The notes beneath the pieces were generated by a model. The model saw only the letters and a program-made list of their open reading frames with translations, was not told where the DNA came from and ran no database searches. DNA of 64,000 nt from Parabacteroides faecis (GTDB lineage Bacteria > Bacteroidota > Bacteroidia > Bacteroidales > Tannerellaceae), in assembly GCF_014647375.1 (NCBI RefSeq), contig NZ_BMPB01000002.1:124001-188000 (forward strand). Reading direction: 5' to 3'. A program made the position numbers and the translations under genes. Of this stretch, positions 1 to 64,000 are shown in pieces (the first letter of the stretch is position 1; every line of letters starts with the position of its first letter).

Positions 1-1
1 G

Positions 2-391
2 TTGTCCGAAAAGGAAGGCAGTTGCCTGAAAGCGGCTTCGGGTGGTCCGTTAGTACAACATTCGCTGGTTGGTATGTTGGAAATGGTGGCAGAAGGCTGT
101 TTTACTTATGAGAAAGTGGTGGAAAAGATGGCACATATGCCTGCCGATCTGTTCCATATCGACCGCCGTGGTTATATCCGCCCGGGATATTATGCCGACC
201 TGGTTCTGGTGGATCCGGAAAAGTGCTGGACTGTGGCTCCTGAAAATATTTTGTATAAATGCGTATGGTCTCCGTTTGAGGGTACGACATTCCATCATAG
301 CATCACCCAGACATTTGTAAATGGGCAGTTGGTGTATGACAATGGAATCGTCAATGACGATGTACGTGGGATGGAAGTAAGATATAACTAA
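2..391 (+). CDS. pyrC: Dihydroorotase, C-terminal part (truncated by window edge)
   Basis: This is the last 129 residues of a dihydroorotase, the zinc enzyme of pyrimidine synthesis that cyclises carbamoyl-aspartate to dihydroorotate in the cytoplasm. The start lies left of the window. The visible part carries the typical amidohydrolase tail: a '[16 protein letters not shown]' segment, then '[16 protein letters not shown]' and '[12 protein letters not shown]', which form the small beta-sandwich and the last helix of class I enzymes. The metal-binding His residues are outside the window, so catalysis cannot be checked here. A strong hairpin with a T tract follows (436-500), which suggests that the transcript ends here. 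An allantoinase or another cyclic amidohydrolase is a less likely alternative. Confidence 0.85.
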
Positions 392-435
392 AATACAAAG
401 TTCCTTCCGACCTGACCGACGGACAGTACACCCTG

Positions 436-500
436 CGTCGCCCCTTGACGCAACGTTACGTCTCACCGAGACGCAGTGTTGCATTGGGAGCGACGTTTTT
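436..500 (+). terminator. Three-tier hairpin terminator after pyrC
   Basis: Three nested complementary pairs are visible: CGTCGC (436-441) with GCGACG (490-495), GCAAC with GTTGC, and CGTCTC with GAGACG at the tip. A TTTTT run follows directly. This is a factor-independent terminator reading rightwards, with an unusually long and interrupted stem. Confidence 0.8.
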
Positions 501-626
501 ATTTACTCCGTTTATTGTCGTTCACAAAGGATTTATGCTGTCTACGGGAATAATTTGGTTATTTATTTTCGAATATATAATATTATACCCGTATAAAAAA
601 TAGTCTAACTTAAAAACTAAAGTAGT

Positions 627-1454
627 ATGTCAAAAGGATATGCAGTTGTATTGGGATTGAACCATGTAGATCCCGTTCATTACGATGGTTGGGACGGAGC
701 GTTGGCTCAACCGGAAAATGATGCCAGGGCAATTTATGAGATTGCATCGAAACAAGGTTTTAAATCGAAAATCATTTTAGGAAATAAAGTTACTCGTCTC
801 AATGTAATTTATTCGGTAAGGGAGGCCGCCCAGGAGTTGGAAAGCGGTGACATCTTTTTCTTCTATTATTCGGGACATGGGGGGCAGTTGCCGGATATGG
901 ATGGGGATGAAGAGGATGGTATGGACGAAACCTGGTGTTTGTATGACGGTGAACTTGTCGATGATGAATTGCGTTTGCTGTGGTCTGAATTTAAAGAAGG
1001 AGTTCGTATCCTGGTTTTATCGGATAGTTGCCATAGCGGAACAATAACAAAAGCATCTGTGGAAGAACCAGCTCTTGAAAATTGTGTAAAGAAGGCAATG
1101 CCGATGGAGTATGTGAGAAAGACTTATTTTAAGAATAAGAGTTTTTATGATAACCTGGCTCGCGAACTTATGGATAAAGGTGCAAATGAGAAAGAGGTGA
1201 AAGCCGGCGTGTTACTTATTTCCGGCTGTCAGGACGAACAATCGTCGTATGCTTTCACATTTGATGAAAACAGTGCGTTCACTACTGCTTTATTGCAGGT
1301 TCTGGAGGAAGATCCTACGATTCATTATTCGCTGCTTCACGAAAAACTTGTGGATAAATTGGATAAGCGGTTACACGGCAAACAAAAACCTAATTTATAC
1401 CCGACAGAGCAATGTGATCTTGCTTTCCTGGAACAGAACTTTCTGGCAATATAA
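627..1454 (+). CDS. Caspase-like cysteine protease (peptidase C14, metacaspase type)
   Basis: This 275-residue protein has the metacaspase p20 fold. The catalytic His84 sits in 'YYSGHGGQ' and the catalytic Cys135 in 'SDSCHSGT'. An acidic stretch between them (about residues 90-101, rich in Asp and Glu) is where calcium-dependent metacaspases bind Ca2+ and where the specificity pocket begins. There is no signal peptide or membrane segment, so it should act in the cytoplasm. Family members usually cleave after Arg or Lys, not Asp; that is family knowledge, not visible here. The gene for a class 3 lipase begins 5 bp after the stop, so the two are almost surely co-transcribed. The lipase is therefore a candidate substrate or partner (inference). 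Confidence 0.88.
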   Translation: MSKGYAVVLGLNHVDPVHYDGWDGALAQPENDARAIYEIASKQGFKSKIILGNKVTRLNVIYSVREAAQELESGDIFFFYYSGHGGQLPDMDGDEEDGMDETWCLYDGELVDDELRLLWSEFKEGVRILVLSDSCHSGTITKASVEEPALENCVKKAMPMEYVRKTYFKNKSFYDNLARELMDKGANEKEVKAGVLLISGCQDEQSSYAFTFDENSAFTTALLQVLEEDPTIHYSLLHEKLVDKLDKRLHGKQKPNLYPTEQCDLAFLEQNFLAI

Positions 1455-1459
1455 TATAG

Positions 1460-2605
1460 ATGGAAAAGCTGCAACAAACAAAAGATATTTTCCTTTCCCT
1501 GGATGGTAAACTGGATCAGCTTGCCGTTACAAGCAAATCTGATCCGGCCTATCGGACAGAACGGGAGGAAATACAAATGGAAATGAAAGCTCTCTACGAA
1601 ACATTGTCGGAAGAGAAGCTGGATGTGGAAGTTGGGGCAGAGGATAACGGCATTGTACAGGATAAAGGCCTATTGGGCTTTTTGACGGGTACGGTCGACC
1701 TGATGAAGAACCTGCTCCTTGTTGTCAAGGTGTCGATGCACCGAGAATCGGATGCAGACCGGGTATTATTGGCTCTGGAAAAGAAAGGTCTGGAACTGTT
1801 GCCCGGATATGGCAGTTTGTATAAGAAAGCGTTGGAAATATTAAAGCAGTTTGTGCAATCAGATGTAGCTTCTATCGTAATGAACTTGCGTAAGGGGTCT
1901 TCCTACGTTAAGACGTTTGCTTCCTATATTCCTTCGCAACCGTTCTGTCCTCCGGAAGAGGCTCTTTTAATGGCTGAATGTTCGGAATATGCTTATACCG
2001 GATACACATTTAATAAGAAAGTTTCTCCATTGAAAAGGAGGGAGCTACCTGAATGTCTTAAAATGGGACACTATGATGAAGTGACCGGTCAGTTGTATGT
2101 GATGAACGGGTTTAAGGTTTGGTTGGGTAGATATGAAGACCGGATCGTTATTGCTTTTGCCGGAACGGAACTGTCGAAGATTGGAGCCGTACTAACAGAT
2201 GTACATCAGTTGCTCGCTGCCGATACTATGTATTTGTATGCAGTCGGGTTGGTTCGTTTATTTCTGGAAACTTATCCGGAGCAATGTTTTTATGTAACGG
2301 GACATTCGTTAGGAGGAGGGCTGACGCAGTTTGCTGTAGCTACTAATATCGCGCTGGCTCATGAATGGATGAAAGGTATTGGTTTCAATGCTGCCGGCTT
2401 ATCGGCTTCCACACTCTCACCGTTGGATGACAGAAACTTGCAATTGGCGATGGATAGTGTTGTCCATTATGCCACCATAAAAGATCCTGTCTCTGTTTTT
2501 GGTGCGGCTGTCGGTCTGCGGCAACTTTTGCCTAAAGGTAAAAGCAATGGTCATTCTTTGGATGATGTGAAGGATTGTCTGCAGCTTTTGGCTACTAAAA
2601 AATAA
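1460..2605 (+). CDS. Class 3 lipase-family alpha/beta hydrolase
   Basis: A 381-residue protein whose C-terminal half (about 165-380) is a lipase_3 domain. The nucleophile elbow 'GHSLGGG' places the catalytic Ser at 283. Asp342 ('KDPVSVFG') and His365 ('GHSLDD') fit the rest of the triad. The N-terminal 160 residues are unlike ordinary lipases: a charged, probably coiled segment (1-65) is followed by an amphipathic or hydrophobic stretch (about 70-92) that could touch a membrane. No signal peptide is present, which is odd for a nutritional lipase and points to an intracellular lipid target. It lies 5 bp downstream of the caspase-like gene. A protease-controlled phospholipase is possible, but the sequence alone does not prove it. 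Confidence 0.82.
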   Translation: MEKLQQTKDIFLSLDGKLDQLAVTSKSDPAYRTEREEIQMEMKALYETLSEEKLDVEVGAEDNGIVQDKGLLGFLTGTVDLMKNLLLVVKVSMHRESDADRVLLALEKKGLELLPGYGSLYKKALEILKQFVQSDVASIVMNLRKGSSYVKTFASYIPSQPFCPPEEALLMAECSEYAYTGYTFNKKVSPLKRRELPECLKMGHYDEVTGQLYVMNGFKVWLGRYEDRIVIAFAGTELSKIGAVLTDVHQLLAADTMYLYAVGLVRLFLETYPEQCFYVTGHSLGGGLTQFAVATNIALAHEWMKGIGFNAAGLSASTLSPLDDRNLQLAMDSVVHYATIKDPVSVFGAAVGLRQLLPKGKSNGHSLDDVKDCLQLLATKK

Positions 2606-2700
2606 TCTGTCCGATAATTGTGCAGGCAGATAATATAAACGGAGCGCAGGGAAATGCAGGGATTAAACTGTCTGCAAAATTCTGCCTCCGCCTATGTCTT

Positions 2701-3246
2701 TTATGCGATATCGATCAACTTGTGTGTTTGCAGACTAAGTTGCCACTCCGGGTGTTCCAGGATGTAATTGACAATTTCCATCGTATTCCGGCAGGAACAG
2801 GGTTGGAGGAAATGATGTTTGGCTGGCAACTGGATGTAAGAAGACAGATCCTGTCTCAGATAAACCACCTTGACTTCATCCATATGATCGATCTTGATGG
2901 GTGCTCCCTCTTTCGGAGAACAAGTCACCCAGTCGATACCTTTAGGTAACGGACGTGTGCCGTTTGTCTCTATACATATATATTTACCCGCTTTGTGAAG
3001 CATGTCGATAAATGCGTCGTCGATCCATAAAGCCGGTTCACCACCGGTCAGTATGATCATGTCTGAAGGGTAGGCGGAGATTGCCTCCAATATTTCTTCA
3101 TCCGACATCAAAGTCCCTTCTTCATGTTCCGTATCGCAAAATGAACATTTCAGGTTGCACCCTGAAAAACGGATGAAAACAGCGGCTTTGCCGGTATGAT
3201 AGCCTTCCCCTTGCAGGCTGTAAAAAATTTGATTAATCTTTCTCAT
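2701..3246 (-). CDS. queE: 7-carboxy-7-deazaguanine synthase QueE (radical SAM)
   Basis: QueE converts 6-carboxy-tetrahydropterin to 7-carboxy-7-deazaguanine on the route to queuosine. The radical SAM cluster motif CX3CX2C is present as Cys30, Cys34 and Cys37 ('SGCNLKCSFCDTE'). The SAM-binding 'TGGEPAL' follows near residue 67. At 181 residues it is a short member of the family but keeps the core. Its start overlaps the end of queD by 14 bp, so the two are translated from one mRNA with queD first. The gene converges with the lipase gene, leaving 95 bp between them in which I see no clean terminator. Confidence 0.93.
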   Translation of the reverse strand: MRKINQIFYSLQGEGYHTGKAAVFIRFSGCNLKCSFCDTEHEEGTLMSDEEILEAISAYPSDMIILTGGEPALWIDDAFIDMLHKAGKYICIETNGTRPLPKGIDWVTCSPKEGAPIKIDHMDEVKVVYLRQDLSSYIQLPAKHHFLQPCSCRNTMEIVNYILEHPEWQLSLQTHKLIDIA

Positions 3247-3565
3247 AGATTACAGTGTTCGATTCTGACTCTTTAATTTCTACTTTATAACAATTGGGTA
3301 ACTGGTCGCATATCCATCGGGCCATATTCTCGGCCGTCGGATTGAAAGGCAGGACTTCATTCAGATTCTGATGGTCCAGCCTGTTTTTTATCGATTCTTT
3401 GATATGGCTAAAGTCGATTACCATGCCATCGGCGTTCAATTCTTTCGAGCGACAGTAAACAGTGATGATCCAGTTGTGACCATGCAGGTTCTCACATTTA
3501 CTGGAATAAGAGAGTTTCAGACTGTGTGCAGCCGATATCTCCATTCTTTTAATTACGGTATACAT
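3233..3565 (-). CDS. queD: 6-carboxy-5,6,7,8-tetrahydropterin synthase QueD
   Basis: QueD converts dihydroneopterin triphosphate to 6-carboxy-tetrahydropterin, the step before QueE. The zinc ligands are visible as His14 ('SAAHSL') and His28/His30 ('LHGHNW'), with the catalytic Cys24 between them. The length of 110 residues is normal for this short form. It is the first gene of the queDE pair and has a Bacteroidetes-type promoter upstream (3627-3634). queC and queF are not in the window. Confidence 0.93.
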   Translation of the reverse strand: MYTVIKRMEISAAHSLKLSYSSKCENLHGHNWIITVYCRSKELNADGMVIDFSHIKESIKNRLDHQNLNEVLPFNPTAENMARWICDQLPNCYKVEIKESESNTVIYEKD

Positions 3566-3626
3566 GCTAAATTGTGCAATTTAAGACGTTTATATATTGT
3601 ATCTAAATGTCACCTCGATACGGCGA

Positions 3627-3634
3627 CAAAAATA
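3627..3634 (-). promoter_or_regulatory. Promoter -7 box for queDE
   Basis: Read on the minus strand this is TATTTTTG, a full match to the Bacteroidetes -7 consensus TAnnTTTG, 62 bp before the queD start codon. A TTTA at 3656-3653 lies near the expected -33 position. Confidence 0.6.
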
Positions 3635-3693
3635 CATAAAATCCCGGTGAGGTAAACTATACACTGTTATAGGATTTATTAAAAAAACATTTA

Positions 3694-3701
3694 TATTTTT
3701 G
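3694..3701 (+). promoter_or_regulatory. Promoter -7 box for candidate non-coding RNA
   Basis: TATTTTTG matches TAnnTTTG exactly and points away from queD into a stretch with no open reading frame but strong RNA folding potential. I do not see a good -33 element. Confidence 0.5.
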
Positions 3702-3707
3702 CATGTG

Positions 3708-3860
3708 TTAGAAAGTTGAATTTTTTAGTTTAGGAATGCTAAAATGGGTATACGGCAATAATAGGCAAAATATGTGCCTGATTACTGCTTGTGAATCAAT
3801 GGGGAACGGATTTATCCCCTGGATAAACCGATAATTGGAGGCTAAGATTCAATTGTTAAA
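3708..3860 (+). ncRNA. Candidate structured non-coding RNA
   Basis: No gene covers 3566-4061. Within it, an outer stem TTGAAT (3716-3721) / ATTCAA (3847-3852), extended by TTAG (3725-3728) / CTAA (3842-3845), encloses two hairpins. Hairpin A (3755-3788) pairs GCA, TAAT and AGGCA with TGCCT, ATTA and TGC. Hairpin B (3807-3830) pairs CGG and TTTATCC with GGATAAA and CCG around a CCT loop, and is flanked by CAAT/ATTG. A -7 promoter box lies just upstream at 3694. The family is not recognised; 6S-like RNA or a Bacteroidales-specific RNA motif are possibilities. The 3' end is uncertain: it may stop near 3860 or run to the terminator at 4018-4050. Confidence 0.45.
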
Positions 3861-3949
3861 AAATAGAAGAAGCTGCAAATAAGTTTCGATAATCTTAAAA
3901 ATGTGTTTTATAATATCTTTTTTTATTTGTTCAGTAATATAAAATGCCA

Positions 3950-4050
3950 CATCTTTGCATGCAGATAACCTAAACAATCTTTTTGCCTTAAAGACTAATA
4001 CCTATTAAAAACCTATAAAGAGGGCCTTTGAGAAAAGGCCCTCTTTATGA
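3950..4050 (+). ncRNA. Possible short transcript ending in a strong terminator
   Basis: CATCTTTG (3950-3957) is close to the -7 consensus, and a TTTG lies 24 bp upstream (3926-3929), the correct spacing. A strong terminator hairpin ends at 4050. No reading frame of note lies between. This could be a separate RNA of about 85 nt or the 3' part of the RNA that starts near 3705. Confidence 0.25.
4018..4050. terminator. Bidirectional-looking terminator hairpin
   Basis: AAAGAGGGCCTTT and AAAGGCCCTCTTT form a near-perfect stem with a GAGA loop. It serves the minus-strand STN gene that ends at 4062 and any plus-strand RNA arriving from 3.7-3.95 kb. Confidence 0.75.
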
Positions 4051-4061
4051 TTTTTAACCAC

Positions 4062-5636
4062 TTAGTAGCCTGTTTCTTCTATTTTTGACGAAATTTTTCC
4101 TATTGCTTCATTTAGTTTTTCCTCCGGTGGAATCACATTGAAGTTACCCCAGAAGCTTTCATCATAATTAAATTTTGTTTCAGAGAACACTGTCCGGGTT
4201 GATAATGTTTCTTTCCTGCCGAAACGGCTGACATTGTCCGTGTCTGTTTTGCACACGACCATTTCGAACCATACATGAAGGGGAGAGCTACCGAACAGTT
4301 GTTTTTTCTTTTTAACCTTAAAATGAAGGTCTCCTCTGACATGACTGACATAATAGATGCCGTTCCAGGGTTTGTAAGAAACCGTATAGACCACCTTTTG
4401 AGGGATTATCTTCAGGTTACGGCTTTTCTTCTCCACCAGCATATTTGCCGCATCCTTTACATATTTGGGGTGTATTTCAAACTCGGCCCGCAGCAGTGCA
4501 CTGTTTTCCGAATCGATGTACAAGTTGCCTTTTAAAAGCGGGCTTGTGATGAACTCGCGTTGTTCAAACGAGATCACATTTGCCATCCGGTTGTCTATTA
4601 CCGTGATATCGGAATGGGCATATACATAAGGATAGTTCACCTCGCTTTCCGGAACCAGAAAATCCGGCACATCCTTGATGATATCCAGCTGCATGCTGGC
4701 ATTGATACCGGATTTCATCTTGGCAATGATCGTATCCCGCTCCTGGTTATTACTGATCCGGCGCATCTTCAGCAGTTTTACCTGATCCGGAACAGTATGC
4801 CTGGTATAGGGGCTTTTATATATTTTAAAGATCGCCTCCGTCAGACTGACGAATTTGTTTTTCCGTTCAATCCCTTCCCGGTAGAAAGTGGTTTGATAGA
4901 CAGGCTCCTGGGAATAATTGATACTTTTCTTTTCTTCCATCTCTCGTAGCAGGCGTAAGGGGTTCACGATACGGACAACCACTTCCTGTATGGGGATTAC
5001 TTTCGGTTCCAGGGTTAGCATGCTGTAACGTTCCGCCAACAGAGAGCTCTCTATCTGATAGGGTTGGTAGCCGACATGTGAGAAGTTGATCTGCGATTGG
5101 CGCAGCGTATCCGGCAGACGCAACCTGAATTCGCCGCCCTGGTTTGTGACATTTCCTATGGAACCGTCGTCATTGACACTGACGGTGGCGAACGGGATAG
5201 GTTCATTCGTGTATTTATCTCGCAGGATACCTTCCAGGGTGAAATAGGTTACGGTATCCGGAAGAATCGGGAGTACCTCTTTGACCGGTGTTTCTTCAAC
5301 CGGACGGGAGATCAGGATATGGTTACCGATCACGCGAAGAGCCAGGTTTCGGTCGCCGGTGATCCGATAGATCGCTTCCCGGACAGAGTATTTGCCACCC
5401 GATATTTTTACTACTTGTTCATTGTCGATGATCTTACTGTCGTAGATGAACAGATAGCCGGACTGTTCGGATACTTTTCCCAGTAAATCGTAAACGGTTT
5501 CCTTACTTTTAGATATATGGATAAGACGTTCGAGTACATTTTTATTGTCCTTATCGTCAGCCCGCAAAGGGATAGCCGTCATCAGCAGCAATCCGATGAG
5601 GCAAAAAAACAGACGATATGTAACGGTTCGTTTCAC
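4062..5636 (-). CDS. Secreted STN + CarboxypepD_reg-like protein
   Basis: A 524-residue exported protein. Residues 1-26 are a signal peptide. Residues 37-112 are a secretin/TonB short N-terminal (STN) domain, the part that in TonB receptors talks to a FecR-type anti-sigma factor. Residues 132-222 are a CarboxypepD_reg-like beta sandwich ('LEGILRDKYTNEPIPFATVSV', ending 'IQEVVVRI'). The remaining 300 residues are not a TonB barrel. They match the C-terminal half of the protein encoded at 7128-8405, sharing 'FYRE', 'IYK(S/T)PY', 'LYID', 'RAEF' and a final 'FWG.(F/Y)NVI.P.E' block. It is the last gene after the sigma factor and FecR, 20 bp beyond the FecR stop. It probably works in the periplasm or outer membrane as a signalling partner of that FecR (inference). 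Confidence 0.75.
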   Translation of the reverse strand: MKRTVTYRLFFCLIGLLLMTAIPLRADDKDNKNVLERLIHISKSKETVYDLLGKVSEQSGYLFIYDSKIIDNEQVVKISGGKYSVREAIYRITGDRNLALRVIGNHILISRPVEETPVKEVLPILPDTVTYFTLEGILRDKYTNEPIPFATVSVNDDGSIGNVTNQGGEFRLRLPDTLRQSQINFSHVGYQPYQIESSLLAERYSMLTLEPKVIPIQEVVVRIVNPLRLLREMEEKKSINYSQEPVYQTTFYREGIERKNKFVSLTEAIFKIYKSPYTRHTVPDQVKLLKMRRISNNQERDTIIAKMKSGINASMQLDIIKDVPDFLVPESEVNYPYVYAHSDITVIDNRMANVISFEQREFITSPLLKGNLYIDSENSALLRAEFEIHPKYVKDAANMLVEKKSRNLKIIPQKVVYTVSYKPWNGIYYVSHVRGDLHFKVKKKKQLFGSSPLHVWFEMVVCKTDTDNVSRFGRKETLSTRTVFSETKFNYDESFWGNFNVIPPEEKLNEAIGKISSKIEETGY

Positions 5637-5656
5637 CTTGTACTCCTTTTATCCGA

Positions 5657-6526
5657 TTAGTTTTCATGCAAAGTAATCACATTATTTTCGCGTGTGCATT
5701 TCAGGTCGAGCGCAAAACAGATCAGTTCAGCCATTGTTTCCGGCGAGTTGTCGGCAAAGGTAACGGTAAGTGTCCTGCTCTCCAGCTCCGGGGTGGTTTT
5801 CAGACTGATATCTTCCGCGTTGAGATTGATGACCCGGAGGATATCGGCCAGTCGTTCATCCTTAAAACGTATCTGCCGGACATATTCTTCGAACTGTCCG
5901 GTGTCTTTTGTTTGCCTCACTTGTAGTTTTCGTGAAGAGAGGGTGACGGTTTCACCCGCTTTTACATGCACATCCTGTCCGCTTTTTTTCAACGTCACTT
6001 TCACCAATCCTCTTTGTACGGACAATTCAAAAGGCTGGGAACCGTCGCTTTTTACATTAAAAGCGGTACCCAAAACTTCGATGCGTGCATCTTCTGTTTC
6101 AATAAGGAACGGACGCTTGCGGTTGCCGGCAATATCGAAAAGAGCATTTCCCTGTAAGGATATTTCCCTTTTGTCCGGTTGGAAATGTTCCGGATAATGG
6201 ATAGCGGCATTGCCTGCCAGGTACACGATCGAACCATCTTCGAGCGTGGTGGCGAGTGTTGTCGTTTCCATATTCTGCCGGGTAAGCAGGTTACGGTCAG
6301 CATCTTTTTCTGTTCGATTAAAATGAATAATCAGGAAAAAGGATATGATTGCAGCTACCTGCAAACCTAATAATACAATTTTTCGGGTAGTTAGACGGGG
6401 GATGTCCCCATAAGGAATCACACCCTCTTTTTCTTTACAGGTGATCAGGTCCTCCTTTTCCAGGCGTTGGTACACCTTGTCCCATGCCTGATCCGTTCTT
6501 CTATTGTCCCTTTCTTTACGAGTCAT
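5657..6526 (-). CDS. FecR-family anti-sigma factor
   Basis: A 289-residue inner-membrane regulator. A cytoplasmic N-terminal part (1-48) that would bind the sigma factor is followed by one membrane helix (49-69), a periplasmic FecR domain (about 85-190, 'LEDGSIVYLAGNAAIHYPEHF' region) and a C-terminal DUF4974-type STN-like domain (about 215-285). Its ATG overlaps the sigma factor stop by 4 bp (6523-6526), indicating translational coupling. In the well-known FecIR system such proteins hold the sigma factor until an outer-membrane receptor signals; here no receptor with a barrel is encoded nearby. Confidence 0.92.
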   Translation of the reverse strand: MTRKERDNRRTDQAWDKVYQRLEKEDLITCKEKEGVIPYGDIPRLTTRKIVLLGLQVAAIISFFLIIHFNRTEKDADRNLLTRQNMETTTLATTLEDGSIVYLAGNAAIHYPEHFQPDKREISLQGNALFDIAGNRKRPFLIETEDARIEVLGTAFNVKSDGSQPFELSVQRGLVKVTLKKSGQDVHVKAGETVTLSSRKLQVRQTKDTGQFEEYVRQIRFKDERLADILRVINLNAEDISLKTTPELESRTLTVTFADNSPETMAELICFALDLKCTRENNVITLHEN

Positions 6527-7074
6527 ACTGTTTGTGTATAATTCTCAATTTCTTTTCTGAGTGTTTGAAGTGCCTTGGTCATTTCAGCTTCCACTGTTTT
6601 GACGGACAGAGAGAGGGCGGAGGCTATCTCCGCGTATTTCTTTCCTTCGAAACGCTGCATCCGGAAGATGCGTAAGCGGCGTTCGGGTAGCTTTTTGAGA
6701 GTCTTGTTTATCAGATCCTCCAATTCTTTGTATTCCAGCTGGTCCTGCGGATCGGAAGGCTTGCTTTCCTGGTTACCCGATAAAACGTTTTCCCGGTAAC
6801 GGTTGCGTACTTCCTGATGTTCGCAGTATTGAAGAGACTGGTTGCGTACCGCCCCGTACAGATAACTTTTCAGGGAGAGGAACACTTGCAGTTTTTCTTT
6901 TTCTTTCCAGAATACGTAGAATAGCTCTTGCACGATCTCTTCAGCTACGTCCCAGTTTCCGGTAATACCGGCGGCATAGAGGCAAAGGGGGGAGTAGTAG
7001 AGCCGGAAGATACCTTCGAAAGCTTTGACGTCCCCCTCTTTAATCTTAGTTAGTACGAATAAATCGTTCAGCAT
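6523..7074 (-). CDS. ECF RNA polymerase sigma factor (FecI-like, Bacteroides expansion family)
   Basis: A 183-residue sigma-70 family protein with only regions 2 and 4. Region 2 covers about residues 10-75 ('AFEGIFRLYYSPLCLYA', 'DVAEEIVQELFYVFW') and binds core polymerase and the -10 element. Region 4 covers about 120-175 ('LPERRLRIFRMQRFEGKKYAEIA' ending in a helix-turn-helix). It is translationally coupled to the FecR gene behind it. A perfect -7 box (7103-7110) lies 29 bp upstream of the start codon, so the sigma-FecR-STN genes can be transcribed apart from the CarboxypepD gene upstream. Confidence 0.93.
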   Translation of the reverse strand: MLNDLFVLTKIKEGDVKAFEGIFRLYYSPLCLYAAGITGNWDVAEEIVQELFYVFWKEKEKLQVFLSLKSYLYGAVRNQSLQYCEHQEVRNRYRENVLSGNQESKPSDPQDQLEYKELEDLINKTLKKLPERRLRIFRMQRFEGKKYAEIASALSLSVKTVEAEMTKALQTLRKEIENYTQTV

Positions 7075-7102
7075 GCCGTGGATCTTAATGATTAGAGTCC
7101 TT

Positions 7103-7110
7103 CAAATGTA
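7103..7110 (-). promoter_or_regulatory. Promoter -7 box of the sigma/FecR operon
   Basis: Minus-strand TACATTTG fits TAnnTTTG exactly. It lies in the 53-bp gap between the upstream CarboxypepD gene and the sigma factor gene. Confidence 0.5.
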
Positions 7111-7127
7111 CGAAAAGATATTGAAAT

Positions 7128-8405
7128 TTATTTCTGTTGCTTTTTTAATTTGTTTACCGCACTTTCCAGTGATTCCGTCGGTTCGATGATATTGTAGGCT
7201 CCCCAGAAATCTTCGTCCATGAAGTTCTCTACTTTATCGGACAACGATTGTGATTCTTTGAATGCCATCTTATACGGAATAGTGGTCACGTTTTCTTCTC
7301 GTCCGTCCGTTACCACCGTTTCGGAGATAATGGTGTAATTGGTCGAGAACAGTTTGCGTTTCCAGTCACATTTAAAACGTACCCCGTTGCGGATATAGTT
7401 CAGATAAGTTACGCCGTCACGGTCTTTATAATTGACCAGATAAGCTACTTCGAGCGGACGGAAACGTAATCCGAACGGTTTCTTTTTGAGGATGGCCTGG
7501 GTCGCTTTGTTGCGGTCGTCCATACTCAGATTGAATTCGGCACGGGTGAATGAGAGGCGTTCCTTGTCTATGTACAGTTTTCCGTAATACAGGGCATAAG
7601 GCATGATGACCTGTGGCTTGAAACTGATTACATATTGAGGACGGTTGTCGATATTGGTCGATTCCTCCATTTTGAAGAGGTAATAGGGTAGGCATTCCTT
7701 GTCGAGCAATACATCCGGATTCTTCACTATATCACAGAAGATCGACATATTCGGACCGCCGAGCAGTTTGACGGCAAGCGTGTCGGTCCTTTTCTGGCTC
7801 AATAACTTACGGCCTTTGTAAACCTGTACGCGGTCGCGGTCGGATGCTTCGTTATAGGGTGTTTTATAGATGTCGATCACTGCTTCCGATATATTGATAT
7901 ACCGTTTGCCTTTTTGGGCTGTTTCCCGGTAGAAGCCGGTCAGCATATTTGTCTTCTTGCTGTAGTTGGCGGGAATTTTACTGACGGCTTGTTCTACCAG
8001 ATAGCGTGGTTCCTGGGCATGGATGATGATCTCGTCGAGCATATTCTCGTAAGGTGTCATCCAGACAGTCAGGTCGGAGAGGTTAATCCCGCTCACTTCT
8101 ACTTTATTATTGTAATATCCGATATGGGAGATCTCGACAGCCTTCACATGGGAAGCATCTTTGATCTTGAAAGAGAATTCCCCGTCTTCGTTGGTGATCG
8201 TACCCGAAGTACTGCCGGGGATGGAAATGTTTACATACTCCAGCCGTTTCTTATTATTTTTGTCCTTGACAACTCCGCTGATAGTGATGAAGTCCGGATT
8301 CTCGTCGTCACGCACCGGTTGATCCTGCGCCTGTAACGGACTAATACCTGCTACCAATAATAAGATCAGCAAAAATCCGATAGATTGTCTATACAGTGTT
8401 TTCAT
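7128..8405 (-). CDS. Secreted CarboxypepD_reg-like protein, paralogue of 4062-5636
   Basis: A 425-residue exported protein: signal peptide 1-26, a CarboxypepD_reg-like domain 41-128 ('ISGVVKDKNNKKRLEYVNISIPGS'), then about 300 residues of unknown fold. That C-terminal part is clearly paralogous to the one in the STN protein at 4062-5636 (shared 'FYRE', 'ISEAVIDIYKTPY', 'GKLYID', 'RAEF', and 'DFWGAYNIIEP'). It lacks the STN domain. Such proteins are common in Bacteroidales and often lie beside sigma/anti-sigma genes; the function is unknown. The gene is read towards the sigma operon with a 53-bp gap. Confidence 0.75.
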   Translation of the reverse strand: MKTLYRQSIGFLLILLLVAGISPLQAQDQPVRDDENPDFITISGVVKDKNNKKRLEYVNISIPGSTSGTITNEDGEFSFKIKDASHVKAVEISHIGYYNNKVEVSGINLSDLTVWMTPYENMLDEIIIHAQEPRYLVEQAVSKIPANYSKKTNMLTGFYRETAQKGKRYINISEAVIDIYKTPYNEASDRDRVQVYKGRKLLSQKRTDTLAVKLLGGPNMSIFCDIVKNPDVLLDKECLPYYLFKMEESTNIDNRPQYVISFKPQVIMPYALYYGKLYIDKERLSFTRAEFNLSMDDRNKATQAILKKKPFGLRFRPLEVAYLVNYKDRDGVTYLNYIRNGVRFKCDWKRKLFSTNYTIISETVVTDGREENVTTIPYKMAFKESQSLSDKVENFMDEDFWGAYNIIEPTESLESAVNKLKKQQK

Positions 8406-8484
8406 CTTTGTATTGTTTTAATGGTGAATATTCCTGTTTGTATATATAAGATCGGTCAGAGAACGAATACCCTACGGAAAAAGT

Positions 8485-8514
8485 GATTTATTTTGATAAA
8501 TCTTTCTATATTTG
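8485..8514 (+). promoter_or_regulatory. Promoter region of the aldo/keto reductase operon with a small palindrome
   Basis: TATATTTG (8507-8514) is a full -7 match, 43 bp before the start codon. Just upstream is a perfect inverted repeat, GATTTAT-TTTG-ATAAATC (8485-8502), which overlaps the spacer and could be an operator. Confidence 0.5.
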
Positions 8515-8556
8515 TGAGGCACAGACGGATAGGGATAAACACTAATATATAATCTT

Positions 8557-9741
8557 ATGAAAACCAATCATGTAAATCGAAGAGATTTTTTCCGGCTTTC
8601 AGCTACTGCAGGTGTGAGTGCCATGTTAATTCCGGGAGCTAAGGCTGCCCGTGCTTCTCTGGTGACTGCTAATAAAAATGAAATTCCTGTCCGCACGCTT
8701 GGCAGAACAGGGGTGAAACTGCCGATACTGAGTATGGGAGTGATGCGTGCCGACAATCCGAATGTGGTGAGGGCTGCCTATAATTCCGGCATATTCCATT
8801 TTGATACGGCTCATGGCTACCAGAACGGAAAGAACGAGGAGATGTTAGGAAAGTTCTTTACCGGAAAACCCCGTGACAGTTTCTTTATTGCGACAAAGGG
8901 AAAGTTTGATTATCCTTTGAAAGATGATTTTGAAGAAACGTACGAAAAGCTGGTGGATCAGAGCCTGAAACGCCTGAATATGGATCATGTGGACCTGTTT
9001 TATACGCATGCGCTGGATAAGGTGGAAGAGGTAAAAGACGAACGTGTCATTGCTGTTCTGAAGAAATTCAAAGAAGATGGTAAGACCCGTTTCATCGGTT
9101 TCTCCGCTCATGCCGGGAAACCGGAATTACTGGATGCCGCTATTGAAGCGGGTATCTATGATGTTGTCCTGTTGAGCTATAATTTCAAACTGTCGAATCT
9201 GAAAGAAACGGAAGAGGCTATTGCCCGTGCTGCAAAAGCAGGTATCGGATTGGTTGCCATGAAAACGATGACCGGAGGTACCGAAGATGCGGAAGGAAAA
9301 AAGAAGATCAATGCGCAGGCTTGTCTGAAATGGGCATGGAAGAATGAGCATATCACGACTGTCATCCCCGGATTTTCCAATTATGATGAACTGGACGAAT
9401 GTCTGGCTGCCGCCCATTCTCCTGAACTGACTACTGCCGACACAGATTATCTGGCTTCCCTTTGCGGACAGGAAATGTTGTATTGCCAGCAGTGCGGAAA
9501 GTGCCGGACAGAATGCCCCGAACATCTTCCTATTCCTGATATTATGCGGGCTTATATGTATGCCTATGGTTATAAATATTCAAGAATGTCGAAAGAAACA
9601 TTGGCAGGGCTGGAGCTTTCGCCGGATATCTGTTCCAACTGCGACACCTGTAAGGTGAAATGTCCTTCCGGCTTTGACATATCGGCTAAGATTGCCGCGA
9701 TTACTCCGGTGATGCAGGTGCCCGATGAATTTCTGACTTAA
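8557..9741 (+). CDS. Tat-exported aldo/keto reductase with C-terminal 4Fe-4S domain
   Basis: A 394-residue oxidoreductase. The N-terminus 'NRRDFFRLSATAGVSAML' is a twin-arginine signal, so the folded enzyme with its cofactors is expected outside the cytoplasm. The aldo/keto reductase barrel (about 45-300) has the catalytic tetrad Asp83, Tyr88, Lys114 and His151. The C-terminal part holds two Cys-rich clusters, 'CQQCGKCRTECP' and 'CSNCDTCKVKCP', enough for two [4Fe-4S] centres. This form is common in gut Bacteroidales; the natural substrate is not known. It is followed after 12 bp by a DUF6599-like gene and then by an alkyltransferase-like gene, in one apparent operon. Confidence 0.9.
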   Translation: MKTNHVNRRDFFRLSATAGVSAMLIPGAKAARASLVTANKNEIPVRTLGRTGVKLPILSMGVMRADNPNVVRAAYNSGIFHFDTAHGYQNGKNEEMLGKFFTGKPRDSFFIATKGKFDYPLKDDFEETYEKLVDQSLKRLNMDHVDLFYTHALDKVEEVKDERVIAVLKKFKEDGKTRFIGFSAHAGKPELLDAAIEAGIYDVVLLSYNFKLSNLKETEEAIARAAKAGIGLVAMKTMTGGTEDAEGKKKINAQACLKWAWKNEHITTVIPGFSNYDELDECLAAAHSPELTTADTDYLASLCGQEMLYCQQCGKCRTECPEHLPIPDIMRAYMYAYGYKYSRMSKETLAGLELSPDICSNCDTCKVKCPSGFDISAKIAAITPVMQVPDEFLT

Positions 9742-9753
9742 AGAATCGAATGT

Positions 9754-10614
9754 ATGAAGCAGATCAATTATTTGTTACTCTTTTTCCTGTTGCCTTTCTG
9801 CTCTTTAATAGCGCAGACACCGGATGAATTGAAATCATGGTTACCGTCTGTCGACGGCTGGACTGTCTCCGGTGAGGTGGAGGTTTTCAATCCCGATAAT
9901 CTCTTTGACCGTATAAATGGGGCGGCTCCGCTTTTCCTGGAGGATAATTTCAGGGAGATGACTTCTATGGAATATAAGAAAGGGGCCGATTATATCACGA
10001 TACAAGCCTATCGCCATGCTACACCGGAGGATGCTTTCGGTATGTATTCGTCCGAACGTTCTTCCGATCTCGAATTTCTGCCTGTAGGGGGAGAAGCGCA
10101 GGGAGATAAGACGAATTTGTATTTCTTTGCCGGGAATATGTATCTGAAGATGTGGAGCAATGCTTCCGGTGATGTGTCGAAAGAATTGCAGGCGATCGGT
10201 AAGGCGCTGGCCGAAAAGATCGATGCCGGTGCCGGTTATCCTCCCATTATCCGTTTATTCCCGGAACAGGGGAAAATACCTTATTCAGCTGCATATATTA
10301 CCTCCAATTATATCGGTCACGAGTTTTTGCGGGCTGTATATACAATGAAGTATGAAAAGGACGGACAGTCTTTTCAGTTGTTTGTTCTGGATGGTGGTTC
10401 ACCGGATGGGGTAAAAGACGTTTTGACCCAGTATATGGCTTTTACCAAGCAGTCGGACGAGTTGAAAGAAGGAGGATTATTGGTAAAAGACCGTTATAAC
10501 GGGGATATACCTGTTCTTTGGAAAGGACGTTACCTGGTTGGTGTTTATAATGAGAACGGGGATATGATTGCCGGTGCAGATGTTTTACTGAAAGAGCTGG
10601 CGGAAAAACTATAA
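9754..10614 (+). CDS. Secreted DUF6599-like protein
   Basis: A 286-residue protein with a signal peptide (about 1-20, ending 'SLIAQ'). The body begins 'TPDELKSWLPSVDGW' and contains 'LFDRINGAAPLFLE' and 'YRHATPEDAFGMYSSERS', which I associate with the DUF6599 family. These are exported proteins often encoded next to iron-sulfur oxidoreductases in anaerobes. It is 12 bp downstream of the aldo/keto reductase and 6 bp upstream of the next gene. No catalytic motif is evident. Confidence 0.7.
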   Translation: MKQINYLLLFFLLPFCSLIAQTPDELKSWLPSVDGWTVSGEVEVFNPDNLFDRINGAAPLFLEDNFREMTSMEYKKGADYITIQAYRHATPEDAFGMYSSERSSDLEFLPVGGEAQGDKTNLYFFAGNMYLKMWSNASGDVSKELQAIGKALAEKIDAGAGYPPIIRLFPEQGKIPYSAAYITSNYIGHEFLRAVYTMKYEKDGQSFQLFVLDGGSPDGVKDVLTQYMAFTKQSDELKEGGLLVKDRYNGDIPVLWKGRYLVGVYNENGDMIAGADVLLKELAEKL

Positions 10615-10620
10615 TAGGAT

Positions 10621-10965
10621 ATGTCTGGTTTTGATAAAGAAGATTTTGTGGCTGCCGTCTATCAGATGGTAAAGACCGTTCCATACGGGCGTGCCACCAG
10701 CTATGGTGCGATAGCCCGTGCGATCGGCTATCCGAATATGTCGAGAATGGTTGGTAAGGTAATGGGGAATTGTTCGGAGGTAGGTGTTCCTGCTTACCGG
10801 GTAGTGAACAGTCAGGGTGTGTTATCCGGCAAAGATGCTTTCAGTACGCCGACCGAGATGCAGGAAAGGTTGGAAGAAGAAGGTATCCGGGTAGAAAACA
10901 ACCGTATTAAAGACTGGAAGAAGGTTTTCTGGAATCCTCTGGATGAGATATCATTTGTGCCCTAA
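10621..10965 (+). CDS. Alkyltransferase-like (MGMT-fold) DNA-binding protein without the active Cys
   Basis: A 114-residue protein with the DNA-binding half of O6-alkylguanine-DNA alkyltransferase ('PYGRATSYGAIARAIG'). The active-site motif PCHRV is replaced by PAYRV (residues 57-61), so it cannot accept an alkyl group. This matches the alkyltransferase-like (ATL) proteins, which bind O6-alkylguanine, flip it out and hand the lesion to nucleotide excision repair. Cytoplasmic. It is the last gene of the run from 8557, which is an unexpected partner for exported proteins. Confidence 0.88.
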   Translation: MSGFDKEDFVAAVYQMVKTVPYGRATSYGAIARAIGYPNMSRMVGKVMGNCSEVGVPAYRVVNSQGVLSGKDAFSTPTEMQERLEEEGIRVENNRIKDWKKVFWNPLDEISFVP

Positions 10966-11059
10966 AGTATTCAACTAGCAATCAGCCTATGGGTTATTAA
11001 CCCCGAAGTCCTTTCTTTTTAATCTGAAAGATATTACCTGATAGCTTTGCGATGACGCT

Positions 11060-11125
11060 CGTTAAGCTTGCTGACGTATATCGTTAAGCTTGTCGACCAC
11101 TGTCGTTAACCTTAACGGCGGTGGT
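11060..11125. repeat. Three 22-bp tandem repeats
   Basis: Units begin at 11060, 11082 and 11104. The first two share CGTTAAGCTTG; the third begins CGTTAACCTTA. A weak fourth copy sharing only AGCTT lies just before. The spacing is exactly 22 bp. Confidence 0.7.
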
Positions 11126-11132
11126 CGACAAG
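11089..11132. repeat. Long perfect hairpin
   Basis: CTTGTCGACCAC (11089-11100) pairs with GTGGTCGACAAG (11121-11132), and CGTTAA pairs with TTAACG inside. With two G-T wobbles the stem is 21 bp around a CC tip. Confidence 0.8.
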
Positions 11133-11206
11133 TGAAAGGATAGTCACTTTGACCTTAGTAGTCAAGTACTTTAATCTTTCTTCTTTACTGGAAAAGCCTT
11201 AGTTGA

Positions 11207-11246
11207 AAAGGAGGTGAAAGGTTGAATCAAACCTATCACCTCCTTT
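11207..11246. repeat. Hairpin with 17-bp arms
   Basis: AAAGGAGGTGAAAGGTT (11207-11223) is complementary to 11230-11246 with one mismatch and a 6-nt loop. No T tract follows on either strand. Confidence 0.7.
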
Positions 11247-11356
11247 CACCAACTATTCACTCCGTGCATCGAACGTAACTATTCATATAACAATAGGATA
11301 TGAATAGCAGATGAAAGGTGAATGGTTTATAGGATACATTTACATAGAATATGTTT

Positions 11357-12565
11357 TTACTTTACTGTTACCTGTAACGGCTGCTTAACTTTCTGAGCAA
11401 ACTCTTTTACATAGTTGAACCATTCGGTAGAGTTTTGGAATCCCCATTTGCTCCATCCGGCTCCTGTATAGTATGTATATTCACTACCTGGTGCATAAGT
11501 TGTGTAAGCCAATACGTGACCGTCTGCTCCGCGTTGTTTCTTTTCTGCTTCAGAGAAGTTTACTGCTTTGGCATCGCTTAACTTTTCCGGGAATACGGCA
11601 CCGACGAATATCTGTCCGTTTGTCGGATCTTCCGGGTCAGCGTAAGCTATATAACCGCTGGCTGCGTCTGCCTGGTAATCTGTACTCGGTTCGTGCAGAA
11701 CGATACCGGTTACCAGTGGGGTCGGTTCATTCAGGTTGGCGAACGAAAGTGTTATTTTGTTCAACTGTGAACCGGCATCCAACGACAGCAGGCGGGTTTC
11801 AATAATATTCTCATTATCTTTAACTTTCAGCGGGTTGTAAACGAGCTTGACTGTGAAACGCAGCGGACCGTTATCCAGGATTTCATATTCTTTGTAGCAG
11901 TACGGATAAACGATGGAGTCGTTGGATAAAAGAGCGGAAGTACCAGCACCCAATGTCGGACCTACTTTGTAGTAATCCAGTCCGTTCCCATGGTCGATAT
12001 GGTAGGAAATAGAGTTTGCCAGTTCCTGTGCCGCTTTCTTGTCGGTCTTTCTTAATTCTGCTATTTTAGCTCTCGATTCCGGATCGAGTTCTGTCTTGTA
12101 ACGCATATCGACAACCGGTTGCGATACACATTTTACCCAGATATCATAACCGAAAGCCTGTTCGCCGGTAGCCTGCAAAGCCGGACCATAAGTACGGAAG
12201 GCAATGCGGTCGTTTTCCCAGGCGATATCGTCCACACGTTCCGGATAAAATTTACCGCAGGCAACAGTCGCAGGTGTTTCGGGAGTACCAGGTTTGATCT
12301 GATAAGTAACGCTGCTGTTTGCGTTCACATCGACAGGGAAAATAATTTTATTGTCGTAAGTGATCTGATAAGGGATTTGTGTCCCGTTGTTGTCGGAGAT
12401 GATGAAAGACTCGCCATTCAGTTTTGCAACGGCATCCTTCGGGATTTCTGTGATCTCGTTTGAACGGTTAATGGCCGACGGGTTCGTTACCGTTACGTCT
12501 ATGCTTTGTTCCTGCGTACAGGCAAAAGCTGTAGCCGCTAAAAATAAGCTGATAATCTTTTTCAT
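11357..12565 (-). CDS. DUF4861 lipoprotein
   Basis: A 402-residue protein with a short lipoprotein signal (cleavage before Cys16, 'LAATAFACTQEQ'). The body matches what I know as DUF4861: an N-terminal beta domain with 'VTNPSAINRSNEITEIP' and a large C-terminal part with 'DIAWENDRIAFRTYGPAL' and 'HGNGLDYYKVGPTLGAG', which looks like a galactose-mutarotase-type beta sandwich. Family members in Bacteroidales often sit in carbohydrate loci, but no polysaccharide genes are near this one. It is probably anchored in the outer membrane or the outer leaf of the inner membrane. The gene stands alone. Confidence 0.78.
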   Translation of the reverse strand: MKKIISLFLAATAFACTQEQSIDVTVTNPSAINRSNEITEIPKDAVAKLNGESFIISDNNGTQIPYQITYDNKIIFPVDVNANSSVTYQIKPGTPETPATVACGKFYPERVDDIAWENDRIAFRTYGPALQATGEQAFGYDIWVKCVSQPVVDMRYKTELDPESRAKIAELRKTDKKAAQELANSISYHIDHGNGLDYYKVGPTLGAGTSALLSNDSIVYPYCYKEYEILDNGPLRFTVKLVYNPLKVKDNENIIETRLLSLDAGSQLNKITLSFANLNEPTPLVTGIVLHEPSTDYQADAASGYIAYADPEDPTNGQIFVGAVFPEKLSDAKAVNFSEAEKKQRGADGHVLAYTTYAPGSEYTYYTGAGWSKWGFQNSTEWFNYVKEFAQKVKQPLQVTVK

Positions 12566-12745
12566 AAATAATATATTGTTAGTTCATAAATATTCCGCCC
12601 TTGTTACTATTTGTTTTAAAACCGGCAGTAAAAGTATGAATATTCGCGAAGTTTACAAAGTTCATCGGTAGTAAACAACTGTTTTTTTACTGAAGAAAAT
12701 AGTTTTTCCTATGCAGTATATCATTCATATCATCGTTTCTATAGT

Positions 12746-13381
12746 ATGAAGTTGAAGCTGTGTTTACTTGTTCTGATGTTGACAGGATCACTGCCTGTGC
12801 ATGTATACGGGCAGAATTGGAGTGAAAAAGATTCGGTGTGGTTATCCGGTATTTTATCCGGAACGGATACGGTACGTATTAACCCGGAGTTTCAAAAGGC
12901 GATCCGGGAAGGTACATTCATACACCTGGAAGACGAACCCGGGCAGCAGATACTGGAAGCACCTGCCGAACTGCCTGTCCTGAAAGACTTTTCCGAATAT
13001 TTGCGGGCAGATACGGATAGCGTACATAAAGATCTGGATTATAAATCGATGCCCCCGAGTGTTTACCGTCTGTATACGATGGAACTGGATACTACTCCAA
13101 AGATAAACAAAGAAGCCTATACGCCGCCTCCTACGCGTCTTATCGACAAAAAGGAGATACAAGTAGGAAAGTTGCCGGTAACGGCTGCAGCAGGAGGGAG
13201 GAATCTGTACTCTTCGGATGTGGTGAAAGACGGACAGAAACGAGGAACTGTGGGCGGGTCTGTAAAACTTTATTTCTCGCTGAATGATATGCTGGAATGG
13301 GTCTTTTCAAAAAAAGAAAGGAATAAACGGAGAAACCGTAAACGGGATAATACCTGGCGTTATTATAATTCGATGCCTTGA
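12746..13381 (+). CDS. Secreted DUF4858-like protein
   Basis: A 211-residue protein with a signal peptide (1-22, 'GSLPVHVYGQ'). It resembles the DUF4858 family by its 'DSVWLSGILSGTDTVRINPEF' and 'LPVLKDFSEYL' segments. The C-terminus is very basic ('KKERNKRRNRKRDNTWRYY'). The function is unknown and I see no enzyme motif. It is monocistronic or weakly linked to the lipoprotein gene 156 bp downstream. Confidence 0.65.
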   Translation: MKLKLCLLVLMLTGSLPVHVYGQNWSEKDSVWLSGILSGTDTVRINPEFQKAIREGTFIHLEDEPGQQILEAPAELPVLKDFSEYLRADTDSVHKDLDYKSMPPSVYRLYTMELDTTPKINKEAYTPPPTRLIDKKEIQVGKLPVTAAAGGRNLYSSDVVKDGQKRGTVGGSVKLYFSLNDMLEWVFSKKERNKRRNRKRDNTWRYYNSMP

Positions 13382-13537
13382 CAGGGATACATTTTCTCCC
13401 GTAATGATTTGTGTATCCAATTTAAAATGCTAATTTTGAGACTGATATTCTTCACTCCGGAATTTATCTCATGCAGACGCAGTAATTCGGGAGGTTTTGC
13501 ATTTTTATATAAAGAACCTGTACTAAATGATTGTCTG

Positions 13538-14026
13538 ATGAAAAAGTTATGTTGCTTCCTGTCGTTTTTATTTTTGCTGCTGACATTTGTCGGCTGTGAG
13601 AATGATGGTTCTCTGAACGGAGAATCCGAAATAATTGTTGTTGGTCTGGGGCATAAAGTATATAATCTTCCTCTGGGAAATGAGATACTTTTCACAGGCA
13701 ACGATATCAAGTGGTTCGATAAAGATACCAGAGAGATTCGTTTTTATGATCATTCGGCATTTTCAGAAAAACTGGGGCAATATGAAAAGATCCTTGTCAT
13801 TTTAGCCGGAACGGAGTTATTTACAGCCACTAATGTATCGAGTTTAATAAGTGCCGCTTATGATGATCTGGTTTTCTATTATGATATTGCAGAAGACAAG
13901 TACTATCTGAATGATAGTTATCCGGGACATCTCCATCCTGAACAGGTGCGCTTGAACAAAGAGATCCGTGAAGAAAACTGGGGATTGTTTCTTTATCAGT
14001 TGGGCATAGAAGGACGTCTCAAATAA
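13538..14026 (+). CDS. Hypothetical lipoprotein
   Basis: A 162-residue protein of unknown family. I start it at the ATG at 13538 because that gives a clean lipoprotein signal ('MKKLCCFLSFLFLLLTFVGC', Cys20 being the lipid site). An open frame does extend upstream to 13409 but has no signal logic. The mature part has repeated beta-type hydrophobic strands ('EIIVVGLGHKVYNLP', 'KILVILAGTELF') and an acidic middle. No motif gives a function. Confidence 0.6.
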   Translation: MKKLCCFLSFLFLLLTFVGCENDGSLNGESEIIVVGLGHKVYNLPLGNEILFTGNDIKWFDKDTREIRFYDHSAFSEKLGQYEKILVILAGTELFTATNVSSLISAAYDDLVFYYDIAEDKYYLNDSYPGHLHPEQVRLNKEIREENWGLFLYQLGIEGRLK

Positions 14027-14030
14027 AAAA

Positions 14031-14075
14031 ACTTCCGCCGGTTTGTGAACGAACCTGACGGAAGCCTGTCATTAA
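14031..14075. terminator. Hairpin between convergent genes
   Basis: CTTCCG-C-CGGTT pairs with AACC-TGA-CGGAAG. It lies between a plus gene ending at 14026 and a minus gene ending at 14098 and probably ends one or both transcripts, although the T tract is poor. Confidence 0.5.
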
Positions 14076-14097
14076 TTAAGTTATAGCCTGTTTAAAT

Positions 14098-14319
14098 CTA
14101 TTCTTTTTCATTCAATCTGTAGCTAAGTGCACCCGACGGACATTTATTGATCTGTGCGATCAGTTCTTCCGTAGTTGCATTTTCTATTTTAACCCAGGGT
14201 CTTTCCTTCGGGTTGTATACCTGCGGTAATGTTTTTACACAAATACCGGCATGTTTGCACAATTCGGGCTGCCAGATAATGGTCAGCTCACCGTTTGAAT
14301 ATTCAATTTTCTTTCCCAT
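14098..14319 (-). CDS. Small iron-sulfur protein, YjdI-like
   Basis: A 73-residue protein of the divergent [4Fe-4S] mono-cluster family (Fer4_19, E. coli YjdI). The conserved Cys are Cys21, Cys27 ('CKHAGICVKTLP') and Cys60 ('KCPSGAL'); as in the family there are only three. The role is unknown; electron transfer or cluster carriage is likely. The gene follows a GNAT acetyltransferase by 14 bp, the same pairing as yjdI-yjdJ in E. coli, so they probably work together. Confidence 0.85.
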   Translation of the reverse strand: MGKKIEYSNGELTIIWQPELCKHAGICVKTLPQVYNPKERPWVKIENATTEELIAQINKCPSGALSYRLNEKE

Positions 14320-14333
14320 ACTCTATAATCGCT

Positions 14334-14633
14334 TTATCCTACATTAATACCTTTCATTACTATACGTCGCCAGTCCGGATGTTTTTGGATGTATCCGGCA
14401 ACGAAGGGACACAACGGAACCAAACGTAATCCCTGCTTTTCTATATCTTTCAGTACCTTTTCAGCCAGCTGGCTGCCTACACCTTTTCCTTCAAGAGCTA
14501 CAGGCACTTCAGTATGCGTGAGATATATCTCGCCGTTCTTGGTTTTTATATACTCAATTCTCGGAATGTATTTACCAATATGAAATTCGTATTGGTGGTT
14601 CTCCTCGTTATCAATCAATTCATAATCGTCCAT
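14334..14633 (-). CDS. Small GNAT acetyltransferase, YjdJ-like
   Basis: A 99-residue short GNAT-fold protein (Acetyltransf_CG type). It has the acetyl-CoA loop 'LEGKGVGSQLAEKVL' and the strand 'LRLVPLCPFVAGYIQKHPDW', which contains the Cys-Pro typical of this subfamily. The substrate is not known. It is the first gene of a two-gene operon with the YjdI-like protein. Confidence 0.85.
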   Translation of the reverse strand: MDDYELIDNEENHQYEFHIGKYIPRIEYIKTKNGEIYLTHTEVPVALEGKGVGSQLAEKVLKDIEKQGLRLVPLCPFVAGYIQKHPDWRRIVMKGINVG

Positions 14634-15026
14634 ATCGCCTAATTGTTTTATTTGATTCTATACTATTCAAACATTTTAAAAGAAGGCTTTGTTTACGGTT
14701 TCTTTTAATTAATTTGGCAGAGACCCGGAAAGTAAAAGGATGATGGTTTCAGTCTCTTTCATAGACAAACATTATTGCTTGTAAATTAAAAGTATAAGTT
14801 GATGATCGTAAGTTAAAAAGCTATTTTTCTTTCAAATTATATGGAAGTTGTATGATTTTCGTGAAACATTATCGATGTAAGGATTGTTCTATTCATAAAG
14901 CAAAGTCATTTTGTTTTGTGCGAGAGTTGAAAAGTGGTATAAATAACTAATATAAGAGCCAAATGGGACAGTCTTATTTGACTTATTATGATTAGTTTTA
15001 AGTCAAATATCAAAAAATGGAGTGTT
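14634..15026. other. Intergenic stretch between divergent genes
   Basis: No gene is seen over about 390 bp. The only clear structure is the inverted repeat at 14975-15009, just before the winged-helix gene. The rest is AT-rich and featureless to my reading. Confidence 0.6.
14975..15009 (+). promoter_or_regulatory. Perfect inverted repeat in the leader of the winged-helix gene
   Basis: TATTTGACTT (14975-14984) and AAGTCAAATA (15000-15009) are perfectly complementary across a 15-nt loop, ending 17 nt before the ATG. It may be an operator for dimer binding or an RNA hairpin acting on translation. Confidence 0.5.
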
Positions 15027-15254
15027 ATGAATAAGAATGACGTTGGTTCAAATGCCGGCCAGATTTGGCGTTTGCTTGCAGAGAGAGGTAACATGTCTAT
15101 CAGAAAGATCGGTGAGATGACTCATTGTAAAGAGTCTGTTATTTTTCTTGCATTGGGGTGGTTAGCCCGGGAAAATAAGGTACGTTTTTGTAGTGATGGT
15201 ACTGGAATGCTATCCGTAGAAGTAAATATTCCACTGACAGAGACGTATTATTGA
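15027..15254 (+). CDS. Small winged-helix DNA-binding protein
   Basis: A 75-residue protein. The ATG at 15027 is chosen over an upstream in-frame start at 14988 because a GGAGTG motif lies just before it, and because the upstream start falls inside the inverted repeat. The sequence 'AGQIWRLLAERGNMSIRKIGEMTHCKESVIFLALGWLARENKVRF' is a winged helix of the PF10771 (DUF2582) type, widespread in Bacteroidales. It probably binds DNA or RNA as a dimer. It converges with the cus operon and shares a bidirectional terminator with it. Confidence 0.75.
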   Translation: MNKNDVGSNAGQIWRLLAERGNMSIRKIGEMTHCKESVIFLALGWLARENKVRFCSDGTGMLSVEVNIPLTETYY

Positions 15255-15271
15255 AAAGAAGAGGATATTTT

Positions 15272-15329
15272 TGAAGCGCAACGATAAAGGGATACAAAAT
15301 AAATTGTAGCCCTTTTTGTTTGCGCTTCA
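15272..15329. terminator. Bidirectional terminator between the winged-helix gene and cusB
   Basis: TGAAGCGCAA (15272-15281) pairs with TTGCGCTTCA (15320-15329), and AAAGGGATACAA (15286-15297) pairs with TTGTAGCCCTTT (15304-15315). The inner stem runs into TTTTTG on the plus strand. Confidence 0.8.
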
Positions 15330-15334
15330 GTGAT

Positions 15335-16969
15335 CTATTGACGGTATTTGCAACAAGCCGGGAGCTTGTTGTAGATGCTGTCGTCTGCTTTGTATTTATC
15401 GTTGTCATGTCCGGCTTCGGCTATTGCTTTGGCAATGGCATCGACGGAAGTTTGTGCCGGATTGAACTGTAAATGGACCATTTGGTTTTCTTTCTCCCAA
15501 GAGGCGGAGGTGACTCCTTTGACACTTTTGGCTGCTTCTTCGATCCGTTGTTTACACATATCGCAGGCTCCTTTTACTCCAAACATAGCATGTTTGCTTG
15601 GGGTTGTGCTTTGAGCTGCTGTTTCTCCGTGCATATGATGTCCTGCATGTCCCGTCATCGGATGGGCTGCATTCCCGTCATTGTTCATCATCGAAGTTTT
15701 TCCTTCCAGCTGTGCACTGGCATCGATAGAGAAAACGCCGTTTGTCACGATCTCTTCTCCGTCCGCAAGTCCTTTCAGTATCACATAGGCATTGCCTAAT
15801 GACGGGCCTAATTCTACTTCCCGCATCAGGAATGTCGGAGTAGTGGTGTCCGGTTGTTTCACATAAACGATAGATCGTTTGCCGGTCCAGAGAACGGCTG
15901 TCTGGGGAACGACGATCTGATCCTTATATCCTTTCAAAGGGGCATCTACAATAGCTGTCGCATACATTTCCGGCTTTAATTCCATACCAGGGTTTGCAAC
16001 TTCGACACGTACACGGGAGGTACGGCTGGTCGGGTTGACGATCGGATCGATAAAAGCGATACGTCCTTTGAATGCTTTGCCGGGAAATGCCTGCATGGTG
16101 AATGTGACCGGATCGCCTTTGCTGAGGAACGGCAGGTCGGTTTCGTAAGCATCGAACATTGCCCATACTTTTGACAAGTTGGCTACATCGAATAAAACGG
16201 CTCCCTGCGATACGTAATCTCCCTGGCTGACACGTTTCGACATCACGATACCGCTTGTGTTCGATTTGATCTCTACGGTGGGAGAGATTGTTCCCGATTG
16301 TTCGATAGCAGTAATCTGCGCATCTGTCATTTTCCAGAGTCGTAGTTTCTCACGGGCTGCTTTGATCAGCGCAGGTTGCTGCATTTTCAGGGCTTCTATC
16401 AGTTCCTGCTGTGCCGTGAACAATTCCGGTGAGTATAAGGTTGCAAGAGTTTGTCCGGCGCGGACTGTTTCTCCGGTAAAGTCGACAGCAAGACTTTCAA
16501 TACGGCCTCCTACGTGGGCAGTTTGTGATTGCAGGCTTCGCTCGTCCGGAGCGATTTTACCATATAAGCGGACTTCCTTCACCGGGTTTTCCTTACTGAC
16601 GCGGGAGGTCTGTACATTCGCCAGAGCAATTGCTTCTTCCGACAATTGGATTGCTGAAGGATCTACGTTCTCGTGGTTATTGCCGCTTTTACGTAAGGGA
16701 ATCAGGTCCATACCGCATATCGGGCATTTACCGGGTTTGTCCTGTTTGATCTGTGGGTGCATAGAGCAAGTCCAGACCCCGTTTTCATCCTGTTGCAGGT
16801 CATGGCTGTGTGTATGTCCTTCGATGCTGTCATGACTATGCTGTTCGTCGTTTGCCGGTGACGGGGTGGAAGACGGACTGAAGAACAACCAGCCGAGGAA
16901 TAAACCTGCCAATGCAAATAATGTATATCGTATTTCTTTGGTCTTAAACCATTCTTTTATCTTTTTCAT
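15335..16969 (-). CDS. cusB: Copper/silver RND efflux adaptor (CusB type) with extra metal domains
   Basis: A 544-residue periplasmic adaptor of a Cus/Czc exporter. One N-terminal membrane segment (about 14-31) anchors it. A His-rich linker ('HSHDSIEGHTHSHD', 44-57) leads to a heavy-metal-binding domain with Cys68, His71, Cys82 and Cys85 ('CSMHP..CPICGMDL'). The HlyD/CusB body (about 110-430) holds the barrel-sandwich and alpha-hairpin. A C-terminal HMA-type domain (about 460-530) carries CDMC at 469-472, and a CC pair lies near the end (539-540). Few adaptors carry metal sites at both ends. It is the last gene of the operon cusA-cusC-cusB, 4 bp after cusC. Confidence 0.92.
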   Translation of the reverse strand: MKKIKEWFKTKEIRYTLFALAGLFLGWLFFSPSSTPSPANDEQHSHDSIEGHTHSHDLQQDENGVWTCSMHPQIKQDKPGKCPICGMDLIPLRKSGNNHENVDPSAIQLSEEAIALANVQTSRVSKENPVKEVRLYGKIAPDERSLQSQTAHVGGRIESLAVDFTGETVRAGQTLATLYSPELFTAQQELIEALKMQQPALIKAAREKLRLWKMTDAQITAIEQSGTISPTVEIKSNTSGIVMSKRVSQGDYVSQGAVLFDVANLSKVWAMFDAYETDLPFLSKGDPVTFTMQAFPGKAFKGRIAFIDPIVNPTSRTSRVRVEVANPGMELKPEMYATAIVDAPLKGYKDQIVVPQTAVLWTGKRSIVYVKQPDTTTPTFLMREVELGPSLGNAYVILKGLADGEEIVTNGVFSIDASAQLEGKTSMMNNDGNAAHPMTGHAGHHMHGETAAQSTTPSKHAMFGVKGACDMCKQRIEEAAKSVKGVTSASWEKENQMVHLQFNPAQTSVDAIAKAIAEAGHDNDKYKADDSIYNKLPACCKYRQ

Positions 16970-16973
16970 GTCT

Positions 16974-18440
16974 TTATTCGTTTATTGAAGTTGCTACTAA
17001 TTTTTCCAATCCAGCTACCATCGTGTTGTATTCGGCAATGGCTTCACTTTTCTTGAGTCCGTAATCCAATAGCTGGCGCTCTACCTGTATCACGTCAGTC
17101 AGGCTTGTCGTGCCGGCAGAAAATTCCCGTACGATCAGTTGCCAGGTGGAGAGCGACAGTTCCTGTTGTTTCTTATAAAGGGCTATTTTACGTGCGGCAT
17201 CGGCCAGTTGTTGCTTGACTGTCTGGTATTCGGATTGCAGTTCGTTCAACGTGTTTTCATATTTCAGTTCGCTTGCCCGGCGGTAATGCTGGCTCTCTTT
17301 CTGTTGTGCCTGATATTTTTTACGGAAAATAGGGATGCTGATCTTGAACATCGGCATAAACATATCCATCCCGTTCATATCGTCCATGACCATCTTATTG
17401 TTTGATTTCCCGACAAGCGAATATTGCAGGCCGATACCGAACATCGGATAACTCATCTTTTTATCCATAACGGCTTTGGCACGATAAGCATTCGCTTCCG
17501 CTTCAAGCATGGAAAGCATAGGATTGGCAGTAATGATACTGTCGGTCATTGCCTGGTCATCGATTAGGAAATGCAGTTGTTCCAGTGAATCGGGAACGGC
17601 TATCCGCATATCTTGTTTACGGTTCAACAAGGCATTGAAACGTGCTTCGGCTGCTATTCTGTTAGAAGCGAGGATTTCCAGATTATTCTGAAGTTCTGCT
17701 TTTTCTATCTGTATGCGCAATACATCCGACATGCTACCGGAGGAATTACTTGCTCCCATCGAACCGGCTCCCATACTTTGCATGGAAGAGTTTCCTGCCG
17801 GTATTCCCTGTGTTGCTGTTTGGGAAGAGTTACCCATTCCTCCCATATTGTCCATACTGTTTCCTGTAGCAACGGGAGGTGCTGCGACAACGGTGGCAAC
17901 GGGTGCAGCTGTCGGGGTTGGAGCATTGGCGGAAGGAGCCGAGTAGCGGTTGAGTGCCAGCTTTTCCAGTTGTTCAAGTAACAGAAGATTTGCCTGTGTA
18001 TTCTTGTATTGCTCGTTGAGGTTGCATAACTGATACCACTGGCTTTTCACTTCATAGAATAGATTGTTCTTGGCTTCGCGAAATTGTTCGTAAGCCATGC
18101 GCGACATCTCGGTTGCTTCGTTGCGGGCGGCTTTACGTGTTCCGAACCAGGGAAACATCTGCATAAGCGTAAAGTCGGCAATTTGCTTGCCACTCAAAGT
18201 CTCCATCGGTTTGACGAAAAGACCGATATCAAGTTCTGGATCGGCATATGCTCCGGCTTGCGGAATCTTTTCCAATGATGCTTTATATAAAGCAAAATTG
18301 GAGTTTATCAGCGGATTGTTGCGTGCTGCCGTTTCCAGATACCACGACAGACTGTCCGCCTGTTGTGGGAAAGCAGGAAAAAGGCCGAACAGCAAGGTTA
18401 TTCCTGTTATATATATTTGTATTTTGATTTTATTTCTCAT
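16974..18440 (-). CDS. cusC: Outer-membrane channel of the Cus exporter (TolC family) with a Met-rich insert
   Basis: A 488-residue TolC-family protein with a signal peptide (about 1-26, 'LFPAFPQQ'). Two OEP repeats flank an unusual low-complexity stretch at about 168-238, which is rich in Ala/Pro/Thr, then in Met, Gly and Ser ('SMDNMGGMGNSS', 'MQSMGAGSMG'). Met-rich segments bind Cu(I) and Ag(I) in Cus proteins, so the insert may be a periplasmic metal trap (inference). Its start overlaps the end of cusA by 11 bp and cusB follows after 4 bp. Confidence 0.88.
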   Translation of the reverse strand: MRNKIKIQIYITGITLLFGLFPAFPQQADSLSWYLETAARNNPLINSNFALYKASLEKIPQAGAYADPELDIGLFVKPMETLSGKQIADFTLMQMFPWFGTRKAARNEATEMSRMAYEQFREAKNNLFYEVKSQWYQLCNLNEQYKNTQANLLLLEQLEKLALNRYSAPSANAPTPTAAPVATVVAAPPVATGNSMDNMGGMGNSSQTATQGIPAGNSSMQSMGAGSMGASNSSGSMSDVLRIQIEKAELQNNLEILASNRIAAEARFNALLNRKQDMRIAVPDSLEQLHFLIDDQAMTDSIITANPMLSMLEAEANAYRAKAVMDKKMSYPMFGIGLQYSLVGKSNNKMVMDDMNGMDMFMPMFKISIPIFRKKYQAQQKESQHYRRASELKYENTLNELQSEYQTVKQQLADAARKIALYKKQQELSLSTWQLIVREFSAGTTSLTDVIQVERQLLDYGLKKSEAIAEYNTMVAGLEKLVATSINE

Positions 18441-21400
18441 CGTTTCTATTGTTTTGAAGATTCTGTTTCTTTTGTTCTTTCTTTATAGCGCCTTCACGCC
18501 ACCAACATTGCAGGACGGGGACGACGAACATGGTCATGGACTGGATCAGCATACCACCGAAAGTTGGTATTGCCATCGGAACCATGATATCTGCTCCTTT
18601 TCCTGTAGAAGTCAATACCGGTAACAAGGCGATCAGCGTTGTTGCGGTGGTCATAGCAGCGGGGCGTACGCGTTTGAGACCGGCTGTAACGACTGCTTCA
18701 CGGATCGCTTCTTTTGTGGTGGGATTCTGTTGCAGGAATGTCTGATGGATATAAGTTCCCATCAACACTCCGTCATCTGTCGCCACTCCGAACAGGGCGA
18801 TAAATCCTACCCAGACTGCCACACTCAGATTGATAGTATGCATCTGGAAAAGATCCCTCATATTTTCTCCTCCGACGGAAAAGTTCATGAACCAATCTTG
18901 TCCGTACAGCCAAAGTAGGATAAAACCACCCGCAAAGGCAACGAATACACCGGAGAAATGGATCAGGGAAGCCGTTACTGTCTTGAACTGGAAATACAGG
19001 ACAAGCAGGACGATAAGCAGTGCCAGGGGAACAACGATTGCCAGCCGTTGAGTGGCGCGTTCCTGCTGTTCGTAGTTACCGGCAAACTTATAGGATACAC
19101 CTTTCGCCAGGGTCAGTTCTCCGTCTTTTATCTTTTGATCCAGTATGCGTGTCGCTTCTTTTACAACATCCACTTCCGCCTTGCCGGATGGCTTATCGAA
19201 TATCACATAACCGACCAGGAAGGTGTTTTCGCTTTGGATCATCTGTGCTCCCCGGGTGTAATCGATATCGGCCAGTTCCTTCAAGGGAATCTGTGCACCG
19301 GTTGCCGTAGGAACCAACAACATGGATAAAGCTTCCGGGTTATCCCGAAGTTCGCGTGCATAGCGGAGACGGACGGGGAAGCGTTCCCTGCCTTCTACTG
19401 TTGTCGTTAGAACCATACCGCCGACGGCTGCACCTAATATTTCCTGCAGGTCTTCTACATTCACTCCATAACGGGCCATATTATCTCTGTTCAGTTTGAT
19501 CTCCAGATATGGAGCGCCGACCGCCCTGTCATAAAAGACGGAAGAAGGGATTACGGAAGGTACCTCTTTCAATGCCTGCTCGATGGCTTTTCCGCTTTGT
19601 TCGATCGTTTCCAGGTCCGGTCCGTATATCTTTAATCCCATAGGTGCACGCATTCCGGTCGAAAGCATCACGAGACGGGCTTCTATCGGCTGTAGTTTGG
19701 GAGCAGAGGTCAGGCCCGGCAAATGAGTGACATTCACGATCTGTTGCCAGATATCGTTTGTGTTTTTAATCTCCGGACGCCACTGGCGGAAGTAATCCCC
19801 TTTCCGGTCAGGAATCAGGCTATCTTTTGGAATCAGCCGGAAACCATCGGCCGGATTGTAGGTACTGCCGTCTTTTAAAAGATATTCTCCCTGTCTGTTC
19901 ACCTTGAACCGTTCCCGTCCGCCGTCTTCATTCAATATATATTCCGGACGGTAATTGATCGTATTCTCAAACATCTGTGCCGGTGCCGGGTCGAGAGCCG
20001 AGTTCACACGTCCCCATTTCCCGATCGCGGTCTCTACTTCCGGAATGGCTGCTAGGCGTTTATCCAGTGCTTCAATATAATCCAGGTTTTGGGCAACTCC
20101 GGTATGAGGCATACTGGTAGGCATCAGCAGGAAAGATCCTTCATTCAGGCTGGGCATAAATTCTTCACCGATACCGGGAAATTCAGCCGAAGCCTTTTCC
20201 CAGAAAGCTGTTTGCCGGAAGTCTTTCCATCCCAGTGTCTCGAATCCGGAAGCGACCAGCCCGAATGTTCGGTTGAATCCCATCCAGATCATGAAGCCGA
20301 ATACGATCGTTGCAGCCGGAACGATCATGAACTGCCAGCGATGGTTAAGGCACCATCTCAATATCCGTTCGTAATAGATAACCAGTATCCAGAGAAGGGA
20401 CAGAATGATGATGATACACGCCGCAACAAATAAGATATTGGCGGATAGCCCGGCTTGCGGTCCCATCGGCAGCCATTCTTCCGACAAATAGTAAACGGCA
20501 ACCAGTAATGTAATACCAATATTGATGTAAGTAGCCATCTTCGGATTTTTCCAGTAGGATGCAAACAGGTTGTTTAGTCCTACGGCCGTTAGTCCGAGTG
20601 CCGGAACACTTCCGTAAATGATCATCAGCACAGTGCCTGTTGCTACCAACAGATAATTGGTGATTTTGCGTATTATTTTCGAATTTATTCGGACAGAGAA
20701 TAACAAATAAGAAAGAGTAGGCAATAAGATCAACCCCAGGATAAAGGAAGAAGCTAATGCATACGTCTTCGTGTAGGCGAGGGGAGAGAACATTTTCCCT
20801 TCCTGTGCCTCCATGGCAAAAACGGGCAGGAAGCTGACAATCGTTGTAATCATTGCCGTAGTGATGGCTCCCGATACTTCGCTTACCGCTTTGTAAATAA
20901 GGTTTACGAACGCTTTACCACTTCGAATGCCTTTGTTCTCGGGCATCTCCATATACCGTATAATACTCTCTACGAAAACGACACCGACATCCACCATAAC
21001 ACCGATCGCAATAGCGATGCCGGACAATGCGACAATATTCGCCTCTATCCCGGTATATTTCATAATAATGAATGTTGCCAGTACAGCTATCGGCAACATG
21101 CTTGCAATAATGACCGAAGCACGCAGATTCAGCACCAGTACGATAATCACGATGATACAGATCAGTATTTCATGGGAGAGTGAAGTTTCGAGTGTCCCGA
21201 TTGTCTCTTTTATCAGTCCGGTGCGATCATAGAACGGCACGACACTGACCTTTGAGACTGTCCCGTCTTCCAATGTTTTCTGCGGAAGTCCGGCTTCTAT
21301 TTCTTTGATTTTTGTTTTTACATTGTCGATCACTTCCAGCGGATTGGCTCCGTAACGGGCGATGACGACACCACCGACAGCTTCTATTCCTTCCTTGTCC

Positions 21401-22281
21401 AATCCTCCCCGCCGTGTCCCCGGGCCGATATTTACGAAAGCAACATCCGATATACGTACCGGGACACCGTCGCGAACAGTGATAACGGCTTTCTCCAGAT
21501 CGGATACATCTTTAATATATCCTAATCCCCGGATCAGGTATTCTACTTTATTGATCTCCATTGTTTCCGCACCGATATCAAGATTGCTCTTTTTTACGGC
21601 ATTCATAATATCCATGACCGATATATTGAATGCCCGCATGGCATCCGGATTGAGCTCGATCTGATATTCTTTTACGAAGCCTCCGGCAGAAGCAACTTCC
21701 GATACACCTTCGGCTGCCGAAAGACTATATTTAACATAGAAGTCCTGGATCGTACGCAGTTCTTCGGCATTCCATCCTCCGGTAGGTTTGCCTGTTTCCG
21801 GATTCCTGCCCTCCAGTGTGTACCAATATATTTGCCCTAAAGCCGTTGCATCAGGTCCCAGAGCTGGTTGTACGCCTTCCGGCAATGTTCCGGGTGGCAA
21901 CGAATTTAATTTTTCCAGGATACGTGAACGGCTCCAGTAAAATTCGATATCATCATCGAAAATAATATAAATGAATGACATACCGAACATGGAGGAACTC
22001 CGGATACTTTTCACACCCGGAATGCCCAGTAACGAGGTTGTCAGCGGATAAGTGATCTGGTCCTGTATGTCTTTAGGTGACCGTCCCATCCATTCGGTAG
22101 CGACAATTTGTTGGTTGTCACCGATATCCGGGATCGCATCCACCGGGATGGGATTACGTGGGATAATGCCCCCGTGCCAGTTGAAAGGAGAGGTCGATAT
22201 TCCCCACACAACAACCAGTATTAATAATAGCATGGTTACTACCCTGTTCTCAAGGAAATAACGGATTATTTTATTTAGCAT
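18430..22281 (-). CDS. cusA: Heavy-metal RND efflux pump (CusA/CzcA family), enlarged
   Basis: A 1283-residue inner-membrane proton antiporter that drives Cu(I)/Ag(I) or similar ions out through CusC. Typical signs are 'RSSSMFGMSFIYIIF', the helix-4 stretch 'SGIAIAIGVMVDVGVVFVE' with its proton-relay Asp, and 'MSTGMRAPMGLKIYG'-like periplasmic motifs. It is about 230 residues longer than E. coli CusA. One extra block (about 540-650) carries additional membrane helices between the two halves. A second is a periplasmic insert around 'NYRPEYILNEDGG' and 'WRPEIKNTNDIW'. Enlarged forms like this are known in Bacteroidetes. It is the first large gene of the operon, 188 bp after the small Cys-rich gene. 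Confidence 0.93.
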   Translation of the reverse strand: MLNKIIRYFLENRVVTMLLLILVVVWGISTSPFNWHGGIIPRNPIPVDAIPDIGDNQQIVATEWMGRSPKDIQDQITYPLTTSLLGIPGVKSIRSSSMFGMSFIYIIFDDDIEFYWSRSRILEKLNSLPPGTLPEGVQPALGPDATALGQIYWYTLEGRNPETGKPTGGWNAEELRTIQDFYVKYSLSAAEGVSEVASAGGFVKEYQIELNPDAMRAFNISVMDIMNAVKKSNLDIGAETMEINKVEYLIRGLGYIKDVSDLEKAVITVRDGVPVRISDVAFVNIGPGTRRGGLDKEGIEAVGGVVIARYGANPLEVIDNVKTKIKEIEAGLPQKTLEDGTVSKVSVVPFYDRTGLIKETIGTLETSLSHEILICIIVIIVLVLNLRASVIIASMLPIAVLATFIIMKYTGIEANIVALSGIAIAIGVMVDVGVVFVESIIRYMEMPENKGIRSGKAFVNLIYKAVSEVSGAITTAMITTIVSFLPVFAMEAQEGKMFSPLAYTKTYALASSFILGLILLPTLSYLLFSVRINSKIIRKITNYLLVATGTVLMIIYGSVPALGLTAVGLNNLFASYWKNPKMATYINIGITLLVAVYYLSEEWLPMGPQAGLSANILFVAACIIIILSLLWILVIYYERILRWCLNHRWQFMIVPAATIVFGFMIWMGFNRTFGLVASGFETLGWKDFRQTAFWEKASAEFPGIGEEFMPSLNEGSFLLMPTSMPHTGVAQNLDYIEALDKRLAAIPEVETAIGKWGRVNSALDPAPAQMFENTINYRPEYILNEDGGRERFKVNRQGEYLLKDGSTYNPADGFRLIPKDSLIPDRKGDYFRQWRPEIKNTNDIWQQIVNVTHLPGLTSAPKLQPIEARLVMLSTGMRAPMGLKIYGPDLETIEQSGKAIEQALKEVPSVIPSSVFYDRAVGAPYLEIKLNRDNMARYGVNVEDLQEILGAAVGGMVLTTTVEGRERFPVRLRYARELRDNPEALSMLLVPTATGAQIPLKELADIDYTRGAQMIQSENTFLVGYVIFDKPSGKAEVDVVKEATRILDQKIKDGELTLAKGVSYKFAGNYEQQERATQRLAIVVPLALLIVLLVLYFQFKTVTASLIHFSGVFVAFAGGFILLWLYGQDWFMNFSVGGENMRDLFQMHTINLSVAVWVGFIALFGVATDDGVLMGTYIHQTFLQQNPTTKEAIREAVVTAGLKRVRPAAMTTATTLIALLPVLTSTGKGADIMVPMAIPTFGGMLIQSMTMFVVPVLQCWWREGAIKKEQKKQNLQNNRNDEK

Positions 22282-22469
22282 AGAGTACTGTTTTTATTCT
22301 GATGGATTAATTGATGCATACAATCTGAGTCTACAGCAGACTTTGTTTTACAAAGAATGGCTGTACACCTTCTATTTTCTCTTGTGTTACACAAAAGGAA
22401 CAGATTATAATAATTTTTTGTTTATGGATTCTAAACAAAAGATATGGTTGGCCCTAAAGCCAATATCAA

Positions 22470-22859
22470 CTAAATCAGAAAAGAACAGTTAAGAATGCAT
22501 CGTTCTGTACCGCTGCATTCGTCAGGTGGGGTATTATAATAAGGATTAGGTATGCCTGATTCACTTGCTTCGGAGAGAATCTGCAAAGCATTCATATTAA
22601 AAAGCAAGGACAGGGCGACCGGTGTATAGTCGATAGCCGGTACCTGATGGATATCCTGATCGACCGTCATTTTAACCAGTTGTGTCTCCGTAGAGCAGCA
22701 ATGGCCTGCTTGTTTCTTTTCCTTGCATGAAGGACAGGTATCGTTTTGCCATAACTCAACTTCCACTATCTTACCCATGCAATGATGGATATTCAGGATA
22801 ATTCCGCAGGAAACCCCGATATAGAGGATGGTTAATATGACTAGAAGATACTTTTTCAT
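22470..22859 (-). CDS. Small secreted Cys-rich protein (HYC_CC_PP family)
   Basis: A 129-residue protein with an N-terminal membrane or signal segment (about 3-24), the motif 'HHCMGK' (25-30), CPSC at 42-45 and HCC at 53-55, and a 'YNTPPDE' end. This fits the HYC_CC_PP family, which is found next to metal exporters in Bacteroidetes. It probably binds copper or a similar metal in the periplasm (inference). It lies upstream of cusA on the same strand. A perfect -7 box lies only about 6 bp before its ATG, so the message may be leaderless. Confidence 0.8.
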   Translation of the reverse strand: MKKYLLVILTILYIGVSCGIILNIHHCMGKIVEVELWQNDTCPSCKEKKQAGHCCSTETQLVKMTVDQDIHQVPAIDYTPVALSLLFNMNALQILSEASESGIPNPYYNTPPDECSGTERCILNCSFLI

Positions 22860-22864
22860 ATTTG

Positions 22865-22872
22865 CAAAGATA
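22865..22872 (-). promoter_or_regulatory. Promoter -7 box of the cus region
   Basis: Minus-strand TATCTTTG fits TAnnTTTG exactly. It ends 6 bp before the ATG of the Cys-rich gene, so transcription would begin at or next to the start codon. Confidence 0.55.
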
Positions 22873-23144
22873 GGTTTATTTCTCCGGATATAATTATAAA
22901 ATGTATGGAGCGCTTATTAAAGAATGTTTCATCTTGTTTTCGATAACATTTTCTTTCAATAAAAGGGAAAGTTTAGCATAAAATGTAAGGGCTTGTTTTT
23001 TAACTTGCTACAGCTTGCTTTTTAGCGTTTTTTTATGCTATGAAAAGAAAAATAGTATATGAGCTGTCGTTACTTTATTGTATCTTCACCGCGTGAACTA
23101 AAAGTATATTTTGTACATTCAAAATAGTAAGTAGCAGAAGTTTT

Positions 23145-23744
23145 ATGATAATAGCTTATTTGAGAGTAACTATTGACAAGCAACATCTTGAAACACAAAA
23201 AGATGAAATTACTCGTTATGCGTCAGCAAATGGTTTGGAAATCAGTAAATGGATAACTGATATAGTAGATGGAAAGAGGAAAGAAGGTGAACCTACCTTA
23301 TCCCGGTTAATAGACAGAATGAAAAAGGGGGACAAGGTGATTATCACGGATATTGCCCGGTTTGGTCGTACCCTTTCAGAAGTGATGACACTTTTGGGGA
23401 AATGTATGGCCCGGGGTATTCATGTATATAGTATCAACGACCGGTATCTGCTGGACAACAGCCTGAATACAGAAGTTGTCTCGGATACCTGTAACCTGGT
23501 TTCGGATATCGAGCATCACCTGATGTCTGTCCGAACGAAAGAGGCTTTGAATCACAAGAAAGATAAGGAGGGACTGCAACTGGGACGGCCGAAAGGGACC
23601 GATGCGAAGCAGTCTTTGCTGGATGCCAACAAAGAAGAAGTGATGAATATGCTTGAGAGGGGAGATACTGTTGTCATGATCTGCAAGCATTTCAACGTAT
23701 CCAGAAATACCTATTATCAGTTTAAAAGGAATTACGGACTCTAA
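23145..23744 (+). CDS. mpi: Mpi-family serine-type DNA invertase/recombinase
   Basis: A 199-residue small serine recombinase close to the Bacteroides master invertase Mpi, which flips promoters of surface-polysaccharide and other genes. The resolvase domain (about 1-140) includes 'YLRVTIDKQHLETQ', 'DIARFGRTLSE' with the two active-site Arg, and a dimer helix. The C-terminal helix-turn-helix (about 155-199, 'MICKHFNVSRNTYYQFKRNYG') binds the inverted repeats. The usual nucleophile Ser of 'RVS' is Thr9 here (codon ACT), so activity is doubtful unless Thr can substitute. No invertible promoter was found beside it; Mpi is known to act on distant sites. It ends tail to tail with corA, overlapping by 4 bp. 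Confidence 0.85.
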   Translation: MIIAYLRVTIDKQHLETQKDEITRYASANGLEISKWITDIVDGKRKEGEPTLSRLIDRMKKGDKVIITDIARFGRTLSEVMTLLGKCMARGIHVYSINDRYLLDNSLNTEVVSDTCNLVSDIEHHLMSVRTKEALNHKKDKEGLQLGRPKGTDAKQSLLDANKEEVMNMLERGDTVVMICKHFNVSRNTYYQFKRNYGL

Positions 23745-24823
23745 AACCAATCTTTCTTTCTCATATATATCCAGGTCAGTATACCGGTAAGGAACATCAC
23801 TCCCCAGGCAATACCATAGCCGTATTCCCAGTCCAGCTCGGGCATAAGTTTGAAGTTCATTCCCCATACGCCTACCAGGAATGTCAATGGAATGAACAGG
23901 GTAGATACGACTGTCAGCCGTTTCATGATCGCGTTCATGCGCAGATCATTGTTGGAGATATAAAGATCCACCAAAGAAGATATGATTTCCCGGCAACTTT
24001 CGGTTGTCTGTATAACGAATTGCAACTGGTCTGACAAATCTGTGTAGACCGGAAGCATGTCGGGACTGATTATCCCGTTTTCGGTACGCAGTAATTTGGG
24101 AAATTGTTCTTTCAGGGGTTGGCTGTTTTTACGGATAAGCATATATTCGTGACGGCGTTGCTGGATCATCGAACCCATATTCCCTTGGTCGCTTTTGATA
24201 TCGAGCAATGTTTCCTCTATATCTTCCAACATTTCCTCCACCTTCGAAGCCGTCTCGACCAGGTTGGCGATGATCGTATTCAGCAGGAAAGCAAGTAAGA
24301 GTCCGCTACCTTTTTTCCGCAGGCTCAACATATCTGATTCCAGTGCTTTCATTGTGTTGGCGAAGACTGGGTTGTTGCTTTCCGTAAAAGTAATAACGAC
24401 ATTACCGGTGACCAGGATACTGATGTGTTCGGAGTGTATCTCCATATTGGCATCATAATAACTGGAATTCAGGATAATAAGCATGTGATTCGCATACTCT
24501 TCAATCTTTACCACATGTTGAGGTGTCAGGATATCTTTGGCATCCAGATTATGGAGTCCAAAATCGTTTACGATACGTGTGATCGTTTCCGAATCGGTAA
24601 GTCCGCTTACTTGAAACCAGTTTACTTTGTTTGGGTCGACCAGTTTATTAAACGAAGTAGTTCCTTTTTTTACTTCAGTCGTGTGGATTCCATCTGAATT
24701 GTATTGTGTGAGACGAATGTCGGTTACAGTTTCATGTTCACCGGCATAATAATATTTATCCGACAAATGCCGGTTTGAAATATGTCTGCGCCTATGCAAA
24801 TGTGTTCCCTCTTTTCGTCTCAT
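23741..24823 (-). CDS. corA: CorA-type magnesium/cobalt channel
   Basis: A 360-residue CorA family protein. A large cytoplasmic domain (about 1-295) is followed by two C-terminal membrane helices with the signature GMN at about 321-323 ('VGVWGMNF'), which forms the selectivity loop of the pentamer. The terminal 'YMRKKDWF' is typical. It imports Mg2+ and can pass Co2+. The gene lies 13 bp after mutS2 in the same direction, so the two are probably co-transcribed. The stop overlaps the stop of the convergent recombinase gene, leaving no room for a terminator between them. Confidence 0.95.
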   Translation of the reverse strand: MRRKEGTHLHRRRHISNRHLSDKYYYAGEHETVTDIRLTQYNSDGIHTTEVKKGTTSFNKLVDPNKVNWFQVSGLTDSETITRIVNDFGLHNLDAKDILTPQHVVKIEEYANHMLIILNSSYYDANMEIHSEHISILVTGNVVITFTESNNPVFANTMKALESDMLSLRKKGSGLLLAFLLNTIIANLVETASKVEEMLEDIEETLLDIKSDQGNMGSMIQQRRHEYMLIRKNSQPLKEQFPKLLRTENGIISPDMLPVYTDLSDQLQFVIQTTESCREIISSLVDLYISNNDLRMNAIMKRLTVVSTLFIPLTFLVGVWGMNFKLMPELDWEYGYGIAWGVMFLTGILTWIYMRKKDWF

Positions 24824-24836
24824 AGCTACAATTGTT

Positions 24837-27308
24837 TTAATCCAGTTCTACAACAGTGATACCTGCACCACCAAACTGGACATGCTCATCGTGGTAATGC
24901 TCGACACCCGGAACCGAATGCAGATAGTCGCGTATCAGTTGCCGTAGGATACCCGTACCTGTTCCATGCAGAATACGGACTCGCCCAGCTCCGACCTGGA
25001 TGGCATCGTCAATGAAATAGGTGACAGCTTGCAGTGCTTCATCGCCCCTCATACCTCTAACATCTATCTCTTGCTTAAAGTTCAGTTTTTTCTCGTGCAT
25101 ATGATCGGTCGTACCCACACTGACAAAGGTGCTTTTCTGAATTTCTTTCTTGATCTGGCCTTTGCTTACTTTTTCCAGTTGTTCGAGTTTTACAGTACTT
25201 TTTATCATACCGAATGCTACAACGGCTTGTTTTCCTTGAAGTTCCATAACTGTCCCGGCAGAAACTTGTCCTTTTAAACGCACATTGTCGCCGACTTCGA
25301 TCACGTCACGGTTGAACGCTTGTTTGGTGGGCGGGGCATTCTGCTTTTGCTTTTTACGCTCTTTCCGTTCCTGCAGTTTCGCCATTTTGCGAGCTATCTT
25401 GTCATCTTCCTCTCCGGTTGATTCGATAGACGTTTTGAACTCTTCCAAGGCTTTACGGGCAAGTTTGGTTTGTTCTTTTTCAGCCTGCGCCTCTTTGATC
25501 TCGCGAACTGTATTTTCGATCTTCGCATTTGCTTCGGCCAGTATTCGCTGTGCTTCAGCCTTTGCTTCGCGCATGATCTCTTTACGTTGCTTATTTACCT
25601 CCTCCAGATCCTTTTCGTAGCGGGATGTGATATCTTCCAGTTTCTTTTCCTGTTGGCGGATATTCTGGCGTTTGCTTTCCCAGTAACGCTTATCGCGGAC
25701 AATATCCTGCAGGTATTTGTCCATATCGATATAATCGGAACCGACTTTCGCAGAAGCATCCGCGATCACATCTTCCGGTAACCCGATCTTCCGTGCGATT
25801 TCGACGGCAAACGAACTACCCGGGTTTCCGATCGACAGTTTGAACAGCGGTTGCATCAGGTGGCGGTCATATAACATGGCACCGTTTACAATGCCTTCCG
25901 TATCTTCTGCAAAATGCTTCAGGTTCTGATAGTGGGTCGTGATCACTCCGAAACTACGGTTCCGGTTGAACCGGTCGAGTAGCGCTTCGGCTATCGCACC
26001 GCCGATCTGGGGTTCCGTACCGCTACCGAACTCATCGATCAGGATGATTGTCTTTTCATCGCAGTTCCTGACGAAGTACTTCATATTAGTCAGGTGGGAA
26101 CTATATGTACTAAGGTCATTCTCGATACTCTGTTCATCGCCGATATCGATAAAGATACGGGAGAATATCCCGGTACGCGAACTTTCGTGCAACGGGATCA
26201 GCAGACCGCATTGCATCATATATTGCAGCAAACCTACCGTCTTCAGACAAACGGATTTACCACCCGCATTCGGACCGGAAATGATCAGTATGCGCTTCTC
26301 CTCACTCAATGTGATATCGAGCGGGATAACCTGCTTGTCCTGTTTTTGCAAAGAGAGGTAAAGTAGCGGATGAACGGCACGTGCCCAGTCTACCTGTTGT
26401 ATATTCTCGACAACCGGTTTGATCCCTTTCACCTGTTCTGCAAAAAGAGCCTTGGCACGGATAAAATCTATATCTGCCATAAACTCATACGACTGTAGGA
26501 TATCCGGAACCATCGGGCGTACTATATTGGTAAACTCCGTCAGGATTTTCATGATCTCCCGACGTTCATCACCTTCCAGTTCCCGTACCCGGTTATTGGC
26601 TTCTACGACGACTTCCGGTTCGATGAAAACAGTTTTACCGCTTGCCGATTCGTCATGTACGATCCCTTTGATCTTCCTTTTGAAAGCCGGAGCGACAGGT
26701 ATCATCAGACGTCCGTCACGCATGGTCGGAGTCACATCTTTATCGACCACACCTTCCGATTGGGCACTTCGCAGAATGGATTGCAGGCTGCGGGAAATAC
26801 CGCTCATCGTTGCTGTAATCTCTTTTCTGATCTGTGCCAGGGTGGGCGAGGCATTGTCTTTTACTTTCCCGAACTTGTCGAGAATGGAGTCGATCTTTCC
26901 GATCAGTTGGGGAAATACAAGTATGTCACCTGCCAATGCAGTAAGAGCCGGATAAGCGATCTCTTCCTCTTCAGTCGGACGGAAGAAACGGACGATATCG
27001 TTGATTGTCTGTAGGGAACGTTTCAGGTCAAACAGTTCCTTTTCATCCAGCCAGGTTCCTTCCGGACGTATCCTTTTCAGTGAATAACGTACATCGAAAA
27101 AGAAACTGGCAGGAAATTCTACATCTCCATGCAGGATACGGACAAACTCATCTGTTTGTTCCAGACGTTCAATAACGGTTGTATAATCGGCAGAGAATTC
27201 CATCTCTGCTACCCGCTCTTGTCCCAGCGGGCTTAAACATTTATCGGAAATTAAACGGCGTGCTTTATCGAACCCCGTTTTTTGTTCAAAGTTTTGTGGG
27301 TATATCAC
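24837..27308 (-). CDS. mutS2: Endonuclease MutS2
   Basis: An 823-residue MutS2 protein. An N-terminal clamp and coiled-coil region is followed by the ABC-type ATPase with Walker A 'GPNAGGKS' (345-352) and 'LIDEFGSGTEP' as Walker B. A long charged coiled coil (about 520-640) then leads to a C-terminal Smr nuclease domain (about 742-823, 'IDVRGMRGDEAL', 'ILHGTGTGILRQ'). MutS2 acts on branched DNA to restrain recombination and, in other bacteria, on collided ribosomes. It sits between the PDZ-protein gene (14 bp upstream) and corA (13 bp downstream). Confidence 0.97.
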   Translation of the reverse strand: MIYPQNFEQKTGFDKARRLISDKCLSPLGQERVAEMEFSADYTTVIERLEQTDEFVRILHGDVEFPASFFFDVRYSLKRIRPEGTWLDEKELFDLKRSLQTINDIVRFFRPTEEEEIAYPALTALAGDILVFPQLIGKIDSILDKFGKVKDNASPTLAQIRKEITATMSGISRSLQSILRSAQSEGVVDKDVTPTMRDGRLMIPVAPAFKRKIKGIVHDESASGKTVFIEPEVVVEANNRVRELEGDERREIMKILTEFTNIVRPMVPDILQSYEFMADIDFIRAKALFAEQVKGIKPVVENIQQVDWARAVHPLLYLSLQKQDKQVIPLDITLSEEKRILIISGPNAGGKSVCLKTVGLLQYMMQCGLLIPLHESSRTGIFSRIFIDIGDEQSIENDLSTYSSHLTNMKYFVRNCDEKTIILIDEFGSGTEPQIGGAIAEALLDRFNRNRSFGVITTHYQNLKHFAEDTEGIVNGAMLYDRHLMQPLFKLSIGNPGSSFAVEIARKIGLPEDVIADASAKVGSDYIDMDKYLQDIVRDKRYWESKRQNIRQQEKKLEDITSRYEKDLEEVNKQRKEIMREAKAEAQRILAEANAKIENTVREIKEAQAEKEQTKLARKALEEFKTSIESTGEEDDKIARKMAKLQERKERKKQKQNAPPTKQAFNRDVIEVGDNVRLKGQVSAGTVMELQGKQAVVAFGMIKSTVKLEQLEKVSKGQIKKEIQKSTFVSVGTTDHMHEKKLNFKQEIDVRGMRGDEALQAVTYFIDDAIQVGAGRVRILHGTGTGILRQLIRDYLHSVPGVEHYHDEHVQFGGAGITVVELD

Positions 27309-27322
27309 GTTTATTTATATGC

Positions 27323-28747
27323 TTATTTTATCTCCACCGTAATCTCTCTGCGGATAGTAGGGCGGACGATGATTTCCATTTTGTTCTTGCCCCGTTTGAT
27401 ATCGAACGTACAGGCATTGTTACCTGCCGGATTGACATAAGGAGCATAATAATATAAGTAGGAGAAAGCTCCTACATTGCCGGAACTTTGTAAAGCATCG
27501 GCAACCTTAGGGTAGTTGAATGTATCCCAGTACATACAGCGTTTGAAACCATTGGCATCCGTAAACTGTGTTTTAGGATCGCGATATTTCATCGTTTTGG
27601 AAATGAAGTTCTTATAGCCTGCTGTAAATTCTTCTGCGGAATAATTCATCTTGTTATTATTGATCTTTTCGATCACATCGCGCGGACGAAGTCCGGATGC
27701 GTAAGCCGGCGAATTGCGGTCGACATCCGTAATCAGTTCCAGACGGTCGATGTCATAGCTGATACCCGTATAATTATAGGTTCTCTGATTTACCTTATAT
27801 AATACATTCCGGCCATATTTTACGTACGGATATTGCATCAACATCAGCGGCACATGTATACGGGCATATTCTTCCAGTTTGTAGGAATCTTCCAGCAACT
27901 CGTTCGCTTCACATTCCCAGAGGATACGGCCCGGAACAAAAGCCTGGTCGATCATACGGAAACCGAACTGCAACAGGTATTCTGCTTCCGCCTCTGCCGC
28001 CGAATTACCCAGGAACGGGAAAGTGTCCATTTTGCTCACTGTAAAATTATAACGGTAAGTCGGCTCTTTATCTATCATTACTTTGTTCACTCCTTTAAAG
28101 TTCGGATTCTTATCGAAGAAGTAAAATGTCTGTATCAGGATGTCCGGCTGGACGATATCTACGGCCAAACCTTTTTTAGTCATTTCTTTTTCGATACATT
28201 CGTTGATGGCGGTTTCCAGTTTACGGTTGTTTTCATCGATTGTCGCGAATGCAAATGTCTTGAATTTGCCGAAGTTGACAGAATCCGGTGTTACCACGGT
28301 TTTGAAAGGACAGGTAAAGTTCCGTTCGCTGGTCGTTTCCAGGCTGTACATTGAAAAAGCCGATGCCAGTTGGTCTTCCGTGATCGAGTTGACCTTTTTG
28401 CAATCTTTTTTTACCATCACCTGCTTAGTCGGTACGGCAAGATTGGAGATAGTGAGTATCACTTCATTTTTACCGGCAGGGTTCAATAGCTCTGCAATCT
28501 CCTGTGGTGAAACTTCCGTCGATTGCACTCCGTCTATCGCTTCCAGGATATCGCCCTGTTTCACTCCTGCAAGTTCTGCCGAAGAATAAGGAATGACTCC
28601 TGTAACAACGGGTTTATATTTTCCCCAGTTATTACTTTGACTGATATCGTAAGTGAATCCTAATCTACAGATCGACGCGTTCCGGTTCTGTGCATAGCCG
28701 GTTAAGAATGCAAATAACAGTAATATGGATAAAACAACTCTTTTCAT
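27323..28747 (-). CDS. Secreted PDZ-domain protein with a DUF4136-like middle
   Basis: A 474-residue exported protein with signal peptide 1-19 ('LTGYAQ'). A first PDZ domain lies at about 40-110 ('VIPYSSAELAGVKQGDILEAIDGVQ'). A middle region ('PDSVNFGKFKTFAFATIDENNRKLETAINECIEKEMTKKGL', in parts) is like DUF4136, and a second PDZ domain lies near 325-365 ('VDRNSPAYASGLRPRDVIEKINNN'). No protease triad is seen, so it is probably a periplasmic or outer-membrane scaffold. A perfect -7 box (28805-28812) precedes it, and mutS2 and corA follow closely, so it heads that operon. Confidence 0.78.
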   Translation of the reverse strand: MKRVVLSILLLFAFLTGYAQNRNASICRLGFTYDISQSNNWGKYKPVVTGVIPYSSAELAGVKQGDILEAIDGVQSTEVSPQEIAELLNPAGKNEVILTISNLAVPTKQVMVKKDCKKVNSITEDQLASAFSMYSLETTSERNFTCPFKTVVTPDSVNFGKFKTFAFATIDENNRKLETAINECIEKEMTKKGLAVDIVQPDILIQTFYFFDKNPNFKGVNKVMIDKEPTYRYNFTVSKMDTFPFLGNSAAEAEAEYLLQFGFRMIDQAFVPGRILWECEANELLEDSYKLEEYARIHVPLMLMQYPYVKYGRNVLYKVNQRTYNYTGISYDIDRLELITDVDRNSPAYASGLRPRDVIEKINNNKMNYSAEEFTAGYKNFISKTMKYRDPKTQFTDANGFKRCMYWDTFNYPKVADALQSSGNVGAFSYLYYYAPYVNPAGNNACTFDIKRGKNKMEIIVRPTIRREITVEIK

Positions 28748-28804
28748 AATGCCAGTAATTCTATTATAGTATTAATAATACCTGTTTATACCTAAATATA
28801 CAGG

Positions 28805-28824
28805 CAAAGGTAAAGATATTTTTG
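28805..28824. promoter_or_regulatory. Overlapping divergent promoter boxes (PDZ gene and grpE)
   Basis: Minus-strand TACCTTTG (28812-28805) serves the PDZ gene, and plus-strand TATTTTTG (28817-28824) points to grpE. The two -7 boxes are only 4 bp apart, so both cannot be occupied at once. Confidence 0.5.
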
Positions 28825-28968
28825 TTGAGTATGAATAGTTGGCAGCATATTTGATATTATTCCGGTGAATGATCGCAGGGATAACTTTTTCTACATGTGG
28901 AATGTTAGTAGAGGAAGGTTGTCGTATTATGCTGACAATTAGGTAATAATAAAAAAATTAAGATAGTT

Positions 28969-29553
28969 ATGAGCAAGATGAATTTTAACGGAAAGAAAGA
29001 AACGGCTGGAAAGAATGAATGTCAGAACAACGAGGAAGCGACAAATTTGCAGCAGGAACAGGAAAATGCGGCAGAAGAATGTGCGCAGACTGACATTGTG
29101 ACCGAAGAATTGGAAGAGTTGAAAAAGAAGTATGACGAATTGAACGACTCTCATCTTCGTTTGATGGCAGAATTCGATAATTACCGTAAACGTACTTTGC
29201 GTGAAAAGGCAGACCTTATCAAGAATGGTGGTGAAGCCGCCCTGAAAAACTTGCTTCCGGTTGTAGATGATTTTGAGCGTGCATTGCAGAACATCCGCAA
29301 ATCGGACGACGTGGAAGCTGTGAAAGAAGGTGTAGAGCTTATCTATTCCAAATTTATGGCTTATCTGGCCCAGCAGGGAGTGAAAGTTATTGAAGCGGTA
29401 GGTCAACCATTCGACACCGAAATGTTTGAAGCTGTAGCTACGATTCCTGCTCCGGAACCTGGCATGAAGGGAAAAATCCTGGATTGCGTACAGACCGGTT
29501 ATACTTTAAATGATAGAGTGCTTCGTCACGCTAAAGTAGTGGTAGGAGAATAA
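28969..29553 (+). CDS. grpE: Nucleotide exchange factor GrpE
   Basis: A 194-residue GrpE: an acidic, disordered start (1-40), a long dimerising coiled coil (about 40-95), then the beta domain that opens the DnaK nucleotide cleft ('VIEAVGQPFDTEMFEAVATIP', 'TGYTLNDRVLRHAKVVVG'). It releases ADP from DnaK in the chaperone cycle. dnaJ follows after 36 bp, so both co-chaperones come from one operon; dnaK itself is elsewhere. Confidence 0.97.
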   Translation: MSKMNFNGKKETAGKNECQNNEEATNLQQEQENAAEECAQTDIVTEELEELKKKYDELNDSHLRLMAEFDNYRKRTLREKADLIKNGGEAALKNLLPVVDDFERALQNIRKSDDVEAVKEGVELIYSKFMAYLAQQGVKVIEAVGQPFDTEMFEAVATIPAPEPGMKGKILDCVQTGYTLNDRVLRHAKVVVGE

Positions 29554-29589
29554 GCAATATGCTAGAGGGCAAATAACAACAATACAAAG

Positions 29590-30750
29590 ATGGCTAAAAG
29601 AGATTATTACGAAGTGCTGGAGGTGGAAAGAACCGCCACAGTGGAAGAAATTAAGAAAGCATATCGGAAAAAAGCGATCCAGTTCCACCCGGACAAGAAC
29701 CCTGGTGATGCGGAAGCAGAAGAGAAATTCAAAGAAGCTGCCGAAGCGTATGACATATTGAGTGATGCTCAGAAACGTCAGCGTTATGACCAGTTCGGAC
29801 ACGCCGGAGTAGGAGGCGCCTCTCAGGGAGGTGGCTTTGGTGGGGCTGGAATGTCAATGGAAGATATTTTCTCTCAGTTTGGAGACATCTTTGGCGGGCA
29901 CTTTGGCGGATTTGGTGGTTTTGGTGGTTTTGGCGGAGGCTCACGTGGCGGCCGTCGTGTGAACCGTGGTTCGGATTTGCGTGTGAAGGTAAAGCTGAAC
30001 CTGAAAGAGATCGCTAACGGAGTAGAAAAGAAGATAAAAGTCAAAAAGTACGTTCCCTGCAGCAAGTGTCACGGTAGTGGTGCGGAAGACGATCACAGCT
30101 CTAAAACTTGTGAAACCTGTCATGGAAGCGGTGTGGTGACCCGCATTGCCAATACGATCCTGGGGCAGATGCAGACACAGTCGACCTGTCCTACCTGCGG
30201 TGGTGAAGGCAAGATCATCACTAAAAAATGTACGCAGTGTACCGGTGAAGGTGTTATGCGTGACGAAGAAGTTATTACGATCAATATCCCGGCAGGTGTG
30301 GCAGAAGGCATGCAGTTGTCCATGAGCGGCAAGGGTAATGCTGCCCGTCATGGTGGTGTGAATGGTGACCTTCTGATCCTGATCGAAGAGGAACCGCATC
30401 CGGAACTGATCCGCGATGAGAATGACTTGTTATATAACTTGTTGTTAAGCGTTCCCCAGGCCGCTTTGGGAGGAACTGTCGAAGTACCGACCATCGACGG
30501 GAAAGCGAAGGTGAAGATCGAACCGGGTACACAGCCGGGTAAGGTATTACGTCTCAGAAACAAGGGACTTCCTTCCGTGAACAGTTACGGAACGGGTGAC
30601 CTCCTTGTCAATGTAAGCGTATATATTCCTGAGACATTGTCTGCTTCAGAAAAAGAAACATTGACCGGCCTGGAAAACTCGCCGAATTTCCAGCCGAACC
30701 GTACGATGAAAGAAAAGATCTTCAGCAAATTCAGACATATGTTTGATTAA
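29590..30750 (+). CDS. dnaJ: Chaperone protein DnaJ
   Basis: A 386-residue type I DnaJ. The J domain (1-70) has HPD at 33-35, which triggers DnaK ATP hydrolysis. A Gly/Phe-rich linker (about 75-120) contains short 'GFGGFGG' repeats. Four zinc-binding CXXCXGXG motifs follow ('CSKCHGSG', 'CETCHGSG', 'CPTCGGEG', 'CTQCTGEG'), then the two substrate-binding beta domains. It is the second gene of the grpE-dnaJ operon, and a hairpin terminator follows at 30779-30838. Confidence 0.98.
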
Positions 30751-30778
30751 ATATCTGTTTCTGTCATTCATTTGACAG

Positions 30779-30838
30779 GAGAGGGGTGCCATAGAAGTTT
30801 TATAATGAGACTTTTGCGGTACCCTTTTCTGTTTTTTG
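30779..30838 (+). terminator. Terminator after dnaJ
   Basis: AGGGGTGCC and GGTACCCTT form a stem with a long loop, followed by TTTTCTGTTTTTTG. Its position after the last gene of the operon fits transcription end. Confidence 0.6.
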
Positions 30839-30935
30839 TCATAAATGAGAGGTGTTTTATTTTATGTAAGCCTTGTTTTTTCACTTGATGAAGAATATTT
30901 TCGTCAGTATAAAAATATTATATTAAAAAAGTAAA

Positions 30936-30967
30936 TATATTTGCTACGCCTCGTTTTAATAACGAGG
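30936..30967 (+). promoter_or_regulatory. Promoter and ribosome-site hairpin of the AraC-type gene
   Basis: TATATTTG (30936-30943) is a full -7 match. A 7-bp perfect hairpin, CCTCGTT (30949-30955) / AACGAGG (30961-30967), follows. The second arm contains the GAGG that should act as ribosome-binding site for the ATG at 30978, so the hairpin would mask it. Confidence 0.55.
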
Positions 30968-30977
30968 TAAGAAATTT

Positions 30978-31844
30978 ATGTGTGCAGAAAAAAATGAGGG
31001 ATTTGAAAAATGCATGCGCTTTCAATCTGAAACCGGTTTCAGATTGATCATCCTTGTCAAGGATGATCATATCGCTGCTAATAATATTGAGTTTTGTAAT
31101 TTAGTGTTTGTGCTGGAGGGCGAAATCGAGTTTTCATCGAGCGATTTCTTGCGGCAGAGGTTCAAACAGGATGATTTTTTCTTCCTGCCTCATGCGACAG
31201 GTATATATGGAACTGCTGTGGTTGATTCGCGTGTCCTGTTACTTTCGTTTGGTAACAGGGTGGAGCTTCCGTGTGACAATTGTACCCTTTATAGTTATGT
31301 GAAGAGTTATAATTATGTAAAGGAGGAGAAAGATGTCTCCAATCTTTTTCGGCCATTACAGGTGACTCCCCAAGTGAAGCTTTTTGAAGATCAGATGGTG
31401 AGCTATTTGTTGGCAGCTAAGAAGATACCATGTGATTATCTGTACGATTTGAAGCAAAAGGAACTGTTCATCATTCTTACCTATAATTATACCCGAAAGG
31501 AACTGGCCGAGTTTTTCTATCCTGTATTAGGATATGGGACCAGCTTCAAACAACGTTTCCAGGCGATCTATAGAAATGGTCTCTCCATTAGTGAGATCGC
31601 TTCGAAGATGAATATGTCGCTTCGTACTTTTTCCCGCAAATTTTATGTTGAGTTCGGTGAACCGGCGCGTTACTGGCTACTTAAGCAGAAGGCAAAGAAT
31701 ATCAGGCTGAAATTATCCATACCGGGAATAACTATTTCCGATATTATTATGGAGTTTGATTTTACCGATATGTCTCATTTTACCAAGTTTTGTAAACATT
31801 TTTATGACTGTACGCCTGCAGAGCTGATGCGGCAGATAAAGTAG
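30978..31844 (+). CDS. AraC-family transcription regulator
   Basis: A 288-residue regulator. The N-terminal part (about 1-180) includes a cupin-like beta segment ('NIEFCNLVFVLEGEIEFSSSDF') expected to sense a ligand or mediate dimer contact. The C-terminal AraC domain (about 190-288) has two helix-turn-helix units ('LSISEIASKMNMSLRTFSRKF' and 'ITISDIIMEFDFTDMSHFTKFCK'). It lies upstream of and in line with the fimbrial operon and is a natural candidate to control it (inference from position). Its own translation may be limited by the hairpin over the ribosome site. Confidence 0.9.
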   Translation: MCAEKNEGFEKCMRFQSETGFRLIILVKDDHIAANNIEFCNLVFVLEGEIEFSSSDFLRQRFKQDDFFFLPHATGIYGTAVVDSRVLLLSFGNRVELPCDNCTLYSYVKSYNYVKEEKDVSNLFRPLQVTPQVKLFEDQMVSYLLAAKKIPCDYLYDLKQKELFIILTYNYTRKELAEFFYPVLGYGTSFKQRFQAIYRNGLSISEIASKMNMSLRTFSRKFYVEFGEPARYWLLKQKAKNIRLKLSIPGITISDIIMEFDFTDMSHFTKFCKHFYDCTPAELMRQIK

Positions 31845-31882
31845 AAAACAGTTTACTTCCCACCTTTCATTTATGACATTGT

Positions 31883-31928
31883 ATCCTGATATAAATAAAC
31901 AACAGTCTAAGTTAATTTATGTCAGGAT
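31883..31928. repeat. Hairpin after the AraC-type gene
   Basis: ATCCTGATATAAAT (31883-31896) pairs with ATTTATGTCAGGAT (31915-31928), with one G-T wobble and an 18-nt loop. There is no T tract, so it may be an operator or processing site instead of a terminator. Confidence 0.6.
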
Positions 31929-32060
31929 GCGATGTGTTTTACATATTTCAATATACTTTTCATTACTCTGTTTTATAAATTGATTATAAGGGAATGACGA
32001 TTTTTTATTCGTGACGTTTGGATACAAAACAATGTCTTTTAAATACATATTCATTGGTTT

Positions 32061-32068
32061 TATTTTTG
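32061..32068 (+). promoter_or_regulatory. Probable promoter -7 box of the fimbrial operon
   Basis: TATTTTTG is an exact consensus match, 180 bp before the first fimbrial start codon. A -33 element is not clear, which would fit a promoter that needs an activator. Confidence 0.4.
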
Positions 32069-32247
32069 ATAATTTCGCTATTAGAAAAGTTTGTAAAAAG
32101 CAAATGTTTGATCGTCTGAAATAAAAACGTCTAAAGTACAATCCCTTTGCTCGTTTTCCGTCTCGACAATCAGAATTTTACTATTCTGATCTATATAAAT
32201 GAATATTTATAAGTACGGATTAATTAACCTATATAATATTGTATAAT

Positions 32248-34062
32248 ATGAAAAAAGTATTTATTATGGCGATAGCCGCCATATCCCTCATTGGGTGTAA
32301 TAAAGATGAGGAGGGGATTAACAATGACGATGCAGTGGTAAATCTGAGGATACACGTCGATAAAACTGTAACGAAAGCGATTGAAACCGGTCATCCTTCT
32401 AAACAAACGTATGCTCCCAAAATTTATTCCGCTTTGGTTATTCCTTATAATAGTTATGGAGTATCATTGGGTGAAATAAAATTGACCGATGATCAGCTGG
32501 GTAAGGCATTGTATGGAAATTATATTTTAGCAGGAACTACTGTTGATTCAAATACTCAACCTGAAGGTGTTACAATAGGTATGCCTGCCGGAACGACTCA
32601 TGTAGACGTATTATTGAATCGTCCTTCTACGGATGACGGTACTACAAATATTAATTATTTTAATTATAGAGATAATAAAGGGAAAGGAGATAATCCTTAT
32701 AAAGAAGGTACTGATAATTTTGAACGGGTAACCCTTGTTACGAAAGATTATGGACGTGGTACAGCTTTGGAAGGCCACCTTGATAGTAATACGACCGGAA
32801 AGGATGGAAAGCCTGTCTATAAAATGACTTATGAGGTTTCACCCAGTTTGGCTCGTTTGGAAGTATATGGAGGTATTCAGGTCGCTGAAGAAGAAGAATG
32901 GAAAGATTATTTTGGTCGTAAATGGAAAACAATGCCTAAAACTGACATGGAAACTAAATTTGATGAAGCGGCCAGAACAAAATATGGTATTGTTGTAGGG
33001 ACTGGTACAAGTGGTAATGGTTTTCCTGATGACAAAGCTTATATTCCGGATCATTATTGGCATGTCCAAGCAGGAAAAACGTTGTCTCAACCGGAAAAAA
33101 ATACTGAATATATTATGGGGGGAAGTAAAGGAACTGTTGCTACAGAAGCGGAGATAGACGACGATACTAATAATATTGATTTCGGATGGGTCCTTGTGCC
33201 TGATTTTGGGACTTTACCCAATGCAGAGTCTGTTAAATGGTTTCCCAATTACTACTATGCAGTTGATGTAGAGGAAATTTATGTAAATAATATAAAGGTA
33301 CGTGATGCTTCCCGTGATCCTTTTATGCTTCCGTGGCCCGGGAGTGAGGCTGCAGCCGGATGGCCGGATTGGTACAAAGCTTATCATGAAAAAGGATGGC
33401 ATACAGCCGGTACTTCTGAAAATAATACTTTCTTATGCATGGGGAATATGTGGGATCGTATAGTGGGAAGTAATGCCAATGTTATAAAGGTACAATACCC
33501 GAGTGTTACTAGTTTAGGAACAAAAGATGAAATGGAGATCTATGTAGGTAAAACAACTCCAGTGACGGATAAAGGCCAGTATTGGAATACGACGATAGGT
33601 GGAGGTGCATCTGCTAATCGTAATATAGGCATAGTAAAAGATAAAACATCTGCTTTTCAGATTTATGCTCAGTCATCGAACCGTACAACGAAAGAGGCAT
33701 TGGCAAATGAGTTACCTCATGTTATTTTGAAAGTGAAAGCTTATGAGAGCAAAACCGCTTATGAAAGCACTGAAAAAGAGAAGTATGCTTCAGGAAAAGA
33801 ATTTATTACAATGAAAGTCTTTACAGTGAATGGTTCTGTCAACAATGATTTTCTTACCTCATTTCAGGCTGGATATATTTACAGGATCGATTTGAATAGC
33901 CTGATCTCTGCTTTTGTCGGTAAAATACCTGTTCCCGGAGGAGTTGCAACAGTAGATCCGAAAGATCCGATTGATCCGGATCCGGAGATGCCGGGTGTAA
34001 ATGTGGTGGTTAGTGTGAAAGTTAATCCGTGGAAAGTGACGGATATCACTCCTTCTATTTAA
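32248..34062 (+). CDS. Mfa1-like major fimbrial subunit (fimbrilin lipoprotein)
   Basis: A 604-residue exported fimbrilin. I use the ATG at 32248 since the open frame's earlier start is only a TTG. The signal 'MKKVFIMAIAAISLIGC' ends at lipidated Cys17. The mature N-terminal domain ('VVNLRIHVDKTVTKAIETG') and the long C-terminal domain ending 'VVVSVKVNPWKVTDITPSI' match Mfa1 family stalk subunits of Porphyromonas. In that system lipidation, export to the surface and proteolytic removal of the first strand allow donor-strand polymerisation. It is the first gene of a four-gene operon; the minor subunits follow after 86 bp. Confidence 0.85.
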   Translation: MKKVFIMAIAAISLIGCNKDEEGINNDDAVVNLRIHVDKTVTKAIETGHPSKQTYAPKIYSALVIPYNSYGVSLGEIKLTDDQLGKALYGNYILAGTTVDSNTQPEGVTIGMPAGTTHVDVLLNRPSTDDGTTNINYFNYRDNKGKGDNPYKEGTDNFERVTLVTKDYGRGTALEGHLDSNTTGKDGKPVYKMTYEVSPSLARLEVYGGIQVAEEEEWKDYFGRKWKTMPKTDMETKFDEAARTKYGIVVGTGTSGNGFPDDKAYIPDHYWHVQAGKTLSQPEKNTEYIMGGSKGTVATEAEIDDDTNNIDFGWVLVPDFGTLPNAESVKWFPNYYYAVDVEEIYVNNIKVRDASRDPFMLPWPGSEAAAGWPDWYKAYHEKGWHTAGTSENNTFLCMGNMWDRIVGSNANVIKVQYPSVTSLGTKDEMEIYVGKTTPVTDKGQYWNTTIGGGASANRNIGIVKDKTSAFQIYAQSSNRTTKEALANELPHVILKVKAYESKTAYESTEKEKYASGKEFITMKVFTVNGSVNNDFLTSFQAGYIYRIDLNSLISAFVGKIPVPGGVATVDPKDPIDPDPEMPGVNVVVSVKVNPWKVTDITPSI

Positions 34063-34148
34063 TAAACAGTCTGATTGAACAAAGGCTTTTATCAGAGAAG
34101 GCCTTGAAAAAGGAATTCTCTGATAAAGTTTTTTAATCTAAAGAAACA

Positions 34149-35255
34149 ATGACGTTTGAAAAAGAAATAGCTCTGCTTTTTTCCGTAGTCTTGCTACCGC
34201 TATATGGTTGTATCTATGAGGATTTGCCGGAATGCCCTCCCCAGAATGGAGTGGTACTTAGTTATGACTTCTTATGTAATATGGAGTATAAAGATGAGTT
34301 AGGAGAAGCTGTGCAAGATCTGAAAACGTTTGTATTTGATAGTAATGGAATTTTATGTGATACTTTACGCCCTCCGGTAGGTTCAGGAGAATTATGTTTA
34401 GGATGGCAGCGTAAGATCGATCTGGCCCCTGGTGTGTATACGATCGTTACATGGGCCGGGAGTGAAGAGTTTGATCGGGATTTTCAGATATTACAGTCAA
34501 CCTGCGCGACGGATGAAAGTGTTTGTAGCCCGGTTATAGGGAAAACAAATCTGAAAGATTTTCGTGTTTTTTTGAATTACAATATTAATCTGGCAGATAA
34601 TGACAGGGCAATTCCTCAGACCCGGCAATTCAAGGATCTATTTCATGGACTGGTGGAAAATGTAGTAGTGGAGAAAGATAAGGAAACTCTTGTCCATACA
34701 TCGTTGATAAAAAACACAAATGTAGTGCGTGTCGGCATTGGTGGGTGGCCGAAGACTGGAATAAACTCTGAAAATATTCAGGAAAACTGGGATATACATA
34801 TTTCCGGAAGAAATGGCCATTATAAATATGATAATACGATTAAAGAATATGCGCCTTTATTGACATATACCACTTACGATATGAATCTTAGTTCCGACAC
34901 AGTCTATGCCTATATAAAAGTCATGAGGTTGATGGGAGAGGAGGAGGAAGACCCTTTCTCCAATGCACCTCTTTATCTGGATGTAGTGTATAAACCGACC
35001 AATCTGGTTGTATGCCGGAATCTTGATATCATAAAGGTGATATTGGATAGTCGTATTCCTCTTCGTGATGAGAAGGGGAATATAGAAACCGACAGTAACG
35101 GTGATCCCATAATGGTCCTGCCTGGTGTAGAATATCTGGATAGACAGGATTTTTATACGATTGATTTTGAAGAAACGGAAAGTGAAGGTAATATTCGTTT
35201 CACTATTTATGTAAATGGATGGAAAGTCCAGGATATTTATCCTGTATTTCCCTAA
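34149..35255 (+). CDS. FimB/Mfa2-family fimbrial anchor subunit
   Basis: A 368-residue lipoprotein. The signal runs to Cys21 ('LLPLYGCIYEDLPECPP'), and the 'CxxxDLxxCP' start is typical of Mfa2/FimB. Two transthyretin-like domains follow, the last ending 'RFTIYVNGWKVQDIYPVFP'. In Porphyromonas such subunits anchor the fimbria in the outer membrane and limit its length. It is the second gene of the fimbrial operon, directly behind the major subunit as in mfa1-mfa2, and 9 bp before the next gene. Confidence 0.88.
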   Translation: MTFEKEIALLFSVVLLPLYGCIYEDLPECPPQNGVVLSYDFLCNMEYKDELGEAVQDLKTFVFDSNGILCDTLRPPVGSGELCLGWQRKIDLAPGVYTIVTWAGSEEFDRDFQILQSTCATDESVCSPVIGKTNLKDFRVFLNYNINLADNDRAIPQTRQFKDLFHGLVENVVVEKDKETLVHTSLIKNTNVVRVGIGGWPKTGINSENIQENWDIHISGRNGHYKYDNTIKEYAPLLTYTTYDMNLSSDTVYAYIKVMRLMGEEEEDPFSNAPLYLDVVYKPTNLVVCRNLDIIKVILDSRIPLRDEKGNIETDSNGDPIMVLPGVEYLDRQDFYTIDFEETESEGNIRFTIYVNGWKVQDIYPVFP

Positions 35256-35264
35256 AATGGACAA

Positions 35265-37064
35265 ATGGAGATGAAAGGATTGTTTCAAAAATATAGGCTG
35301 AACCTCTTAACCGGTTGTTTGTTGCTGGTTTTCGGTATATGTGGTTGTGAACAGGAAGTTCTTATCGACCAGAAAACAGAGACAACCGATCATACAGATG
35401 CTATCTGTATTGTAACCCGTGTTTCGTCGGATATTGGAGCTGGTGAGGCAAAAGCTTCGGATAAAGAAAATGCGATTCGTTCTTTACGGTTGTTTGTTTT
35501 TTCATCCGATGGCAAAACGATGCTTCTCAACAAATATTTCCTGACATCGGATGCCGCAGGAGAAATCCCTTCTAATACATTTACTTATTTTGTCAAGACG
35601 GCTGATGATGAATTTAAAATTTCGGAACTTTTAAAGAAACAAAACATCATTATTTGTCTGGTAGCAAATGAATTGAAATCGATGGACGGTACGCTTACCT
35701 ACGAACAGGTAAGAGATGCGCGTCTTGATTTCTCGTCCATTTATGATTCAAATGGAATGTTGGACATTTCTCTTGCTGGTCAGGGGAATGCTTCGAATAA
35801 AGGATATATTCCGATGTATGCTGAAACCAAATCGCTTAGTACTGATGAATGGAATGCCGGTCAGGGGAAAATAATCAATATGTCGCTGATCCGGTCGGTG
35901 GCTAAAGTTGTATTGCAAATAACGAAGGGGACTTTGTCGGGTAATGATTGGGATAATAATGTAGAAGTGACATTTAAGGAAGCCTCAGTGGTTCGTATAC
36001 CGCAATATGGTTTTATGGGGTTGGGAGCACTCCCTTATGAGGGTTCACAAATATCGACGACGACAAGTCCATTCGATTCGTATGTGGTTAGTAAATCTTC
36101 ATCATTACCTTCTTCCAAACAACTCGTTTTTTATGTGCCGGAGTTTATTATGAGCCAATCTAATAATCAGCAATATTCTTATCTGCAAATTACGGCAGAT
36201 TATCATACGGATACAGAGGATCTGAAAACTACATACAAAATTCCATTGGGAAACGGAGTTCAGCAATTATATAATAATTCAGGGAAGCAGATTAATGATT
36301 TATCTCAGTCGGAATTAAGTCTTACCCGGAATACGCAGTATAATGTAAATGCAACGGTTTCTTCCATAGGCACATTGGCCATTTTCCAAATAGAACTAAA
36401 TGTAACCGGTTGGACTAAAACAGAAGAAATTAGCGGATCGGTAAATACGCCTGTCTTAAATGTAACGAGTAAAGATATCCCGATGTCTGTAGAAACGGTA
36501 CGGGTCTTTTTCTGGACAAATCAGGAGGAAGTATTTATAGAAGAGGAAGGTATTGCCTATGATGGCAGTAAATTCAACGTAAATAATCTCTTTGATAATC
36601 TGGCAGGCCAGGGAGTGTCTAATTTTCATCTTTTTAAAAGTCAGGAGAGTTCATATTATCCATATAACGGATATATGGATATTAAGTTTGTATCCTCTGA
36701 TACATATAACAATAACAACAAATATACATTGATACTGAATGCCGGCGGATTGAAAAGAACTGTAGTGATCGAATCCAATCCGGTTGTTGCACAAATTATA
36801 TTCAATGCTAATGGAGGAAGTGGCTCTACCAATCCTTGTGAGGTAAGATATAGTCAGCTGGAAGGGATGGCCATCCTTGGAAAAGAAATAACAGTTCATA
36901 GTGTAGATATCCCGGTTTTTATTTCTCCTTCCGGCATGGTATTTTCAGGTAAATGGACATATACATCATCCGGGGCGGAAGTTCCGGACGATGGAAATGG
37001 TAATCTCACGGTAACGTTACATGGGAGTACTACGTATTTGAGTGCTTTGTGGATCGATAAGTAA
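35265..37064 (+). CDS. Fimbrial accessory subunit lipoprotein
   Basis: A 599-residue lipoprotein with signal to Cys28 ('LLLVFGICGCEQEVL'). The N-terminal part ('AICIVTRVSSD', 'SLRLFVFSSDGKTMLLNKYFLTSD') matches the fimbrillin-like fold. A beta-rich middle and a C-terminal stretch ('VVAQIIFNANGGSGSTNPCEVRY') follow; the latter resembles a Listeria-Bacteroides (InlB B) repeat, a surface-exposed module. By position it equals the third, accessory gene of mfa/fim operons and may sit at the shaft or tip. The start could also be the ATG at 35271. Confidence 0.72.
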   Translation: MEMKGLFQKYRLNLLTGCLLLVFGICGCEQEVLIDQKTETTDHTDAICIVTRVSSDIGAGEAKASDKENAIRSLRLFVFSSDGKTMLLNKYFLTSDAAGEIPSNTFTYFVKTADDEFKISELLKKQNIIICLVANELKSMDGTLTYEQVRDARLDFSSIYDSNGMLDISLAGQGNASNKGYIPMYAETKSLSTDEWNAGQGKIINMSLIRSVAKVVLQITKGTLSGNDWDNNVEVTFKEASVVRIPQYGFMGLGALPYEGSQISTTTSPFDSYVVSKSSSLPSSKQLVFYVPEFIMSQSNNQQYSYLQITADYHTDTEDLKTTYKIPLGNGVQQLYNNSGKQINDLSQSELSLTRNTQYNVNATVSSIGTLAIFQIELNVTGWTKTEEISGSVNTPVLNVTSKDIPMSVETVRVFFWTNQEEVFIEEEGIAYDGSKFNVNNLFDNLAGQGVSNFHLFKSQESSYYPYNGYMDIKFVSSDTYNNNNKYTLILNAGGLKRTVVIESNPVVAQIIFNANGGSGSTNPCEVRYSQLEGMAILGKEITVHSVDIPVFISPSGMVFSGKWTYTSSGAEVPDDGNGNLTVTLHGSTTYLSALWIDK

Positions 37065-37087
37065 TTTAGAGAATGAAAGGAAAGGAT

Positions 37088-40054
37088 ATGAAACATTTGT
37101 TTTTGGGGCTGGTGTGGTTTATCTATCTGTTTTTTCTCAGTTCATGTGTGGATGAGCAGTTGGTAAAACCAGGCGTAAAAGATGTGCAGTTACGTTTTAC
37201 GATTGTTATGGCTGATGAAGAAGTAATGGATACACGTGCCGGAGAAAATAGATCCGGAGGGATAAATAGTGTCTATGTTGTGGTTGTTAAAGATGAAGCA
37301 GATCCTGGTGATGCAAGGATTCTGGCATCGTCAGAAGCTAACTCGGTAGGAGATAATACGTACAGAGCGGATTTAAAAGATGAAAATCTGAAAGGAAAGA
37401 TGTATGTTTTTGCCAATATAGCTTCTTATCTGTCAGGGCAGCAACTGGGTGGAATTACAACATTAGGAGAGCTACAGGAGGCATTGAAGATAAAGTTATC
37501 GACGGCGAAAGTTGAAGGAAAGGATTACATAATAGCAGACCCTTCTTTTCCTCCAATGGTTTCAGAACCTGAGTCGTATGATAGTTCTGATCCAACAACC
37601 CTTTCTTTTGAATTAAGTCCTTCCACAGCAAAAGTTACAGTAATAAATAACTCTGGAAATGATCATTATACATTATTGGGAGCTAATATGGGAAATGCTC
37701 CACTTGAAGGATATGTCTTTCCCAATAACCAACAGATAGAAAACATAGGCCGAGCTTCGTACGCAGGTGTTGTTTCCGGTAATACATATTCTCCGGAATA
37801 TATGATGCGCGGTGTGCCTAAAGACTCAAAAGAAACCGAACCGTTATATCTTTTCGAGGCACCGGTAAAAAAAGATGATGAAGGTGTATTTGTTATTATC
37901 AAAGGGGAATATGATGGTGTTCCCGGATATCATCGGTTAAATATATGGAAGAAAGAAGCAGGGAGTAGTAATCAACAATATTTGCCGATAGAACGCAATA
38001 CCTACTATAAAATAAATATTCAAAAGATATCTTCAGCCGGTTATGCTACCGCTGCAGATGCAATGAAAAATCCGGCATCAAACCGGGATATTCAGTTTAA
38101 TATTGATGTTACTGATTTGAATTCGCATGATATAGTTTCTAACGGGGAACAGTATCTGGGTGTTTCAAATAGTACTTTGATTTTATACGATAATATAAAA
38201 AGTGGAATACGTAGGGATGTGGAAGCAGTAAATGTTAGTTATACCGTTCCGACTGATGGGGTAACCGCCTGGGGGGAAGGCTCTGTGACAACTTCTGGTA
38301 ATGGATTGACTTTTAGCGATGGCAAAACGACTCAATCATTGGCTCTTACGGAGACAAAAGATAAGCCGATAAAGATAAACTGTTCGCCGGACTTGACGGA
38401 AGGCTCCCTTATTTTCCGGATAGGCAATTTAAGTAAAGTGGTAAAAGTTATTCGTCGCAGCACTTTGCCTGCCGTACCGGAAGAAATGTCGTTTGAAAAT
38501 GTAACGATTGGCAACAGGGCCATGGAAATGAAAGATAAGGTGCTTTTCGGAGATGATTCCGGAAAATATGGAACAGACAACGGAAATGAATCTTATGAGA
38601 GTCGTACAGGTAAGCTATATGCCCTTGTTTCAGCCAATGTAGGATATAATAATAGTGTATCTGAGCGTGACGGAGAGTTTTATGTCGCAAGTTCTAAGGA
38701 TGATGGCCGGACTAAAGTGATGTTTCATCAGGAAAAACTGGATGTTTATACCGGATTAGCCCAAATACGGCCTTATACTTTTGTCGGAACTTTCCATCGT
38801 TGGAATCAAAAGGCTGAACGTATTATTCGTATCCGTTCTTTTGAAAAAGACCGGACAAAAAAATGGACTGCAGTTGTTATTGTAGGGCAGGATTTTATAG
38901 AGTTAGATACAGATAAGAGTAATGATAGCAAAATATCCCTAAACCCGTATGGTTGGGATGACCCGGATAATCCTACAAGCTATGATCCGGAAGAACCTCT
39001 GTATTCTACAGATGAAGCAATTGAGGCTAATTGTTGTTTCACAGAGAATCAGAAAGGTAAATCATTGGTCACAGGAACAGCTGACAATATCTATTTTCGT
39101 GTGGGTTTGAAAAGTACATTGAGTAGTCAGGAAACAGCTCCCCGTTATGGATTGATAGCTTTCATTCATTCGGGAGGAACTCACCTGATCTATGTACGGC
39201 AGGGGGAAGAACCTGATTATCTGATGCGTCCGTATGATCCTGTAACGGATGAAAATAGCGGAACTGTCGTGTTATCAAGACGTCCTAAAGCTGTAAAGAT
39301 ACAGCCTTATAATATTACAGTGAAGGGAGGTGCAAAAAAAGTAGAGGTTGTACAAAATGGAGGAATTTATACTTCATACCCTTCTATGGGTGGTTATTTT
39401 TTTCAAGGTAATTCGAATGTGGCATATTATCCTGTCGGTACTGCCAGTGAGGTCGGTTGGAGTAATAATTCTTCAACCGGAGATTATAGTGATGCAAGGA
39501 ACGTTTGTCCATCCGGTTATCGCCGGCCGGCCGATGGAGTGAATGGTAATGCCGGTTATATAGAGGGATCGGAGATGCGTCAGTCTTTTTGGTTATATCC
39601 CCAAAATGGCGTAGCGACTTCTGATTATGGTAATATGCTTCGTGGATATATTGCAGATGGTTATTTTGACAGAAAACCTATACGTATCCCAAATACGCAA
39701 GGGAGATCCAACGAGGGTTTTAATATTTATATGTCGGAAACAGTAAATGGAACAACTTACCGTATTCCAACTATGGTGGGAGATGAAACAAATATTGGTT
39801 ATGCGGGTATGCTTGTTTACAATCCTTATAACTATGCCTCTATTTTCATTCCTTCATCCGGATCTCGTAGTGGACAAACGCGGGGAGGGGAGCTTATCGG
39901 TACAGGCGGAGAATTTAATCTATGGTCAAGTACGATGAATAGCAATCAGATGTGGTATTTGGCAACTGGCTATTATTCTAGTAAGTTTGTTTTTGATACT
40001 TATTTGTCGATTGCTTCTATGGAAGGGTTTTCTGTTCGGTGTGTGAAAGAGTGA
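37088..40054 (+). CDS. Large fimbrial tip/adhesin lipoprotein
   Basis: A 988-residue lipoprotein. I choose the ATG at 37088, which has an AAAGGAAAGG ribosome site and gives the signal 'MKHLFLGLVWFIYLFFLSSC' (Cys20). The N-terminal half shows fimbrillin-type segments ('LRFTIVMADEEVMDTRAGE', 'GKMYVFANIASYLSGQ'). The C-terminal 170 residues contain 'VCPSGYRRPADG', 'NLWSSTMNSNQMWYLA' and 'GFSVRCVKE', the pattern of the Fibrobacter-succinogenes-major (Fib_succ_major) domain, which resembles sulfatase-modifying/C-type-lectin-like folds. It is the last gene of the operon and is likely the tip protein that meets the host or other bacteria (inference). Confidence 0.72.
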   Translation: MKHLFLGLVWFIYLFFLSSCVDEQLVKPGVKDVQLRFTIVMADEEVMDTRAGENRSGGINSVYVVVVKDEADPGDARILASSEANSVGDNTYRADLKDENLKGKMYVFANIASYLSGQQLGGITTLGELQEALKIKLSTAKVEGKDYIIADPSFPPMVSEPESYDSSDPTTLSFELSPSTAKVTVINNSGNDHYTLLGANMGNAPLEGYVFPNNQQIENIGRASYAGVVSGNTYSPEYMMRGVPKDSKETEPLYLFEAPVKKDDEGVFVIIKGEYDGVPGYHRLNIWKKEAGSSNQQYLPIERNTYYKINIQKISSAGYATAADAMKNPASNRDIQFNIDVTDLNSHDIVSNGEQYLGVSNSTLILYDNIKSGIRRDVEAVNVSYTVPTDGVTAWGEGSVTTSGNGLTFSDGKTTQSLALTETKDKPIKINCSPDLTEGSLIFRIGNLSKVVKVIRRSTLPAVPEEMSFENVTIGNRAMEMKDKVLFGDDSGKYGTDNGNESYESRTGKLYALVSANVGYNNSVSERDGEFYVASSKDDGRTKVMFHQEKLDVYTGLAQIRPYTFVGTFHRWNQKAERIIRIRSFEKDRTKKWTAVVIVGQDFIELDTDKSNDSKISLNPYGWDDPDNPTSYDPEEPLYSTDEAIEANCCFTENQKGKSLVTGTADNIYFRVGLKSTLSSQETAPRYGLIAFIHSGGTHLIYVRQGEEPDYLMRPYDPVTDENSGTVVLSRRPKAVKIQPYNITVKGGAKKVEVVQNGGIYTSYPSMGGYFFQGNSNVAYYPVGTASEVGWSNNSSTGDYSDARNVCPSGYRRPADGVNGNAGYIEGSEMRQSFWLYPQNGVATSDYGNMLRGYIADGYFDRKPIRIPNTQGRSNEGFNIYMSETVNGTTYRIPTMVGDETNIGYAGMLVYNPYNYASIFIPSSGSRSGQTRGGELIGTGGEFNLWSSTMNSNQMWYLATGYYSSKFVFDTYLSIASMEGFSVRCVKE

Positions 40055-40081
40055 TGTAGGTATGTAATTATCCAAAAAAGA

Positions 40082-40125
40082 AGAATGCCTCTTTACCTTC
40101 CGGTATTGTAGGCATTCTCTTTTTG
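40082..40125. terminator. Bidirectional terminator between the fimbrial operon and catalase
   Basis: AGAATGCCT (40082-40090) pairs with AGGCATTCT (40110-40118). CTTTTTG follows on the plus strand, and CTTTTTTGG follows on the minus strand. Confidence 0.8.
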
Positions 40126-40153
40126 AACAGAATTTATCAAGGGGGTACTTATA

Positions 40154-41620
40154 CTATCTTGTTTCCTTCAAAGCATCTTCCAAGCTGATGCCCAGTGCAT
40201 CGGCAACACCTTTGCCATAGGCAGGATCGGCTTTGTAACAGTTGCGTACGTGACGTTGCTGGATGAACAATTCGGCTCCACCGATCTGACGGGCAGTATT
40301 TTCGAACAGAACCTGTTGTTCGTCGGCTGGCATCAGGCGGAACAGAGCACCCGGCTGGCTGTAATAATCGTCATCGTATTCACGTTCGTTGTAATTGTAG
40401 ATATCGCCGTTGGCTTTCAAAGGCGGTTCTTTCTTTTCGGGAGAATCCTGCCATTCGCCGTAGCTATTCGGTTCGTATCCTTTTGCTGCACCGTAGTTGC
40501 CGTCTACGCGCATGGCTCCGTCGCGATGGTAAGCATGGAAAGGACAACGAGGTTTGTTTACCGGTATTTGTTCAGAGTTCACGCCCAGGCGATAACGCTG
40601 TGCATCTCCGTAAGAAAACAGACGTCCCTGAAGCATTTTGTCCGGAGAGAAACCGATACCTTCTATCGTGTTGATCGGGTTGAAGGCTGCTTGTTCCACA
40701 TCTGCGAAATAGTTTTCCGGGTTACGGTTCAGTTCGAGGATACCAACGTCGTGCAGCGGGAAATCGCCGTGCGGCCATACCTTTGTCAGGTCGAACGGAT
40801 TGATACGGTAGTTTTCTGCCTGTTCTTCCGTCATTAGCTGGATCTGGAATTTCCATTTAGGGAAATCACCTTTTTCAATGCTTTCAAACAGGTCACGCTG
40901 ATGCGATTCGCGATCTTTTGCGATGATCGCTTCTGCTTCCTGGTCAGTCAGGTTCTTGATCCCCTGTAATGTCCTCAGGTGGAACTTTACCCAGATACGT
41001 TCGTTCTTAGCATTGATAAAGCTATATGTATGGCTACCGAAACCGTGCATGTGGCGATAAGAATAGGGGATACCGCGGGAACTCATGGTAATGGTAACCT
41101 GATGTAATGCTTCCGGAAGCAATGTCCAGAAATCCCAGTTATTGTTTGCGCTGCGCAGGTTTGTTTTCGGATCTCTTTTGACGGCGTGGTTAAGGTCGGG
41201 GAATTTTAACGGATCGCGCAGGAAAAATACCGGTGTATTGTTTCCGACTAAATCCCAGTTGCCTTCTTCTGTATAAAACTTCATGGCAAAACCACGAATA
41301 TCGCGTTCAGCATCTGCCGCTCCGCGTTCACCGGCAACGGTAGAGAAGCGAACGAAGCAGTCTGTCTTTTTACCGACTTCACTAAAGATCACAGCCTTTG
41401 TGTATTTAGTAATGTCGTGTGTCACAGTAAAAGTACCAAATGCTCCGGATCCTTTGGCATGCATACGTCTTTCGGGAATAACTTCGCGGTCGAAATGGGC
41501 CAGTTTCTCTAAAAACCAGGGGTCTTGTAATACCATTTGTCCACGCGGACCTACTGTCTGTGAATTCTGATTGTCTGCAACGGGGCGACCGTTGGCAGCT
41601 GTTAGCTTTTTGTTCTCCAT
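40154..41620 (-). CDS. katA: Catalase (monofunctional, haem)
   Basis: A 488-residue small-subunit catalase that splits hydrogen peroxide to water and oxygen in the cytoplasm. The distal His lies in '[14 protein letters not shown]', followed by the family motif around '[17 protein letters not shown]' and '[24 protein letters not shown]'. The proximal Tyr region '[15 protein letters not shown]' is present. The length fits clade 3 enzymes. It is a single gene, bounded by a terminator and its own well-formed promoter. No OxyR gene is near. Confidence 0.97.
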
Positions 41621-41712
41621 AAATAAATTTTTTATTTGTATAAAGTCGACAACATCTTACCTTGAATATTAATGTAACCAACCTTATACGCGATTTGTTT
41701 TCGATTACTGAA

Positions 41713-41744
41713 CAAAAGTAAAATGTTATTAAACAGAAATCAAA
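41713..41744 (-). promoter_or_regulatory. Catalase promoter (-33 and -7 boxes)
   Basis: On the minus strand TTTG (41744-41741) and TACTTTTG (41720-41713) are both exact consensus matches at the ideal 24-bp start-to-start spacing, giving a leader of about 90 nt. Confidence 0.75.
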
Positions 41745-41789
41745 TAGGTAATTTTGATAGGTATATAGGAGCTATTTATTAATAGTTTG

Positions 41790-41907
41790 TATTAGGGGAC
41801 GCAGATGACGCAGAAAACGCAGAGTAAACGCAGATAAATTATTGTTTAAAAGAAAATAAAAAGTCTGCGAGCGTCTGCGCTTTCTGCGTCATCTGCATCC
41901 CCTAATA
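41790..41907. repeat. 118-bp inverted repeat element
   Basis: The two 44-45-bp arms (41790-41834 and 41864-41907) begin and end with TATTAGGGG / CCCCTAATA and contain repeated CGCAGA words. They match at about nine of ten positions over the outer 36 bp. It lies between the RND pump stop (41921) and the catalase promoter. It looks like a dispersed palindromic repeat and may also act as terminator. Confidence 0.85.
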
Positions 41908-41920
41908 CGATCTGAAAGGT

Positions 41921-44900
41921 TCACTTCTTTCCCCCGGAGCTGTCGGGTGACGATTTATCCAGCCACTTTTCCTGAATGGTTTGCATCCATTCGTAAAAGC
42001 TAGGGATGAAAGCGGTAGCGAAGATCGTATTGATCGCCATACCGAATACAACGGCTGCACCCAATGAGACACGGCTGGCGGCTCCGGCTCCGGTAGCGAA
42101 CAGCAACGGCATAACGCCCAACACGAAAGCGAACGAAGTCATCAGGATCGGGCGCAGGCGGACGTGTCCGGCTTCAAGAGCCGATTCGCGGATGGAATTA
42201 CCTGCGGCACGGTAGTCGCGGGCAAACTCGACGATCAGGATACCGTTCTTTGCGGAGAGGGCTATCAGCAGGATAATACCGATCTGAGTATAGACGCTGA
42301 CAGGTACACCCATGATGAAGCAACCCAGAATAGCACCCAACAATGCGATAGGCAATCCCAGAATGGCTGCCAGCGGGCTTGTCCAGCTTTCGTATTGTGC
42401 CGAAAGTACGAGGAAGGCAACCAGTAATGCCATACCGAAGATTAGGATCGTAGTCGATCCGGCTTTTGTTTCCTGATAGGCGACGGAGGTCCATTCGTAA
42501 CCGAAATTATCACCCAGTTGTTCCTGTATCAGTTCTTCCATGGCCTGTATGGCTTCTCCGGAACTGTATTTCGGATTAGCGATACAGGTGATGGAGGCGG
42601 AGGAATACATATTATACAGGTTGATCTGGTCCAGTCCCAATTGTTGTACGGCTTCTGTAAAGGCGGAGAAAGGAACCATTTTACCTGCGCTGTTCTCCAG
42701 GCTTAACCGCATAACGTCGTCGATCACTTTCTGAGCTTGTCCGCTGGCTTCGATCTTCACCTGGTAGATGCGTCCGAACTCGACAAAGTCATTTACATAG
42801 GCAGCTCCCATGTAATAACTTAATGTCGAGAAGACATCGCTCAATTGTAATCCCAGCAACTGTACTTTATCGCGGTCTATGTTCAGTCGGTATTGTGGCA
42901 CATTGGCCTGATACATACTGGATAAACTCAGGAGCTGAGGCTTGGTATGATAGGTTTCCAGCAATGTTTCGATGGCATGCTGCATTTCGGTCGGTCCCAG
43001 GTTCTTGCGGTCTTCCAGTTGCAGTTGCAGGCCGCCGGAAGCACCCAGGCCAGGGATGGCAGGAGGGACCAGGGCAAATATCTGCGCTTCCTGGATACCG
43101 TAGGCTTCCCGGTTGAAGCGGGTGACGACATCTTGTGCCGTATGACCTTTCCCTTTCCGTTCATTCCAGTTTTTCAGTACGACAAAATAGGTTCCGGCAT
43201 TTGATAATTCGCCGCCTCCCATCACGGAGAAACCGCTGATGCCCATATAGGTTTTGACTTCCGGATAACTGTCGAGTATCTTGTTGATCTTCCGGCTTAC
43301 TTCCTGAGTACGGGGCAGACTGGCTGCCGGAGGCAACTGGGTTGAAACCAGGAAATAGCCGTCATCTTCTTCCGGAATGAAAGTCGATGGCCAGCGCATG
43401 AACAGAATGGCTGCTGCGGCTGAGACGATCAGGAAGATGACCAGTGTGACGATCTGATGTTTCAGCATGCGATCAACCACATCATCGTAAACCTTTTGTG
43501 TTTTGTCATATACTTTATTGAATGCTTTGAATACGAAAAAGGTCGGATCTTTGGTGACTTGCAGGAACAAGGCACAGAGAGCCGGCGTCAACGTCAGTGA
43601 GTTGATACCGCTCAATACGGTTGCGGCTGCGATGGTCAGGGCGAATTGTTTGTAAAGCTGCCCGGAGATACCGCCAATAAAGGTCGTCGGGATGAATACG
43701 GCCAATAAGACCAGCACGACGCCGACGATCGGTCCGACAATCTCGCCCATCGCTTTGGTCACCGCTTCGCGTGCCGTATATTTCCCCGTGTCCATATATC
43801 GCGACGAGTTCTCGACGACCACGATCGCATCATCCACCACAATGGCAATAGCCAGTATCAACCCGAACAATGTCAAGGTGTTTACCGAGAATCCCAGCGC
43901 TCCCATTACAGCCAGTGTTCCTATCAATGAAACAGGGATGGTGAGGCAAGGAATGATTACTGCCCGGAAGTTTTGGAGGAACAGGAAGATAACCAGGACG
44001 ACCAATGCAGTTGTCTCCAGGAAGGTTACTAATACTTCGTCGATGGAGGCGTTTATGACTTCCGTCGTGTCGAGTGTTACATTATACTCAACACCTTGCG
44101 GCAGGGTAGCGGCTATTTCTTCCATTTTCGCCCGTACGGCTTTGGATACTTCCAGCGAGTTGGAACCCGGTAACTGGTAGATGGCAATCGCTGCCGCCTG
44201 TTGCCCTTTTAGCTGGGAGGTCACATTGTAAGAGGAACTGCCCAGCTCAGTACGGGCGATATCTTTCAGGCGGAGTATTTTGCCGCCTTGTTCAGTCCGT
44301 ATGATGATATTTCCGAACTCTTCCGGAGTGGTCAGGCGACCTTTTACAGTAAGGGTATATTGGTAAGGATTGTTTGCCTGCGCGATCGGTTGCCCGACAT
44401 AACCGGCGGATACCTGCCTGTTCTGCGTAGATATGGCCTGAAAGACCATATCGGGCGTCAGGTTACGGATACGCATGACTTCGGGATCGAGCCAGATACG
44501 CATACTGTAACTACCGGCTCCCATGACATTCACGGAACCGACTCCCGGCAGGCGGGCCAGCTGGTCGGTCAGATTCAGGCTGGCATAATTGCTCAGATAA
44601 AGCCCGTCATAGAGGGGATCTTTAGAGGTCAGTGAAAGCATCATCACAATGTTTGACGATTGTTTGCGAGTCGTGATACCCTGTACGATCACGGCTTCCG
44701 GAAGGCTGCTTTGCGCGATACTGACACGGTTCTGTACCATGACGGTCGCCATGTCGATATCCGTACCGACTGCGAATGTGATGGTCAGTGAATAGGCACC
44801 AGAGCTGGAGGAATTGGAACTCATATAGAGCATTCCGTCCACACCGTTCACCTGTTGTTCGATCGGTAATCCGACGGTCTGTGAGACCGTTTGTGCATCC

Positions 44901-45055
44901 GCCCCCGGATAAACGGCCGAGACCTGTACGGTAGGTGGCGTGATATCCGGATATTGGGCGATGGGTAATACGTTGAGTGTGACTAATCCCGCTACCACAA
45001 TGATCAGGGCAAGAACGGTGGCAAAGATCGGTCTGTTTATAAAGAATTTTACCAT
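41921..45055 (-). CDS. RND multidrug efflux pump (AcrB/HAE1 type)
   Basis: A 1044-residue inner-membrane proton/drug antiporter of normal AcrB length. It has the two 6-helix halves and large periplasmic loops. Signs include the N-terminal '[23 protein letters not shown]', the helix-4 stretch '[19 protein letters not shown]' with its proton-relay Asp pair, and '[30 protein letters not shown]' near the end. It should export drugs, detergents or bile-type compounds. It is the last gene of the operon channel-adaptor-pump, 7 bp after the adaptor. Confidence 0.95.
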
Positions 45056-45062
45056 GACGTTC

Positions 45063-46178
45063 TTATTTTATGGGGGTAATACTCATTCCGTCCCTTACTT
45101 TCAATAAAGCGGTGGTGACGTAACGTTCGTTCGGTTCGATCCCGCTGATGACCTGCCGAAGCGTGTCGTCTACCAGTTGTCCCGGCTCTATATGGCGGTA
45201 TCGTACGATATTGGAATCATTGACGATATAAAGGTATTTTCCCAGCTGGTCGGTACCGATGGAGGCATCGCGCACCAGGACGGCGTCTTTCTTTTCGCTG
45301 TAAGGGAGGGTGATGGTGACGTATAATCCGCTTTTCAGTTCCCCGTCCTTGTTATCGAGATTGGCGCGGACATTCAGTGTCCCGGTCGAGAGGTCTACAT
45401 TGGGAGAAAGGTAATCCAGTCGGCCTGTGTAGTTCTGACGTCCGTTTTCTCCCAGGTGTACGGAGATTGTTTCGGGCAATTTCACGGTGGAGTCGTTTTG
45501 GGCAGCCGTGATCATCATCTTCATAAACTGGTTGTCCTCGATGTTGAAGTTTACATACATCAGGTCGTCTTTATATAAAGTAGCCAGCGTGACGGGTTGA
45601 ACCGAACCATTGATGTAGTTGCCTATATCGTAGTTAGCGCGTGTGATCCGTCCGTCGAACGGAGCGCGGATATAGCAATAGCTCAGATTGGTTCGGGCGG
45701 TGTTCAACCCGGCTTCCGCATTGCGTACGGAGGCTTCCATTTCGGCTACGGTCGATTGAGCCTGCAAGACCTGGATCTGGCTGACAGCTCCGCTTTTAGC
45801 CGCTTCTTTCATCCGCTCATAATTGCTTCGGGCATAATCGAGTTGCGCTTTGGAGGTTTTGAGTGCCGCTTCTGCCTGTACTACATTATCTTTATAGGTA
45901 TCGGGTTCGATCACGAAGATCAGATCGCCTTTCCGGACTTTGCTGCCTGCTACCAGGTGCGAGGTCTGAAGATATCCGTTTACCCGGGCAACCAGGTTTA
46001 CCATTAACTCGGAGCTCAGATAACCGGGATAATCTTTTGTCAGCGTAATATCCTTGACTTCCGGTGTTGTTACACTGATGGAAGGAGCCGGGGCCTCCGT
46101 CGGTTGCTTTTTCCCTTTGCACGATGCCATCAGGAGGGATGACAGGGCGATCAGGGTGATTTTAATTGTCGTATTCAT
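45063..46178 (-). CDS. RND efflux periplasmic adaptor (AcrA type)
   Basis: A 371-residue adaptor lipoprotein with signal to Cys20 ('[16 protein letters not shown]'). It has the lipoyl/barrel-sandwich, an alpha-hairpin ('[29 protein letters not shown]') and beta-barrel domains ('[21 protein letters not shown]'). It joins the pump to the outer-membrane channel. It sits between the channel gene (59 bp upstream) and the pump gene (7 bp downstream). Confidence 0.95.
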
Positions 46179-46237
46179 ATTTGCGTTTTTTAGTTTTATT
46201 GGTCGTCTCTTTCTCTCGACTTCGTGAGATAAAGAAG

Positions 46238-47638
46238 TTATTCCTGGTTCCAGCCGCCGCCCAGTGCCTGATAGAGCTGGATCAGATGAAGAAGTGAACT
46301 GCCTTTAGCCTGTGTCAGCTGATTTTCGTAGGTGAGTAACGAGCGTTGGGCATCCAGCACGTTCTGGAATGGGGTCAGTCCCTGTTTGTACAGGTCGAGC
46401 GACAGATCGAGTGTCTGCTTACCCTGATTGACCACCTCGCGGAGAGCGACGATCTGTTTGATCGAATTTTTATACGAACTCATCGCATTATCGACTTCCT
46501 GTACGGAAGAGAGGACGGTTTCATTGAACTGCTTGATCGTCTCGTCCAGTTGGGCTTTTGCCAGGCGCGTTGCCTGTGCCAATTTACCTCCCTGAAAGAA
46601 ATTCCATGAGATAGCCGGTGCGATTTCATACGTCAGACTGTTATGATTGGCTATTTTATCGATGTCGTGCGAAGCGAATCCGATGGAACCTTTGACGAAT
46701 ACCTGTGGCCACCAATCGGATTTTGACGCTCCCAGTGTGGCAGCCTGCGCATTCACCTGGCGCTCGGCGGAGCGGATATCCGGACGGCGAAGCAGGAGAT
46801 TTGCCGGAAAGCCTATTCCGACTGTTTCGATGTAGTTTGGCAGCGGACGCGGGGTGTCGATCAATCCTTTGACGTTCTGCGGATAAAGTCCCATCAATAC
46901 CGCCAATGCGTTTGTATACTGGATGATACCTGCTTCCAGCATGGGCAGTGAGGCTTTGGTGCTGTAATAGACGGACTGGGCCTGTGCTACGTCTAGTTTT
47001 GAAACCAATCCTGTCTCATATCTTTTCTGTGTAATCTCGACGACCGCCTGTTGGGAGAGGCAGTTTTGTGTGACTACATCGACTTCCTGTTGCAGTTCAC
47101 GCAAATTGATATAGGCAGATGCGACCTGGGCGCAAAGAGACACCATTACTGCATTATATTCCTCTTTGGAGGCTGCAAAGTTTTCTTTCTGGGCCTTTAC
47201 ACGATTGCGGATACTGCCGAATACGTCTATTTCCCAGCTCATCGAAAGCGAAGCATCGGCGTATTGGGTAATTGTCTGCGGCAGGCTACTGGTGTTGCCA
47301 CTGCTCTGCTGCCTGGTCCATCCGGCCGAAAGTCCCAGTGTAGGTGAGTAACTGCCCTGCTGTATGCGTAGGTTGGCTTTTGCCATGGCAATACGGTCGG
47401 CGGCCATCTGCACAGAATAGTTCTGCTTCACGGCTACATCGATCAGGGAATCCAATACCGGATCATCAAAATTCTTCCACCAGTTGTCTTCTACGGGTAA
47501 GGTCTGTTGGAAACTACTGTCATTCTCCTGCCACGCCTCCGGTAATGCGTGATCGAGGTACTTATGCTTTGTCTGTGCCATTAGCGTTATCGGCAGAAAA
47601 AGACAAAGTACAGTATAACACCATGTACTTATGTGCAT
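46238..47638 (-). CDS. Outer-membrane efflux channel (OprM/NodT family)
   Basis: A 466-residue TolC-like channel with a signal peptide (about 1-21, 'LFLPITLMAQ'). Unlike many OprM proteins it shows no lipid-site Cys right after the signal. Two OEP repeats are clear ('ADRIAMAKANLRIQQGSYSPTL', 'SAERQVNAQAATLGASKSDWWPQVFVKGSIGF', in parts). It is the first gene of the three-gene exporter operon. The upstream region has an array of operator-like repeats some 280 bp away. Confidence 0.94.
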   Translation of the reverse strand: MHISTWCYTVLCLFLPITLMAQTKHKYLDHALPEAWQENDSSFQQTLPVEDNWWKNFDDPVLDSLIDVAVKQNYSVQMAADRIAMAKANLRIQQGSYSPTLGLSAGWTRQQSSGNTSSLPQTITQYADASLSMSWEIDVFGSIRNRVKAQKENFAASKEEYNAVMVSLCAQVASAYINLRELQQEVDVVTQNCLSQQAVVEITQKRYETGLVSKLDVAQAQSVYYSTKASLPMLEAGIIQYTNALAVLMGLYPQNVKGLIDTPRPLPNYIETVGIGFPANLLLRRPDIRSAERQVNAQAATLGASKSDWWPQVFVKGSIGFASHDIDKIANHNSLTYEIAPAISWNFFQGGKLAQATRLAKAQLDETIKQFNETVLSSVQEVDNAMSSYKNSIKQIVALREVVNQGKQTLDLSLDLYKQGLTPFQNVLDAQRSLLTYENQLTQAKGSSLLHLIQLYQALGGGWNQE

Positions 47639-47915
47639 AACTTTTTTGTTTAGATTCTACACATAAACATAAAAAAGTCATGCTTGGTTTAATAAAGGAC
47701 TAATTTTCACGAGATAATAAGGAGGGGTGGGGAGTACCTTGCTTTAAATAGAGCAATCGAACCAAAATAAATTATTTCGGTTCTTATCAGATAATCGATA
47801 ACCTCACAAAAGTAAGTACAATTGAAAAGTGACTACCGGATAGGAGCAGATAGGGATGGTTAGTGCTGAATAAAGACAGTTATTCTTTATTGGAAAAAGC
47901 GCTGACAACCGCTGT

Positions 47916-47981
47916 CGAAACATAGGTGTTTTAACGACAAAACATATATGATTTGCAAACGAAACATATATGTTTTGGAAA
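47916..47981. promoter_or_regulatory. Three operator-like 22-bp repeats
   Basis: Copies of the palindrome AAACATATATGTTT begin at 47918 (as AAACATAGGTGTTT), 47940 (as AAACATATATGATT) and 47962 (perfect), so the spacing is exactly 22 bp, close to two helix turns. This is what a cooperative repressor or an iteron-binding protein would use. It lies between the divergent exporter operon and the empty stretch to the right. Confidence 0.6.
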
Positions 47982-48321
47982 ATGATTTACTTTGTAATAG
48001 AGCGTTAGAGAACGGTTTGACTTCTACTGAAAAAAAATGAAAAAATACCCTATTATAAATTCTATATTAAAGATACTTCTATCTATATTTAAAGAGAGAC
48101 CGGTCCATGTGTATAAGGTATGTTTTATAACTTGTTTCGGTCTATTGAAATTCAATAGATATGGCGTATAAGGTATGTATAACTCAGCGTATAACTTAAT
48201 TTCTTTAATTGTACGATATAGAATTAGTATCAAAACTCTTGGTCCTACAATCTGATTATGCCTGGTTGGAGTTCTGAAAATTTTGATTCAGAAATTATCA
48301 AAATTGAATGTAGTGTCGTTG

Positions 48322-48399
48322 GTAGGGGCGGGGTCTGCCCGCCCTTCTCCATCGGTTGTTATATTATTGTCGCAAAGGGCGGGTAACCCCCGCCCCTAC
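48322..48399. repeat. GC-rich inverted repeat (REP-like)
   Basis: Two 25-bp arms (48322-48346, 48375-48399) begin GTAGGGGCGGGG and end CCCCGCCCCTAC and match at about 22 of 25 positions. They stand out as GC-rich in an AT-rich region. The form is that of a dispersed palindromic repeat. Confidence 0.8.
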
Positions 48400-48518
48400 A
48401 AAACCTGTCATTTGGGTTCAATATTTTCTATTATTGCAACATTGGCTCAAATCTTTCTAATTTAGAGCGATTGCCTTGTTATGCAAAATGAAGTTTAGGC
48501 TCGTTTTAAAGAATGACT

Positions 48519-48526
48519 TATCTTTG
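48519..48526 (+). promoter_or_regulatory. Promoter -7 box of the FKBP gene
   Basis: TATCTTTG fits TAnnTTTG exactly, 18 bp before the start codon. TTTA (48494-48497) stands at the expected -33 position, 25 bp upstream. Confidence 0.65.
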
Positions 48527-48543
48527 TCGTTAAAAAGGAAAAA

Positions 48544-48951
48544 ATGGCAAAGAACAGGAAAGAAGAATATAAAGAACAGAATCTGCTGTTTCTGGAAGAA
48601 ATTGCTTTGCAGGAAGGTGTAAAGAAACTGGCAGGGGGGATATTATATAAAGTAACGGAGCCGGGCAGCGGGACTATTTCTCCCCGTCCGGATGACGTTG
48701 TTTCCGTGCATTACCGGGGAACTCTGATCGATGGGCGTGAATTTGATAATTCATACGAACGTAACTGTCCGGAGGCTTTCCGGCTGAATCAGGTAATAGA
48801 AGGATGGCAGATAGCACTTCAACAGATGCATGTAGGGGATAAATGGGTCGTTTATATACCATATACCTCCGGCTATGGAAACCGGGCTTCCGGTCCGATA
48901 CCGGCATTTTCTACCTTGATCTTTGAAGTGGAGTTGCTGGGAATTGCTTAG
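48544..48951 (+). CDS. FKBP-type peptidyl-prolyl isomerase
   Basis: A 135-residue protein with no signal peptide, so cytoplasmic. A short charged N-terminal extension (1-35) precedes one FKBP domain ('VVSVHYRGTLIDGREFDNSY', 'VIEGWQIALQQMHVGDKWVVYIPYTSGYG', 'IPAFSTLIFEVELL'). These hold the usual Tyr, Asp, Trp and Phe of the prolyl pocket. It speeds proline isomerisation in folding proteins. Its stop overlaps the stop of the convergent MBL gene by 4 bp. Confidence 0.93.
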   Translation: MAKNRKEEYKEQNLLFLEEIALQEGVKKLAGGILYKVTEPGSGTISPRPDDVVSVHYRGTLIDGREFDNSYERNCPEAFRLNQVIEGWQIALQQMHVGDKWVVYIPYTSGYGNRASGPIPAFSTLIFEVELLGIA

Positions 48952-49847
48952 TCTGCCTGAAAAACAACCTCGAGTCCATCGTAGGCGGCACGTAAAGGTG
49001 CAGGAAGGTGAGCATCCAATTCGGCTTGTGTTCCATGTAAGGTACGTGCAAGATGAGTGAGGTAGACAGGTTGTCCAATGGACGGTGTGTAACGTTTTGT
49101 GGCCGTTAAGACACGTACGATCTGTTCGATCTGTACCACACTGGTGTGCGTAAAAAGGCGGTAGTCACTGTCATGTCCCATTCCTATTGTCGCTTCCATG
49201 ATCAAGGCGGTGATAGGAGTTCCCTTCTGATGTGCGTCGATCCCGATCAAACGGGTTGCCGTCGCTGTGAGCCCGGATGTGTCTGTAGCGTAAAGTATAC
49301 GCGTTCTTTGTTTTTCAATCAGATAAATGAGAGCCTGTTCAAAGAGATGGTCCGTTGCGTGATTGCCCGGAAGCGGAGTAAAAGTCAAATCGCCTATCGT
49401 GATTTGCTGTCCGATGTAAATAGGAGTGATCACAGGAAGATCCAGATGCAACTCTTTAGCGGCTTTTTCAAATTCATCTTTTGCTATGTCGTACCAGGTC
49501 TGACTTAAGTAGACTTGTTTGATACCAAGTTTAAGAGCCGCAGAAGGGTTGTAGTGGTCGCCGTGCGAATGTGTGTAGAAGATGATTTCCGGATGGCAAT
49601 CGGCAGGTAGCATATCTTTGTCGGTCGGCGTGAAATCAATGAGAATATGTCCGTCCACAAGGATACTCGTTAAGCGGCGTAGTTCCCCGCGTTCGTCCCG
49701 TCCGTCCCAGTCGGCAGCACCTGTCCCTAAAAAGCGGACAGTGATACGTTCGTCTGTTTTTCCCATAAAAAGGTTTGCTTTGATACTGTCGGGAGTTCCT
49801 GCCAGTAGAGTCGATGCTGTCAATCCTACAAATGTTCTTCTATCCAT
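48948..49847 (-). CDS. MBL-fold metallo-hydrolase with N-terminal export-like signal
   Basis: A 299-residue metallo-beta-lactamase-fold protein. The zinc motif HSHGDH lies at 93-98 and further metal His/Asp residues at 'LPGNHATDH', 'ATDTSG' and 'LTHLARTLHG'. The start 'MDRRTFVGLTASTLLAGTP' looks like a degenerate twin-arginine or Sec signal. The closest known types are PhnP/RNase Z-like phosphodiesterases, but the substrate is not clear. It follows maeB by 91 bp on the same strand with a hairpin between. Confidence 0.85.
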   Translation of the reverse strand: MDRRTFVGLTASTLLAGTPDSIKANLFMGKTDERITVRFLGTGAADWDGRDERGELRRLTSILVDGHILIDFTPTDKDMLPADCHPEIIFYTHSHGDHYNPSAALKLGIKQVYLSQTWYDIAKDEFEKAAKELHLDLPVITPIYIGQQITIGDLTFTPLPGNHATDHLFEQALIYLIEKQRTRILYATDTSGLTATATRLIGIDAHQKGTPITALIMEATIGMGHDSDYRLFTHTSVVQIEQIVRVLTATKRYTPSIGQPVYLTHLARTLHGTQAELDAHLPAPLRAAYDGLEVVFQAD

Positions 49848-49865
49848 GGCTTTTTATGTATAGGA

Positions 49866-49904
49866 AGTGTATCTAAAGTTCTTTTACGGAACTTCGGATA
49901 CACT
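49866..49904. terminator. Hairpin after malic enzyme gene
   Basis: AGTGTATC...AAGTTC pairs with GAACTT...GATACACT. There is no strong T tract, so it may be a weak terminator or an mRNA-end stabiliser. Confidence 0.5.
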
Positions 49905-49938
49905 CCTTTGTTTGAGGTTATTTTTCTGATATCGGATT

Positions 49939-52224
49939 TTATTCTCCCTTTTCGATCTGTTCCTGTACGATGGCGTCTACGACAGCAACTGTTGTCAGGT
50001 TGACGATGTCGCGGGTAGAGCTTTCTACGTCGGTGAAGTGGATCGGTTTGTTCAATCCCATCTGGATCGGGCCGATCGTTTCGGTGATACCCAGTGCATC
50101 CAGTAACTTATAGGCACTGTTGGCAGAACTTAAATTAGGAAATACTAAAACGTTGACATCTTTTCCTTTCAGCTTGTTGAACGGATACATCTCGTCGCGT
50201 AGTTTCTTGTCGAGAGCGAAGTTTACCTGCATTTCTCCGTCGATCATGATCTCCGGATGGTTCTTGTGCAGATAATCGATGGCATCATGTACTTTCTGCG
50301 GGCTGCCTTGCTTGTCGGAACCGAAGTTTGAATAAGACAACATAGCCATTACCGGATCGTGTGCAAAGAATTTCACGGCGTCGTGTGTAAGACGGGCGAT
50401 GTCGATCAGCACTTCTGTGGACGGATGGCGGTTGATCAATGTATCGGAGATGAAGAAAGTACCTTTCTTGCAAGTCATAATGTTCATGGCTCCGAAATGT
50501 TTGTATGAAGGACGGATGCCGATAATTTCTTCAGCCAGTTTCGTTACTTCCGAATAGCGGCTGTAAACACCGGTAACGAATGCATCTGCGTCGCCTGTCG
50601 CTACCATCATCATACCGAATGCGTTACGGCCGACCATCTTTTCGCGTGCTTCAGAGAAAGTAACACCTTCGCGTGCTCTCTTTTCAGACAGGATACGGGC
50701 ATAACGGTCGCGGCGTTCTTCTTCACGGTCGTGACGCAGGTTGACGATCTCGATACCTTCCAGGCTCAGGTTTTCTTCTTCTGCAATCTTAGCCAGACGT
50801 TCTTCGTTGCCCAGCAGGATCGGGTAACAGATTCCTTCTGCTTTTGCTTCTACAGCAGCTTTCAGCATGTTGACGTGGTTTGCTTCGGCAAATACCACTC
50901 GTTTCGGATTGGCTTTTGCCATGTCGGTGAAGGAACGAAGCATCTTGTTATCGTAGCCCATCATTTCACGCAGGTGGTTGGCATAACCTTCCCAATCGGT
51001 GATGGTCTTTCGTGAAACGCCCGATTCGATAGCCGCTTTGGCTACAGCAACGGATACACGTGTCAGCAGGCGGGGGTCGAGTGCTTTCGGCAGGATATAA
51101 TCACGTCCGAAAGTCGTACGTTTTAGTTTGTAAGCTGCATTGACAACATCCGGAACCGGTTCTTTTGCCAGTTCGGCGATCGCATGAACGGCTGCCAGTT
51201 TCATCTCTTCGTTGATCGCTTTGGCGTGTGTATCCAGTGCACCGCGGAAGATATAGGGGAATCCCAGTACATTATTGATCTGGTTCGGATAGTCCGAACG
51301 TCCGGTTGCAAAGATGATGTCTTCACGTGAAGCCATTGCATCTGCATAAGAGATTTCCGGATTCGGGTTTGCCAGTGCAAATACGATCGGGTTCTCGTTC
51401 ATGCTGCGAACCATGTCTTGTGTCAGAACATTGGCAACGGATAATCCCAGGAATACGTCTGTGCCGACAACGGCCTCTTCCAATGTTTTGATATCTCTTG
51501 TCGTAGCGAACTCTTTTTTCGATTCGTTCAGGTCTGTACGGTGAGTGGAGATAACTCCTTTACTATCGCACATGATGATGTTTTCCTTGCGGGCTCCCAG
51601 CATCACATATAGTTTTGTACAGGAGATAGAAGCTGCACCGGCGCCATTGACAACGATCTTTACGTCTTCGATTTTCTTGCCGGTTATTTCCAGTGCATTG
51701 ATCAGGCCGGCACCGGAGATGATCGCCGTACCATGCTGGTCGTCGTGCATAACCGGAATATCCAGTTCCGCCTTCAGGCGTTGTTCGATCTTGAAGCATT
51801 CGGGAGCTTTGATATCTTCCAGGTTGATGCCACCGAAAGTAGGGGCGATCGCTTTTACGGTTTCGATGAATTTATCAGGGTCTTTTTCGTCCACTTCAAT
51901 GTCGAACACATCGATACCGGCGAATATCTTGAACAGAAGCCCTTTTCCTTCCATGACCGGCTTACCGGCAAGTGCACCTATGTTACCCAATCCCAGAACG
52001 GCTGTTCCGTTGGAGATGACAGCTACCAGGTTTCCCTTAGATGTATATTTATAAGCATCGAGCGGATTTTTCTCTATTTCCAGGCATGGTTCTGCCACTC
52101 CGGGCGAATATGCCAGCGACAGATCGGTCTGTGTACTATAGGGTTTTGTTGGAATGACTTCGATCTTTCCGGGTTTGCCTTCGGAATGATACCGAAGTGC
52201 TTCCTCTTTTGTTACTTTTGCCAT
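49939..52224 (-). CDS. maeB: NADP-dependent malic enzyme with phosphotransacetylase-like tail
   Basis: A 761-residue MaeB-type enzyme that decarboxylates malate to pyruvate and reduces NADP. The N-terminal half (1-420) has the malic domain ('YSPGVAEPCLEI', 'VMHDDQHGTAI') and the NAD-binding fold ('VVNGAGAASISCTKLYVMLGA'). The C-terminal half (about 430-761) is a phosphate-acetyltransferase-like domain ('FAEANHVNMLKAA', 'MTCKKGTFFISDT') that in MaeB is regulatory and not catalytic. A -7 box lies upstream (52271-52278). It stands alone, apart from the MBL gene after it. Confidence 0.97.
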   Translation of the reverse strand: MAKVTKEEALRYHSEGKPGKIEVIPTKPYSTQTDLSLAYSPGVAEPCLEIEKNPLDAYKYTSKGNLVAVISNGTAVLGLGNIGALAGKPVMEGKGLLFKIFAGIDVFDIEVDEKDPDKFIETVKAIAPTFGGINLEDIKAPECFKIEQRLKAELDIPVMHDDQHGTAIISGAGLINALEITGKKIEDVKIVVNGAGAASISCTKLYVMLGARKENIIMCDSKGVISTHRTDLNESKKEFATTRDIKTLEEAVVGTDVFLGLSVANVLTQDMVRSMNENPIVFALANPNPEISYADAMASREDIIFATGRSDYPNQINNVLGFPYIFRGALDTHAKAINEEMKLAAVHAIAELAKEPVPDVVNAAYKLKRTTFGRDYILPKALDPRLLTRVSVAVAKAAIESGVSRKTITDWEGYANHLREMMGYDNKMLRSFTDMAKANPKRVVFAEANHVNMLKAAVEAKAEGICYPILLGNEERLAKIAEEENLSLEGIEIVNLRHDREEERRDRYARILSEKRAREGVTFSEAREKMVGRNAFGMMMVATGDADAFVTGVYSRYSEVTKLAEEIIGIRPSYKHFGAMNIMTCKKGTFFISDTLINRHPSTEVLIDIARLTHDAVKFFAHDPVMAMLSYSNFGSDKQGSPQKVHDAIDYLHKNHPEIMIDGEMQVNFALDKKLRDEMYPFNKLKGKDVNVLVFPNLSSANSAYKLLDALGITETIGPIQMGLNKPIHFTDVESSTRDIVNLTTVAVVDAIVQEQIEKGE

Positions 52225-52270
52225 AGACTTATGATATTAGTAGATTCAGTACATGTTTTGAAATCGCCCA

Positions 52271-52278
52271 CAAAAGTA
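52271..52278 (-). promoter_or_regulatory. Promoter -7 box of maeB
   Basis: Minus-strand TACTTTTG matches the consensus exactly, giving a leader of about 40 nt. The -33 element is not clear. Confidence 0.6.
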
Positions 52279-52382
52279 ACAAATTATTAGATATATAGTA
52301 CTGAACGCTTACAATTAGTTGGGAATAATTTCATATTTGAAAGGATGGTTAGTTTGATGTATTTGATGAACAAGGATATAAA

Positions 52383-52413
52383 AAGAAAGGAACTCCGACG
52401 AAGCTCCTTTCTT
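52383..52413 (-). terminator. Terminator after fhs
   Basis: Read on the minus strand, AAGAAAGGAGCTT and AGTTCCTTTCTT form a stem that runs into TTTTTATA. It lies 24 bp past the fhs stop. Confidence 0.75.
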
Positions 52414-52436
52414 TCCATATAATAATGATCTTTATA

Positions 52437-54104
52437 TTAACTCAAACCTTCGACCAGTCCGTTGACGATATCGATCCGTTTTGCCTGCGGGTCTTTCGGA
52501 AGTCCCGGCATACGCATGATCTCACCCATAACGACCACGATCATTTCGGCACCATTGTTGATGATGATATCACGAACCTTCAGTTCGAAGTTTTTCGCAA
52601 CGCCGTATGCTTTCGGGTCGGAAGAGAATGAATATTGCGTCTTGGCGATACAGATCGGATAATGAGAGATACCCAGGCTTTCGATCTGCTTGATCTTTTT
52701 ATCAGCCAGTGTCGTATAGGTGACAGAAGCGGCTCCGTAAATATCTTCGGATACTTTTTTGATCTTATCGCGTACAGTGTCTGTATCTTCGTAGACGAGT
52801 TTCAGAGGACCCGACGGCTTGTTTTCAATTGTGTCTACTACCAGTTTAGCCAGTTCCACGCCACCGTCTCCACCTTCTGCGAATACGCTGTTCATAGCGA
52901 AACCGACACCCAGTTCTTTACAATGCTCGGCAACCAGAGCGATTTCTTCGTCCGTATCGGTTGCGTAACGATTGAAAGTAACGATCACTTCCTGGCCGAA
53001 ACGTTTCATATTGGCTACGTGTTTGTCGAGGTTGGCAAAACCGTTGCGCAGACCTTCGATGTTTTGTTCCTTAATCTGTGCTTCAGGAACACCGCCGTGC
53101 AGTTTCAAACTCTGTGCGGTAGCCACGATAACGGTCAGTTTCGGTTTCAATCCGGCTTTGCGGCATTTGATATCGAAGAATTTTTCCGCTCCCAGGTCGG
53201 CGCCGAATCCGGCTTCTGTGATGACATAGTCGCCGTATGTAAGTGCCATTTTCGTGGCGATGATCGAGTTGCAACCGTGGGCGATGTTGGCGAATGGGCC
53301 GCCGTGTACGAATGCCGGTGTGTTTTCGGTTGTCTGTACCAGATTGGGTAGGAGAGCGTCTTTCAGCAATACAGTGATCGCTCCGGCAACACCCAGGTCG
53401 TTGACCGTGAATGGCTGGTCGTCGTTCGTATATCCCAGCAGGATATTGCCGATGCGGCGTTTCAGGTCTTCCAGGTCGGTTGCCAGGCAAAGGATAGCCA
53501 TCATCTCGGAAGCCGGTGTGATGTCGAATCCGGTTTCGGTCGGGACACCGTTGGCCGAACCACCCAGGCCGGATACGATATTACGCAGGCTGCGGTCGTT
53601 CACGTCGAGTACACGTTTCCATTTGATTTCTTTCAAACCTTCGCAGGAATGGCGTGTCTGGTAGATATAATTGTCCAGCAGGGCTGTAATCATATTGTGA
53701 GCGGATGTAACGGCGTGGAAGTCGCCTGTGAAATGCAAGTTGATATTTTCCATCGGCAATACCTGCGCGTATCCGCCTCCGGCTGCTCCACCTTTCATAC
53801 CGAAACATGGCCCCAGCGAGGGTTCACGTAAAGCGGCAACTGCTTTCTTACCGATCTTGTTCAGTCCCAGAGCCAGGCCGATAGATACGGTTGTTTTACC
53901 GATACCTGCTTTGGTTGGCGTAATAGCTGTTACCAGGATCAGGTTATGTTCTTTGATTTTCTCTTCATCGATCAGGTGAAGGGGCACTTTGGCGATATAC
54001 CGACCATAGTTTTGTACTTCTTCGCGCGGAATACCCAAACCTGTGGCTACTTCCTTTATTTTACGAAGGGAGACTTCTCTTGCAATTTCTATATCCGATT
54101 TCAT
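52437..54104 (-). CDS. fhs: Formate-tetrahydrofolate ligase
   Basis: A 555-residue enzyme that uses ATP to join formate to tetrahydrofolate, feeding the one-carbon pool. The ATP loop '[11 protein letters not shown]' is at 62-72. Family signatures '[22 protein letters not shown]' (in part) and '[17 protein letters not shown]' are present. The length is the usual one. It is a single gene between a terminator and a well-formed promoter. Confidence 0.98.
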
Positions 54105-54496
54105 GTGCTTATGTAAGTTTAAGAGGCAACAAAAGTATATTATTTTTAATTAAATAACAAAATGATAGTATGAAAGGTTTTAAAGCCGGATAACTCCATG
54201 TTATTGGTGTTATATTGATAAAAGTTACTAAAAGAAGGGTGGCGATGACTGTTTGGTAAGTAAAGTGGGCGTTTTTCGATTTATTTGTAATCTTCAGTTG
54301 GCAATATCAATGCATTTGGATAGGTTTTGTCTTAAAGTATTTTAAAATATGGATAAAGGGTTGTGGTGTATGATAATTTGCCTAATTTTGCGCTGTCACA
54401 ATATCAAAATGAAACTAACAGCAAGTTTATAGTGATAAAAAGAAAGTATATAACAGTTTTAAAAACTTCGGTTTATGTAATTAAGGAGATTTGATT
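54105..54496. other. Intergenic region between divergent fhs and the orphan gene
   Basis: No gene is seen. It holds the fhs promoter at the left and a second promoter on the plus strand: TAATTTTG (54383-54390) with a TTG at 54361, giving a leader of about 100 nt for the orphan gene. I see nothing else. Confidence 0.6.
54130..54161 (-). promoter_or_regulatory. fhs promoter (-33 and -7 boxes)
   Basis: Minus-strand TTTG (54161-54158) and TACTTTTG (54137-54130) are exact matches with the ideal 24-bp spacing, 26 bp before the start codon. Confidence 0.75.
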
Positions 54497-54949
54497 ATGG
54501 TAACAATGAGATTTAGTTTGGCGGGTGTAGCCTCAAGAGAAGCAGAAACAGGATCATGGATAAGAACAATTGTTGATTGTCTGGGAATCCGTATGTTTTC
54601 AAAGATTGATCCTTCGGTAAGTACGAGTAGTGTCGGTTGGGATACGACCAAGCAAAAGGAAATCCAGGATCTTCATCACTATGCCGTCCGCAACTTGATC
54701 CCCAAGGCCGGAGTCTATCAGATGGAATTACTGGAATCGCTGGCACAGTCTGCTTCTATTTATTCGCCGGAAGAGGTGGAATCTCTTTATAATGAGACGA
54801 GTAAGAAGATAGAAGAGATCAGCAGCCATATTTCAGGTGTATTGGTAAGTGCACGTGAGTTATGCAAGTCGGGTCATCAGAACTGGGAGTCTGTTCAGTC
54901 ACTTCGTTATCATGTAAACCGCCTGCGTGGCATCGTAGAATCTGCATAG
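54497..54949 (+). CDS. Orphan helical protein of unknown function
   Basis: A 150-residue protein I do not recognise. The ATG at 54497 is chosen because AAGGAG lies 8 bp before it; the frame's earlier start is a TTG. It has no signal peptide or membrane segment. The first 40 residues are mixed, and the rest reads as three or four amphipathic helices ('AGVYQMELLESLAQSA', 'SPEEVESLYNETSKKIEEISSHISGVL', in parts), so a helical bundle is likely. Clear promoter, leader and terminator signs make it a real, separately expressed gene. Confidence 0.65.
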   Translation: MVTMRFSLAGVASREAETGSWIRTIVDCLGIRMFSKIDPSVSTSSVGWDTTKQKEIQDLHHYAVRNLIPKAGVYQMELLESLAQSASIYSPEEVESLYNETSKKIEEISSHISGVLVSARELCKSGHQNWESVQSLRYHVNRLRGIVESA

Positions 54950-54990
54950 TTTTTGCAAAACAATAATCGGAGCAGATAGTATCCGTACAT

Positions 54991-55038
54991 ATCCCTTTCA
55001 TTTCCGGAAGCGTTCAGTCTCCGGAATATGAAGGGGAT
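54991..55038. terminator. Hairpin between the convergent orphan gene and cobI
   Basis: ATCCCTTTCATTTCCGG (from 54991) pairs with CCGGAATATGAAGGGGAT (55021-55038). One arm touches the cobI stop codon. It is likely shared by both transcripts. Confidence 0.7.
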
Positions 55039-55736
55039 TATTGTATAATCATCAGTGAGAAATAGGGGTATATCTTGTCTGTTATGATCTTTTTATCAGA
55101 TGTATAATATTCTTTTTCTGTCCCCACGTTTTCAAAGTAATGGAATTGTGTTTGCGGATGCTTGCGGATACATTCGTGTACGGCTTCCACGCATTGTGAA
55201 AGTTTCATGATAACGATTACATATCCCGCGTTTATCTTTTCACTCAATTCGTCGGCAGAAGGCGTACCAGGGATGACGGCGATCTGTTCTTCCTGCTTAA
55301 CGATATGTAAGCCTGCCAGCGCTCCGGCAGCAATGAAGGCCGGTATTCCGGCAATGCGCTGAACAGCGATTCCCGCAGCTGTAAATTTGTCGTATATATA
55401 TTGTATGGAAGAATAAAAACCGGCATCGCCTTCGGCTACGATAACGATCTGTTTTCCTTCTGCATAATTACTTTCAGCTTCGTTGTACAGGGCATCGTAG
55501 GCTTTCCAGGCTTCCGTGCGGTCTTTACTCATCGGAAGCATGAAACACCGGATGGCTGTTTCGCTTATCTCCAGGGCGCGTACGATATCGGCGGCTCGCG
55601 AGATGCTTTCGCCTTGCCTGTTGCGGGTGGCGGGACAGTAGATGATATCTGCTTTCTGGAGTTGGCGGAGACCTTTCACCGTGATAAGTTCCGGTTCGCC
55701 GGGACCTAATGATACAAAACTGATCGGGTAAGTCAT
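55038..55736 (-). CDS. cobI: Precorrin-2 C20-methyltransferase
   Basis: A 232-residue SAM-dependent tetrapyrrole methylase. The nucleotide-binding start 'FVSLGPGEPELITVKGLRQLQKADIIY' and the later 'VAEGDAGFYSSIQYIY' and 'RIAGIPAFIAAGALAGLHI' are typical of CobI/CbiL, which methylates C20 of (cobalt-)precorrin-2 in corrin synthesis. It is divergent from the riboswitch-led uptake operon and separate from the other cobalamin genes at 60-64 kb. Confidence 0.88.
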   Translation of the reverse strand: MTYPISFVSLGPGEPELITVKGLRQLQKADIIYCPATRNRQGESISRAADIVRALEISETAIRCFMLPMSKDRTEAWKAYDALYNEAESNYAEGKQIVIVAEGDAGFYSSIQYIYDKFTAAGIAVQRIAGIPAFIAAGALAGLHIVKQEEQIAVIPGTPSADELSEKINAGYVIVIMKLSQCVEAVHECIRKHPQTQFHYFENVGTEKEYYTSDKKIITDKIYPYFSLMIIQ

Positions 55737-55803
55737 TTTATTCTTGTTCTTTTATTTGGGATGCAAATGTGCTGAAAATAGTGTAAAGTTGCAAACTTCT
55801 TAT

Positions 55804-55811
55804 TACTTTTG
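55804..55811 (+). promoter_or_regulatory. Promoter -7 box of the B12 uptake operon
   Basis: TACTTTTG fits the consensus exactly and lies just before the riboswitch, so transcription begins at its 5' end. Confidence 0.6.
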
Positions 55812-55814
55812 CGC

Positions 55815-55990
55815 TCGAAGTCGGTTCTGTAAAACTCCTGTTCATGGAGACAGATTAAAAGGGAACCGGGTGAGAATCCCGGACAGTCCACGCTGCTGTG
55901 AAGCTTTATAAACATCCTGATAATACCTTTTGCCACTGGTCTTTGCGATCGGGAAGGCATTCGGGATGGAAGTAAGTCAGAAGACCTGCC
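55815..55990 (+). promoter_or_regulatory. Cobalamin (adenosylcobalamin-class) riboswitch
   Basis: The conserved blocks of the B12 aptamer are easy to see in order: GGGAACCGGGTGAGAATCCC, GGACAGTCCACGCTGCTGTG, the core GCCACTGG (55932-55939), GGGAAGGC, and GTAAGTCAGAAGACCTGCC at the end. A short hairpin GTCC/GGAC (56009-56026) lies between the aptamer and the btuF start and is the likely kissing-loop and ribosome-site switch. High cobalamin should lower expression of the uptake genes that follow. Confidence 0.95.
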
Positions 55991-56055
55991 ATTTTTTGCA
56001 TAACGATTGTCCTCGTGGGTTTGGACGGTTTGTGTCGGATAAAAACAAATAGAAT

Positions 56056-57216
56056 ATGAATAAGTATTTAGTCGGTGGCTGCCTGTTAGCGTTAATGGCT
56101 ACATCATGCGCATCGAAAGGAAATCAGCAGGAAAAAGAGAATGCATCGTCGCAACAAACGATTACGACGGATAGGATGGTTCAGATCACACCTAAATATG
56201 CCGAAGGTTTTCAGTTGACCTATGCCGATGGTTATGTCCTGATGGATATACATGACCCTCAGAATGAAGAAAGCACGCATTTCCTGTATGCGTTGGTTCC
56301 CCGTGGGACAAAGCCGGAAGGTATTCCTGCCGATTATACGGTGATCGAAACACCTGTGCGTAGTGCCATTTGTATGACCTCCCTGCAACTCTCCAATTTC
56401 ATTAAGTTGGGAGCGGAGGATAAGGTGGTAGGTATCACGAGTACGCGCCATCTGTTTAATAAGACTATCAATAATCAGCTGAAGGAAGGAAAGACGGCGA
56501 AGATCGGGATCGAAGGTAATTTCGATAATGAGGTGATTATGAGTATCAATCCCGACCTAATCCTGATCTCTCCCTTTAAGCGTGGCGGATACGAGACGAT
56601 GAAAGATATCGGTATCCCTCTGATTCCTCATCTGGGGTATAAAGAAATGACGCCGCTGGGCCAGGCTGAATGGATTAAGTTTGTCGGCCTGTTACTCGGG
56701 ATAGAGCAGGAAGCCAATGAGAAATTCTCTGCTATAGAGAACCGCTACAACGAACTGAAAGAACTGACTGCCGAAGGTAAAGTGCAGAAACGTCCTATCG
56801 TGTTCAGTGGCGAAATACATGGTGGCAACTGGTATGCGGTAGGAGGAAAGAGCTTCCTTGCACAACTTTTCAAAGATGCCGGTGCTGATTACTTTTTGAA
56901 AGACGACGATCGTTCCGGCGGTGTGACGCTCGACTTCGAGACGGTTTATAACCAGGCAGATGAAGCCGATTACTGGCGTATCGTAAACAGCTATCCGGGA
57001 ACATATACTTATAAATCACTGAAAGATCAGGATCCCCGTTATGCAGACTTCCGTGCTTTCAAAGAAAAAGGAGTAATCTACTGTAATATGCGGGAGAAAC
57101 CTTTTTACGAAAGCATGCCGACCGAGCCGGAAGTTGTATTGGGCGATTTATTGCATATCTTCCACCCGAATCTACTGCCGGACCATACGCCTGTCTATTA
57201 TGATTTACTTAAATAA
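56056..57216 (+). CDS. btuF: Cobalamin-type ABC transporter substrate-binding lipoprotein
   Basis: A 386-residue periplasmic binding protein of the BtuF/FepB class, with a lipoprotein signal to Cys19 ('LLALMATSCASKGN'). The mature part has the two lobes joined by a long helix ('VVGITSTRHLFNK', 'EVIMSINPDLILISPFKRGGYE', 'AKFSAIENRYNELKEL'-like). It delivers B12 or corrinoid to the BtuC channel. Because it is the first gene after the cobalamin riboswitch, corrinoid is far more likely than iron-siderophore as cargo. Confidence 0.9.
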   Translation: MNKYLVGGCLLALMATSCASKGNQQEKENASSQQTITTDRMVQITPKYAEGFQLTYADGYVLMDIHDPQNEESTHFLYALVPRGTKPEGIPADYTVIETPVRSAICMTSLQLSNFIKLGAEDKVVGITSTRHLFNKTINNQLKEGKTAKIGIEGNFDNEVIMSINPDLILISPFKRGGYETMKDIGIPLIPHLGYKEMTPLGQAEWIKFVGLLLGIEQEANEKFSAIENRYNELKELTAEGKVQKRPIVFSGEIHGGNWYAVGGKSFLAQLFKDAGADYFLKDDDRSGGVTLDFETVYNQADEADYWRIVNSYPGTYTYKSLKDQDPRYADFRAFKEKGVIYCNMREKPFYESMPTEPEVVLGDLLHIFHPNLLPDHTPVYYDLLK

Positions 57217-57225
57217 ATAGGGACG

Positions 57226-58263
57226 ATGAAGTATTCTAACACTATCCTGATGCTTTTGATCCTTGTCTCGATCGTCGTGTTGCTGTTTTTGAATTTGGTG
57301 TTGGGCTCTGTTTCGATTCCTTTCCATTCAGTTTGGAATATCATCTGCGGCAATGGAGATGAACCGGTCACCTGGCAGAATATTATCTGGAAATCACGCT
57401 TTCCGCAGGCCTTGACGGCATTAGTAGCCGGAGCCGGATTAGCGATCAGCGGACTTCAGATGCAAACCGTATTCCGTAACCCTTTAGCGGGACCTTCTGT
57501 GTTGGGTATCAGTTCCGGTGCAAGTATGGGAGTCGCCTTCGTTGTCTTGCTGAGCGGAAGCCTGGGAGGCGTGGCGTTGAGTAAGCTGGGTTTTATGGGA
57601 GAGATTGCCTTATCCATTGCAGCCATAGTCGGTTCCTTGTCTGTCATGGCACTGATTGTTTATGTCTCGCAGAAGGTAAAAGGGAATGTGACGCTATTGA
57701 TTATCGGAGTGATGATCGGCTATGTGGCAAATGCCGTAATCGGTGTATTGAAATTCTTTAGTGTGGAAGAAGATATCCGTGCTTATGTAATCTGGGGGTT
57801 GGGAAGTTTCTCACGTGTCTCCGGTAATCAGATGATGCTTTTCGTGGCGATTATGGCTATCCTGATCCCTCTTTCGTTTCTATTGATAAAGACATTGAAC
57901 CTGATGCTTCTCGGCGACGGGTATGCCCGTAACCTGGGACTGAATATCAAACGGGCACGCTTGCTCGTTATCACCTCTGCCGGTGTATTGACTGCTATCG
58001 TGACCGCTTATTGTGGTCCGATCGTCTTCCTGGGACTTGCTGTTCCTCATCTTTGCCGTGCCATTTTCCAGACATCCGATCATCGCATACTGATGCCCGG
58101 TGTCTTATTTGTGGGGGCATCCCTGGCATTGGCTTGTAACCTGATTGCACGTATGCCGGGATTCGAGGGAGCTTTGCCGGTCAACTCGGTAACCGCATTG
58201 GTCGGTGCCCCGGTCGTTGCTTCCGTATTATTCCGCAGACGTAAAAACGAACTGAACGAATGA
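57226..58263 (+). CDS. btuC: Cobalamin ABC transporter permease
   Basis: A 345-residue FecCD/BtuC-type permease with about ten membrane helices. Motifs include 'RFPQALTALVAGAGLAISGLQMQTVFRNPLAGPSVLG' (in parts), the conserved Gly-rich 'GISSGASMG' and the coupling-helix region 'AYCGPIVFLGLAVPHLCR'. It forms the inner-membrane channel with BtuD. Its stop overlaps the btuD start by 4 bp. Confidence 0.95.
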   Translation: MKYSNTILMLLILVSIVVLLFLNLVLGSVSIPFHSVWNIICGNGDEPVTWQNIIWKSRFPQALTALVAGAGLAISGLQMQTVFRNPLAGPSVLGISSGASMGVAFVVLLSGSLGGVALSKLGFMGEIALSIAAIVGSLSVMALIVYVSQKVKGNVTLLIIGVMIGYVANAVIGVLKFFSVEEDIRAYVIWGLGSFSRVSGNQMMLFVAIMAILIPLSFLLIKTLNLMLLGDGYARNLGLNIKRARLLVITSAGVLTAIVTAYCGPIVFLGLAVPHLCRAIFQTSDHRILMPGVLFVGASLALACNLIARMPGFEGALPVNSVTALVGAPVVASVLFRRRKNELNE

Positions 58264-59264
58264 GTATGAAAGAGGCAACTATTCAGATAAACGATCTCTC
58301 TATCGGCTATCATTCCAAGAATGATACAAAGCTGGTAGCTAGCCATATAACGACAACAATATATAGTGGTGAATTAACCTGCCTATTGGGTGCTAACGGC
58401 GTCGGGAAGTCTACTTTATTACGTACCTTGTCCGCTTTCCAGCCTCGTATATCCGGCGAAATAGCACTACTGTCCCGTGATATACAGGACTATAGTGACA
58501 AGGAGCTTAGCACAATAGTGGGAGTGGTGCTGACAGATAAGTGTGAGATACGTAACATGACTGTCCGGGAACTGATCGGGATGGGACGCAGTCCGTACAC
58601 CGGTTTTTGGGGACGGCTGGGGAAAGAAGACAAGCAGATCGTAGAAGAATCTATCTCCTTGGTCCGTATCGAAAACCTTGCTTCACGCATGGTGCACACC
58701 CTTTCCGACGGCGAGCGGCAGAAGGTCATGATCGCCAAAGCGCTGGCGCAGGAAACACCTGTTATCTTTCTCGATGAACCGACGGCTTTTCTCGATTTTC
58801 CCAGCAAAGTTGAGATCATGCAACTATTACATAGTCTTACCCGTTCCACCAATAAAACGATTTTCCTTTCCACTCATGATCTCGAACTGGCCCTTCAGAT
58901 AGCCGATAAAATTTGGCTGATGGATAGGGAGAAAGGGATCAGTACCGGTACGCCTGAAGACCTGGCATTGAGCGGTTATCTGAGCGGCTTTTTTGCCCGT
59001 AAAGGGATTATCTTCGATATGGAGACCGGACTGTTCCGCATCGACAATCAATATGATAAGAAGATCCGCCTTGTCGGTGGCGGCCAGAAATATGCGATGG
59101 TGCGTAAGGCTCTTTTACGGAACGGCATCTATGCCGACTCTGAAATAGAATCGGAAAATTGGATCGATGCCGGTGATACTGCGACATCTACCATCACTCT
59201 TTGTTTTTCAGGCAGGCAAAGGAAAGAGGTTGCTTCCATCGAGGAGTTATTGTTATCTCTGTAA
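58260..59264 (+). CDS. btuD: Cobalamin ABC transporter ATPase
   Basis: A 334-residue ABC ATPase: Walker A 'GANGVGKST' (44-52), signature 'LSDGERQ', Walker B 'PVIFLDEPTAFLD' and the switch His in 'STHDLE'. It is longer than E. coli BtuD by some 80 residues; the tail (about 255-334) is an added regulatory-type domain seen in several Bacteroidetes homologues. It is translationally coupled to btuC. Confidence 0.95.
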   Translation: MSMKEATIQINDLSIGYHSKNDTKLVASHITTTIYSGELTCLLGANGVGKSTLLRTLSAFQPRISGEIALLSRDIQDYSDKELSTIVGVVLTDKCEIRNMTVRELIGMGRSPYTGFWGRLGKEDKQIVEESISLVRIENLASRMVHTLSDGERQKVMIAKALAQETPVIFLDEPTAFLDFPSKVEIMQLLHSLTRSTNKTIFLSTHDLELALQIADKIWLMDREKGISTGTPEDLALSGYLSGFFARKGIIFDMETGLFRIDNQYDKKIRLVGGGQKYAMVRKALLRNGIYADSEIESENWIDAGDTATSTITLCFSGRQRKEVASIEELLLSL

Positions 59265-59265
59265 T

Positions 59266-59296
59266 CTGTCAACTGTCACTTGTCAACTGTCAACTG
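59266..59296. repeat. Four heptad repeats after btuD
   Basis: CTGTCAA, CTGTCAC, TTGTCAA and CTGTCAA follow one another directly after the btuD stop. This is a short tandem repeat prone to slippage. Confidence 0.75.
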
Positions 59297-59366
59297 AAAT
59301 ATGTTAACAGGATAAACTTTTTTCATTTCGTTTGTTATATAGAGGTAATTTAAAACATTAAACGTC

Positions 59367-60044
59367 ATGAAAAAGTATTTCTTGTTTGCCTTTCTGGCCT
59401 CTGCATGGGCATTTACTTCCTGCGATAACGATGACGCTCCCGATATCGATGCGGATGTTCCCTTCTATCAGAATCTGGGTGTCGCTTACGACGTCACTAA
59501 TAATACGACGCGTGTCGGAGCCAATTTCAATAAGTTGGATAGTGCCGGGATCAATATCAGGCTGAATGGTCCGGCTTCCATTACAATCAATGGTGAGACA
59601 CCTGACTTCGATAATGTGGGTACTTATTTTTATACTGATTCATTCTCAGGATTGGATGATATGACTTTTGTCTTTACGCGTGCGAAAGATAGTGTCTATA
59701 CGAATGTGGCTTCCATAAACGACGTGAAACCGATCGCTATTCCCGAATCTTTTACTTCTGCCAAAGCAACAGGAACGACTGTGCTTACCTGGGAAGGAGA
59801 TCCGGTAGGAGAGAATGAACTGGTAGAGGTGCATGTAACTTACAGTGGAGGATCATACAGTGTATTTAACCGTACCGAAGGCAGTAAATCCATCAATATC
59901 AGTTTCAGTAATTCTTCTTTGCCCGCTAAAGGAACCTTGTCGCTCAGCCGTGCAAAAACTCATCCTTTGCAAGAGAGTAACGGAAATGCCGGGGGGCAGC
60001 TGAATGTGTCCTATATTCAAAGTAAGGAGATCTCGTTGGAATAA
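59367..60044 (+). CDS. Small lipoprotein downstream of the B12 uptake genes
   Basis: A 225-residue lipoprotein of unknown family with signal to Cys19 ('LASAWAFTSCDNDD'). The mature part is beta-rich, acidic at the start and without enzyme motifs, so it reads like a surface-exposed binding module with one or two Ig-like folds. It lies 102 bp after btuD in the same direction, so it is possibly in the riboswitch operon. A corrinoid-binding surface lipoprotein is one idea (inference). Confidence 0.55.
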   Translation: MKKYFLFAFLASAWAFTSCDNDDAPDIDADVPFYQNLGVAYDVTNNTTRVGANFNKLDSAGINIRLNGPASITINGETPDFDNVGTYFYTDSFSGLDDMTFVFTRAKDSVYTNVASINDVKPIAIPESFTSAKATGTTVLTWEGDPVGENELVEVHVTYSGGSYSVFNRTEGSKSINISFSNSSLPAKGTLSLSRAKTHPLQESNGNAGGQLNVSYIQSKEISLE

Positions 60045-60055
60045 GGAAATGTATC

Positions 60056-61903
60056 CTATTTCCAAATCTCTCCTTCTTCTGTGATCAGGAGTATCAGTAA
60101 CTTCCCTTGAGGGAGAAGTGGGGTGCAATGATCGTAACATTTTTTTAATAAAAGAGAGAAGAAGCGTGTTTGTTCTTCCGGAGGGAATAACTGCCAGAGT
60201 TCACGTGCCAGCGTGATCGTTTCGATCTGTTGGATGGAGGTGTCCGGGCAACCGGCCTCGCTGGCAGTTTCTTTCAGGAAGGTTTTGTTCATAACAACCT
60301 TCTTGCTGTGCGTGTCGAGGAATCCTTCAGCAAGTTTGACAGCTTTTCCGATCATGATTCCCATGACTACCTGAGGAAAGTTTAGTGTGGAGGCGATCTT
60401 TAAGGTTTCACCGATGAAATTTCCGTAATGGACAAATGCCTGCGGGGGAAGTTCGGGATATCGCGTTTTCAGGTAGCGTTCGCTTTTGGCACCTGAGTTT
60501 ATGACTAATGTGGTACAACCGATTGCTTTGGCGACCTCTGACTCTTTACGGATAGATGCGATAAAGGCATCGGTAGAGAACGGACGTACAATGCCGGATG
60601 TTCCGATAATGGAGATACCGCCGACAATTCCCAGCTTCGGGTTAAATGTCTTGGCTGCTAACTCTTCACCTCCGGGGACGGAGATAGTGACCGTCAGTGC
60701 GCATGTTCCTGTTTCTGCCGGATTGTTATGATTGGAAATGGATTCCTTGTGCTCTTTCAGGACAGCAGCCAACTCTTCCGTTATCATCTTCCGGGGTGTC
60801 GCGTTGATTGCCGGGCCACCGATTTCAAGGCCTAATCCGGGCAATGTAACTGTCCCGACTCCCGGACCCGCGATAAAACGGATAGGAACAACAGACGGTT
60901 CTTCCGAAAAAGCAACTCTTGCAACGATCTTAGAGCCATTCGTTACATCCGGATCGTCTCCTGCATCTTTAATGACCGAACAAGTGGCACTGTCACCGTC
61001 CCATACGGTATCTGCAACAGGTAAAGTAATCATCTCACCCGAAGGTAAAGTGATGGAGGATTCTGTCTGTATCTTTTTACTGAGTAATGCGATCAATGCT
61101 GCTTTGGCAGCAGCTGTGGCACAGGCGCCGGTCGTATAACCATGATGCAAAGGATAGAATTCCGGGAGCAACCGCTCTATTTGTTTGCGTAATCCGTTCT
61201 CTCCGTAGACGATATAAAATGTTTCGGGAAGTACCGGACGCTTAACGACAAATACAGGGATGGAACGTTTACGGGCGGCAGCTACTTTTTCTATGAAATA
61301 ACCGGTTTGCCCGCTTTCTTTTGTAATGATAGCGTCCGGCTGCAACCGATCCATCATCTCGCCGGCATCGTCTTCATTCTGATAGAAAAGTAAATGGTCT
61401 ATAGGAAATCCCTGTCCGGTGGCAATTGTGAGCGATTCTTCCCGTTTCAGGATACGGAACCAGGCAGGGTACTTTTCCCACCAAGGCCGGAGAGGAGCGA
61501 TTGTGTTGACTCCGGTCAATGCCAGTAAGCGATGTATACCCTGTTCTTCCAATTTACGGATCGCATCAGTGTAATTGTCGCACCAGATCAGATCTGTGTC
61601 ACGTGGCGGATAACGCCGTTCGTAGCGGATAACCGGTATTTGGAGGGAAGAAGATACCTTTGCCACAGTCTGGTGTAGTGCCGTGGCAAAAGGATGGGCG
61701 GCATCGATCAGCAACCGGATGCCGTTTTCGCGGCAGAATGTTTCCATACTTGCCGTATCCATGCCTCCGGTCAGTCGGATGCCGTGCGCACATTCTATTT
61801 CCTGAAGCGATCCTTTGGTGGAATAGTAATAAGGTCCGCTTCCTTCATCAGCTATGCGCACACTGGCACGGCCTTCTGTTGTTCCTCCTAATATCAGTAT
61901 CAT
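60056..61903 (-). CDS. cbiJ-cbiD: Fused precorrin-6A reductase and cobalt-precorrin-5B C1-methyltransferase
   Basis: A 615-residue two-domain enzyme. Residues 1 to about 245 are CobK/CbiJ ('ILILGGTTEGR', 'DAAHPFATALHQTV', 'TKESGQTGYFIEK'), the NADPH reductase. Residues about 255-615 are CbiD ('HHGYTTGACATAAAKAAL', 'GPGVGTVTLPGLGLEIGGPAIN'-type, 'SGIVRPFSTDAF'), the C1-methyltransferase of the anaerobic corrin route. The two steps are next to or near each other in the pathway, so fusion is logical. It follows the CbiG-CbiF fusion by 18 bp on the minus strand. Confidence 0.93.
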   Translation of the reverse strand: MILILGGTTEGRASVRIADEGSGPYYYSTKGSLQEIECAHGIRLTGGMDTASMETFCRENGIRLLIDAAHPFATALHQTVAKVSSSLQIPVIRYERRYPPRDTDLIWCDNYTDAIRKLEEQGIHRLLALTGVNTIAPLRPWWEKYPAWFRILKREESLTIATGQGFPIDHLLFYQNEDDAGEMMDRLQPDAIITKESGQTGYFIEKVAAARKRSIPVFVVKRPVLPETFYIVYGENGLRKQIERLLPEFYPLHHGYTTGACATAAAKAALIALLSKKIQTESSITLPSGEMITLPVADTVWDGDSATCSVIKDAGDDPDVTNGSKIVARVAFSEEPSVVPIRFIAGPGVGTVTLPGLGLEIGGPAINATPRKMITEELAAVLKEHKESISNHNNPAETGTCALTVTISVPGGEELAAKTFNPKLGIVGGISIIGTSGIVRPFSTDAFIASIRKESEVAKAIGCTTLVINSGAKSERYLKTRYPELPPQAFVHYGNFIGETLKIASTLNFPQVVMGIMIGKAVKLAEGFLDTHSKKVVMNKTFLKETASEAGCPDTSIQQIETITLARELWQLFPPEEQTRFFSLLLKKCYDHCTPLLPQGKLLILLITEEGEIWK

Positions 61904-61921
61904 CGTTCTTGCTGAAATGAA

Positions 61922-63766
61922 TTATTTGCGGAACAAATGTTTGAACTCATCGGCATACAGTCGTGATAAACCTTCCCGGTTGTCGATCGCATCACCGACA
62001 ACTAATAACGTTGTTAATGTCAGATGATTATCTTTGACGATCTTAGCCAGGTCTTTCAATTCGCCCCGGTAGATACGCTCATCTTTCCAGGTCAGTTTGT
62101 AGCAGGCGGCAACCGGTGTGGTAGGAGCGTAGTGTTGGAGAAGTTCTTCCTGAACCTTGTCTGCAATCCCTGCGCTCAGGTAAATACACATCGTACTCTG
62201 GCTGGCAGCCAGTTTGTGTAACTGTTCTTTTTCGGGCATCGGCGTACGGCCTTCACCACGGGTAAGAATAATGGTCTGTACTTTTTCCGGAATGGTGAAC
62301 TGCGACTGTAAAGCGGCAGCAGCTGCCTGGAAGGAAGATATTCCCGGGGTGATATGATAACTCATATTATATTGATCGAAGAAAGCCATCTGTTCCTGTA
62401 TAGCTCCGTAGATACAAGGATCGCCGGTATGCAGGCGGACGATGAATTTGCCTTTGTCGTAGAACTCTTTCATCAGAAGGAATTGTTCTTCCAGATTCAT
62501 ATCTGCCGAACTGCGTACGGTAGCTCCCGGTTTGGCACAAAAAGTGAGTTCTTTCGGGACCAGACTGCCTGCATATAAGATCAGGTCCGCTTTCTCAAGC
62601 ATCCGGCGGCCACGGATAGAGATCAGTTCCGGATCACCGGGACCGGCACCGACTATCTCGATATGGCCCTGCCGCTGAACGGATTTATCCATTGCCACGG
62701 CAAATGTATAATCGTTGTGTTCTCCCAGTCGTCCTTTCTGTTTTTCCAGCAACAAAAGGCCGCCTCCGGCACTTTGTATAGCGGCAGCTTCTGCAACACT
62801 CGACGATTGGGTCACCTCTTTCACTTTGGCAGATGGGTTGGGTACAGATAATTTATCCAATGTATCTGCCGGATATGTTTTGAAAGGACGATTCATAATG
62901 CCATATGACAATAGAGCAAGTATCACTTCGTCCTTTTTCAAGTCGATGGAAGAGATATCGGCAAGCGACTCAGGGCAGAGATTGTTATCGATCAGTGTCG
63001 AGATAATATGCTGGTGCATTTCCTTCGGATCGCCATTAAGCCCCTTCCGGCAACCGATACCTAGATGTAGCACTTTCGGGAAATAAGAGATCATCTTGAT
63101 CTCGGCTTCATATATGAACGGCCCGACTGTGATCACCAACTCGAACTGGTCGAGCGGAATGTCGGAGAATTTATTGAATATTTGGACGTGTTCGGGACGG
63201 CTTTGTTCGAGATACTCTGTGCCTTTATCGCGGATGTTCAGTAAGAGGGCTGTCGGCCTTTTATTGACGAATGCGGCAATACATGCGTTCATCGCATTCT
63301 CATTGTCTGTCAGATCATCGGCCACAACCGACCAATCGAATTTCTCCGCCAGCGTATCGAGAGCCCATAGTCCGGTATTATCGCTTTGGGTGGTAACAAT
63401 GGCATTTCCTCCCAGTATTTGTGCCAGTTCTATGCTCAGTTCGTTTGCTCCGCCGATATGGCCGGATAAAACCGGAATAATGTATTTACCGGTACTATCG
63501 ATGCAAATCACAGCGGGATCGGTGTGTTTATCCATCACATAAGGTGCGATACAACGTACACAGATACCCATTGCCCCGATAAAGATAATAGCATCCGATT
63601 GGAGGAACAGATCTCCAACAATGGAATCGATGGATTTCATCACCACTGTCTCTTCCTGCGATTCTTTGCTATATATCACCGCATTAGGATATTGCTTTTT
63701 TATTTGTCGTGCCAAAGGCAGGCTACTGACCGATACTACGACAATTGCTATAGATTTCTTATTCAT
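61922..63766 (-). CDS. cbiG-cbiF: Fused CbiG and cobalt-precorrin-4 C11-methyltransferase (CbiF/CobM)
   Basis: A 614-residue fusion. The N-terminal part (1 to about 350) is CbiG, the hydrolase that opens the lactone of cobalt-precorrin-5A, with its N domain ('AIVVVSVSSLPLARQIKK', 'SGHIGGANELSIELAQILGG') and C domain ('LGIGCRKG'). The C-terminal part (about 372-614) is a SAM methylase of the CbiF/CobM type ('IEIVGAGPGDPELISIRGRRMLEKADLILYAGSLV' in parts, 'RLHTGDPCIYGAI', 'TPGISSFQAAAAAL'). CbiF makes the substrate on which CbiG acts, so the fusion joins consecutive steps. Confidence 0.93.
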   Translation of the reverse strand: MNKKSIAIVVVSVSSLPLARQIKKQYPNAVIYSKESQEETVVMKSIDSIVGDLFLQSDAIIFIGAMGICVRCIAPYVMDKHTDPAVICIDSTGKYIIPVLSGHIGGANELSIELAQILGGNAIVTTQSDNTGLWALDTLAEKFDWSVVADDLTDNENAMNACIAAFVNKRPTALLLNIRDKGTEYLEQSRPEHVQIFNKFSDIPLDQFELVITVGPFIYEAEIKMISYFPKVLHLGIGCRKGLNGDPKEMHQHIISTLIDNNLCPESLADISSIDLKKDEVILALLSYGIMNRPFKTYPADTLDKLSVPNPSAKVKEVTQSSSVAEAAAIQSAGGGLLLLEKQKGRLGEHNDYTFAVAMDKSVQRQGHIEIVGAGPGDPELISIRGRRMLEKADLILYAGSLVPKELTFCAKPGATVRSSADMNLEEQFLLMKEFYDKGKFIVRLHTGDPCIYGAIQEQMAFFDQYNMSYHITPGISSFQAAAAALQSQFTIPEKVQTIILTRGEGRTPMPEKEQLHKLAASQSTMCIYLSAGIADKVQEELLQHYAPTTPVAACYKLTWKDERIYRGELKDLAKIVKDNHLTLTTLLVVGDAIDNREGLSRLYADEFKHLFRK

Positions 63767-63773
63767 CGTTTTT

Positions 63774-64000
63774 TTATTTTGCTTCTTTGAATGCCTTTAA
63801 TATGGTGATCGGATTATAATCGCTCACACGTATATCCAACGGATCGTCCAATTTCAGTCCGGTTTCGTGGACTGCCTCTATAAACATTTTTTCGCTATCT
63901 TCGGATACAGAGTTGAAGACCAGTAAGCCGTCGGGTGCCAGATAACGGGCTACTTTGTGCACGATCTCTTTCAGTTTGCCGCCATGTCCTCCGATAAATA
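63774..64000 (-). CDS. C-terminal end of precorrin-6Y methyltransferase (CobL/CbiT type), cut by window edge
   Basis: The open frame runs off the right edge. Its visible end reads 'FIGGHGGKLKEI' then 'VARYLAPDGLLVFNSVSEDSE' and a terminal 'NPITILKAFKEAK'. This is the SAM-binding end of CbiT or of the CbiT half of CobL, which methylates C15 and decarboxylates the acetate side chain. It is 7 bp upstream of the cbiG-cbiF fusion in the same operon. Confidence 0.8.
   Translation of the reverse strand, partial: FIGGHGGKLKEIVHKVARYLAPDGLLVFNSVSEDSEKMFIEAVHETGLKLDDPLDIRVSDYNPITILKAFKEAK

Follow-up and report, generated by a model that had tools for sequence, protein, structure and literature searches.

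The intergenic region between queD and the neighbouring minus-strand gene in Parabacteroides faecis probably encodes a small RNA (sRNA) of ca. 88 nt that is transcribed from its own promoter (P2), is activated by Cur, acts in trans by base pairing, its best-supported target being the mRNA leader upstream of a tolC-like gene, and occurs in many Bacteroidales. The window analysed is the whole stretch of 64,000 nt (contig NZ_BMPB01000002.1, positions 124,001 to 188,000) out of a genome of 6.66 Mb; within it, the gap between the two genes measures 496 bases. The features are collected in Table 1, with positions counted from the first base of the window. Convergent with the sRNA, the minus strand at 4062-8405 holds clustered genes for an ECF sigma factor, for FecR and for two CarboxypepD_reg proteins (one of them with an STN match below cut-off), a set of the surface-signalling type. 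Elsewhere in the window we found a caspase-domain protein (PF00656) with, directly behind it, a gene that matches class 3 lipases below the cut-off (627-2605, plus strand), and a cobalamin riboswitch (55804-56007, plus strand, 104.4 bits). The upstream neighbours of the sRNA differ in most of the other members of the genus that were read; L020 also has queD.

Table 1. Features of the queD intergenic region and its flanking genes (positions in the window).
Feature	Position	Strand	Remarks
queD, 6-pyruvoyl tetrahydropterin synthase family	3233..3565	-	PF01242
-7 box TATTTTTG of the divergent queD promoter	3627..3634	-	TAnnTTTG in 8/8 alignment rows
Distal -7 box TATTTTTG (P1, the promoter of the earlier note)	3694..3701	+	Perhaps start of a longer form
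Folded stretch of the earlier note, read as spacer	3715..3853	+	Sequence unconserved, pairing at most weak
Dyad TGTGTTTTATAATATC	3902..3917	.	Agrees with the Cur/BT4338 consensus TATGTTnTAnAACATA at 11/14 specified positions
-33 box TTTG of P2	3926..3929	+	
-7 box CATCTTTG of P2	3950..3957	+	
sRNA, ca. 88 nt	3963..4050	+	Start placed at 3963-3965 by its distance from the -7 box, 3' end by the terminator
Pairing region ACCTAAACAATCTTTTTGCCTT	3968..3989	+	Complementary to the tolC-like leader, one G-U
Second conserved box CTAATACCTATT	3995..4006	+	Genus and order alignments
Intrinsic terminator hairpin	4015..4048	+	10/10 modelled pairs with two-sided changes
Convergent gene with CarboxypepD_reg_2 domain and below-cut-off STN match	4062..5636	-	

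An earlier note on this DNA had placed a folded non-coding RNA with its own promoter at 3694-3860. Several of its observations hold: the -7 box is exact and is the sole plus-strand TAnnTTTG in 3561-4060, all 34 pairs of the structure, rebuilt from the wording of the note, are standard in the source genome, and no open reading frame of at least 60 aa competes over 3694-3860. The term gene-free does not hold for the intergenic region as a whole, the other half of it holding the sRNA gene. The rebuilt structure consists of an outer stem (3715-3728 with 3842-3853), a three-part hairpin (3754-3789) and a 10-bp hairpin with a CCU loop (3807-3830), and has an energy of -25.6 kcal/mol vs. a minimum of -35.1. 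The fold of 3708-3860 reaches -35.0 kcal/mol against a shuffle mean of -28.5 (z -1.72, equalled by 10 of 200 shuffles); that of 3708-4052, in which the strong terminator is included, beats its shuffles (z -4.1, 0 of 100). In seven relatives with queD in the same position, 98 of the 231 cells of the rebuilt structure hold a standard pair (42%), and slid controls on the same alignment (partners shifted by 1-6 columns) give 31-58%. A second alignment, A1, with seven distinct rows and the 34 pairs of the source genome counted, yields 58.9% of 202 cells, a level reached by none of 500 shuffles (slid versions 34.7-53.8%). Its covariation score was reached by 6 and its count of two-sided changes by 14 of 500 shuffles, figures that can also arise when the rows are related and the structure has been derived from one of them. 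The spacers of two relatives fold at z -2.1 and -2.6.

Across eight genomes with a syntenic queD, 3718-3850 keeps its length and not its sequence. In a BLAST search of 60 genomes (own included) all 35 other genomes of the genus matched, some of them partly, with the matches falling in 3850-4070 and none in 3718-3849, apart from 38 bases at the distal promoter that matched in three close genomes. The note had offered 6S RNA as a candidate, and for this stretch we reject it: no 6S family (RF00013, RF01685) appeared at E 10 or better in 3400-4200 in the Rfam search, and the structure is unconserved in the clade, with the contrary counts on A1. Neither model matched elsewhere in the source genome at E 0.001; they find nothing genome-wide and are therefore insensitive here. 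Two 6S-Flavo matches below the cut-off were seen in other genomes (G048, G050). The note had also named lack of covariation and of conservation in the hairpins as grounds for giving it up, and this is largely what we found, some of the counts on A1 excepted. It is very improbable that 3708-3860 is itself a functional folded RNA, 6S-like or specific to the order, started from the box at 3694. The exact box, found at the same place in four of the eight syntenic loci, the real pairings, the A1 counts and the two folded spacers would fit such an RNA; they have to be set against a fold close to chance, pairs within the range of slid controls on the other alignment, the missing 6S match, the absence of any terminator found ahead of 4015, and a BLAST search in which the downstream block did match while the stretch, save for its promoter end, did not. 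We read most of the flagged stretch as ordinary spacer, and its promoter as possibly real. A weak or minor hairpin may exist in a few species, because the A1 counts exceed those of most shuffles.

The block that is conserved covers 3851-4057, with an onset of conservation at ca. 3851. Thirty loci of the genus Parabacteroides and 32 of the order align over AGATAACCTAAACAATCTTTTTGCCTT, CTAATACCTATT and the terminator, and across the order only the centre of AGATAACCTAAACAATCTTTTTGCCTT is invariant. In this form the idea of a non-coding RNA with its own promoter survives, as does that of an order-specific regulatory RNA, the other candidate of the note, since one is present in the intergenic region; the flagged hairpins are not part of it. 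They lie outside its conserved sequence, and the sRNA, starting ca. 110 nt past the last of them and ca. 260 nt past the chosen box, is missed by 3694-3860. The fold computed for the 88-nt RNA has an energy of -26.7 kcal/mol (z -5.7, reached by 0 of 200 shuffles), to which the terminator contributes most. A 5-bp hairpin predicted for the source genome occupies part of the 5' pairing region, which speaks against the proposed pairing; it is missing from the consensus. Its single ATG sits in its last bases. No second copy was found when the sRNA was compared by BLAST with its own genome. The terminator is symmetrical and may therefore also serve the convergent gene.

The known family that comes closest is BTnc060 (Rfam RF04184), which aligns to 3852-4048 with 72.3 bits (E 4e-11 in an 801-base search with a permissive threshold), against a gathering cut-off of 228.9 bits. 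The alignment runs along the whole model of 213 positions, and the core ACAAUCUUUUU(A/G)CCUUA, the box CUAAUACCUAUU and the terminator are in common; by core and terminator, the two are homologous. There are differences as well: the Rfam model also takes in the P2 promoter and the dyad and, unlike the Bacteroides-based BTnc060, our sRNA extends well beyond Bacteroides. The BTnc060 model run on 198 Bacteroidales genomes matches 28 of them at E 0.001 and none above the cut-off, and the comparison suggests that BTnc060 has been drawn too narrowly, with promoter DNA included. Judging from the alignments, we are dealing with a strongly conserved sRNA that is a divergent relative of BTnc060. A search among open-licence papers, as far as their searchable parts go, found none on this sRNA, nor any under the name "BTnc060."

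Our own covariance model (R1) detects the sRNA in 62 of 392 Bacteroidales genomes, representing 33 of 204 genera and 16 family labels, a count obtained with strict filters and including the genomes used for building R1. The source locus, which also helped to build the model, scores 104.9 bits. A draw across the phylum gave six matching genomes out of 392, all Bacteroidales, and a pattern scan of named genomes returned at least 120 stretches. The 80 matches listed include stretches from Bacteroides, Phocaeicola, Prevotella, Segatella, Hallella, Xylanibacter, Parabacteroides, Tannerella and Barnesiella. Some genomes carry two copies (G602, G783, G827 and, among the matches listed, one Prevotella MAG with L138 and L147, where one copy has a perfect Cur-type dyad, 14/14, and the other lacks it). 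Also among the matches listed, a contig labelled as a Roseburia MAG carries the Bacteroidales sRNA (L126), perhaps by an error of binning or labelling.

P2 has the boxes of a promoter of the sigma-ABfr type (3926-3957). Its conservation was read in two sets. The first comprises 51 loci, those out of 57 whose core fitted the search expression (dropped were L040, L051, L054, L057, L059 and L060, of which L040 and L054 visibly carry the sRNA); the second comprises the 80 loci among the matches listed minus L181, too close to a contig end, i.e., 79. The -7 TTTG stands ahead of the core in 50 of the 51 loci and in 79 of 79 among the matches listed, and the fuller [TC]AnnTTTG in 40 and 76, respectively. 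Around -33, TTTG, TTGG or CTTG is found in 46 of the 51 loci (73 of 79 among the matches listed), with a spacing of 28 nt to the -7 TTTG in 37 of those 46 (48 of those 73).

The box of the earlier note, P1, is a different case. A TAnnTTTG of this type stands at the matching place in four of eight syntenic loci (in L001-L004 at -279 from the sRNA core), no TTTG is found 28 nt upstream of its -7 box, and a distal TAnnTTTG is present in six of the 30 loci of the genus. Among the matches listed, eight of ten Bacteroides/Phocaeicola loci have a distal TAnnTTTG 135-182 nt before the core (e.g., L033, L128, L165), and in a by-eye comparison with L033 and L128 position 1 of the BTnc060 model comes just behind it; this is seemingly the start that Rfam's model uses. 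The model begins ca. 120 nt upstream of the P2 start, and therefore the annotated Bacteroides RNA may use the distal promoter. The box in L001-L004 may be the counterpart of this Bacteroides box, and P1 may be real and give rise to an extended version of the sRNA that lies downstream. Carried further, this would make the main RNA a long form of ca. 340 nt, from P1 (3694) to the terminator (4048), with the conserved part as a processed 3' domain and not a transcript started at P2. The 213 positions of the BTnc060 model, aligned to 3852-4048, suggest the same for Bacteroides, as do the distal boxes just mentioned. We consider this unlikely for the RNA described here, given that nearly all loci of the two sets (51, and 79 among the matches listed) retain the P2 boxes, even where the upstream sequence is unrelated, and that the distal box is limited to a minority of the loci of the genus. 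A short form from P2 together with a long form from P1 is plausible, and P2 could be a minor promoter in Bacteroides.

Ahead of P2, with its centre ca. 53 bp upstream of the inferred start of the sRNA, lies a dyad that resembles the consensus of Cur (BT4338), TATGTTnTAnAACATA, as proposed in PMC3878776 and quoted in PMC6989115. In all 51 loci the best 16-mer agrees at no fewer than 11 of the 14 specified positions, and in 46 of them its centre is at -62 to -64 from the core. Singly, each dyad is weak, its score being reached by 0 to 29 of 300 shuffles depending on the locus (22 of 300 in the source genome). Outside the genus (20 loci), the positions left unspecified in the consensus, two in number, are the freest of the inner ones, which matches it. 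Among the matches listed, at least 10/14 is attained by 10 of 10 Bacteroides/Phocaeicola loci, seven of seven Tannerellaceae loci, 10 of 14 other loci and 10 of 48 Prevotella-like loci, leaving 38 Prevotella-like and four other loci below the threshold; three matches at the threshold (L131, L151, L190) are not dyad-like. As background, 56 of 1464 sequence segments, taken wider, reach 10/14, and only six of the 1464 do so in the right place vs. 33 of the 79 loci among the matches listed. The source genome has three HTH_Crp_2 matches above the Pfam cut-off, each a candidate Cur. The dyad appears to fit the published consensus, and it is its conservation and fixed position that carry the case. 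Cur control looks widespread, although not general in Prevotella.

As for targets, positions 3968-3989 of the window match the complement of the leader of a tolC-like gene over 22 nt (BLAST against the own genome, E 0.0065). The gene encodes an outer-membrane efflux protein (PF02321), the match lies on the strand opposite to the gene, and the resulting duplex has 22 contiguous paired positions, one of them G-U. Relative to the start codon it spans -39 to -18, and a TAGTTTTG box precedes it. The genes that come next on the same strand carry the domains HlyD, ABC_tran and MacB_PCD/FtsX, and together they would make up a MacAB-TolC-like exporter. With -36.6 kcal/mol this duplex ranks first of 320 start regions (from ca. 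459 kb of the source genome), the runner-up having -22.7 and the mean being -11.8 (sd 3.8). Homologues of the tolC-like gene were found in 25 of 41 genomes searched, and 23 were read, with the start codons of some distant ones extrapolated. The site is kept in nine of ten homologues of at least 79% identity, own included; these nine keep AAGGTAAAAAGATT and further pairing, with duplexes of -29 to -38 kcal/mol that none of 100 shuffles reached in any of them. The tenth (G004) has the site deleted and a duplex of -19.2 (1 of 100 shuffles), and its contig ends inside the sRNA promoter. In four genomes (G021, G013, G014, G002) a one-base deletion coincides with an extended AGGTTR that is able to pair with UAACCU of the sRNA, which would fit selection for pairing. 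The 13 more distant homologues have no long site, although duplexes of -21 to -23 kcal/mol form in four (0 of 100 shuffles). Searched by itself, the 14-mer AGGYAAAAAGATTG has 30 matches in 17 genomes, of which 16 are in the sRNA, eight in the tolC leader and six elsewhere, vs. two matches for the reversed control; in two Bacteroides-like genomes it has no tolC match. There is, then, a complementarity, conserved among close relatives, to the start region of an mRNA encoded elsewhere, by which trans-acting base-pairing sRNAs are recognised.

It could still be that the sRNA acts mainly as a sponge or by binding a protein (e.g., RbpB or another protein with an RRM), and that the tolC match is the by-product of one lineage. 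In favour of such a role, the core is kept throughout the order while Parabacteroides alone yielded the tolC site (outside it, two Bacteroides-like genomes were scanned). However, the 22-nt complement sits in a short leader, persists in nine of the ten close orthologues and is the best of the 320; this argues for base pairing at least with the tolC leader, and we give the protein or sponge role a low probability.

Other candidate targets did not stand up equally well. A DUF3943 gene pairs at -31.1 kcal/mol here and at -22 to -25 in four of 19 other homologues read, the remaining 15 showing no notable pairing (22 places were found); the list of 320 regions lacks it, a longer opposite frame having probably taken its place. 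A DUF3943 gene adjoins the sRNA in one of the relatives (L017/L112, G008:C19:26759-28417). We rejected an antisense match of 17/17 nt (L066), on the wrong strand for its gene, three matches away from start codons (L069, L070, L072) and the six other AGGYAAAAAGATTG sites, none of them clearly within a 5'UTR. A TolB_like gene (L068/L286; -21.0, fourth of 320) and two lipoprotein-like genes of G019 were also set aside, the complement of CTAATACCTATT lying within early codons in all three, and these matches may be a coincidence of signal-peptide codons. One further site (L275, G007:C283:1899) has a long complementarity to the sRNA (-36.8 kcal/mol), but no start region could be clearly assigned to it; it might conceivably be a 3'UTR or act as a sponge.

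If control by Cur holds, the situation would resemble that of enterobacteria, in which Spot 42 and CyaR are sRNAs linked to CRP, i.e., an sRNA arm of a CRP-type regulator, a likeness that implies no homology. Within Bacteroides, MasB (BTnc201) is described as a narrowly conserved, Cur-activated sRNA of B. thetaiotaomicron with BT_1675 as target (PMC10994844). Ours would likewise be a small intergenic sRNA under Cur acting on the 5' region of an mRNA, with another identifier and another target; the two are set apart here by description, not by sequence, and the wide occurrence of an sRNA with a Cur site contrasts with the narrow conservation described for MasB. GibS and FopS, also of Bacteroides, are reported to have a conserved single-stranded 5' seed and to target the start regions of metabolic or envelope genes (PMC7366714, PMC11697453). 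A conserved 5' seed and the targeting of start regions would be shared with both, and the layout of a 5' stretch plus a terminator hairpin with FopS, which has 14 copies in B. thetaiotaomicron as described there, unlike the single copy of the source genome. By sequence, the best match to GibS (RF04182) has 24.1 bits against a cut-off of 115 and is on the opposite strand.

The mechanism that we propose is as follows. P2 would transcribe the sRNA from a start at 3963-3965, and Cur, the orthologue of BT4338 and a CRP-family starvation regulator active on carbon limitation, would bind the dyad and raise its level; we propose this activation for Parabacteroides, Bacteroides and several other groups. 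The near-invariant and mostly open 5' part would then pair with mRNA leaders, the tolC-like leader being the best-supported target, where pairing at -39 to -18 would cover the short leader and hinder the loading of ribosomes when carbon is exhausted. Repression is the likelier sign of regulation, because the published Bacteroides sRNAs GibS, FopS and MasB repress through 5' regions (PMC7366714, PMC11697453, PMC10994844). In work on Roc, three candidate sRNAs failed to raise it, and a Cur-dependent RNA-binding protein or sRNA is proposed (PMC10294740). The sRNA described here is a further candidate for such a Cur-dependent factor acting on the roc leader.

A broader reading, tentative and less secure than the sRNA itself, is that this sRNA, found deep across Bacteroidales, serves as the RNA arm of Cur's starvation regulon and has two promoters, a distal one used in rich medium and P2, under Cur, used on starvation. 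It might shut down the MacAB-TolC-like exporter of Parabacteroides on exhaustion of sugars and be a candidate for the roc leader in Bacteroides. To our knowledge, few sRNAs of Bacteroidota have known targets. If the proposal is true, an RNA would link carbon starvation to export through the envelope, and predictions at the level of single nucleotides follow from it.
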